A DNA stretch of 32,059 bases from a virus, in the IMG/VR virus record IMGVR_UViG_3300029910_000069, positions 1 through 32,059 of that record. One strand, 5' to 3'. Below the pieces are notes generated by a model. That model was given only the letters and a program-made list of their open reading frames with translations. It was not told the origin of the DNA and ran no database searches. Each line of letters begins with the position of its first letter. Position 1 is the first letter of the stretch. Positions 1-32,059 of this stretch are shown one piece after another. Both the position numbers and the translations under genes were made by a program.

Positions 1-586
1 CGGCCAGCGCGTTGGCGTCGCTGCATTGGAATGCCCCGGACGGGACAGCGGACGACCATTCGAGCAGGAGCCGATCGCCACCCACCGTCGCAGCCAGGAG
101 CAGGTCAAGGAGCGCAGCCGCTGTCCGCTGGTCGAGCGTGAAGCCCAGAACTCGGAAGACGAACTCGGCGATGCTCCCCGGCGATGACAGGATCTTCGCC
201 TGGCCCTTCTGTCCGGCGAGCGAAAACATCGTGACGAACACGAGGTACAGGCTCTCCGGATCTCCGCTCGATCTGTTCGCCGCGATCCTTGCGCGGATAC
301 GGAGCCGGAAGAGAGCGTCCGACTCGCCGGAGAATGGCTGCCCCACCAGCCGGCCAAGTTCCTGAAGCTGAACCCCGGAGGAGTCGTCGATCGAAACGAT
401 CGACAAAACCTCCTGGGCGGCGTCCTCAAGCTCTTGCGCCTCCTGCGCGAAGTAGTCAGACACCGCCTCGATGACCGACCTCGGCGGAGAGACCGAGAAG
501 TCCTTCGGGGGGAGGTTCCGGAACTGTTGAAAGAGAAGCGCCCTGAGTCTTGGCTGCCACACTACAGGGAAGAGGGTGGGCTTCAC
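1..586 (-). CDS. Baseplate/tail protein I-like (DUF2612-type wedge protein), 3' end cut off by the window
   Basis: An open frame on the minus strand begins at a GTG at 586 and runs off base 1 without a stop (195 codons visible). The start overlaps the stop of the gpJ-like gene by GTGA, and an AGGAGAGG ribosome site lies a few bases upstream. The N-terminus reads VKPTLFPVVWQPRLRALLFQ. The middle is acidic and helical, followed by a segment with LGRLVGQPFSGESDALFRLR, which is typical of phage wedge proteins that sit beside gpJ (P2 gpI or DUF2612 type). These proteins link the baseplate wedge to tail fibres. Position directly after gpJ supports the call. The family assignment rests on pattern and gene order; the C-terminus is not seen. 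Confidence 0.72.
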   Translation of the reverse strand, partial: MKPTLFPVVWQPRLRALLFQQFRNLPPKDFSVSPPRSVIEAVSDYFAQEAQELEDAAQEVLSIVSIDDSSGVQLQELGRLVGQPFSGESDALFRLRIRARIAANRSSGDPESLYLVFVTMFSLAGQKGQAKILSSPGSIAEFVFRVLGFTLDQRTAAALLDLLLAATVGGDRLLLEWSSAVPSGAFQCSDANALA

Positions 587-2295
587 GGCGCCTCTCCTGT
601 GAACGTCAGCGTTGCCGTCCCCAGGACAGCCCTCTGCAGCGCAGACATGACAACGGTCGTGGACGGAACGGAGATCGTCACATCGAGGACGCCCGCGACC
701 GGAGGGGATCCGGCGTTGTCAGGAGAACCACTGAAGAACGCCGCAGTCAGCGCGGAGAGCCAGACGTTCTTTCCGGCAGGGAACCCAGAGAAATAAGTCG
801 GAATGACGCCCGGCGTGTCGTTGCCATTCTGGAGAACGCCTCCAGCGAACAGCGCCTGTGCATCGGCGATGGGGAAGACGTCGGTTGTGTCGTCGTAGGA
901 GACCGTCGCGGTGACGTCGACGGTGACTGCGCTCGGGCGAACCCAGTAGACGACCTGAGTATTGCCTTGCGAGTCGGTGGGGGTTCCCTTCTTCGGGGTG
1001 CCGTTACCAGACCCGGCCGGTCCCCACGATGTCGCGATGCCAGCCCCGACCGAATCCCAGATCGCTTGAGCGATCAGCGCATCCAGATCCGCGTTCGTCG
1101 CTGGCGCGTAGTCGGCGATGATCATGACCGACTTCGGAGGCATCCCTCCTGGGATGTTCTTCGGGAAGATGCCGTTGCTTGTCACTTCCGACGTGTTCTG
1201 GAAAACGGTGCACGCGGTCACTGCGTCTTCGGTTGCCGGATCGATCTGGTTCAGGATCGCGCGTCGGATAGCATCCACGACTGCGTTTCCAGACGAGTGA
1301 ATCTCAGCCTCTCGCCGAACACGGAAGGCAGGGTCGGTCTCCTGCAGCGCGCCGATAGAAGCTGCAGAGACGTTGTACGCACCGTTCCATCCGTAAACCG
1401 GCGTCGTGATCTGCGTGAGAGTTCCGGGGGCAGCGCCGACCGGACCTAGCTCCGTTGCCTCAAACTGGACGTCGATCGCTCCGGTACCGTGCCCGAGGAA
1501 CTGCCAGTCGATGTGGATGTCGGAGTAGCTGGTCGTCCCGGCGAGTTGCGCCAAGATGAAGACCAGCGTTCCGGCGCCAGCCTGCGATGTCGTTCCGGGA
1601 GTTCCTGTCGTCGGGAAGACGATCGCGCCGCCCGCGCCGCCGGAGTAGGCGGTTCCAACGTACCAGAGGTTCCCTGTTGCCGCATCCTTGACCGTGACGC
1701 CTGCAGTTCCGTATGTCGCCGTCTGATCGTAGGCGGAAGCAGTCAGAACCGGGGCCGAATTCGCGACGAAGCCGTCGACTCCCAGCGCTTCCCACACTCC
1801 AGCCGAAGTCGCGATCCGGTCGAAGAGCGCGTACGCGGTCACCGCCCAGGCTGACAACGCCGACCCGATCGTCGCGTCCGCCATCGATTCGAATGCCGAT
1901 CCAGATGTTCCGACGTTGACGGTCGACCCCTTCACGACGACCGTGCCGGGGACTCCGGTCAATGTCTCAGTCACTGCTGAAAACGCCTCGGGATCTCGGA
2001 GCGTTCCTGTGATCGAGTTGACCGCGTCCTGCGACGCCCCGACGGCTTGCGCAGGATCCCAGCTCGAGTAAACGCCCTGCAGGAGTTCCCAGAGTCCAGA
2101 GAAGACATTGGCAGCGAAGGTCTTGATCTGCCCCGCGATGGTCTTGACAGGGATCGATCCGTCCGGGTTCGTTCCCGCGCTCTTCCCGAGAGGACCAGCC
2201 TTCATGAAGGCGTCGTAGTCAGCCTGTATCTGGCTGGACGGCTTGGCATTGAACCCGGTGACCGGATCGATCCCGTATTTCGTCGGCGAGCTCAT
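583..2295 (-). CDS. Baseplate wedge protein, gpJ-like
   Basis: This 570-residue protein starts at ATG 2295, overlapping the gp25-like stop by ATGA. Its N-terminal third (DAFMKAGPLGKSAG, then a helical segment with GLWELLQGVYSSWDPAQA) and the later helical stretch with TDPAFRVRREAEIHSSGNAV follow the layout of baseplate J family proteins. These form the wedge ring of contractile tails together with gp25/W and gpI. A Gly/Thr/Ala-rich insert of about 150 residues (roughly 110-300) lies between the conserved parts and probably adds a beta-rich domain. The length exceeds that of simple gpJ proteins (about 300-400 residues). The flanking gp25-like and gpI-like genes make the call strong. Confidence 0.85.
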   Translation of the reverse strand: MSSPTKYGIDPVTGFNAKPSSQIQADYDAFMKAGPLGKSAGTNPDGSIPVKTIAGQIKTFAANVFSGLWELLQGVYSSWDPAQAVGASQDAVNSITGTLRDPEAFSAVTETLTGVPGTVVVKGSTVNVGTSGSAFESMADATIGSALSAWAVTAYALFDRIATSAGVWEALGVDGFVANSAPVLTASAYDQTATYGTAGVTVKDAATGNLWYVGTAYSGGAGGAIVFPTTGTPGTTSQAGAGTLVFILAQLAGTTSYSDIHIDWQFLGHGTGAIDVQFEATELGPVGAAPGTLTQITTPVYGWNGAYNVSAASIGALQETDPAFRVRREAEIHSSGNAVVDAIRRAILNQIDPATEDAVTACTVFQNTSEVTSNGIFPKNIPGGMPPKSVMIIADYAPATNADLDALIAQAIWDSVGAGIATSWGPAGSGNGTPKKGTPTDSQGNTQVVYWVRPSAVTVDVTATVSYDDTTDVFPIADAQALFAGGVLQNGNDTPGVIPTYFSGFPAGKNVWLSALTAAFFSGSPDNAGSPPVAGVLDVTISVPSTTVVMSALQRAVLGTATLTFTGEAP

Positions 2296-2684
2296 GGCTG
2301 TGTGACCTCTCCGTTCAGCGCATCGGTGCTGTAGATCGTGATCACGGAGTAGCTGATCGTCGCGCTCCGATTCGGCCCGAGGACAAGTCCTGCAGAGACA
2401 ACGCGCGTCACGATCGAACCTCCACCAACGGACTGAATCGCTGCTGTAAGTTCCGCGTTGACGGTCGTCGAGTTCGGGCTCTTGATCAGGATCTTCCCAA
2501 GCCAGTCGACGCCCTGGGACTCATCCAGGTAGCACTCCTTCAAAAACAGCCGGCAGGCGATCCCAATCAGTTGTTCGACGGCTGCAAGGTTCTCGGCGGT
2601 CGTGTCGCCCCCGACGACGCCGAAGTCGTTTGAGAGGACGGCCATGTCGCCGTCTGAATCCTGCAAGAAGTCGAAGATCGGCAT
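2292..2684 (-). CDS. Baseplate wedge protein, gp25/gpW-like
   Basis: The chosen start is the ATG at 2684, preceded by GCGGAG at good spacing; longer in-frame extensions upstream overlap the fibre gene and look like shadow. The product is 130 residues, beginning MPIFDFLQDSDGDMAV. It contains VDWLGKILIKSP followed by LTAAIQSVGG and a C-terminal beta region (SATISYSVITIYS). This is the usual arrangement for gp25-like or DUF2634-type wedge proteins that precede gpJ. In the virion it would seat the wedge on the sheath and trigger contraction. A 53-bp gap separates it from the fibre gene upstream; downstream it is coupled to gpJ by a 4-base overlap. Confidence 0.72.
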   Translation of the reverse strand: MPIFDFLQDSDGDMAVLSNDFGVVGGDTTAENLAAVEQLIGIACRLFLKECYLDESQGVDWLGKILIKSPNSTTVNAELTAAIQSVGGGSIVTRVVSAGLVLGPNRSATISYSVITIYSTDALNGEVTQP

Positions 2685-2737
2685 CGGCGCTCCGCGTGCG
2701 AGGGTACACCGGGCGTTGCCGGATGCGCTACCGAGCC

Positions 2738-5122
<2,385 letters not shown>

Positions 5123-5135
5123 GTCGGGCATCCTC

Positions 5136-5963
5136 TCACGGAACAAGGAGGTTCGGGCTCTGGTACGTCCCTGGCGCTGTCGCAGGAGGGGCGAGAGCCT
5201 TCGCCGCCATCGTCACGAGGCTTCCGGAGCCGGGATCAGGCGCCGCCGGATCGATCAGTGCTGCGATCGCCGAGAGCTGTGGCGCTGTCGCCAGCACGGC
5301 ACCAACCGCTGCGAGCAACGGAAGAACGATCACGAGGTTAGATAGGACGGCGGCGAGATCGATCATGAACTCCGCTCCGCGCACCGTCGTCTGGCCGGAC
5401 TTCGCCAGCGCCTCCATGACTGCGGTCGCAACAGCGACGTGGTCCCCGTAGGAGTGGATCAGAACTCCTCCGTCCGGCCCGAGCGTCCCGTGGTCGGTCG
5501 GGACGTTTCCCCACGGAGCGCCGAACGTCATCAGTCCCGGAAGGAAGACGGAGGACGACAGGTCGAACCGATGGTCGTGAACTGGATCGACTTCGTCGCC
5601 GGTACCAGCCAGCCAGGCGTCGAGGGATTCTTCGGAGGCGATCAGGTAACCCTTCGTCGCCGGTACGAGATCGAGCGTGAGCAGATCGATCAGCGTTCCG
5701 TCGCTGATGGGGAACGTCAACCGCTGTCCGCCTCCGCCAGGGAAGAGGACCGGGATGTTCTGCTCGATCCCGAACGACTCCAGCATCCGGACGTCGGTCT
5801 GGTCGTAGTAGCCGTGCTTCACGAGGGGCTTGACGGACACCCGCTGCGTCTTCGCGTCGTAGCCTGTGACGACGGCAGGGATCGCAGTGTGGACCCCATC
5901 CAACTGGCCGAGGATCTGGAGACGGGCCGACGTCCCTATCGATCTGGCGCGCTGGATGGTCAT
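5136..5963 (-). CDS. Baseplate spike (membrane-puncturing, Gp138-type)
   Basis: This 275-residue protein starts at ATG 5963, overlapping the hub gene by ATGA. The N-terminal 140 residues look like the Gp138 OB-fold spike domain: [19 protein letters not shown], then [22 protein letters not shown]-like spacing and [13 protein letters not shown] Gly-rich turn region (about 155-175: [10 protein letters not shown]) is consistent with the start of a beta-helix. The C-terminal 90 residues are hydrophobic and Ala/Pro-rich ([20 protein letters not shown]). Spikes of this type tip the tail tube and pierce the outer membrane; a Gram-negative host would fit but is not proven. The hub gene upstream is translationally coupled to it. 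Confidence 0.8.
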
Positions 5964-6892
5964 CCGTTAGGCGTCCCGTAGATCGTCGTATCCCACGGGC
6001 CTCCCTCGGTGTCGCCGACGAACTCCGCCTTCACGACGGTCAGATCAGTGTTGTACCGCGCGTCCGTCAGGTGAACGACTCCGCGCGGCTTCACCGGGAG
6101 CAGCGCGCAGTTCAGCTTCAACAGCGCGGGCTTCCCCTTCGTCTCAGATGTTCCCATCTCTGCCGAACCCCAGAGGCCCGTCTCCGGACTGATGAGGGGG
6201 ATCGACGTGCTGAGCGACTGGCCCGGTCCAAGGATCTGCAGCTGACCGCTCTGGATCGACCAGACCAAACCGATCCCCTTGATCAGCTTGTCGAGCTGCG
6301 CCTGGGCGGTTCCCTTCAGCGTGTATCCGAACTGAAATGGAGTGTCCCACCCCAGGGCGCGCGTCGGAGTCGGAACGACCGTCGGGAACGGCATCCCCGT
6401 CTGGGAGCAGATCGACTGAACAAGCTGCCGGACGGTAACGCCGCTCCCGAAGCTCTGGCCGTTCATCCGTTGCCAGCGGTACCAGAGATCTCCGTCTCGG
6501 CACTTGATGACCGTCTCCCAATCCTCGGCCGGATGCAGGTGATCGGCGTAGCTCACGTCCCCCTGGAAGAATCCGGTCATGCCCGTGTTCTGGTACCCGG
6601 CCTCGAGGAGAACCTTGACGCCAGGCTGCTGCAGCAACTGGCGCGTCGACGGGGCGAGGTTCGTGATCGTGATCTTGCACGTGTTCGGTTCCTTCTCGGA
6701 GGTCTTCATGATCTCGAATCGGAAACGAATCCCCGGAGTCGAGCCATCACCAGCGCCGGTGATCTGAAGGATCGACGCGGCGCCTTCTCCACCCTGAATC
6801 GGGCCGACCTGCGGAACGAAGAACGTGAGCCGAGCGATTCGCTGGAACAGCGTCGCGCCGTTCGCGATCGGGAAGGGAGCGCCGACGGCCAT
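5960..6892 (-). CDS. Baseplate hub protein (gp27/XkdQ-like)
   Basis: The 310-residue product starts at ATG 6892, 2 bases after the plug gene stop, and overlaps the spike start by 4 bases. It has an early FRFEIMKTSEKEPNTCKITI segment, then LLEAGYQNTGMTGFFQGDV and later TVRQLVQSICSQTGMPFP. These match the beta-barrel and LysM-like progression of phage hub or late-control proteins. Hub trimers connect tail tube and spike. Gene order (Dit-like, plug, hub, spike) is the expected one for simple contractile phages. No frameshift or missing region is visible. Confidence 0.8.
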   Translation of the reverse strand: MAVGAPFPIANGATLFQRIARLTFFVPQVGPIQGGEGAASILQITGAGDGSTPGIRFRFEIMKTSEKEPNTCKITITNLAPSTRQLLQQPGVKVLLEAGYQNTGMTGFFQGDVSYADHLHPAEDWETVIKCRDGDLWYRWQRMNGQSFGSGVTVRQLVQSICSQTGMPFPTVVPTPTRALGWDTPFQFGYTLKGTAQAQLDKLIKGIGLVWSIQSGQLQILGPGQSLSTSIPLISPETGLWGSAEMGTSETKGKPALLKLNCALLPVKPRGVVHLTDARYNTDLTVVKAEFVGDTEGGPWDTTIYGTPNG

Positions 6893-6894
6893 GA

Positions 6895-7239
6895 CTAACC
6901 TGCCGCCAGTTCCGCCTCAGACCAGTACTGCATCTGCACGCGCTGCCCGAGGTCTTCGGCGTTGACGATGTCTTGGTCCTGGCCGGTCGTGTCGTAGAAA
7001 TAGAAGAGCCCCGGCGGTTGTCGGCCGGTGAGGTAGAGATAGAGCGGCCAGTTCACGACCACGCGCGCGTCCCCGCACAGGAGATCCGTGTCCTCTTCGT
7101 TCCGGACCTGCATGAACCAGCACGACAGGCGGTTGTTCCATCCAAACTGAAGAGTGTAGGTCGCCCCGTCGAGCGTCGCCTGGACGTCGAAGAAGCCGGT
7201 CTGCACAAGGTTCGCAGGGAGAGGAATCGCGGACGGCAT
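6895..7239 (-). CDS. Baseplate plug protein (Pam3 gp18-like)
   Basis: The start is the ATG at 7239, sharing one base with the stop of the Dit-like gene (TGATG). The product is 114 residues (MPSAIPLPANLVQTGFFDVQ...). The pattern of an N-terminal FFDVQATLDGATYTLQFGWN followed by SCWFMQV, DLLCGDARVVVNWPL and a C-terminal YFYDTTGQD is that of the short plug proteins found between Dit-like and hub genes. They occupy the channel of the baseplate before firing. Larger in-frame extensions upstream run antiparallel to nothing useful and are Arg-rich shadow. Confidence 0.78.
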   Translation of the reverse strand: MPSAIPLPANLVQTGFFDVQATLDGATYTLQFGWNNRLSCWFMQVRNEEDTDLLCGDARVVVNWPLYLYLTGRQPPGLFYFYDTTGQDQDIVNAEDLGQRVQMQYWSEAELAAG

Positions 7240-7883
7240 CAGGGAGCCACCACTGGAGGTCCGAAGTAACTCTGCTGCGCAGCCGCCAATGCTGCTGCCG
7301 GCGAGCTTGTTCCGATCAGGGTGTGAAGCGTGCTCTCGGCGGGGATGGGAGGCCCAAACGGAACCTCGCCCGGACCGTATCCGCCGCGGACCTTCGGGAG
7401 CGTGTTCTTCGTCTTCGTGATCGCGATGTTGGTGAGCTTGTTCTGAACGATCCGGATGTGGGTGACAGAGAGCGTGAATCGGACGCCGCCGGTTCCGGAG
7501 CCCGGTCCGGCACTCGCCGGCTGGCCTCCGGTCTTCGCGTCTCGCGTTCCAGAGACGTTGGCGACGGCCATCGACGTCAGGAGGCCGAGCGTCGTCGGGA
7601 TGGAGAGGAGCGCGCCCTGGCTCTGCCAAGATCGCAGCGTCGCTATCGCGTCCTCAGCCCGCGTCTGTGCGTCGCCGGCGAACGGAGGGAGCGGGGAGTT
7701 CGTAACGATGCACTCCAGGTTCCACTTATCCGCCTCGGCCCGGATGTTGTCGGTGACGTTGGAGCCCTGCTCGACTGGATGCTCCGTCACCTTCGCCGGG
7801 AATGCGAAGTGCTCCGCCACGACGGCGTCGATGTCCAGCGTTGCGGTCTGCCCGCTCGGAAGCGTCGCGGTGATCGTCGTCAT
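7239..7883 (-). CDS. Dit-like baseplate/tail protein
   Basis: This 214-residue protein starts at ATG 7883, overlapping the tape measure stop by ATGA. It contains HPVEQGSNVTDNIRAEADKW followed by LECIVTNSPLPP, the hallmark pattern of Dit-like proteins in myoviruses. A mid-protein Gly/Pro-rich loop precedes VRFTLSVTHIRIVQNKLTNI, another recurrent strand pair. The C-terminal 60 residues (AESTLHTLIGTSSPAAA...) are extra and low complexity. Dit-like rings connect tube and hub. Confidence 0.8.
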   Translation of the reverse strand: MTTITATLPSGQTATLDIDAVVAEHFAFPAKVTEHPVEQGSNVTDNIRAEADKWNLECIVTNSPLPPFAGDAQTRAEDAIATLRSWQSQGALLSIPTTLGLLTSMAVANVSGTRDAKTGGQPASAGPGSGTGGVRFTLSVTHIRIVQNKLTNIAITKTKNTLPKVRGGYGPGEVPFGPPIPAESTLHTLIGTSSPAAALAAAQQSYFGPPVVAP

Positions 7884-9547
7884 GGCTGACTGTACCCGGC
7901 GTCCGCACCCATATCCTCAGCCGCCTGCTGTATCCCTTCGCGAACGCCGGCCGCGACCTCCCTCTTCACGTCAGCGGGGGTGACCCCGGGAGAAAACGCG
8001 AAGTTCTGATTGATGTTCGCTACGACGCCCCCGCCTCCGCTGCGACCTCCCGGAACCGACGGAGCCAGCGCCTGAGCCTGCAGGAACCCCGGAGAGCTTC
8101 CGAAGTTCGGCGCGATCCACTTCAAGGCGCGATTGAAGTAGTCGCCGAACTGGATCGTCGTCTCCGGATCCGGCGCACGCGGATTGAGTCGCGTGTACTC
8201 AGCCGCCTGTCGATAGCCGGGTGTTTGCCCGACGGTGTCGTTGAGGATCTGGCGCCCCGCGAACCGAACGGCCGTCTCCGCCGGCGACTGGCGCTGGCCA
8301 GGTGGAAGCGCAGCGTTCGCCTCCGACACCCGGCGGAACTCCTGCCACGTCTTGATCAGATCCTTCGTGACGGCAACAGCGGTCTCGAGCGCCTCGAGCC
8401 ACCACGGCTTTTCTTTTCCTTCCGCCCGCAGCTGCCTGTCGAACTTGTCGAGGCCGTCGACGAAGTCTCCGAAAACAGATCTCCCGCCCGAGGCGTAGAC
8501 CCGGAGATCGTCGAACAGCAACAGCAGCCCAGCGACGATCCCTGCGATCGCGATGAACGGTGCGGCAGCGACAAGCCATGCCGCCCCTGCAGCGATAGCG
8601 GCAGCGACCGCTTCAAGCTGCACCGCCAGGAACGACTCGACCAGTCCGGTGTTCGCAAGCGTCCATGCGGCGAGCCCCGAGAGAATGACGGCCATGACTC
8701 CGTTCCAGTTGTCGCGAAAGAACTTCAGGACTCCGACGAATCCGATGAACGCCTTCCCGAGCGCCTTGATCGCGTCGACGCCGATCCCGATGAACTTCGT
8801 CAGGTTCTGACGCATGATCTCAGCATTCGCCTTCCGCCACTCGAGGAACTGCTTCAGCAGATCCCGAATCGCAGGAAGGAGCGGTCCGACCGCGTCACGC
8901 CAGAGCCGTGTCGTCGATTCCGTCAACGCACGCTGGACCTGGATGACTTCCTTCCCTGCCCGGAGTTGATCTTCCGACATGACGGACTGGTCGAAGAACT
9001 CGGAGAGCTCGTCCTTTCCACGGTTCAGGAACTCGATCATCCCTGCGCCGGATCGTCCGAACAGCTGCATCGCGATCGCGGTCTTCTTCGCGCCGTCCTC
9101 CATCCCCTGGAACTTCCCCGCGATGTCGACGAACACGTCTTCGGCCGGCCGGAGCTTCCCTGCAGCATCCGTCGCACGGACTCCGATCGTTGAGAACGCG
9201 GTCTTCGCTTCTTCCGATCCCTTCGTGACCCCGTACATCTGGCGCGACAGGAGCTGGATCGAGTGGGCGAACTCATCGATCCCTATGCCGTCCTCGGCTG
9301 CGGCGCGCGACAGCTGCTGCAGCGACTTCGTTCCAATGCCGGTCGACGCCCCGAGGGAGAGCATCTTCTCACCGTACTCTGCTGACGAAGCGATGTTCTC
9401 GATGAACGTGGCCGTCAGTTCCCGAGCGACCTCGACGACCTTCTCAAGGCCGATCTTCACTCCTTCGGCGGCTAAATTGCCTTTGGCAAAGCTCTGGGCG
9501 TCGACGTCAAGTCCGAGGCGAACGAAGAGTTCTCTCAAAATGCTCAT
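7880..9547 (-). CDS. Tail tape measure protein
   Basis: The 555-residue product starts at ATG 9547, with CTGAGAGG 8 bases upstream. The N-terminal part (about 55-200) has the typical tape-measure sequence YGEKMLSLGASTGIGTKSL, then EEAKTAFSTIGV, then KTAIAMQLFGRSGAGMIEFL. A long hydrophobic region follows at about 283-347 (VMAVILSGLAAW through FIAIAGIVAGLLLLF). Such segments are thought to insert in the host membrane during DNA delivery. At roughly 0.15 nm per residue the length implies a tail near 80 nm, which is short. The C-terminus (GVTPADVKREVAAGVREGIQ) is a typical tape-measure ending. It is coupled to the Dit-like gene. Confidence 0.9.
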   Translation of the reverse strand: MSILRELFVRLGLDVDAQSFAKGNLAAEGVKIGLEKVVEVARELTATFIENIASSAEYGEKMLSLGASTGIGTKSLQQLSRAAAEDGIGIDEFAHSIQLLSRQMYGVTKGSEEAKTAFSTIGVRATDAAGKLRPAEDVFVDIAGKFQGMEDGAKKTAIAMQLFGRSGAGMIEFLNRGKDELSEFFDQSVMSEDQLRAGKEVIQVQRALTESTTRLWRDAVGPLLPAIRDLLKQFLEWRKANAEIMRQNLTKFIGIGVDAIKALGKAFIGFVGVLKFFRDNWNGVMAVILSGLAAWTLANTGLVESFLAVQLEAVAAAIAAGAAWLVAAAPFIAIAGIVAGLLLLFDDLRVYASGGRSVFGDFVDGLDKFDRQLRAEGKEKPWWLEALETAVAVTKDLIKTWQEFRRVSEANAALPPGQRQSPAETAVRFAGRQILNDTVGQTPGYRQAAEYTRLNPRAPDPETTIQFGDYFNRALKWIAPNFGSSPGFLQAQALAPSVPGGRSGGGGVVANINQNFAFSPGVTPADVKREVAAGVREGIQQAAEDMGADAGYSQP

Positions 9548-9839
9548 CGGGACGGCCTCTCAGGCGCGCAGCCTACCAGCACTCACAGGAACCGCACAGG
9601 CGGCTTGAGCGGGGCGTCGGCCTTCCGTGTGCGGCACGAAGGCGTCCAAGCCTCCTGCTGCCCCACGTGGCCCAGCCGTTTGCGCCAGCCGGGCCTTCCT
9701 GAAGGGGAGAAAGGACGCCGCCGGTCAGAGACTCCGTCCGCGTGCAACGCGAACCTCTGCCGGCGGTTCAATGGTGGGAGCGTCCTTCTGGCGTCTTGTC
9801 GTGCCAGATCCCCTGCGTGGGGCCTCCCTCTTGTAGCCG
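9548..9839. other. 292-bp gap without a convincing gene
   Basis: This is one of the two longest non-coding stretches in the window. It holds several strong stem-loops (listed separately), and the tape measure ribosome site. Small open frames exist on both strands but are Arg/Pro-rich and lack ribosome sites, so none is called. A TGGTAGG box lies at about 9570-9580, upstream of the tape measure gene. Confidence 0.6.
9620..9766 (-). ncRNA. Candidate structured RNA or 5' UTR element upstream of the tape measure gene
   Basis: Three stem-loops lie within 147 bp. 9718-9724 pairs with 9760-9766 and 9726-9730 with 9755-9759 (12 bp, one bulged base); this encloses a small CGCG hairpin at 9739-9751. 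9669-9676 pairs with 9688-9695 (8 bp, one G-U on the minus strand). 9620-9629 pairs with about 9635-9643 (9 bp with a bulge). The density of pairing in a gap of an otherwise packed gene block suggests selection for RNA structure. The strand is inferred from the flanking genes. A GC-rich sequence folds readily by chance, so this stays a candidate. No known RNA class is recognised. Confidence 0.3.
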
Positions 9840-10139
9840 TTATTCGGTAGGAGGCGCTGCAGCGGTTGAAGGCGGAGCGAGATCGCTCGCCAAGGCCGAC
9901 AGCTTCCCCTCTGCCGTCTTGAGCTTCTCGCCCTGGACGCGACACTGCTCGCGGAGCACGCGGTTCTCTTCGCGGAGATCGGCGATGACCTTCTCGCGAT
10001 CCGGGGATGCGGCCAGCGCGACCTTCGTTCCGGGCTTGACCGACACCTGCGACGGTCGGTTCAATGCCCGGAATCCTGCAGCGGTCGTCGGGGCGTTCGG
10101 GTTAGTTCGGATGCCCCGGAAGACATTCAAGACGGCCAT
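9840..10139 (-). CDS. Hypothetical protein with a central coiled coil
   Basis: A 99-residue protein starts at ATG 10139 with GAAAGGA upstream. Residues about 48-90 form a heptad-rich helix (DREKVIADLREENRVLREQ...KLKTAEGKLSALASDL); the tail is Pro/Ala-rich (PPSTAAAPPTE). The first 45 residues are polar and basic (FRGIRTNPNAPTTAAGFRAL). The gene lies between the fibre-like gene and the tape measure gene, where a small tail accessory protein or tape-measure partner would fit. No family is recognised. Confidence 0.75.
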   Translation of the reverse strand: MAVLNVFRGIRTNPNAPTTAAGFRALNRPSQVSVKPGTKVALAASPDREKVIADLREENRVLREQCRVQGEKLKTAEGKLSALASDLAPPSTAAAPPTE

Positions 10140-10178
10140 GGCTGTGATCCTTTCGAGAGGGTGAACTTCCGGGAGCGA

Positions 10179-11270
10179 TTAGATCGTGTAGCTGTACCAG
10201 AAGTCGAAGCACTTCGCGCCATCGGCCGCGGTGGTAGGAGCCACGCTGAAGGCCGTGGTGTCGACCGTTCCGACAGTCTCGTCCGTTGGCTTTGCTGCGT
10301 TGCCGGAAGCCGAGACGCCTTCCTTCGACACGACGAAGTTCGTCGCGCCCGCCGGAACCGGAAGCCCGAGATCTACAGCGACTCCGATCCCGAGGTTGTC
10401 GCCGGAGCCACCAGCGCCAGCGAGCGCAGCAACCGTCGCGGACGCCAGCGTCGCGTAGACCTTCGTCGACTTGAACGTCGTTGACGCTGCGCAGATCAGG
10501 GAGATCGTTTCCGTCTGCGCGGATCCGTCAGGTGCGGTTCCGACCAGCGCAATCGTGCCAGCCGTAATGTTGTTCGTCCCCTTCGTGTACCGGACCTGCA
10601 GTTTGGACGGGAACGAGATGGAGTTGGCGATCAGCGTCCGCGCTCCGTTGGCGGACAGCGCCGCTGCCGCCGAGACGGAGATCAGGTCTGCGGCGATGGG
10701 GGCGACGTAGCGAACCCAGGCGCAGATCTTCGTGATCGTAACGCCGGCTGCGACCGCGATGATCGCCGGAGTCGTGGTGTCGAGAACGAAGGTGCTGGTC
10801 ACGTTGGTCAGGAGGAAGGGCTGTCCGCCGAGAGTCGAGCCTTCGTCTCCGGTCGTGATCAGCTTGCCGTCGACGAAGTCGTGCGACGTGTCCGCGTCCC
10901 ACGAACGCTTCATCGTCCACTTGGAGGAAGCTCCACCGATGCTGGTGACGTAGAACAGGCCGCGCTCAAGGCCGGTCGCTGCCGACTTGTCCCAGATGCG
11001 ATCCCCGACAGCGATGGTCACTCCGTCGATGGTTCCCAGCGCTCCGTTTGAGGTCGCGGTCTTCGTCTGCGTTCCCGTGACGTAAGTATTCGCCGGGAGA
11101 GCCGTCGCTGTCATCGCGCGAACCGGACCCCACGCCGCGCTTGAGTTGGTCTGGAGCAGGCTCACCAGCCAGTCGATGAAGACGTAGAGGGGGAGCAGCC
11201 AGGTGTGCCCAATGCTTCGGAGGGTTCGCTGCGATCCGGGAAGTGCGGACTTGGAGTTCGGGAGAGACAT
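10179..11270 (-). CDS. Fibre-like virion protein of unknown role
   Basis: The 363-residue product starts at ATG 11270 with GCAGGAG 8 bases upstream. Residues 1-45 include a hydrophobic helix (WLLPLYVFIDWLVSLLQ). Residues about 47-150 resemble a domain common in phage tail fibres: VRAMTATALPAN, then IDGVTIAVGDRIW, then RGLFYVTSIGGASSKWTMKR and SWDADTSHDFVDG. The rest is Ala/Thr/Ser-rich and beta-prone, with repeated TITKICAWVRYV-like strands. A fibre or tail decoration role is inferred. Its position between chaperone and tape measure is unusual, since these two are normally adjacent. Confidence 0.7.
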   Translation of the reverse strand: MSLPNSKSALPGSQRTLRSIGHTWLLPLYVFIDWLVSLLQTNSSAAWGPVRAMTATALPANTYVTGTQTKTATSNGALGTIDGVTIAVGDRIWDKSAATGLERGLFYVTSIGGASSKWTMKRSWDADTSHDFVDGKLITTGDEGSTLGGQPFLLTNVTSTFVLDTTTPAIIAVAAGVTITKICAWVRYVAPIAADLISVSAAAALSANGARTLIANSISFPSKLQVRYTKGTNNITAGTIALVGTAPDGSAQTETISLICAASTTFKSTKVYATLASATVAALAGAGGSGDNLGIGVAVDLGLPVPAGATNFVVSKEGVSASGNAAKPTDETVGTVDTTAFSVAPTTAADGAKCFDFWYSYTI

Positions 11271-11301
11271 CGGTTGTGCTCCTGCGGCTGATCCGGCCGC
11301 T

Positions 11302-11942
11302 TCACTTCGGGGGTGGCAACTCCTCGATCCCGTCGAGAAGTTCGTTCAGGTCTATCACGTCCTGCCGGGTTGCACAGGTCTTCGCCTCGGTGAGTGTCAG
11401 CCAGCCTTTGGCGATGAGCCGGTCGACGGGCCATCGCCAGAGGAGGTGCTCGATCCGTTCGATTGGTCGGGAGCCGGGGATTTCACGGCGCTCCCGCCGC
11501 GGCGGCGAAAAAAATCAGGGAAGTTCTCCTGCACCGCGAACCAGAGGATGGCCCACAGTTCCGAGGTCCGCCCGGCGAACAGTTCGTTGAAGACCTTGTC
11601 ATCCGTCGAAGGCCACATCGGACGGCCGTCGACCGTCGCTTCTCCGCCCTGCAGGAGCCCGTGGATGATCGTCTGGAGATCGCCAGGCCGGAGCGCACCG
11701 ACGATGCTTCCGAGTTCCGCTGCGACGTCCGCTGCCATTTCCGGAGGCAGGGCATCGAGCACGTCGCCGGCGGACATCGATCCGATGGCTGTCGGATCCA
11801 TCAGTTCGGCACCCTTGAGCCGAAGGATCATTCCGAGGGCGCGCCCGACTGCTGGGGCGACAAGCGGTTGAAGGGAGAAGCTCAGGAGCGCAGGAACCGG
11901 ATGGAGGCCGATCGTGCGCCCCCCGACAACTCGGGTCGTCAT
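11302..11942 (-). CDS. Tail assembly chaperone, -1 frameshift product (213 aa)
   Basis: Reading starts at ATG 11942 and follows the zero frame for 145 codons to the run of seven T at 11514-11508 (GAT TTT TTT). A slip of -1 leads into a frame that continues for 68 codons to a TGA at 11302-11304. The extension is protein-like, with SRPIERIEHLLWRWPVDRLI and KTCATRQDVIDLNELLDGIE, and fills the otherwise empty gap before the next gene. Phage lambda G/GT and many myoviruses use the same arrangement to make a minor long chaperone that recruits tape measure and tube proteins. The frameshift is inferred from sequence; its efficiency is unknown. Confidence 0.78.
11397..11942 (-). CDS. Tail assembly chaperone, zero-frame product (181 aa)
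   Basis: The gene starts at ATG 11942, sharing one base with the tube gene stop (TAATG). Residues 1-140 look like a phage tail assembly chaperone: an acidic helical middle, MWPSTDDKVFNELFAG and SELWAILWFAVQENFPDFF, typical of XkdN-type proteins. After the slippery T run the zero frame encodes only a low-complexity Ser/Gly tail (SNGSSTSSGDGPSTGSS), which supports use of the -1 frame as the structured alternative. The position right after sheath and tube is the expected one. Confidence 0.82.
   Translation of the reverse strand: MTTRVVGGRTIGLHPVPALLSFSLQPLVAPAVGRALGMILRLKGAELMDPTAIGSMSAGDVLDALPPEMAADVAAELGSIVGALRPGDLQTIIHGLLQGGEATVDGRPMWPSTDDKVFNELFAGRTSELWAILWFAVQENFPDFFRRRGGSAVKSPAPDQSNGSSTSSGDGPSTGSSPKAG
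11508..11514 (-). promoter_or_regulatory. Slippery heptamer for -1 ribosomal frameshifting
   Basis: On the minus strand the run T-TTT-TTT occupies the X-XXY-YYZ positions of the zero frame. Both tRNAs can re-pair perfectly after a -1 slip. A GC-rich stretch (CGCCGCCGCGGCGGGAGCG) follows at once and can form a GCCGC/GCGGC hairpin that may stall the ribosome. It lies at the boundary between the structured part of the chaperone and its low-complexity zero-frame tail. Confidence 0.75.
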
Positions 11943-12391
11943 TACAGCGGAATCGTCGTCCCGATCTCAGACGCGAGATACGGGCAACGAAGCTCCCACT
12001 CGATGTTCGACGACTCGGTCGCGTACGGCTTCTTCGGGATGCGCTTCAGCCACGCGACGCCGCAACCGGCGATGGAGGTGCCCGTTGGGTCTGTTACTGA
12101 GACGGGGCCGGTCGCAAGGCGCGTCAGGCGGTCGGCGACGGCAACGGCCGACAGGGACGGGTTCGACGGAGACGCGAAGTTCGTGGAGAACTTGATCGTC
12201 CCTCGGCGGTCGGCGCTTAGGATGCGAACGACCTGGCCGTCGGCAGCGACTTCGTCCGCCCACGCATCGACTTCGAAGTCGATCTCAACGAACGTCCCCT
12301 TCGCCATCATCGTCACGACGATCGGGGGGAACCCGGTCGGAGCGAAGGTCAGGATCACCGCTCCCGGTGCGTAGCTCTGCTGGCCGCTCAT
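11942..12391 (-). CDS. Tail tube protein (DUF3277-type)
   Basis: The 149-residue protein begins MSGQQSYAPGAVILTFAPTG at ATG 12391, 10 bases after the sheath stop. It contains GTFVEIDFEVDAWADEVAADG and RGTIKFSTNFASPSNPSL, features of DUF3277-like tubes that partner DUF3383 sheaths. A conserved C-terminal stretch (WLKRIPKKPYATESSNIEWE) matches the ring-ring contact region of tube proteins. The length (about 150) is normal. It is coupled to the chaperone gene by a 1-base overlap. Confidence 0.88.
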   Translation of the reverse strand: MSGQQSYAPGAVILTFAPTGFPPIVVTMMAKGTFVEIDFEVDAWADEVAADGQVVRILSADRRGTIKFSTNFASPSNPSLSAVAVADRLTRLATGPVSVTDPTGTSIAGCGVAWLKRIPKKPYATESSNIEWELRCPYLASEIGTTIPL

Positions 12392-12401
12392 TCGACGCTC
12401 C

Positions 12402-14012
12402 TTACTGGCTGACCTGGACGTTGACGACCATCGTGTTGATCGCGCCCGCTAGCGTGAACGAAGAGACGACCCCGTTCAGGACGCGATTCTGTCGGTCCGT
12501 CGAAGAGACGGATCCGGACGACGGAGCGGTGACGCTCGGAGCAGGGATCCCCGGAGGGCTTCCGGGATTGATTCCGCCGGAGCCAGGGCCAGCGCCAGCC
12601 GGCTTCGCGCCCTGCTCGTTGATCGCCTTCACCATCGCGACGATCATTGCGATTCCGGCGTCCGTGAACGGGATCTTTTCGTTTCCGATCAGGAGGTTGT
12701 CTCCGCCTTCGACGACCTGGGCGACGTACCACCCGAGGAATCGAACGACGTCGATGTACTCACCGAAGCAGGTCAGGCCCTGCCCCTGGACGACGTTGAT
12801 TCCGCCGAGTTCCCCGTACCAGTTCGCGAGGCTCGCGTTGAGGAACGCGATCTGAGACGCCGTGTACTGCTGGCCGTTGCCCCATCCCGACGTGACTCCG
12901 GACAGCGTCTTGTAGAGCCAGTTGTCCCCGCCCGGCGGGATATTGAACCAGCGCCCGATCTCGGCTGCGTCCATGAACTCCGACGCGCGCGGATGGAAGA
13001 TGCCGCCGGTGCCCGTCTCGATCCCGCCGTAGGCTCCGGCCTTCAGGTTCGCTTGCGGTCCGGTACCAGCCGTTGCGTCCGTCGTGTCCGAGGTCGCGAC
13101 GATGTAGAGCTTCTGCTGAGTCGCGATCCACGTCGCGGCGGCGATCACGTAGGCGTTGCTGTTGAGCAGCGTCACGAGACCGTACCAGCCGTTCGTTTCG
13201 TTCTGGCAAGCGGCCAGGTCCGTCGCAAGTCCGCCACCGGAAGGCGCGACGTGGTTCTGCGAAGTCGTGATTAGCGTCGGGTCGTTCGTCTCGACTCCGA
13301 CCCATCCCGTGGCCGTTCCGGTCACGAGCAGCGTCTTCGACCCGGCCGATCCGATCACGGTCGGAGTAGCGGTCGGGAGATCCGTTAGCGCGGTGATCGC
13401 GGCCTTCAGCCCGAGGCAGATCGCGTCGTTCTGCGCCTGAGCGTTCGTGAGCGTGTTGGCCCCGATGTAGAGGTACGTCAGACCGCCGACGGTCTGCGAC
13501 GCTGACGTTCCGGTCGGGCCGGCGGAATCGGAATCGGTGCCGCCGACGGAGACGAAGTAGAACTTCCCGGTATCGGCCGTAACGACGTCGCCAGTCGGAA
13601 AGGTGCCGCTCGCAACGAACGCCGTGACTGTCGGCGCAACGTAGGTTGCAGCCTGCCTGTTAGCGGCGCCCGTCGGGTCGCTGATCCAGAGGGTGTACGA
13701 CGCTCCCGCGATCACCTGGGCGACGACCGCTCCCCAAGTCTGCGTCGTCGGGTTCGTCAGTGCGCGGCCGATGTAGAGAGCCTGAAGCTGTGGGTTCTGT
13801 CCGAACGCCTTCGCGGCTGCGTTGTACGCGGCGGTCGTCGCACCCCAATCGGCCAGAACTTCGTCCGCCGAGTCGTAGAGGCGGGTTCGGGTCGTCCAGG
13901 CGGAAGGATCGAGAGGGAGTTCCTGCGTCAGGATCAGCGGCGTTCCGAATCCCTCTTCCGTCACTCCTGGCTGGGAGAGAGAGACGTTCACCGTTACCGG
14001 ATTCGATCCCAC
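12402..14012 (-). CDS. Tail sheath protein (DUF3383-type)
   Basis: The gene starts at GTG 14012 (GAGGTG 5 bases upstream) and encodes 536 residues. The N-terminus (NPVTVNVSLSQPGVTEEGFG) and the segment VLADWGATTAAYNAAAKAF followed by FGQNPQLQALYIGRAL are strong signatures of DUF3383 sheaths. The central part (about 130-330) is a Thr/Gly-rich beta insert. The C-terminal third (ANWYGELGGINVVQGQGL, then VVRFLGWYVAQVVEGG, and a final FTLAGAINTMVVNVQV) is the sheath core that interlocks subunits. Contraction of this sheath drives the tube through the cell envelope. Confidence 0.92.
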   Translation of the reverse strand: MGSNPVTVNVSLSQPGVTEEGFGTPLILTQELPLDPSAWTTRTRLYDSADEVLADWGATTAAYNAAAKAFGQNPQLQALYIGRALTNPTTQTWGAVVAQVIAGASYTLWISDPTGAANRQAATYVAPTVTAFVASGTFPTGDVVTADTGKFYFVSVGGTDSDSAGPTGTSASQTVGGLTYLYIGANTLTNAQAQNDAICLGLKAAITALTDLPTATPTVIGSAGSKTLLVTGTATGWVGVETNDPTLITTSQNHVAPSGGGLATDLAACQNETNGWYGLVTLLNSNAYVIAAATWIATQQKLYIVATSDTTDATAGTGPQANLKAGAYGGIETGTGGIFHPRASEFMDAAEIGRWFNIPPGGDNWLYKTLSGVTSGWGNGQQYTASQIAFLNASLANWYGELGGINVVQGQGLTCFGEYIDVVRFLGWYVAQVVEGGDNLLIGNEKIPFTDAGIAMIVAMVKAINEQGAKPAGAGPGSGGINPGSPPGIPAPSVTAPSSGSVSSTDRQNRVLNGVVSSFTLAGAINTMVVNVQVSQ

Positions 14013-14071
14013 GGGGCACCTCGCGGGAGAGAACCTATCAGCGGGAAGTCATAGAGCACAAGCGGGCGTCG

Positions 14072-15046
14072 TTACGTCACGCCGTCTTCGTCGCAGATAT
14101 AGGTCTCGCCATCGTTGGACGTGAAGTCCGGCGGGTCCGTCGTCGTGAAGACTTTCCACCCGGCGCGCCACGGCGGGGCGATGATCCAGCCTTCGCCGCC
14201 ATCCGAGACCATCGTTCCAGGCGGAGGATTGTTCGCAGCAAGCCCCGGAGGAAGCGTGTGGTCCGTCGTGAACCCTGATCCGCCCTTGACCCAGGCGTTT
14301 GTCCCGACGCCGCTCGGCACCGTCACGGAGTAGGCACCGGACGGGATGGGCGTGTCTGGCGTCCATGGTCCGGACTGCGGCGCCCAATGGTCCCAGCGGG
14401 TCGTGTTGTCCTGCTGGCCGTCATCGGTCCCGGTCGGCGCCTTCGGAGCAGAGCCCTCCGCATGAAACGTGAACTCGTCCGTTATTCCGCTGTCGTCGGT
14501 CACCTTCACTGTTCCGTTCACCGTGTTGATGTAGCCGGTGTATTCGACGGCAGCGACCGCAGGGATGAACATCCGGATATGCAGGAGCGCGAACCCCCGG
14601 AACCCCGTGCTGATCAGCTTCGGCAGGTACTGCGCCGCCCCGAAGGAGTCGAAGAACGAAACGCCGAACTTCAGCGCGCGGTCCCGGAGCGTCGGCAGGA
14701 TGATCGCCGACCGTATCCTCTCCGCGATCGCCAGCGCGTCCAACTCTTCGTCGGAGGTCACCGTCGTCTTCGTGTAGACCTCGACGCTCAGGACGACTTC
14801 CCTGAAGCCCTGCGTTGCCAGTTGGATCTCCTCGCCGGCCGGACGCGTGAGATCCGTCGTCGCCACGATCGCGTCCTGGCACGGGTTCTCAGACCCGGAG
14901 ATCGACAGGTCGATGTAGTCGTCCGTCGGCTGGTTCGTGTTCTGGTACGCCCAAAGGACGTGCGATTCATCGAGACCGCTCGCCCGGATCATCGCCTGGA
15001 CAATGGCGTCGCGGACAAGGGCCCATGGGTTGCGGGGGAGCGTCAC
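14072..15046 (-). CDS. Tail/neck terminator protein with an extra C-terminal domain
   Basis: The start chosen is GTG 15046, which overlaps the adaptor stop by GTGA and has CAGGTG at good spacing; an upstream ATG at 15085 would overlap by 43 bases. The product is 324 residues. Residues 1-165 follow the phage neck terminator pattern (NPWALVRDAIVQAMIRASGL, ESHVLWAYQNTNQP, LSVEVYTKTT, ALLHIRMFIPAVAAVEY). Residues about 175-324 are a separate Gly/Pro/Thr-rich region with several Trp (TRWDHWAPQSGPWTPDTPIP, WIIAPPWRAGWKVF), absent from ordinary terminators of about 160-180 residues. It would cap the tail tube before head joining. Confidence 0.75.
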   Translation of the reverse strand: MTLPRNPWALVRDAIVQAMIRASGLDESHVLWAYQNTNQPTDDYIDLSISGSENPCQDAIVATTDLTRPAGEEIQLATQGFREVVLSVEVYTKTTVTSDEELDALAIAERIRSAIILPTLRDRALKFGVSFFDSFGAAQYLPKLISTGFRGFALLHIRMFIPAVAAVEYTGYINTVNGTVKVTDDSGITDEFTFHAEGSAPKAPTGTDDGQQDNTTRWDHWAPQSGPWTPDTPIPSGAYSVTVPSGVGTNAWVKGGSGFTTDHTLPPGLAANNPPPGTMVSDGGEGWIIAPPWRAGWKVFTTTDPPDFTSNDGETYICDEDGVT

Positions 15047-15405
15047 GACGGCACCTGCAGGAGCGCCTTCGTGTATCCCATCCACGATTCAACGCTCTGG
15101 ATTTCCCAGAGCTTGCCGTCCTCGAGGGTGATCCGGTCGGCCTCAAGCGCCGCGCCTTGACCTCCGACCTGCAGCGGCGTCTTCGTGAACATGACCCGCG
15201 TCTCCGTCGCGCGCCGCTCCTCCGGGAGCCGAAGGAGATCGCGTCCGCCGGCCGGCTGGACACAGGCGATGTCGACAGTGAACTTCGTTTTCTTTCCGGG
15301 AACCTCGCGGCCGTTGTGCACGCCGCTCGTCTGCGTCCGGGTTCCGACGTAAGGCCCGGTGCTGAAGGAGTCGATCAAGTCCCAGGCGAAGTCCGCGTCG
15401 AACAT
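15043..15405 (-). CDS. Head-tail adaptor/head closure-like protein
   Basis: A 120-residue protein starts at ATG 15405, 17 bases after the gp10-like stop, and overlaps the terminator gene by 4 bases. It is predicted mostly beta, with KTKFTVDIACVQPAGGRDLL, RVMFTKTPLQVG and LEDGKLWEIQSVESWM, the latter resembling head closure (stopper) proteins. Such proteins seal the connector and receive the tail. No clear Shine-Dalgarno is present; a 14-base box shared with the portal gene lies at 15410-15423. The family is inferred mainly from position. Confidence 0.65.
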   Translation of the reverse strand: MFDADFAWDLIDSFSTGPYVGTRTQTSGVHNGREVPGKKTKFTVDIACVQPAGGRDLLRLPEERRATETRVMFTKTPLQVGGQGAALEADRITLEDGKLWEIQSVESWMGYTKALLQVPS

Positions 15406-15409
15406 GCAG

Positions 15410-15423
15410 GGACTCTACACCGT
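15410..15423 (-). repeat. 14-base box shared with the portal gene leader
   Basis: The minus-strand sequence ACGGTGTAGAGTCC occurs here and at 29396-29409, each ending a few bases before an ATG. It contains a TGTAGAGT element that could act as an extended -10. See the finding on possible leaderless starts. Confidence 0.4.
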
Positions 15424-16046
15424 CAGCCCTGATCCTTGCTTCCGGGGACGTATTTCGAGTCGGACTGGCGTTCGCCGATGACGCGCGCCCAGGCTATGGC
15501 GCCGAGCATTCGCGCGGTGTCGATGAGTGGCTTCACGCCGTAGGGGTTGTCGCGGAGCGCCTTCGTCTTCCCCTTCTGCGCCTTCCGGATGAACGTCGAC
15601 ATCGCGTTCGCTGGAGAGACGCCTGCGACGATGGCGTTCTTGATCGACGTCGCCAGCCGGAGCCCGAGCAGGTCCAGAGCGTCGTCGAACGACATCTTCC
15701 CGTCGACGATGACCTTCAGGAGCAGCTCCCCGGAAAGCTTCTCGAGGTCCGCCCGCATCTCGTCGAACGTCTGCCGGAACGCCGGGCGAGGAGGGATCTT
15801 CCCGTCCTGCGTCCCGAACTCATTCACGGCTGCGATCTCAGCGACGGTCAGCGGAGCGGCCATTCCGTTCGGGAGCTTGCGATGGAGTCCTCCGCGCGCG
15901 GAGTCGGCGAGCACTCCTACTTTGACACTGACGGGGCCTCGAATCGCGGAGGCTCGTTTCATCAGGTCGCGGAAGCCGTGATCGACGTCGACGACTCCGT
16001 TCTTCCCGGAGCCCGCGATGAACCGTCCGTGGGAGTCGCGCGCCAT
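15423..16046 (-). CDS. Tail completion/neck protein, HK97 gp10-like
   Basis: The 207-residue product starts at ATG 16046. It has VSVKVGVLADSARGG, then TVAEIAAVNEFGTQDGKIPP and RPAFRQTFDEMRADLEKL, a recognisable HK97-gp10 / virion morphogenesis pattern (NEFGT...IPxRPxxR). The C-terminal half is helical and basic. Members of this family form a ring between head connector and tail. The gene sits 3 bases after the 78-residue gene upstream. Confidence 0.82.
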   Translation of the reverse strand: MARDSHGRFIAGSGKNGVVDVDHGFRDLMKRASAIRGPVSVKVGVLADSARGGLHRKLPNGMAAPLTVAEIAAVNEFGTQDGKIPPRPAFRQTFDEMRADLEKLSGELLLKVIVDGKMSFDDALDLLGLRLATSIKNAIVAGVSPANAMSTFIRKAQKGKTKALRDNPYGVKPLIDTARMLGAIAWARVIGERQSDSKYVPGSKDQG

Positions 16047-16049
16047 GCC

Positions 16050-16286
16050 TCAGAGGATAGTCGAAGCGGCCTCTTTCGCCGCAGCGTCGCCGGCCGCTGT
16101 CTTCCTGGCCTTCTCAGCGCGGTTGCGTTCGTCGCGATCCCTCTGCCTGCGGTGACGCTCTTCTTCGCGCGTCGCTTTCCGGGGAACCGGCGGAGCGTGA
16201 AACGATTCACGATGCGCAACGAAGCGACCCGACGACTTCCCGGCCAGAGATCGAAGAAGCTGATCGACGTCAGTCGGAGCGTTCAT
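16050..16286 (-). CDS. Small basic protein, function unknown
   Basis: The ATG at 16286 overlaps the preceding stop by ATGA, which selects this start over the longer Arg-rich extension. The 78-residue product begins MNAPTDVDQLLRSLAGKSSG and continues with a highly charged helix (TREEERHRRQRDRDERNRAE) and an Ala-rich tail. The composition suggests a nucleic-acid-binding or chaperone-like accessory protein. No family is recognised. Confidence 0.65.
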   Translation of the reverse strand: MNAPTDVDQLLRSLAGKSSGRFVAHRESFHAPPVPRKATREEERHRRQRDRDERNRAEKARKTAAGDAAAKEAASTIL

Positions 16287-16786
16287 TGGATGTAGCCTCC
16301 GCGCGTCTTCGTTCCGCTGGGAGCGCGAACAGCCGTCTCCCTCTTCGACTCGATCCCGATCAGAGAGTCCAGACGCGACGGGTGACCCTTCGGTCCGACT
16401 TCGTCCGGCGACATGCACTCCACGATCTGAGCTGTCGTCGGCATGTCTCCGTACTGCAGGCAGAGAGCGCCCCACGTCCGGTGCGCCCGCATGAAGTCTG
16501 GAATCCCGATCCGCTGCTCGATCGCGCCACTGACATAGCAGGCGAGAACTCCGGCGACGAAGGCCGGGCCGGAGTCGCAGCCGTTGATGCGTGGTCCCAT
16601 CGGCCAGCCGATCCGCTTGAAGAACTCCGGCACCGTCCGCTCGAGGTCGGCCTTCTGGATCGGGATGCGAACCATCAGACGGACCGTCTGCCGAAGGAGC
16701 GCGGTGTCGCGGACCTTCGTTCGTGTTCGCGCCCGGATGCGCCGCGCGGTTCTGGCCGGCAGCGCCGGAGCAGGGAGAATCTTCAC
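16283..16786 (-). CDS. Hypothetical connector-region protein
   Basis: The start is GTG 16786, overlapping the DUF4054-like stop by GTGA. The product has 167 residues. The first 45 are very basic (TARRIRARTRTKVR). The rest contains LERTVPEFFKRIGWPMGPRI, CDSGPAFVAGVLACYVSG and MPTTAQIVECMSPDEVG. Position between two connector-type genes suggests a head-tail role, but the sequence is not recognised. An internal ATG at about 16674 (MVRIPIQKADLERTVP) is a possible alternative start. Confidence 0.65.
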   Translation of the reverse strand: MKILPAPALPARTARRIRARTRTKVRDTALLRQTVRLMVRIPIQKADLERTVPEFFKRIGWPMGPRINGCDSGPAFVAGVLACYVSGAIEQRIGIPDFMRAHRTWGALCLQYGDMPTTAQIVECMSPDEVGPKGHPSRLDSLIGIESKRETAVRAPSGTKTRGGYIQ

Positions 16787-17130
16787 GGCACGAACCCCAT
16801 CGCGACGTTCGGGAGGATGCGGACCAGGCGTTCGTACTCCACGCCGTAAATGGTCGTTCCGAGCGGGCCGTTCGCCATCATGTCGGCGAAGCCCTGTGAG
16901 ATCTGGCCGACGCTCTTGTCCGTCGTCGGCCCCTCTCCACGCTTCCGGGAGATCGTCGCCAGGTGCGCCGCGAGGTACCGCTGGCCGTCGAGGATGCGCT
17001 TCCCCCATTGGTACGCGGGAACCTCCAGCGCGGCCATTGCCAAGAACGCCGTCTGCGACGGCTCCGGTACGGTGCTCAGTTCCGGTGCGACGTTGACCAC
17101 GTCCTGCCATGTGGCGACCGGAGCGGCCAT
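16783..17130 (-). CDS. Head-tail connector protein (DUF4054-type)
   Basis: This 115-residue protein starts at ATG 17130. Its pattern (a short N-terminal strand, APELSTVPEPSQTAFLAMAA, YQWGKRILDGQRYLAAHLAT, then SVGQISQGFADMMANGPLG) matches DUF4054 and related gp15-like head completion proteins. A ring of these extends the portal and accepts the stopper. Downstream coupling to the next gene is by a GTGA overlap. Confidence 0.82.
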   Translation of the reverse strand: MAAPVATWQDVVNVAPELSTVPEPSQTAFLAMAALEVPAYQWGKRILDGQRYLAAHLATISRKRGEGPTTDKSVGQISQGFADMMANGPLGTTIYGVEYERLVRILPNVAMGFVP

Positions 17131-17135
17131 CGGCG

Positions 17136-17645
17136 TTAGCCCTCTTCTTCGGCGGTCTTCTGGCGCGGCTTGTTCTTCGGGCTCTTGATCTTCTTGATCT
17201 TCGCGTTGATGGCGATGAGCACCTGGCCGGTCGTCTCCTGCGTCGCGAGCATTTCCAGGAGGTCCAGCGACTCCGTGTTCTCAACGAACTTCAGAGCGTC
17301 TTCGTCCTCCAGGTCAAGCAGCGGGTTGTCGGCGCGGAGCGGGTTCCCGACGACCAGCGTGAGCTTGCCGATGCGGGCCAGGGAGTCCTCGGGCGAACCT
17401 GTGCCGACGATCTTCGTCCGGAGCAGCGTCTTGACGGCGGTCTGCTTCATCGCCTCCAGCCATCGCTTCTCCGGGACCAGGTTGGTCCCCACGTTCAGCT
17501 TGATCAGCTTCCCGCCGTCGAAGGCTCCCTTCGTCCCGGAGCCAGCCGAGATCGAGATCGTCCCGAGTCGATTGTTCAGGACGGGGATGACGCGGAGGAC
17601 TTCTTCGGCGGGCTCTTCGTTCACGCGAGCGACCTTGGCGGGCAT
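17136..17645 (-). CDS. Hypothetical head-region protein
   Basis: The 169-residue product starts at ATG 17645 with CTGAGAGG 6 bases upstream, a strong site. It is beta/alpha in look, with LNNRLGTISISAGSGTKGAF, LIKLNVGTNLVPEKRWLEA and KLTLVVGNPLRADNPLLDLE, and ends in a very basic tail (KIKKIKSPKNKPRQK). It is separated from the capsid gene by a terminator hairpin, so it may begin a new transcript. In related phages a small protein often sits here; its function is unknown. Confidence 0.75.
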   Translation of the reverse strand: MPAKVARVNEEPAEEVLRVIPVLNNRLGTISISAGSGTKGAFDGGKLIKLNVGTNLVPEKRWLEAMKQTAVKTLLRTKIVGTGSPEDSLARIGKLTLVVGNPLRADNPLLDLEDEDALKFVENTESLDLLEMLATQETTGQVLIAINAKIKKIKSPKNKPRQKTAEEEG

Positions 17646-17725
17646 CGTGACCTCTCAGGGGTTGTCGAACTGCAAGCAAAGTACACGACGACGAACCGAC
17701 GCACAACCGCGAAGGAGAAACGGAA

Positions 17726-17757
17726 GGGCCGGAGAGGGGTGATTTCCTCTCCGGCCC
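17726..17757 (-). terminator. Hairpin terminator after the major capsid gene
   Basis: A perfect 12-bp stem (17726-17737 with 17746-17757, GGGCCGGAGAGG type) closes an 8-base loop. On the minus strand a T/C-rich stretch (TTCCGTTTCTCC) follows. It lies about 40 bases past the capsid stop and is a good candidate for full or partial intrinsic termination that lets capsid protein be made in excess. Confidence 0.75.
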
Positions 17758-17798
17758 AGATACGCGGCCCAGGCTTTCGCCCGCCGCTGCAGGATGTT

Positions 17799-18863
17799 TT
17801 ACAGGCCGTCTGCGAACGAAACGCTGATCGGGTAGGGGCTGATCACACCGGCCGTCGCAGCCTCACACTCCACGTCGATCTTCGACCCGTGGATGAACGG
17901 AGGGTACTGGAAGAACTCCCGGCTGATCATGTGGCGGACGTAGCGGCGGTCCGGGTCGTAGGCGACCATCCGGTCGGCGCCTGCGGCTCCCGAGCCCGTG
18001 CAGTACTGCCACGACTCGATGGTGATCGGCTGGCCGGCTTCCTTCCGCGTCCGGACCGCGTAGGAGAGGACCGTGTCGCTCCGTCCGTCGCCCATCGACT
18101 GACCCGCGATCGTGAACAGATCCTCGATCGGGATGATGAGCTTCTTCGGGATGAACCGCTCAAAGGTCGACGCGGCCTGGCTGGCGATGATCCCGGTGAT
18201 GTCGGCGATGATCTCGTCGGGGGTCTTCGTCGACCAGAGCGTCGAACCCTGGGCTCCGTCGGCGAGCGCGTACACGTTCGCGTTCGGGAGGTTCAGTAGC
18301 CCAACCAGGCCGATGGAGGGATCGCCGGCGGAGGTCGAGCCGAACGCCGTGATGCGGTCCAGCTTGCGCTCGATCGCCTCGCGGGCGGCGATGGCGTTCT
18401 CCAGGTCGATGTTGATGGGAGGACCGCCGTTCGTCGCGGCAACGGCAGCGGCGGCCAGGTCCTTCATCGTGTAGCGATAGCTCGCCGCGATGTTGTAGAA
18501 GTTGTGGGCGAACTCCTGGACGAAGAACGACGTCGCCGGGAAGTCGTCCGCTCCGCCCACGTCGAAGTTCGCGATGCCCGTCCGGGTGAACATCCGGTAG
18601 CGGGTCGAGATCGCGCCGTAGGGGGTGGATGTGTCGTGCTCCACGAAGAGCCGCCCCTTCATCGGGGGCAGGACGGTTTCGTAGACGAACGGCTCCACGT
18701 AGGAGAGCGCCAGCGCGGTGAACGCCGACTCGCCGGCGTCGCCACGTGCGGCGAGGGTCCGGCGGAAGTCGTCGGCCTCGTCGCTGGGGATGAACAGCTT
18801 CCCGCCGTTATCGGTCCGGACCTTGGAAGGCTTGCCGTCGAACCGCCTGCTCAGATTTCCCAT
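17799..18863 (-). CDS. Major capsid protein (DUF2184-type)
   Basis: The 354-residue product starts at ATG 18863 with GGGAGAG upstream. Features include ALSYVEPFVYETVLPPMKGR, ISTRYRMFTRTGIANFDVGG, SFFVQEFAHNFYNIAASYRY and the C-terminal DRRYVRHMISREFFQYPP, typical of DUF2184 capsid proteins with the HK97 fold. It follows the protease-scaffold and decoration genes, the expected order. The length fits the family. The strong downstream terminator suggests separate high expression. Confidence 0.9.
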   Translation of the reverse strand: MGNLSRRFDGKPSKVRTDNGGKLFIPSDEADDFRRTLAARGDAGESAFTALALSYVEPFVYETVLPPMKGRLFVEHDTSTPYGAISTRYRMFTRTGIANFDVGGADDFPATSFFVQEFAHNFYNIAASYRYTMKDLAAAAVAATNGGPPINIDLENAIAAREAIERKLDRITAFGSTSAGDPSIGLVGLLNLPNANVYALADGAQGSTLWSTKTPDEIIADITGIIASQAASTFERFIPKKLIIPIEDLFTIAGQSMGDGRSDTVLSYAVRTRKEAGQPITIESWQYCTGSGAAGADRMVAYDPDRRYVRHMISREFFQYPPFIHGSKIDVECEAATAGVISPYPISVSFADGL

Positions 18864-18931
18864 GTGCGCTCTCCCGGTTACGTCGTGCTCGCCGCCTTCG
18901 CGGCCATCAGGTCAGTTTCGACTTCGACCGC

Positions 18932-19486
18932 TTACGGCTTGTTGGTGAAGTCCCATTCGACGATCGCGATGGGGGTCACTCCGTCGGCAGCGATGGTCGC
19001 CAGCGACCGGAAAACTCCCACCTTCGTCATGTCCGTGTTCTTGCCGGAGTCGGTCACGTTCGACACGGCACCGACGACCGTCCCGACGCCAGCGTTCGTC
19101 GTGTAGCGCACGAATGGGCGGTCGACGTTCGGAGCGATGACCAGCGGAACGGTGGGGTTGTCGACGACCATCCAGATTCGACCCTTGCGGAGGATCTTCA
19201 TCTGGGCGTCAGGAACCAGACCGACTCCGTCGGCGTCGATGTCGCCGAACGCTCCCGGCGCGTGCGTGTAGTCCTGGGCGACGACGCCGACGAGCGTGTC
19301 TCCGGACGAAGTCATATTGAGGACGCCCTGCGGAGCGGTGCCCTGCTTGACGACCGTCCCGAACGGGATCGAGGCGCTGACCTCTTCGGAGAACCCGGCG
19401 ACAAGGTCGACGTTCTCCGAGTTGTCGGCGATGAGTCCGGCGACTGCGGCCGGCTGGCCGATCGAGTTGATGGAGGTCTGGCCCAT
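18932..19486 (-). CDS. Capsid decoration/cement-like protein
   Basis: A 184-residue protein starts at ATG 19486 with GAAAGG upstream. It is beta-rich, with IPFGTVVKQGTAPQGVLNMT, DTLVGVVAQDYTHAPGAF and VGLVPDAQMKILRKGRIWMV, a layout seen in DUF2190-like or other structural proteins located just before DUF2184 capsid genes. A cement role on the head surface is inferred from that position. A 57-bp gap with no visible site separates it from the scaffold. Confidence 0.75.
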   Translation of the reverse strand: MGQTSINSIGQPAAVAGLIADNSENVDLVAGFSEEVSASIPFGTVVKQGTAPQGVLNMTSSGDTLVGVVAQDYTHAPGAFGDIDADGVGLVPDAQMKILRKGRIWMVVDNPTVPLVIAPNVDRPFVRYTTNAGVGTVVGAVSNVTDSGKNTDMTKVGVFRSLATIAADGVTPIAIVEWDFTNKP

Positions 19487-19543
19487 GACGGATGCCTTTC
19501 GTTCGGGGACCGCGAGCGGCCCGGTTCAGTGCAGATCGTTTTC

Positions 19544-20479
19544 TTACGACGCCGACTCGGGGTGCTCCTGCAGGTAGAGCATCCGGTCGCGGCCCGACAG
19601 GTGCGACCCGTCCTTCTTCGGCTCCACGTTCGTGTCGACCCGCGGCTGAACGAAGAACGGAGACGTGAGGGCGCGCGCGGCGTCGGAGGCGGAAACCGCT
19701 CCCTTCGGAGCGAGGTCCATCAGAGCGTCGAACCGGGCGCCGACGTCGGCGGTCTTCATGCCGTCCGTCTTCGTGGCCGGGGAGAGCTTGGCGATCGCCA
19801 GGCGCTTGATGCCGTCGGAGTCCAGCTTGGAGAGGTCCGCGTCGCCCACGAACGGGCGCACCTGGGCCTCCAGCTTGGCACGCGTGCGCACGCCGGCGTC
19901 GATGCGGCGCTGGAGGGAGGCGTCGCGCTTCGCCTGGAAGGCGACGGCCTCTTCGCGGCGCTGCTTGCGGGCCTTGTCCGTCTTCGACTTGTTCGCGGCG
20001 CCGGCCTTCTCTTCGGTCTCCTGCTCGACCTCGAGTTCGTCGGCGTCCATGTCCTCGTCGGGGTCGCCGAGCGTCTCCGACAGGTCGTCGGTCGCGCCCT
20101 CTTCCTGACCCGTCGCCTTGGACACCGGCATGTGCATCCGGAACTCGCCGTCGCCGTCGCACATGTCGCAATTCTTCATCGCCTCCGCGTCGTCCTTCGA
20201 CGTGTCGGGAACCTTGCCGGTCCCTCCGCACTCGTCGCAGGGGACCATCTTCGCCTTGATGGCGTCGACAACGGCGCGGATCGCCTTGCGATCCTTGATG
20301 AGTGAGATCGCGTTGTCCTTCACGATCTTCAACTTCGCGGCGACGCTCTGAGCGGCAGTCTCCGCCGCGGTCCGAGCCTGATCGGCCTTCGCCAGCATGT
20401 CGCGGACGGCGGTCTCGATTGCGCTTGCGTTGCCTTCGGCGAGCTCAAAATCCCTGCCGTCGATTCGAATCGTCTTCAT
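19544..20479 (-). CDS. Nested scaffold protein from an internal in-frame start
   Basis: An in-frame ATG at 20479 (residue 206 of the fusion; MKTIRIDGRDFELAEGN) is preceded by CTGAGAGG 6 bases upstream. The same 8-base site precedes the tape measure gene and the 17645 gene. Starting here yields a 311-residue scaffold without the protease domain. Lambda C/Nu3 is the classic precedent for a scaffold nested in a protease gene. The internal start is inferred from the ribosome site and domain boundary. Confidence 0.6.
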   Translation of the reverse strand: MKTIRIDGRDFELAEGNASAIETAVRDMLAKADQARTAAETAAQSVAAKLKIVKDNAISLIKDRKAIRAVVDAIKAKMVPCDECGGTGKVPDTSKDDAEAMKNCDMCDGDGEFRMHMPVSKATGQEEGATDDLSETLGDPDEDMDADELEVEQETEEKAGAANKSKTDKARKQRREEAVAFQAKRDASLQRRIDAGVRTRAKLEAQVRPFVGDADLSKLDSDGIKRLAIAKLSPATKTDGMKTADVGARFDALMDLAPKGAVSASDAARALTSPFFVQPRVDTNVEPKKDGSHLSGRDRMLYLQEHPESAS

Positions 20480-21094
20480 CGGTTGCCTCTCAGGTGGAAC
20501 GGGGGGCTCGTCGTCCGAGCGAGAACCTAACAGCGCATCCCCGCGGTTGTCTAGCCGCACGCGGGCTTCTGGACCGGCGCGCGCGGAATCCACCAGCGCA
20601 AGATGGTTCCCGAGGATGTTCCTCTGAATGAACTTGTAAGGCCCATATTTCCTGATCAGCGCTTCGTCCTGCGTCGGATCCAACTCGACGGAATAGCCGT
20701 TGGAAAGCTCCACCAGAACGCCCGACTCGATCTTCCGGATCACGTCAGCGTCCGTCACCATCATCGGCGCGCCGAGCCACGTTTCGTCCAACTTCCGAAC
20801 GTCCTGCCCGACCTGTCCTCGCTGGTACGTTCCTGTGTTCTTGTCGTTCAGGAGTTCCGGCGGATGCTGCTCCGTCACTGGAACCATGTGGAACGACTTC
20901 ATCGACGCCTCGGAGAATACCTCCTCCGGCAGACGCAGTTCGTTGTAGACGGTTCCGTCCGCGTCCTCGTAGACCTGGATCCCGACGCGCGCGATCTTCC
21001 CGTCCAGCTTCAGCCAGCCGTTGGACATCTTCTCCGGCTTGGCGAGCTGGCCGACGGAATCGATCCGGCGGACCCTCTTCATTGGCTCTGACAT
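19544..21094 (-). CDS. Prohead protease-scaffold fusion (DUF2213-type)
   Basis: The 516-residue product starts at ATG 21094, sharing a base with the upstream stop (TGATG). Residues 1-185 match DUF2213 proteases: FHMVPVTEQHPPELLN (with the likely catalytic His), GVLVELSNGYSVELDP and NILGNHLALVDSARAGPEAR (with the likely Ser). Residues 206-500 are a long charged helical scaffold. A DnaJ-like zinc motif lies inside it (CDECGGTG at 286-293, CDMCDGDG at 309-316), then an acidic block (GDPDEDMDADELEVEQETEE). The C-terminus carries a helical capsid-binding-like segment. The protease would cut itself and the scaffold during head maturation. Confidence 0.85.
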   Translation of the reverse strand: MSEPMKRVRRIDSVGQLAKPEKMSNGWLKLDGKIARVGIQVYEDADGTVYNELRLPEEVFSEASMKSFHMVPVTEQHPPELLNDKNTGTYQRGQVGQDVRKLDETWLGAPMMVTDADVIRKIESGVLVELSNGYSVELDPTQDEALIRKYGPYKFIQRNILGNHLALVDSARAGPEARVRLDNRGDALLGSRSDDEPPVPPERQPMKTIRIDGRDFELAEGNASAIETAVRDMLAKADQARTAAETAAQSVAAKLKIVKDNAISLIKDRKAIRAVVDAIKAKMVPCDECGGTGKVPDTSKDDAEAMKNCDMCDGDGEFRMHMPVSKATGQEEGATDDLSETLGDPDEDMDADELEVEQETEEKAGAANKSKTDKARKQRREEAVAFQAKRDASLQRRIDAGVRTRAKLEAQVRPFVGDADLSKLDSDGIKRLAIAKLSPATKTDGMKTADVGARFDALMDLAPKGAVSASDAARALTSPFFVQPRVDTNVEPKKDGSHLSGRDRMLYLQEHPESAS

Positions 21095-21276
21095 CAGCCC
21101 ATCCGTTCGACGCGTGGCGGCTTCGGCGCTGGCTTGGCGTCCGTCTTCGGGGGTGACTCGATCTTCCCGCCGTCAGACTTCCGAGCCACTCGCGACTCCT
21201 CGACGGGGCCGGCGCACGCGCATTCCGTGGTGCAGCTCGACAGGTGGGATATGTGCTTCTCGCAGCCGCAGGCCAT
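21094..21276 (-). CDS. Small Cys-rich protein, possibly zinc-binding
   Basis: The ATG at 21276 shares a base with the preceding stop (TGATG), which fixes the start. The 60-residue product begins MACGCEKHISHLSSCTTECA and has five or more Cys and two His in its first 25 residues, enough for a zinc site. The rest is Lys/Pro-rich (DAKPAPKPPRVERMG). It sits between a structural gene and the protease-scaffold gene. Function unknown. Confidence 0.7.
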   Translation of the reverse strand: MACGCEKHISHLSSCTTECACAGPVEESRVARKSDGGKIESPPKTDAKPAPKPPRVERMG

Positions 21277-22001
21277 CAGATCACCCCGACGCGCGTCCTG
21301 TCGATGTACCCGAACTCCGCATAGGTGTTGGTCGATGACGTATCGCCGGGTTGGACCTGCATCCGGATACGGGCCGGGCCCGAGTAGATGTGGTGCGGAG
21401 AGTCCGCGAACGTTGCGCCAGGGATCTGGGCTTGCGCGCCGCTGCACGGAAACGGGCCGCGAATCGTCTGCTCGACCGCGAGCGGATAGTTGATTTTCGT
21501 GATCCAGACGAGTCCCGGAGCCGAGGCGTTGTCGCAGAAGGCGCGAAGGTCGGTCACTTCGCATTGCCGATTCGACGGGACGTAGTGAACCCCGAGGTGC
21601 GTTGTCGTGTCGCCAGAGGCCAGTGTCGTGATCGTTCCACCGCCGCCCGCGTTGTTGACGTAGAGCGTGATCGTTCCATCCGCGACGCCACCCGAACCGG
21701 CGGAAACAACAACGATGCTTTCGATCAGGGCGATGGTTGTCGACACGGTCGCTACTGCGGTTGTGCCGTTGAGCGCCACTGTCTCGTTGAAAGGCCCGGT
21801 GATCGTCTGCGACCCGTCCGTGTTTGTGACGAGGTTGTAGTACGTCACCTTGACCTTGCGCGCTCCGGTCCCTGCTGCCGCATCGTTCACCGATGACGAC
21901 TTGAACGATCGCTGCGCTCCGGACGTCGGCTCCGTATAGGCGGTCGCCGAGATCGGAACCTTGCTTGCGGATGATGTGAGGATCTGACCTTGGGCGCGCA
22001 T
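21276..22001 (-). CDS. Hypothetical, probably structural, beta-rich protein
   Basis: The start at ATG 22001 (MRAQGQILTSSASKVPISAT) is preferred because CAGGA lies 8 bases upstream; ATG 22010 is an alternative adding MPP. The 241-residue product is Thr/Ser/Gly-rich with strand-like repeats: KVKVTYYNLVTNTDGSQTIT, ATVSTTIALIESIVVVSAGS, ADGTITLYVNNAGGGG. The composition resembles virion surface or decoration proteins. It comes after the accessory cassette, just upstream of the head protease. No family is recognised. Confidence 0.72.
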   Translation of the reverse strand: MRAQGQILTSSASKVPISATAYTEPTSGAQRSFKSSSVNDAAAGTGARKVKVTYYNLVTNTDGSQTITGPFNETVALNGTTAVATVSTTIALIESIVVVSAGSGGVADGTITLYVNNAGGGGTITTLASGDTTTHLGVHYVPSNRQCEVTDLRAFCDNASAPGLVWITKINYPLAVEQTIRGPFPCSGAQAQIPGATFADSPHHIYSGPARIRMQVQPGDTSSTNTYAEFGYIDRTRVGVI

Positions 22002-22053
22002 GGGCGGCATCCTGAGTCAGCGAGGGGAGGCTGTCAAACGAAAGGGCGCGCGC

Positions 22054-22296
22054 CTACTGTCCGGCGTCCCACCACGGAGGCTGCTCATCGTTGATGGTTG
22101 AGTAGACCTGTGACAGCGGAGTTCCTGCCGGGAAGCCGTGAATGCTCTCCGAGGTTCCGTCCGGATCCGTCACGTCATAGGTATCCGGGGATGCTTTCTG
22201 ATCCAGCGCTACTGAGCGCCCGTAGATGTCACCCGGAAGCGCTTTCAGCACCGTTATTCTTGGGTCTACGGCATTCGCAGCAGGCTTGTGAACCAC
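22054..22296 (-). CDS. Hypothetical protein, start uncertain
   Basis: The 80-residue frame begins at GTG 22296 (VVHKPAANAVDPRITVLKAL). No good ATG is present. The same frame extends upstream as a hydrophobic stretch (VLTVSAIGVVVHKPA) to a TAG near 22333, but no standard start is visible there. The C-terminus (INDEQPPWWDAGQ) is aromatic. Because of the start problem the gene may be broken or use a rare start. Function unknown. Confidence 0.5.
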   Translation of the reverse strand: MVHKPAANAVDPRITVLKALPGDIYGRSVALDQKASPDTYDVTDPDGTSESIHGFPAGTPLSQVYSTINDEQPPWWDAGQ

Positions 22297-22316
22297 GACT
22301 CCAATCGCGCTTACGG

Positions 22317-22415
22317 TCAGGACCCTGATTTGTTCCTGCTACACCGCGTGGGCGACTCTCCGCCCTGGAACTCCGCGTAGAATCCGGGGTCGGTAAGGCG
22401 CGCAGGAAGGTTCAT
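22317..22415 (-). CDS. Very short ORF (32 aa), possible gene remnant
   Basis: An ATG at 22415 overlaps the preceding stop by ATGA and opens a 32-residue frame (MNLPARLTDPGFYAEFQGGE...). The first 19 residues look protein-like, the rest less so. It could be a real small protein or the 5' part of a gene interrupted before 22296. Confidence 0.4.
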   Translation of the reverse strand: MNLPARLTDPGFYAEFQGGESPTRCSRNKSGS

Positions 22416-22783
22416 GGCTCGTTCTCTCGGCGGGCCAGCAGGGCTTCCCGGCGGCTCTTTGCCGAGTCACCGGCAGAACGGCTGTCAGGCGCACGATTCG
22501 GCTTGCGGGCAGGCTGTCCGCTCATTTGACGGTTGCTTGCTGGCGGCGGGTGTCGGCCCGTGCGGTGACGGCCAGACGCCTGCTGCCGGTAGCCGTCGCG
22601 TGGTGGAGCACTTACAGGAAACCGTTGCCGAGCGGTGGCGTCAGCGACCCTGCATTCAGGATGGTTGCAGTTCGGGTCGCAACAATAGTGGAACGTGATG
22701 AACGGTTCCGAGTGCTGGGCGAATATGCCGCCTGATGGCAATGCCGACGTGTCGTTCTGAATCGCAGGCAGATAGGCCATCAT
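22412..22783 (-). CDS. Hypothetical protein with a Cys-rich segment and basic tail
   Basis: The 123-residue product starts at ATG 22783 (a second ATG follows at 22780). Residues about 33-45 carry a cluster of four Cys (CCDPNCNHPEC), possibly a metal site. The remaining part is Arg/Pro/Ser-rich and probably disordered. It lies 13 bases after the stop of the gene upstream. No family is recognised. Confidence 0.55.
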   Translation of the reverse strand: MMAYLPAIQNDTSALPSGGIFAQHSEPFITFHYCCDPNCNHPECRVADATARQRFPVSAPPRDGYRQQASGRHRTGRHPPPASNRQMSGQPARKPNRAPDSRSAGDSAKSRREALLARRENEP

Positions 22784-22796
22784 CGGCGCACTGTGG

Positions 22797-23165
22797 TCAT
22801 GCGGACCTCGCGGGATTTCTGGCGGCAGCGCGAACTTGATCCGGCGTCACGTCTCCAGCGACCAGCAACCGGGCCAGAATCTCATCGGAGAATACGTGGC
22901 CACCGCGATTGAACAGTGCATGAGAGAAGTTCATGTTGGCCCGCTGTAAGTCGGCAACAACCGCCTCGAAACTCGGCACAGAATCGGCCAGCCCGAACGC
23001 GCGACGCATGGCAACTGGATCACCCTCGGAACGCCTGCCATCCGCTGCACGCCGCGCAGCGTGAGCGCTCACAAGGTTTCGCGCGAGGACCAATAACGCA
23101 TCCGACGAATCGCTCGTATTCGTCGCCGCCGATGGGGTCGTGTCGCTCACTCGCGGGGTGTCCAT
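22797..23165 (-). CDS. Hypothetical protein, helical
   Basis: The start chosen is ATG 23165 (MDTPRVSDTTPSAATN), since TGAGG is 6 bases upstream and it follows the previous stop by 10 bases. The product is 122 residues: a Ser/Thr-rich N-terminus, then helices with ALLVLARNLVSAHAARRAAD, PSFEAVVADLQRANMNFSHA and SDEILARLLVAGDVTPDQVR. Nothing identifies its function. Confidence 0.7.
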   Translation of the reverse strand: MDTPRVSDTTPSAATNTSDSSDALLVLARNLVSAHAARRAADGRRSEGDPVAMRRAFGLADSVPSFEAVVADLQRANMNFSHALFNRGGHVFSDEILARLLVAGDVTPDQVRAAARNPARSA

Positions 23166-23175
23166 GGGTGCCTCA

Positions 23176-23484
23176 CTATTGGAGTGCGGGGTTATTGCAG
23201 CCATGACCCGGCGGACATTTCCGGCCAGTCTCTTTCAGGCTTACGCATGTCGCCGGTTGACAGCCACGCCGTGCTGCATCCATCCACTCGTGCTCCGTCG
23301 CCACGGACGGCTCGCCGAAGTTCACGCCAGCGATGACGGCTTCTGCGTCCTGCTTGCGGGAGAATCGGACACAGGCGTTAGGGTCGGAAGTCCACCAGTT
23401 CGCGCCCGGACCGCCTGCGCCGGTCCACCAGCGGTGTCCGCTGTCGTTCCGCACAGCCTCAATCAGCCACGCTGTTTCGCTCAT
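23176..23484 (-). CDS. Small hypothetical protein (WLIE...WW type)
   Basis: The start at ATG 23484 has GTGAGG 6 bases upstream. The 102-residue product begins MSETAWLIEAVRNDSGHRWW and continues WWTSDPNACVRFSRKQDAEA, a pattern seen in many small phage and bacterial hypothetical proteins. A C-terminal Cys-rich section (ARRGCQPATCVSLKETGRKC) could bind metal. Function unknown. Confidence 0.75.
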   Translation of the reverse strand: MSETAWLIEAVRNDSGHRWWTGAGGPGANWWTSDPNACVRFSRKQDAEAVIAGVNFGEPSVATEHEWMDAARRGCQPATCVSLKETGRKCPPGHGCNNPALQ

Positions 23485-23583
23485 GCTCGCCTCACCACGC
23501 CGCAAGGATGCCCAGCGCCGCAGCATTGCCCAGCAAAGTGAACGCCACCGGCCTGCCGGACGGGGTCGGTCGTTTTGATGCAG

Positions 23584-24408
23584 CTAGATCGTCGGCTGCT
23601 TCCGGACCTTCCAGTCGCTCCCGTCCCACTCCCAGAGGTCGGTCACGAACGCCGCCGGGGCAACCTTCGACTCGATCCCTTCGTACCCGGCCGGGCGGGG
23701 GTTGAAGACGGAGTCGTGCGCGACGACGGCCATCGCCCCCTTCGCCTCCCGGCTCCACCAGAGGGCTGCGTTCGCCGCGGCCTGAAAATCCGCCTTCGCG
23801 ACGGAGAGTTGACGGAGCGCCATCGCCAGAGACTTCTTCGTCGTTTGGTGGGCATCGCGCTCCCCGTTCAACGCCCGCCCCAATTCGCCATAAAGCTTCA
23901 CTGTGTTTTCGTGGCCATCTCTAAGAGCCTGGTTCCTCTGCGTCAGTTCGTTCACCGAGTCCGTCCGATGCTTGAGCGCATCGATCATCGCCCGGACGGC
24001 ATCCATGACGCGCCCCTCTTCATCGTAGAATCCCGGTGGAGGGGGCGGCTGCTCCAGGAGGCGAAACAACTGCCCCCATGCTTGCGCCGACCGGATGACC
24101 GACTTTCCTAGCGCCTCTAGGAACTCCGCGTCGGTTTGTGGCTCCTGTGGGGCGATGGCGTCACGCAGCCGCGAGATCTCTCCCTTCAGGAAGGAGTATT
24201 GGTTCGTCCGGTCCTCGATGCGCTTGCCGATGGAGTCGACCAGCGTTCCGGCAAAGAGGCCCCCGGAAGGGATCTCCTTGAAGCCCATCAGCGTAGCCAG
24301 CCGACTCTCAGCCTTGGCGATCAGACCCTCCAGTATTTCGTATCGTTCCCGCTGCCTGCCGAGCTTCGCGGCGAGAGATCGAACCGTTGCGTTCTTCTTA
24401 GTCTTCAT
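23584..24408 (-). CDS. Coiled-coil hypothetical protein of the accessory cassette
   Basis: The 274-residue product starts at ATG 24408, overlapping the preceding stop by ATGA. It is largely helical: a basic N-terminus (MKTKKNATVRSLAAKLGRQR), helices around ERYEILEGLIAKAESRLATL, a Pro-rich joint (EQPPPPPGFYDEEG, about 115-130) and a second coiled region (TQRNQALRDGHENTVKLYGE). The final 60 residues are Trp-rich (DLWEWDGSDWKVRK). It is the last gene of the five coupled genes. No family is recognised. Confidence 0.75.
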   Translation of the reverse strand: MKTKKNATVRSLAAKLGRQRERYEILEGLIAKAESRLATLMGFKEIPSGGLFAGTLVDSIGKRIEDRTNQYSFLKGEISRLRDAIAPQEPQTDAEFLEALGKSVIRSAQAWGQLFRLLEQPPPPPGFYDEEGRVMDAVRAMIDALKHRTDSVNELTQRNQALRDGHENTVKLYGELGRALNGERDAHQTTKKSLAMALRQLSVAKADFQAAANAALWWSREAKGAMAVVAHDSVFNPRPAGYEGIESKVAPAAFVTDLWEWDGSDWKVRKQPTI

Positions 24409-24614
24409 CGGACCCTCGTTCGGACGATCTCGCCCGTGGTGAGTTGGGTGTCTTCGAACACTGGCTTGCGCCCCAGAGGTTGCGCATCGGAGGAGCGCCC
24501 CGGCAACGCATCCGCGTCGTTGTGCACGGCCTTTGCCGTTGCCGTCGCCTCGGCGCTGCGTCCGACGCTGGCGCGCGGTCCGGGTGGCAGGTAGAGGCAG
24601 CTTCCGTCGTTCAT
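24405..24614 (-). CDS. Small hypothetical protein of the accessory cassette
   Basis: The 69-residue frame is held between two ATGA overlaps (24611-24614 and 24405-24408), which is the main evidence that it is real. The sequence (MNDGSCLYLPPGPRASVGRS...) is Ala/Arg/Thr-rich and probably flexible. Function unknown. Confidence 0.6.
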   Translation of the reverse strand: MNDGSCLYLPPGPRASVGRSAEATATAKAVHNDADALPGRSSDAQPLGRKPVFEDTQLTTGEIVRTRVR

Positions 24615-24769
24615 GGCGACTGCTCCTTCGCGGCGTCCAGTTCCTTCAAGTAGTCATCCCAGCGGGTGACCGGCGGCTTCTTCAGGGCATGGCGGATCGA
24701 GTTCAGGAACCGGAGTCGCTCCGTCTCTGTCATCGGCGGGAGAGGCTCCTTCGTCGCGGTCGACTTCAT
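24611..24769 (-). CDS. Small hypothetical protein (52 aa) of the accessory cassette
   Basis: The start at ATG 24769 overlaps the RHH-like stop by ATGA and has GGTGGAG upstream. The 52-residue product (MKSTATKEPLPPMTETERLR...) is helical, with TRWDDYLKELDAAKEQ at the end. A longer frame upstream is Arg/Gly-rich shadow. Function unknown. Confidence 0.65.
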   Translation of the reverse strand: MKSTATKEPLPPMTETERLRFLNSIRHALKKPPVTRWDDYLKELDAAKEQSP

Positions 24770-25095
24770 TCGCTCCACCCGAGCTTCATCTTCGGCGGGT
24801 GCCGGACGTCTTCGACCTCGGGTGCGAGCGCGGCGGGGTTCCCGGCAGGCGCGGCTGGCGCCGCGACAGGGGCCGGTCCTGCCGCGCCCGCTGCCTTCGG
24901 CGCGTCCACTTCGACGTACACCTTCCGTTCGCCCGGCTTGCCGACGTGGAGCGAGCGGAGCGCCGCAGTGCTGGCCGCTCGCCGCGCCCAATCGGAGAGC
25001 GACCGCCCGTCCGCGTCAGCCGCGTGCTGCCACGCTACCTTCTCGTCGGGAGTACACCGGACGATCAGCTTGTCGGTGAAGAGCGCTGCCTTCAC
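24766..25095 (-). CDS. Ribbon-helix-helix-like small protein
   Basis: The gene starts at GTG 25095, overlapping the Leu-X-X repeat gene stop by GTGA. The 109-residue product opens with a strand (KLIVRCTPDEKVAWQHAA) and two helices (DADGRSLSDWARRAASTAAL), a layout like CopG/MobC-type ribbon-helix-helix DNA-binding proteins. The rest is Ala/Pro-rich and likely disordered. In such an operon it could be a regulator acting on the palindrome upstream of the promoter; this is inference. Confidence 0.65.
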   Translation of the reverse strand: MKAALFTDKLIVRCTPDEKVAWQHAADADGRSLSDWARRAASTAALRSLHVGKPGERKVYVEVDAPKAAGAAGPAPVAAPAAPAGNPAALAPEVEDVRHPPKMKLGWSE

Positions 25096-25970
25096 TTCGA
25101 CTCCGGATCCTTCATTTCGCAGAGTTCGCGAAGGATCGAAACCGGCGACGGGATCTTCTCCAACTCGCTGAGGGCGCTGAGGGCGCTGAGGTCGCTGAGG
25201 GCGCGGAGGTCGCTGAGGTCGCGGAGGTCGCTGAGGGCGCGGAGGTCGCTGAGGTCGCGGAGGTCGCGGAGGGTGCTGAGGTCGCTGAGGGCGCTGAGGT
25301 CGCGGAGGTCGCGGAGGGCGCGGAGGGCGCGGAGGGCGCGGAGGTCGCGGAGGTCGCGGAGGTCGCGGAGGTCGCGGAGGGTGCGGAGGTCGCTGAGGGC
25401 GCTGAGGGTGCTGAGGTCGCTGAGGTCGCGGAGGTCGCGGAGGGCGCGGAGGGCGCGGAGGATCTCCGAAGCCTTTCCTCCCGTTGCAACGTCAACGATC
25501 GGCGGAAGAGCCAACAACGTCTCTGCGAACTTCGTGAACTCACTCCCGTCCTTCAGGTTCGCGGCGATCACATTCAAGCAGGGAGGGAGGATCTGGCGGA
25601 CAGACCAGTCGACGACGCGATAAAGACGGCGACGTTCCAGTTCATCGCTTCCCCGGCTCCCGACGATCAACGGAAGCAGCGCCCCGCATTCCTTCCGCCA
25701 GTCTTCCCGCGCGTCCTGAGTTGAGATCGCCAGCCGATGAATGACCGGGCTTGTGCATGGCGGACAGGCGTCCGATTTCGGATCGAGCTTCTCCGCCAGC
25801 GCGTCGTCTCCGAACTCCCGTGCAACGTCCCGGAGGATGCGGCGTTCGGTCTGGATCAGGCAGGCGTCGCCTTCGGCTCCAGACCCAGTTCCTCCGCGCA
25901 GCTTGAGGGTCGAAAGGAACTCCGGGGTCATCCGGGCACGGGCTGCGGTTGCGATCTCAGTCAGGTTCAT
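25092..25970 (-). CDS. Leu-X-X tripeptide repeat protein, first gene of the accessory cassette
   Basis: The start at ATG 25970 (MNLTEIATAARARMTPEFLS) has ACAGGAG 8 bases upstream and lies about 28 bases from a predicted transcription start; a longer frame from 26081 would run through the promoter. The product is 292 residues. Residues 1-150 form a conserved-looking domain (GDACLIQTERRILRDVA, CPPCTSPVIHRLAI, ALLPLIVGSRGSDELERRRL, VVDWSVRQILPPCL) that recalls a recurrent phage/bacterial hypothetical family in which low-complexity Ala-rich repeats follow. Here residues 171-269 are 33 tandem Leu-[Arg/Ser]-[Asp/Ala/Thr/Glu] units. The tail has SPVSILRELCEMKD. Function unknown; a rod-like or binding domain is possible. 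Confidence 0.8.
   Translation of the reverse strand: MNLTEIATAARARMTPEFLSTLKLRGGTGSGAEGDACLIQTERRILRDVAREFGDDALAEKLDPKSDACPPCTSPVIHRLAISTQDAREDWRKECGALLPLIVGSRGSDELERRRLYRVVDWSVRQILPPCLNVIAANLKDGSEFTKFAETLLALPPIVDVATGGKASEILRALRALRDLRDLSDLSTLSALSDLRTLRDLRDLRDLRDLRALRALRALRDLRDLSALSDLSTLRDLRDLSDLRALSDLRDLSDLRALSDLSALSALSELEKIPSPVSILRELCEMKDPESK
25164..25460 (-). repeat. 33 tandem 9-bp repeats
   Basis: The stretch is built from 9-base units of one pattern (plus strand GC[GT]-GAG-G[TG][CT]) with changes almost only at fixed positions. It encodes Leu-Arg-Asp, Leu-Ser-Asp, Leu-Arg-Ala and variants. Identical neighbouring units show recent duplication. Length change by slippage would keep the frame. 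Confidence 0.92.
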
Positions 25971-26004
25971 TGGGGTTCTCCTGTGCGACGTTGCGCGGAG
26001 CGTT

Positions 26005-26032
26005 TGTATACCCAACGGGATCGCGGCGTCAA
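26005..26032 (-). promoter_or_regulatory. Sigma70-type promoter of the accessory cassette
   Basis: On the minus strand TTGACG (26027-26032, 5 of 6 consensus) and TATACA (26005-26010, 4 of 6) are 16 bases apart. The start would fall near 25998, giving a leader of about 28 bases that includes AGGAG before ATG 25970. This is the best promoter seen in the window. Confidence 0.7.
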
Positions 26033-26035
26033 CAC

Positions 26036-26076
26036 GGCTAACAGATCGGGACTTTCTAAATCCCGATCTGTTAGCC
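26036..26076. promoter_or_regulatory. Perfect 16-bp inverted repeat, candidate operator
   Basis: 26036-26051 and 26061-26076 are exact inverted repeats (arm GGCTAACAGATCGGGA) around a 9-base spacer, ending 3 bases before the -35 box. No T run follows on either strand, so it is not a typical intrinsic terminator. It could be an operator or activator site, or end the upstream head transcript by another mechanism. Confidence 0.75.
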
Positions 26077-26144
26077 CTCACCCGGACTTTACGGAATCCG
26101 GCGGAAAGGCGTGCGGACAGGCTACACGGCGTCCGCAGGCGGAT

Positions 26145-27086
26145 CTACGCCAATAGAGGGCTGAAATCCGGGTCGGGGTAGCAACGGCAAGGCCCGATCC
26201 CGCTGCCGGGGTGCCCCGTCTCGTCCTCGTTTGTCCCGCCCCCCATAGGGGGATCGTCCCATGTGCATCGGACGCCTTCGAGGTCGAGGTGACACTGTCG
26301 CTCGCGCGGGTCCTGGACTCCCCTCCAGAAGTAGCCGTCGATCCCGAGAGCCGAGATTCGCGCTTCGTTAAGCTTGCCGTTGAGCTGCGCGACGGACGTA
26401 CCCGCGATCCGCTTCGCGTCGCTTTGGCTGCTCCCGTACCGAGTAGCCATCTTCTTCGCGAGAGTGTCCGTCGCCATGCCCGACGAGTAGGCGTCCTCGA
26501 TGTCGCCTCGGAGTCGGTCGAAATAGCGCTCGGGGACCGTCTTGATGAACGCGACGTTCTCGGTCGTCCAGGCGGCGACGTGGTCCCTGATCGGCTTCTC
26601 GATCGATCCGTACTGGAGCCCGGTCGCTGCCCGGAGTTGACGGTCGAGCTGCTCTCGCTGGTGGACGTCGATCCGGTGCCCGAACTTCGTCGGGAGTTCC
26701 TTCAGCGCTTCCCAATCGAAGGCATCGTCGAACGTGTTCTGTGCGACGGCCGCAAGGTGGAGAGCTCGGCGCGCATCCAGGGCGACGGAGCGGTTCTTCC
26801 ATTCGGTCGGTCCCGGAAGTTGGTGGGGGAACCAGCGCTTCCGGTCCGGCGGAGCGGCGTCCATCCCGTTCGTCCGGCGTTGTGCCGACAGGTCTTTGAG
26901 GATCTCCTGTTCGACCTCCGCGAACGCGGCGCGCGCCCGATCGCAGATCGGTTCGATGGCGCGGTAGTACGAAAGCTCGATCGCCGTCGGAGGGATCGGT
27001 TTCGGAGCCCGGCGGAGCCTGCTCTTCGGTCGGAGCGCGGTTAGCTTGCGCGCCAGCGCGATCGTCCCGGCGCGGTCCAGTATCAC
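26145..27086 (-). CDS. Head morphogenesis protein, MuF / SPP1 gp7-like
   Basis: The gene starts at GTG 27086, overlapping the portal stop by GTGA. The 313-residue product has a helical N-terminus (ELSYYRAIEPICDRARAAFA) and the MuF core: TENVAFIKTVPERYFDRLRG, then DTLAKKMATRYGSSQSDAKR and IAGTSVAQLNGKLNEARI. The conserved end is present (RGVQDPRERQCHLDLEGVRC and PPMGGG...HPGSGIGPCRC), the typical Cys/His pattern. MuF proteins enter the prohead with the portal and may be ejected with DNA. No toxin domain is attached here. Confidence 0.9.
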   Translation of the reverse strand: MILDRAGTIALARKLTALRPKSRLRRAPKPIPPTAIELSYYRAIEPICDRARAAFAEVEQEILKDLSAQRRTNGMDAAPPDRKRWFPHQLPGPTEWKNRSVALDARRALHLAAVAQNTFDDAFDWEALKELPTKFGHRIDVHQREQLDRQLRAATGLQYGSIEKPIRDHVAAWTTENVAFIKTVPERYFDRLRGDIEDAYSSGMATDTLAKKMATRYGSSQSDAKRIAGTSVAQLNGKLNEARISALGIDGYFWRGVQDPRERQCHLDLEGVRCTWDDPPMGGGTNEDETGHPGSGIGPCRCYPDPDFSPLLA

Positions 27087-29389
27087 GTTCGCCGCCGGAG
27101 CATCGGTCCTACCACGTCTCGTTCGTGTTTCAGGTTCGCCTTCACGTCGTCCGGGTACCGGCCGTTCGGAACCGGGACGCGGCGGAACGCCGTGAACTCC
27201 TTGTCCGGGTCGTTCGCGTTCGTCGGCTCGCCTTCGACCAGCGCGCGATAGACGGAGACGTGTTTCTGCGCCATCGACCCGCCGACGGTCTTCATCCCGA
27301 TCAGCGCGATCCTCTTCGGGTGAAGGCCCGTCTCTTCCCAGAGTTCACGGATCGCGCAGGAGAGCGGATCTTCGCCGGGCTCCGCGTGGCCTCCCGGATG
27401 ACACATCTTCCCCGTCTCCCGGTCGGTCCCCATGATCAGGTTCCCGTCGGGGTCGAACGCGGCGACGACGGAGCAGGCGGAGCGAACCTTCGTCCGTCCG
27501 TTCTTCGTAACGAAGTCGGCGGCGTCCTGCGTCGGTGCCGGCGGCGCGCCCGGAACCCTCAGCGCCTTGGGTGGACTAGATCCGCCAGCGGCCGGGTCAG
27601 GTAGTCCACCTGTCGGATCTGGCGGGGCGGGAGGCTCCGGTGCCGTCGCTTCCTTCTGGGCCATCATCTTCCGGCCTTCGAGGTCGAGGACGATCGGGCC
27701 GTCGTTGAAGTCCGAACCGCCGAAGCGCGTGCTCGCCACTTCCTCCGGCGTTGCGATCCCCTTGTCGACGTAGATCTGGTCGGTCTGCGCGATCTTGTAC
27801 CGATAGTCCGCCCGCGCGGTGTCGGTCATTTCGCGCAGCGGGTTCATCGTCACGGTCCAGCGCTTCGGCGGCTTCCCGTTGGCGACTCCCTGCGACGCGG
27901 CGAGCTGGAGCCCGATGAACTTCCGAAGGTTGGGGAGCAGCTGCTGCTTCTGACGGCCGGCGTTCTGATCGTCGAAGATGTCCTGGTCGCCCTTGCCCGT
28001 GTCCCCGAGTCCGCCCTTGCCCTGGTTCAGCAGGAGCGACGCAGGCATGTCCGCAGCGCCGGCCAGCTGCAGCGCGAACTCCCGCTGGATGTCGGCGACG
28101 CCGCCCAGGTCCAACTTCACGCGCTCGAGCGTCTCCTTCGAGTCGATGATCCGGGTCTTCGCGATCGACATCGACATCGACATCGCAATCGCGCGCGACT
28201 GGATGACCCCGACGTCGTCTTCGTCCTCCGACGCCATCATCCGGGAGAAACCGTCCATCTTCAGGACTGGAAGCCCGAGCTCCGAGAGCAGGATCGCGAT
28301 GCCGTTCCAGCTTTGCTCGTACTGCGAGAGGACTTGGTTGATCCTCATCCAGATCGAGTCGCCGGCGCCGCGCATCTGGACGCGTGCCCAATGCGAGACC
28401 GTCTGACCGGGGAACATCAGCAGCCGGGATTCGTGGACGTAGAAGATCAGAGCTCCGGGCTTCCCAGCCGGCGGTACCTGCGACGCTGGCTCGCCTGGCG
28501 TCGGGAGCGCGACCGTCACGCCCAGGTTGCGAAGCTGATAGGTGCGCGGCATTCCGAACTTCGGATCGCGCGGGTCGACGTACCAGCTCCAGCCGATCAA
28601 CTCGCCGTCCCAGCCGCCCTGGAACGCCGTCAGGTGAGTGATCCGCTTCACCTTCTTCCAGTCGAGAGGGATGGTCAGGTTCGGCTCCCCGTCGTCGACG
28701 CCGATCAGGATTCCGCCGCTGCCGTAGTTTCGTTCGTAGCAAAGGGCGTCGAAGAAGGCGCGCCCGAGCCCGAGCTTCTCCTGTTCGTCGACCAGCGCTT
28801 CAATCAGCGCCGTGTTCTCGTCGCTCACTTCGGGAAGCTCGCCCGGCGTGTGCTGCGACTGCGCGACCGCTCCAGGGGCCTTCGCTGCTTCGGGAGCGGC
28901 GCCAGCCGGCGGGAGATCGTCCAGCCGACCAGTGGTGCTCCTCGAGGCGATGCGGCGCGCAGCGCGTCGGGCGTCCCGGCGATCGGCGTGGCCCTGCTGC
29001 TCGTCCTCTTCAGGCTGGATAGAGACCGTCCAGCCGCGGCGGGTCATTTCGCGCGGGATCGTCTCGATGATGCGACCGCCCAGCGCGGAGCCGCGCCAGC
29101 GCTCCTGCATCTGCCAGCCGGACAAGAACTGATTGAAGAAGTCGGGGCCGTTCCATTGCCCGCCGTACGTCTTGTCCCGAGCCGGGTCGCCGATGCCGGT
29201 CAGGCGGTTCTGGTACCCGTCGACGACCTGCCGGAGGTTGCGGTCCAGGGCCGCCCGGTTGCCCCAAGCGCCGTCTTCGTCGCGCAGGACGACCAGCTTG
29301 TCGCCTCCGACCTCATGCAGCGGGATCGGGTCGCTGGGGGAGTAGCCGTCGATCTGGTCAACGACTCGACGTGTCTTCGGATCGCCCAT
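27083..29389 (-). CDS. Portal protein (DUF1073-type) fused to a C-terminal Nudix hydrolase domain
   Basis: The 768-residue frame starts at ATG 29389. Residues about 75-580 are a DUF1073-like portal: SGWQMQERWRGSALGGRIIE, ETIPREMTRRGWTVSI, RAFFDALCYERNYGSGGILI, SQYEQSWNGIAILLSELGLP, AGAADMPASLLLNQGKGGLG. A Pro-rich linker (about 582-628) joins a Nudix domain at about 635-755. Its box is complete: G667, E673 and R681-E682-L683-W684-E685-E686-T687-G688-L689 fit GX5EX7REUXEEXGU. Nudix enzymes cleave nucleoside diphosphates linked to X. To my knowledge other DUF1073 portals carry a fused anti-CBASS phosphodiesterase, so an anti-defence role is one possibility. No clear ribosome site is seen. Confidence 0.9.
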   Translation of the reverse strand: MGDPKTRRVVDQIDGYSPSDPIPLHEVGGDKLVVLRDEDGAWGNRAALDRNLRQVVDGYQNRLTGIGDPARDKTYGGQWNGPDFFNQFLSGWQMQERWRGSALGGRIIETIPREMTRRGWTVSIQPEEDEQQGHADRRDARRAARRIASRSTTGRLDDLPPAGAAPEAAKAPGAVAQSQHTPGELPEVSDENTALIEALVDEQEKLGLGRAFFDALCYERNYGSGGILIGVDDGEPNLTIPLDWKKVKRITHLTAFQGGWDGELIGWSWYVDPRDPKFGMPRTYQLRNLGVTVALPTPGEPASQVPPAGKPGALIFYVHESRLLMFPGQTVSHWARVQMRGAGDSIWMRINQVLSQYEQSWNGIAILLSELGLPVLKMDGFSRMMASEDEDDVGVIQSRAIAMSMSMSIAKTRIIDSKETLERVKLDLGGVADIQREFALQLAGAADMPASLLLNQGKGGLGDTGKGDQDIFDDQNAGRQKQQLLPNLRKFIGLQLAASQGVANGKPPKRWTVTMNPLREMTDTARADYRYKIAQTDQIYVDKGIATPEEVASTRFGGSDFNDGPIVLDLEGRKMMAQKEATAPEPPAPPDPTGGLPDPAAGGSSPPKALRVPGAPPAPTQDAADFVTKNGRTKVRSACSVVAAFDPDGNLIMGTDRETGKMCHPGGHAEPGEDPLSCAIRELWEETGLHPKRIALIGMKTVGGSMAQKHVSVYRALVEGEPTNANDPDKEFTAFRRVPVPNGRYPDDVKANLKHERDVVGPMLRRRT

Positions 29390-29395
29390 GCGCGC

Positions 29396-29409
29396 GGACT
29401 CTACACCGT
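29396..29409 (-). repeat. 14-base box in the portal gene leader
   Basis: Minus-strand ACGGTGTAGAGTCC, identical to 15410-15423, ends 7 bases before ATG 29389. See the finding on possible leaderless starts. Confidence 0.4.
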
Positions 29410-29416
29410 TCGAACG

Positions 29417-30937
29417 TCAGACAAACAATCCCAGCTTGACAGTCGCCCGGCGAATGGCCTGCGACTTCGACGACCCCGTCTTCTTCGGGGTCTTGATCAC
29501 TGGCCGCTTCGGCTGGTCGGGATCGGGCGGAGGAGGCGGAGGTTCCTTCCGTGCCTTCGTCGACGAACGCTTCCAGTCGGACGCTGTCGATTCGCTCTCG
29601 TCATCCATCAGCGCATTGTATCCGCCTCCGGTCGCGTCGATCAGGTCGTCGTGCCAGTCGGGATCCGGGAACGCCTCGAGCTCATTGAGCCAGTCGTCGT
29701 TCCAGTCCCCGCGGACGATCTCGACGTTGCCGGCCTCGGCCTGGGCGGAGAACGGCTTGAACCGGATCAGCTTCTTCGACTGCGCCGGGTGCGCGCGCAC
29801 ATAGTAGGCCCGGAGCATTCGGATATATGCGGCTGCCTCGGCGACGCCGGCCTGGGCGGGATCCTGCTCGATCCCGATCTCTGTTTCCTGCCCGTCGAGT
29901 GCGGCCGTCTGAAGCACAAGCTCCTGCACCGACGCCGGCCGCTTCCGGCAGGACGCGACGTGCCCGACGATGATCCGGTCGCCCAGGACTCCGATCTTCA
30001 CGCCGCGGGTCCAGTCGGGGTTCTCCTTGCCCTTCGTTGGCTCCGTCGACGCCCGATCCCAATAGCGGAGCCAGCGAACGCCTCGAGGAGCCTTCTCGAG
30101 GAGCTTCGACCCGTCCGGTCCGATGACCCATTCCCGCTTGAAGTAGTCGCCAGCCTTCGGCCGAACCAGCCAGTCACCGTAGAGCAGCTGCGCCCTGGTG
30201 ACAGGGTCCAGGCCCATCAGGTGGACGCGGTAGTCGGTCTTCGCCAGCGGCGGGTTGTCCTCGAGGCGCGCAGGAATGAAGACGCGGCCGATCGTGCCCT
30301 TCGCGCGCGCGCAGTACTCCGGTCCCTCTTCCGTGTTCCGGTAGTGGAGAACCTCGCCGGGGTCCGCCTTCTTCTCGCACTTCGGATCCAGCCAGGGGCC
30401 GAACCGCTTCATGATCCAGGAGTGCCCAACGCCTCCGGGGTTCGCCGTCGACCGGATGCGGATCGGTATGCCTGCGACGCTTCGGCCGCGGGAGAGCAGG
30501 TAGACGTACTGCGTCTCGGTGAAGTCCTCGAGCTGGTCGAAGCCGATGTACTGGAACGCGCGCCCCTTGTAGTCGAGCTTGTTCTTCTCGTGCTCCATGC
30601 TCCGGAAGAAGAGCCGGGCACCCGAGGAGAACCGCCAGAAGTTCCGCTGCGCTTTGTACTCGGCACCCGGATCGATGCCCTTCATGATTTCGTAGCTGCG
30701 CTCGATCACGTCCGTGAGCTGAGGGAGCGTCCGCCGGAAGATGATCCCCGTGTACGACGGCTTCGCGATGTGGCGCGTGTAGCCGGCCAGGAGCCCATCT
30801 GTTTTGCCGCCACCTGCGCTGCCGCCATATAGGACTTCGTACGCACCGCACGCGACGAAGCGCGTCTGAGGCCCGGAGTTCGGGCGCCACACGACGGGGC
30901 GCCCCTGGTAGAACTCCTGCTCTACCTCCTCACTCAT
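29417..30937 (-). CDS. terL: Terminase large subunit
   Basis: The 506-residue product starts at ATG 30937, overlapping the small subunit by 8 bases. The ATPase domain has Walker A GGSAGGGKT (38-46), a Walker B region YIGFDQLED (130-138; D134, E137) and the coupling motif STANPGG (163-169). The nuclease domain has the expected acidic residues: D294 in LRYWDRAS, E357/D359 in IEQDPAQAG, and D431/D434 in DDLIDATGGGY. The enzyme pumps DNA into the head through the portal and cuts it. The gene order small subunit, large subunit, portal is standard. No inactivating change is seen. Confidence 0.95.
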   Translation of the reverse strand: MSEEVEQEFYQGRPVVWRPNSGPQTRFVACGAYEVLYGGSAGGGKTDGLLAGYTRHIAKPSYTGIIFRRTLPQLTDVIERSYEIMKGIDPGAEYKAQRNFWRFSSGARLFFRSMEHEKNKLDYKGRAFQYIGFDQLEDFTETQYVYLLSRGRSVAGIPIRIRSTANPGGVGHSWIMKRFGPWLDPKCEKKADPGEVLHYRNTEEGPEYCARAKGTIGRVFIPARLEDNPPLAKTDYRVHLMGLDPVTRAQLLYGDWLVRPKAGDYFKREWVIGPDGSKLLEKAPRGVRWLRYWDRASTEPTKGKENPDWTRGVKIGVLGDRIIVGHVASCRKRPASVQELVLQTAALDGQETEIGIEQDPAQAGVAEAAAYIRMLRAYYVRAHPAQSKKLIRFKPFSAQAEAGNVEIVRGDWNDDWLNELEAFPDPDWHDDLIDATGGGYNALMDDESESTASDWKRSSTKARKEPPPPPPDPDQPKRPVIKTPKKTGSSKSQAIRRATVKLGLFV

Positions 30938-31436
30938 CGGTTTCTTGGGGCAGGAGGATGACGCCGGTGATGATCGCCTCCCCGTCCTTCCCGGTCAGTT
31001 CGATCCGCGTCGCCGCAGGCCGCAGCCCGGCGCTCGCCCGGTCCTGCTCGATCGCTGACTTCAGCCCGTCGAGCAGATGCTTCACCTCCAGCGGGTCGAT
31101 GTCCTCCACGCCCTTCTTGCCGAGGTGGATGAGCTTGTTGTTGATGATGGCCGTCGCGTTCCCCGCACCCCTGTGTTGCCGCTCGTTGATCTCCGCCTCG
31201 GTCCGGAACCTGTAGACGCTCGCCTTCGCCGCATCGTTCAGGAGCGTGGCCTTGACCTTCTCGTCTCGCTTCGCCTGGAACTCCTCGCGCTCAGCCAGCC
31301 AGCCCTCCTTCCGCGCGTGTTCCCGAACGGCGCGCCGGCTCAACTTTCGCTTCTCGGCGAACCCCCGGAGCGTCTCGTCTGAGGCGATGAACTCGGAACG
31401 GAACCCGCTCCAATCTCTGCGCTGCGGCGCTGGCAT
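30930..31436 (-). CDS. terS: Terminase small subunit
   Basis: The start is placed at ATG 31436 (MPAPQRRDWSGFRSEFIASD); GTG 31442 is an alternative, since GAGAGG lies just upstream of it. The 168-residue product has an N-terminal helix-turn-helix-like part (ETLRGFAEKRKLSRRAVREH), the pattern of small subunits that recognise the packaging site, then a coiled coil (REEFQAKRDEKVKATLLNDA) and a helical segment (DPLEVKHLLDGLKSAIEQDR). It delivers DNA to the large subunit. The upstream in-frame extension to 31622 is Arg-rich and probably untranslated. Confidence 0.85.
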   Translation of the reverse strand: MPAPQRRDWSGFRSEFIASDETLRGFAEKRKLSRRAVREHARKEGWLAEREEFQAKRDEKVKATLLNDAAKASVYRFRTEAEINERQHRGAGNATAIINNKLIHLGKKGVEDIDPLEVKHLLDGLKSAIEQDRASAGLRPAATRIELTGKDGEAIITGVILLPQETDE

Positions 31437-31750
31437 TCGTGGCACCCATCCTCTCGCTGGCTGGCACCCTATCGCAAGTCGTGGCCTCGGCGCACTTGCT
31501 CGCCGCGTCGCGCGCGCGTAAGAATCGCTGACGGTCGTAGGTTGGAAACCTCCCCTCCTCTTCGTGGATCGGCCTCGCATCAGCGTGGTCCTCCCGAGAA
31601 GTCCAGAGAAAACAGACCCCAAATAATCGCACTCTCGAAGTCGAATCCGACTGGACTTCGTTTCGGGACAGAGCGTGAGTGTCGCTCGTCGGCAAGAGGC
31701 ACCCCGGAATGATCCGGGCTTCCCAACGAGTCGGCACCACGGAGAACGAC
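31437..31750. other. Divergent intergenic region between terS and the plus-strand gene
   Basis: This 314-bp gap should hold promoters for both directions. Two hairpins are visible: 31636-31642 with 31654-31660 (7 bp), and 31703-31708 with 31713-31718 (6 bp). A minus-strand TTGCGATAGGGT element lies about 30 bases before terS and may be a -10 region. No strong sigma70 pair is seen. The phage packaging (cos or pac) site could also lie here, as it often sits near terS. Confidence 0.55.
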
Positions 31751-32059
31751 ATGAGCAACAAGAAGAGCACCGCGAAGAAGGCAGCCCCGAAGAAGACGAA
31801 CAACCTCGCCGCCGATCTGGCGAAGGGCCGCAAGCCTGCGGTGGACGCCTTCAAGGATGCGGTCCGGAAGATGAAGACCAACCCTCGGCCGACGATGGTT
31901 CCCCTCGAGGATCAGAAGCGCGAAGCGGTCGAAGCCGAGAAGACCCCTGAGAACCCGGGCAAGAAGGTCCGCTCGCCCAGGGCTCCGGCTGCGGCGAAGG
32001 AACCGAAGGCGGTCGATCCCCGGCTTCCCCCGGTCGGAACGAAGATCGAGAAGAAGGAT
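31751..32059 (+). CDS. Lys/Ala-rich protein, possibly DUF2924/RAMA-like; 3' end outside the window
   Basis: The only plus-strand gene starts at ATG 31751 with GGAG 6 bases upstream and stays open to the window end (103 codons). The N-terminus is basic and histone-H1-like (MSNKKSTAKKAAPKKTNNLA), followed by KPAVDAFKDAVRKMKTNPRP. The last visible residues, DPRLPPVGTKIEKKD, resemble the start of DUF2924 or RAMA-type domains (PRLPPxGT...), which are found near DNA-modification genes and in phages. The domain call is tentative because most of it is outside. It is transcribed divergently from terS. Confidence 0.7.
   Translation, partial: MSNKKSTAKKAAPKKTNNLAADLAKGRKPAVDAFKDAVRKMKTNPRPTMVPLEDQKREAVEAEKTPENPGKKVRSPRAPAAAKEPKAVDPRLPPVGTKIEKKD

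Follow-up and report, generated by a model that had tools for sequence, protein, structure and literature searches.

The tail gene region and the chaperone locus

The window, meaning the whole stretch of DNA that was analysed, is a virus record of 32,059 bases. The minus strand carries its structural genes, in the order terminase, portal, head genes, tail sheath, tube-like gene, chaperone, a 363-aa gene, small open reading frames (ORFs), tape measure, and baseplate genes. The chaperone gene is thereby flanked by the tube-like gene on its upstream side and the tape measure gene on its downstream side, with the 363-aa gene and the small ORFs preceding the latter. By comparison with relatives, the product of the tube-like gene would take the role of the tail tube protein, and the tape measure protein is the expected partner of the chaperone. 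The coordinates of the features are given in Table 1.

Table 1. Features of the chaperone locus and of the neighbouring tail genes in the window
Feature	Coordinates	Strand	Evidence
Zero-frame tail assembly chaperone (TAC-N), 181 aa	11397..11942	-	PF21822 Phage_TAC_15 and phrog_1613
-1 frame extension (TAC-C): FF, 68 residues, and stop	11302..11514	-	Translation; extension profiles of relatives
Slippery heptamer T_TTT_TTT over codons 143-145 of 181 (GAT TTT TTT)	11508..11514	-	Sequence
CAGGAGA, Shine-Dalgarno-like, 10 nt upstream of the heptamer	11525..11531	-	Best anti-SD duplex, -7.4 kcal/mol
Tail tube-like gene, directly upstream of the chaperone gene	11942..12391	-	phrog_280 virion structural protein, E 8.2e-21; PF11681 KPP10 structural protein, E 1e-7
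Tail sheath gene	12402..14012	-	phrog_205 tail sheath, E 1.3e-72
Tape measure gene	7880..9547	-	phrog_8462 tape measure, E 7.3e-29; PF10145, E 5.4e-9

Other genes of this record have features of their own. The 363-aa gene (10179-11270, minus strand) separates the chaperone extension from the tape measure, whereas in relatives the tape measure follows at once as the next long ORF. Part of its sequence is 27-33% identical to tail fibre segments of marine phages, and one weak relative was found in IMG/VR. The portal protein (27083-29389, minus strand) matches PF06381 at residues 190-539 and has a NUDIX domain at its C terminus (PF00293, residues 637-740, E 2.6e-16), a fusion that appeared unusual. 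At 2738-5146, also on the minus strand, a protein of 802 aa is encoded that has collagen-like repeats and matches a carbohydrate-binding module below threshold; it is likely a tail fibre.

The zero-frame chaperone and its slip site

TAC-N is the sole protein of the record that matches Phage_TAC_15 (E 6e-13, 49.9 bits against a cut-off of 22), and its match to the tail assembly chaperone group phrog_1613 has an E-value of 3.2e-7. Its predicted model had no counterpart in the PDB when compared by Foldseek at E up to 0.001. The folded part comprises approximately residues 1-146 and is followed by a tail that is predicted to be disordered. In the AlphaFold model, the final predicted helix stops at residue 146, pLDDT lies below 50 at residues 150-162, and the tail has low confidence. 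The initial annotation had described a Ser/Gly-rich tail in this frame, and Ser or Gly indeed accounts for 17 of the 36 residues after the Phe-Phe pair.

The slip site reads GAT TTT TTT CGC, which gives T_TTT_TTT in the phase X_XXY_YYZ. This agrees with the run of seven T and the phase originally proposed, to which it can be added that the whole feature lies on the minus strand. Because the low-confidence tail follows the final predicted helix, the shift is placed at the end of the folded domain. The heptamer is also the only run of seven T or seven A in the window. Since shuffled sequences are expected to contain 0.54 such runs, the presence of one somewhere in the window is unsurprising; it is the place of the run that is surprising. 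Moreover, the 17 other genes examined in the window use TTC for phenylalanine 207 times and TTT 17 times (17/224 TTT), and none of their 12 Phe-Phe pairs is written as TTT TTT. The TTT codons of the slip site are therefore out of character for this virus.

Elements that could stimulate a shift were sought on both sides of the heptamer. The spacing of 10 nt between the Shine-Dalgarno-like CAGGAGA and the heptamer resembles that of dnaX. The anti-SD duplex of this element ranks 12th among 163 places in its own gene, and comparable strength is not equally kept in relatives; CAGGAGA is a possible stimulator. On the 3' side of the slip site, the RNA has no unusual structure (z of -1.09 and -0.36), and the search for a stimulatory RNA element yielded no support for one. 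In E. coli, U_UUU_UUU is described as a weaker shift site than A_AAA_AAG (PMC5009743).

The extension encoded in the -1 frame

Translation through the heptamer into the -1 frame gives 143 residues, the Phe-Phe pair, and 68 further residues, that is, a product of 213 aa. Both lengths claimed in the initial annotation, 181 and 213 residues with a 68-residue extension, are thus reproduced. The -1 frame continues 95 nt beyond the zero-frame stop, and 31 nt separate its own stop from the next ORF, the 363-aa gene. The openness of this frame proves little, because 33.5% of 680 comparable readings, begun in the -1 frame 20-59 codons before the stops of 17 window genes, extend at least 95 nt past the stop. 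In other words, the open frame in this window is weak evidence by itself.

A codon-usage score computed in all six frames is highest for the zero frame upstream of the slip site and for the -1 frame past the zero-frame stop. In the overlap the best score belongs to an antisense frame, and the score of the -1 frame exceeds that of the zero frame. The predicted structure of the extension consists of a disordered linker of approximately 20 residues and four short helices, at middling confidence (mean pLDDT 66.7). Foldseek found no match of this model in the PDB at E up to 0.001, and the extension matched no Pfam family at E up to 1.

The -1 ORF could also be a small gene with its own start, or a stretch that is never translated, and the records of several relatives would agree with this, as they annotate a separate hypothetical gene at this place or leave it unannotated. 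However, the only start codons within the window's -1 ORF are a GTG and a TTG, located 18 and 5 codons before the stop, so that the ORF is hardly a gene of its own. Homology to the extensions of relatives begins upstream of both codons, and selection on those extensions, described below, also argues against an untranslated stretch. The chance that the -1 ORF is a separate gene or is untranslated is negligible.

Conservation of the frame arrangement in relatives

With the window chaperone as query, tblastn at 1e-5 revealed no close relative among 50,697 phage records, and the chaperone alone found no relative in IMG/VR or GTDB contigs. The tube or sheath protein as query likewise gave no relative in IMG/VR. 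A weak match to the window chaperone (E 2e-3) was found in MW202455 (ctfzr933), which carries T_TTT_TTT at the same place and whose -1 frame ends at the start of the tape measure gene. Relatives were reached through this record, next with its chaperone as query, and next with alignments. The resulting sample comprises 26 loci, each on a separate IMG/VR or GTDB contig, from which second copies (L015, L025, L026, L029, L030, and L041) had been removed before counting. Loci with identical extensions (L018 and L017; L033 and L032; L024, L043, and L019) were counted as loci and not as distinct extensions.

The terminase route gave three further IMG/VR contigs (L003, L004, and L005), but the slip site lies outside them. 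Because their terminase protein is 100% identical to that of the window over the matched part, the same or a very near virus is, by this measure, present in these three records. Rhizobium phage RHph_N28_2 was the best terminase match; it lacks an annotated sheath, and the comparison left its tail genes out. A stretch of Limnohabitans phage DC31 was also left out of the comparison.

Every one of the 26 loci has a -1 extension that continues beyond the zero-frame stop; in L037, the contig ends before the extension does. At the position that corresponds to the NFPDFF of the window, T_TTT_TTN is present in 23 of them (14/14 and 9/12 in two sets). One of six search patterns in one search and one of two in another lay over the Phe-Phe site, at the amino-acid level and with either Phe codon allowed. 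The remaining three loci differ at this position: L038 has G_GGT_TTC, L031 has a GTTTTA stretch, and no heptamer was recognised in L042. Each of them matches PF21822, and their -1 frames resemble those of the other loci. The -1 stop lies between -26 and +11 nt from the next long ORF in 22 of the 26 loci, those in which this distance was measurable. Outside this sample, T_TTT_TTN occurs in L006, L007, L008, L046, L047, and L051, and GTTTTT in L002 and L010, while L045, L048, and L052 lack a site with six T.

The zero-frame tails of seven loci (L012, L016, L017, L020, L023, L036, and L037) share a Thr-Ser-(Thr/Pro)-Gly-like motif, which overlies a conserved Asn-x-x-Trp or similar stretch of the -1 frame. 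This motif may be a shadow of coding in the -1 frame, as may the Ser/Gly-rich zero-frame tail itself.

These comparisons bear on the question of whether the shift lies in the gene at all. If the run of seven T were miscalled in sequencing or assembly, or had recently gained or lost a base, the true gene would either be uninterrupted or be broken. The slip site is the one place in the window with such a homopolymer, and no second assembly of the virus that covers it was found, as L003-L005, judged by their lengths, end short of it. Such an error would nevertheless have to recreate both the frame arrangement seen in 26/26 relatives and the kind of heptamer seen in 23/26, which makes it extremely unlikely.

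The relatives are also informative about the kind of slippage. RNA polymerase might add an extra U at the run of seven T, so that part of the mRNA would encode the long protein; the homopolymer is in place, and there are precedents in dnaX of Thermus and in type III secretion genes (PMC5009743). Most relatives, however, have only six T, and some carry at the same place in-phase heptamers without a long homopolymer, namely G_GGT_TTC in L038, G_GGA_AAT in L048, and C_CCT_TTT in L052, which fit re-pairing of tRNAs instead. On account of these heptamers, slippage of the ribosome is favoured over slippage of the polymerase, and the latter is very unlikely to be the source of the long product.

Homology of the extension and selection

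A profile built from the extensions of 15 relatives ranked the -1 ORF of the window first among 543 six-frame ORFs (E 4.6e-4; the next at 1.5). With a profile of 21 distinct extensions, it was again first (E 5.4e-4; the next at 0.5), and none of 1000 shuffles of the extension reached its score. The nearest extension, that of L028, is 37.7% identical over 61 columns, and used as a query it matched only the -1 ORF in the whole window (E 1.2e-4). Smaller profiles were weak, with E-values of 0.21 for 4 sequences and 0.03 for 5, although the window ORF ranked first in both. A profile of 8 sequences that included Pseudomonas and Citrobacter phages placed it second. When L027 and L028 were removed, the window ORF was first at E 0.03, and a profile of L027, L028, and L007 alone ranked it first at 2.5e-4 with another ORF near, at 7.4e-4.

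For 12 pairs of related loci, selection was assessed on the part of the extension beyond the zero-frame stop. In seven pairs, dN/dS was 0.05-0.21; four pairs were synonymously saturated, with pN of 0.17-0.19, and one was identical. These values indicate purifying selection on the extensions of the relatives past the zero-frame stop, a statement about the relatives only, as the window extension has no close relative. In the overlap region of the relatives, substitutions as a rule do not separate the frames or clearly favour the -1 frame.

According to the initial annotation, a -1 frame that is not conserved among homologues would refute the reading. Conservation is instead seen at the slip site, in its phase, and in the domain encoded in the -1 frame, with purifying selection in relatives, and the proposed frameshift of the lambda G/GT type gains support from the conserved site, phase, and extension. 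It is this comparative evidence that is decisive for the frameshift reading.

A Pfam domain of unknown function in the -1 frame

The extensions of several relatives match DUF6889 (PF21829), a Pfam domain listed as being of unknown function. Matches above the cut-off were obtained with the extensions of L012 and L017, of Psychrobacter phage pOW20-A (L045; E 1.5e-6), and of Acinetobacter phage A785.1 (L048; E 2.4e-20); the extension of Rhizobium phage RHph_N17 had no match above the cut-off. Among 27 records, which had been chosen by their chaperones, 14 contain a match at E up to 0.01, one each, and 11 of these are above the cut-off. By coordinates, all 14 matches lie inside the -1 extension.

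In 398 genomes of one phylum, searched without the chaperone as bait, DUF6889 was found in two further genomes, L052 and L051. In both, the domain is read in the -1 frame where a gene of the PF21822 family ends (PF21822 match at E 9e-28 in L052 and 4.3e-27 in L051), and the heptamers at the overlap are C_CCT_TTT in L052 and GGGAAATTTTTTG in L051. Among 369 genomes of one class, only an already known genome contained the domain. No paper on DUF6889 was found in the open-access literature. DUF6889 proteins belong to proviruses and temperate phages, and in the relatives the domain follows a PF21822 chaperone and is read in the -1 frame. The extension of the window has no DUF6889 match; it is too divergent for this model and is not assigned to PF21829. 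DUF6889 is very probably the C-terminal, -1-frame-encoded domain of PF21822 chaperones and the counterpart of lambda T, of which the window would carry a diverged form.

Proposed mechanism and known systems

The reading that is preferred, with a probability of roughly 0.93, is that one gene would yield two tail assembly chaperones through -1 slippage of the ribosome on T_TTT_TTT. Its direct support comes from the site, the phase, the lack of a usable start in the -1 frame, the homology of the -1 ORF to relatives, and the selection on the extensions of relatives. From a single start, the majority of ribosomes would stay in the zero frame and produce the 181-aa TAC-N. In a minority, the two Phe tRNAs on TTT TTT would slip one base back, giving the 213-aa TAC-NC, whose final 68 residues would contain a small helical domain. 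If lambda G/GT is taken as the model, TAC-N would coat the tape measure protein and the TAC-C domain would recruit tail tube subunits. The ribosomal nature and the rate of the slippage are inferred, as are the functions given here to both products.

Phage lambda, whose slip site is G_GGA_AAG, is siphoviral, whereas the phage of the window has a contractile tail. The two are alike in that lambda gpG and gpGT, as proposed here for the window products, are a short and a -1-shifted long chaperone from one gene, the long form of lambda being made in the minority (PMC5009743). According to the same source, the part that attaches to the tape measure is common to both lambda forms, and the tube protein is bound by the -1 domain (PMC5009743).

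Closer counterparts exist among phages with contractile tails. A conserved -1 frameshift is reported for the chaperones of Vandenendeviridae, with the GTTTTT motif also in Andersonviridae (PMC12846349), and tail assembly chaperones are given as the main training case of PRFect (PMC10885494). In these two families, represented by Pseudomonas phage Adele and Citrobacter phage Moogle, the shift is described at a poly-T near the 3' end of TAC-N, the extension is open to the next gene, and a sheath gene lies upstream, as in the window. The chaperones of Moogle and of Pseudomonas phage Ab03 belong to PF21822, the same family as that of the window. The families differ from the window in the reported motif, which is GTTTTT and not T_TTT_TTT, and in the extension, which reaches the tape measure gene, whereas in the window the 363-aa gene intervenes; sequence identity between them and the window is low. 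The initial annotation had also expected the feature to be missed by ordinary annotation. This holds for several relatives, but the mechanism has been published for related phages (PMC12846349), and in the record of Moogle the chaperone is annotated as a joined gene.

The window is thus a further case of a known chaperone frameshift, in a divergent uncultured lineage. It extends this mode of expression to contractile-tailed phages far from those described. The slip-site set T_TTT_TTN, together with the variants G_GGT_TTC, G_GGA_AAT, and C_CCT_TTT at the same place, could be of use to gene callers. Additionally, the comparison would give a role to DUF6889, as the part of the long chaperone that is reached by the shift.

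Follow-up and report, generated by a model that had tools for sequence, protein, structure and literature searches.

According to passages of a survey of low-complexity regions (LCRs) in prokaryotes and phages (Nucleic Acids Res. 2019; PMC6821194), Ala is enriched in the LCRs of phages; the survey also reports enrichment of proline and under-representation of hydrophobic residues such as Leu. The two phage protein families treated below, here called A and B, are not mentioned in those passages, and their repeats differ from the composition given there in that proline is almost absent from them and that Leu is dominant in the array that is the subject of this report. Among tripeptide-repeat proteins, the antifreeze glycoprotein is built on Ala-Ala-Thr (PMC6628104); like this protein and the Gly-X-Y repeats of collagen, our array has nine-base units and a three-residue period, but it carries neither Gly nor Pro at fixed places and matches no family in Pfam. 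An earlier note on this DNA had set the array apart from both leucine-rich repeats (LRRs) and pentapeptide repeats, and our searches agreed with it: no LRR family in Pfam matched the protein at E <1, the internalin A model of NCBIfam, whose cut-off is 1600, gave 15.7 bits, and there was no Pfam match to a pentapeptide or hexapeptide beta-solenoid, the period here being 3. Matches of the repeat itself in Pfam, PHROG and PADLOC that lay below threshold were discounted as effects of low complexity.

The window, i.e., the whole stretch of DNA analysed, is 32,059 nucleotides long and represents a 32-kb virus contig (IMG/VR record IMGVR_UViG_3300029910_000069). The gene with the Leu-X-X run is situated on the minus strand at 25092..25970 (ATG at 25970, stop codon at 25092-25094) and encodes 292 amino acids; an AGGAG ribosome-binding site, read directly from the sequence, was located at 25978..25982 on the same strand, 7 nt before the ATG. 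Three parts of the protein, all encoded on the minus strand, were distinguished: 1) an all-helical N-terminal domain (residues 1-170, 25461..25970), as indicated by hmmsearch, hhalign, conserved columns and AlphaFold2, 2) the array of 33 tandem 9-bp units (residues 171-269, 25164..25460), as located by TRF and unit count, and 3) a C-terminal helical end (residues 270-292, SPVSILRELCEM, 25095..25163), as indicated by the AlphaFold2 helices and the C-termini of relatives, whose conserved C-terminal helix lies in the same position. The start of the next gene (109 aa, 24766..25095, minus strand) overlaps the stop codon by 4 bp (GTGA); its match to NikA/TacA-like ribbon-helix-helix proteins was weak and below the cut-off. 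The preceding gene (26145..27086, minus strand) encodes a phage Mu gpF-like minor head protein (Pfam PF04233, E 1.1e-8). The window gene is located among head genes, unlike the family-B relatives examined, and comparison of the neighbourhoods found no neighbour genes common to the window and these relatives. Elsewhere on the minus strand of the window, a large ORF (2738-5146) contains collagen-like Gly-X-Thr/Pro repeats (4473-4528 and 4827-4901); it probably encodes a tail-fibre-type protein and has no relation to the Leu-X-X gene.

The 33 tandem Leu-X-X tripeptides encoded by 9-bp repeats, the feature first noticed in this gene, were confirmed. Residues 171-269 form an unbroken run of 33 Leu-[Arg/Ser]-[Asp/Ala/Thr/Glu] triplets (LRD 11, LRA 7, LSD 7, LSA 4, LST 2, LRT 1 and LSE 1), and TRF reported a single array (25165-25461) with a period of 9, 33.0 copies and a score of 377. 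The unit has the DNA sequence CTC-MGC-RMC, with GAG at the end of one unit; nonamer positions 1, 2, 3, 5 and 6 are invariant and position 9 varies once, the remaining variation being found at positions 4 (C/A), 7 (G/A) and 8 (A/C). Each of these variants alters the amino acid, although with 4 variable sites the lack of synonymous variants is weak evidence. Seven unit types were present, the commonest making up 33% of the array, and unit-order analysis found no convincing higher-order repeat among the 33 units (identical-unit fractions of 0.07-0.33 across lags). Two further IMG/VR assemblies, with stretches of 13.4 and 5.8 kb that are 99.99-100% identical in DNA, had the same 33 units; one more contig, the third, stops within the array.

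A direct search returned near-identical copies only, and single-sequence searches of phage and plasmid records with the N-domain gave no match at the usual cut-offs. Single-sequence matches of the N-domain in genome searches were at chance level when inspected by eye, and a Streptomyces plasmid match (E 0.4) was likewise rejected upon inspection. The relatives were reached by reading a conserved pattern from weak tblastn matches, followed by a profile search. Two such weak matches to the N-domain, one at E 0.05 on a plasmid of Methylobacterium and one at E 2 in phage clone MT835534, encode proteins that match one another at E 9e-11, and both resemble the window protein. A family-B profile of five sequences matched the window protein in hhalign (probability 96.7%, E 4e-10), and scanning of viral contigs with this profile identified 48 loci. 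The window protein scored 55.6 bits in hmmsearch against an HMM of these 48 members, built from N-domains only and with the window excluded. Both results bear out the suggestion that the first 150 residues are conserved. By identity, the closest family-B row is L217 (37% over 111 columns), which has an AAYAAD-like repeat. The columns best conserved in family B are Gly27, Cys37, Pro70, Asp86 and Arg92, and also Cys72, Asn85, Arg115, the His of a GSH motif and the Glu of a CxxE motif. Those that are invariant are kept in the window protein, but the nearly invariant His and Glu are not; the loss of these two marks the window protein as a divergent member. As judged from sequence profiles, then, the window gene is a member of a widespread phage family that had no prior name. 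With MT835534 and the Methylobacterium bullatum plasmid (NZ_LR743510) it has in common the N-domain, the position of the low-complexity segment and the C-terminal helix; it differs in its N-domain, which is divergent, and in its Leu-Arg/Ser-Asp/Ala triplets, the repeats of relatives being mostly Ala-rich. No model in Pfam or NCBIfam matched family B, PHROG matches were marginal, and a literature search for families A and B found nothing. The family is rare in bacterial genomes: within one class it occurs in 2 of 289, and the 237 genomes of one phylum gave four weaker matches.

The DNA pattern of the repeat also led to two proteins of another phage family, family A, for which at least 80 viral loci were found, with relatives in Xanthomonas phages KPhi1 (K1pha_60), phiXaf18 (phiXaf18_37) and XapPhi5. 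Family A has the same layout as family B, namely an N-domain, a low-complexity segment and a last helix, but its N-domain is not detectably related to that of family B by sequence (hhalign probability 0.9%). The two proteins (L099 and L167) have LRA/LSD and LRD/LSD runs of their own, encoded by the CTC-MGC-RMC nonamers of the window. Family A was considered as the window's own family because of these two members, and the sequence profile test gave no support: the family-A HMM, whose N-domain carries GCAVGC and PGADLS motifs, had no match in the window protein. The presence of the same nonamers beside family-A and family-B N-domains could reflect either convergence or DNA exchange. The predicted models of A and B, described below, follow a common order (a short strand, a Cys at a helix start, helices, the repeat and a last helix), and on these models the two families possibly belong to one superfamily.

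Most of the 48 viral relatives in family B carry another low-complexity repeat at the position of the window repeat, followed by the conserved helix. These segments include AAYAAD, AAWDAARA, AAWDAARAAAGD, LADLAARAAL and ALDLALDL, as well as AVAVAVAD/AVAVAD, VEVEAAVE and AWAGAGAG/AGAWAG, and about ten members have ordinary sequence there with no low-complexity segment, so the family can do without a repeat. The objection that all relatives might lack the repeat, named in the earlier note, holds only in part: the relatives examined do not have the Leu-X-X run, but most have a different repeat in its place. Trees built from the N-domains only require at least 18 shifts in repeat class for B and at least 26 for A, these counts being approximate because classes were assigned by simple composition thresholds and the tree searches were quick; Leu-type repeats arise in three separate places on the B tree. 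Turnover is also seen between close pairs. The N-domain DNA of L171 and L173 is 97% identical and their repeats are unlike in length and order, and that of L169 and XapPhi5 is 92% identical with quite different repeats. It had been proposed that copy number changes quickly without loss of frame. Copy number does vary between relatives in both A and B, and lengths differ with the frame preserved, but near-identical copies of the window virus share the same 33 units, so that the fast change was not observed. Family-B membership and the swapped repeats, taken together, we consider very probable. Since the relatives carry other low-complexity repeats at the same position, the Leu-X-X run looks like a fast-changing, helix-forming insert and not a new fold.

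Contigs often stop inside repeats of this kind. The contig end was reached before the stop codon in 23 of 80 family-A loci and 9 of 48 family-B loci, many of them inside the repeat, and the record of the XapPhi2 isolate (L248) also terminates inside its repeat; genes of both families evidently break assemblies. Such breaks are what one would cite for an assembly artefact or a spurious ORF in the window, a reading that we regard as scarcely credible given the AGGAG site, the family homology in frame and the same array in two more assemblies. The last of these makes an artefact of one assembly unlikely.

AlphaFold2, run on the window protein with the family alignment, gave a model with pLDDT 78.7 and pTM 0.74. 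The N-domain was all-helical (block mean pLDDT 77-96), the centre of the repeat (residues 193-238) fell below pLDDT 50, and C-terminal helices were predicted at residues 252-271 and 276-285 (block pLDDT 80-93 over 261-290). The family-A model was similar (pLDDT 80.5, pTM 0.77), with a repeat centre below 50 and a long last helix reaching 98. Foldseek found no PDB fold match at E <0.001 for either model, a result in which the low-confidence repeat may hide a partial match, and a profile search of the PDB found no match. The sole significant viral fold match to the model was A0A6J5MX58 (E 1.4e-4, probability 1.00), a protein from an uncultured Caudovirales phage; itself uncharacterised, it may be a family-B member. 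A tight solenoid or a rod with a Leu stripe had been proposed for the three-residue period, and a dedicated Leu-X-X fold of this type, perhaps 3-10-like and binding ligands, would be consistent with the lag-3 periodicity, which is perfect across the 99 residues of the window repeat (z 11.5), and with the LRA/LRD/LSD runs found in two family-A proteins. In an alpha helix, however, a strict three-residue period shifts Leu round the helix and leaves no straight stripe. The best residue lags also differ between arrays (2, 3, 4, 6, 7 and more), with periods of 2, 4, 6 and 7 found at the same position in relatives, so that a specific three-residue fold does not appear to be what the family needs. 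Considering also the low pLDDT of the repeat centre and the lack of a PDB fold match, the solenoid and the striped rod are not supported and seem very unlikely.

Comparison of codons in the repeats with those in the N-domains of the same genes revealed two patterns at the DNA level. First, within arrays the third codon bases vary far less than bases 1 and 2, with a mean third-base entropy of 0.74 bit in the repeats vs 1.78 in the N-domains. Second, whether Ala codons end in a purine or a pyrimidine is linked to the share of W, E, K, Q and M in the repeats (rho 0.79, p 2e-18), and no such link was found in the N-domains (rho -0.06, p 0.54). Both are expected from the expansion of a very short founder motif. 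At the protein level, proline makes up only 9 of 5501 repeat residues and glycine is scarce in most arrays; in the repeats, CCN codons number 11, TCN 399 and ACN 91, as compared with 627 CCN and 375 TCN codons in the N-domains. The codon variants in 99 arrays comprised 63 synonymous and 355 nonsynonymous ones, i.e., 15% synonymous vs 29% expected, an expectation that presumes equal mutation rates, and the 99 arrays are not all phylogenetically independent. With synonymous variants about half as common as expected, the arrays look enriched for side-chain diversity and, together with the scarcity of proline and glycine, filtered for helix-forming sequence.

Tandem 9-bp arrays of the pattern CTSMGNRMN (at least 11 copies) were also found in 61 bacterial genomic contigs (e.g., L038, L051, L077 and L081), belonging to many unrelated bacteria, often with short or no ORFs and near-uniform internally. 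In the cyanobacterial MAG Symploca sp. SIO1C2, arrays reading LRE/LRK occur on several contigs (L028, L030, L032, L039, L044, L050, L057, L059, L064 and L068) and constitute a genome-wide repeat family. Such arrays raise the question of whether the window repeat might be a 9-bp satellite, neutral and without function, grown in a tolerant part of a gene of which the N-domain alone matters. The short or missing ORFs of many genomic arrays, the ten or so family-B members that do without a repeat and the way residue content tracks a synonymous third base would all fit. Yet 61 of 70 genomic nonamer arrays of the window pattern have only 1-2 unit types, compared with the seven of the window array; being so unusually mixed, the latter does not represent a recent expansion from a single unit. 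A functionless satellite would also leave unexplained the depletion of proline, the excess of nonsynonymous variants and the recurrence of low-complexity segments at the same position in two families, and we judge it unlikely. The tandem nonamers and homogenised third bases could alternatively mean that the array acts as DNA, as a recombination hot spot or as protein-binding iterons, its translation being incidental. That proposal seems to us highly unlikely: the array keeps its frame, with a conserved coding part on either side, the depletion of proline is a constraint at the protein level, and the DNA motifs of relatives are entirely different.

Variation limited to codon positions 1 and 2, as seen in many arrays, is also what might be expected of a dedicated writer such as a diversity-generating retroelement (DGR). 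Adenine mutagenesis by DGRs gives a wider spread of residues than the narrow sets found in the repeats, e.g., GCG/TCG/TGG/GAG/CGG, and the variable sites extend along tandem arrays. Among the PHROG or Pfam matches listed for family-B neighbours there was no reverse transcriptase. We consider a writer of this type extremely improbable.

The account that we prefer combines expansion of founder motifs with a filter for helix-forming sequence, and we hold it to be rather probable. Short founder motifs would expand by slippage or unequal exchange, thereby creating and renewing the segment and locking one third base throughout the array. Selection would then retain those segments that stay in frame, are compatible with a helix and are mixed in their side chains. 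In the window phage, the founder would be the CTC-MGC-RMC nonamer, giving Leu-Arg/Ser-Asp/Ala. The segment may act as a helical arm anchored by the N-domain and the last helix, between which it would probably form a hairpin, and its surface and length would vary between phages. By way of a guess, the arm could touch a fast-changing partner, such as a factor of the host, and serve an accessory or counter-defence purpose; a function with a variable partner is proposed here only tentatively. The variable binding scaffold suggested in the earlier note is a possible role as well. Among family-B neighbours to which a name could be given, early or accessory genes prevail (DNA methyltransferases, integrase, Holliday junction resolvase, an Acb2/Tad1 hairpin protein and the restriction alleviation protein Lar), which hints at an accessory, perhaps counter-defence, role for family B. 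Single neighbours also included a uracil-DNA glycosylase, and there were several DNA methyltransferases.

By itself, the tripeptide run is a curiosity; its value lies in being one version of a segment whose chemistry is exchanged across two widespread phage families without a name, whose genes break assemblies and are missed by current family libraries. The repeats of A and B provide a natural series on the birth and filtering of low-complexity protein, in which founder effects at the DNA level (the third-base lock) and limits at the protein level (helix-compatible sequence with mixed side chains) can be separated within the same genes. It is conceivable, though doubtful, that A and B have each acquired, in the same position, a helical arm that is hypervariable, renewed from founder motifs and kept diverse by selection, and that phages in general use such an arm to follow a host partner as it changes, without retroelement mutagenesis. 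If so, side-chain chemistry would shift while the synonymous bases remain fixed. Should the arm indeed be under diversifying selection, it would point to a rapidly changing partner and possibly to a phage-host conflict.
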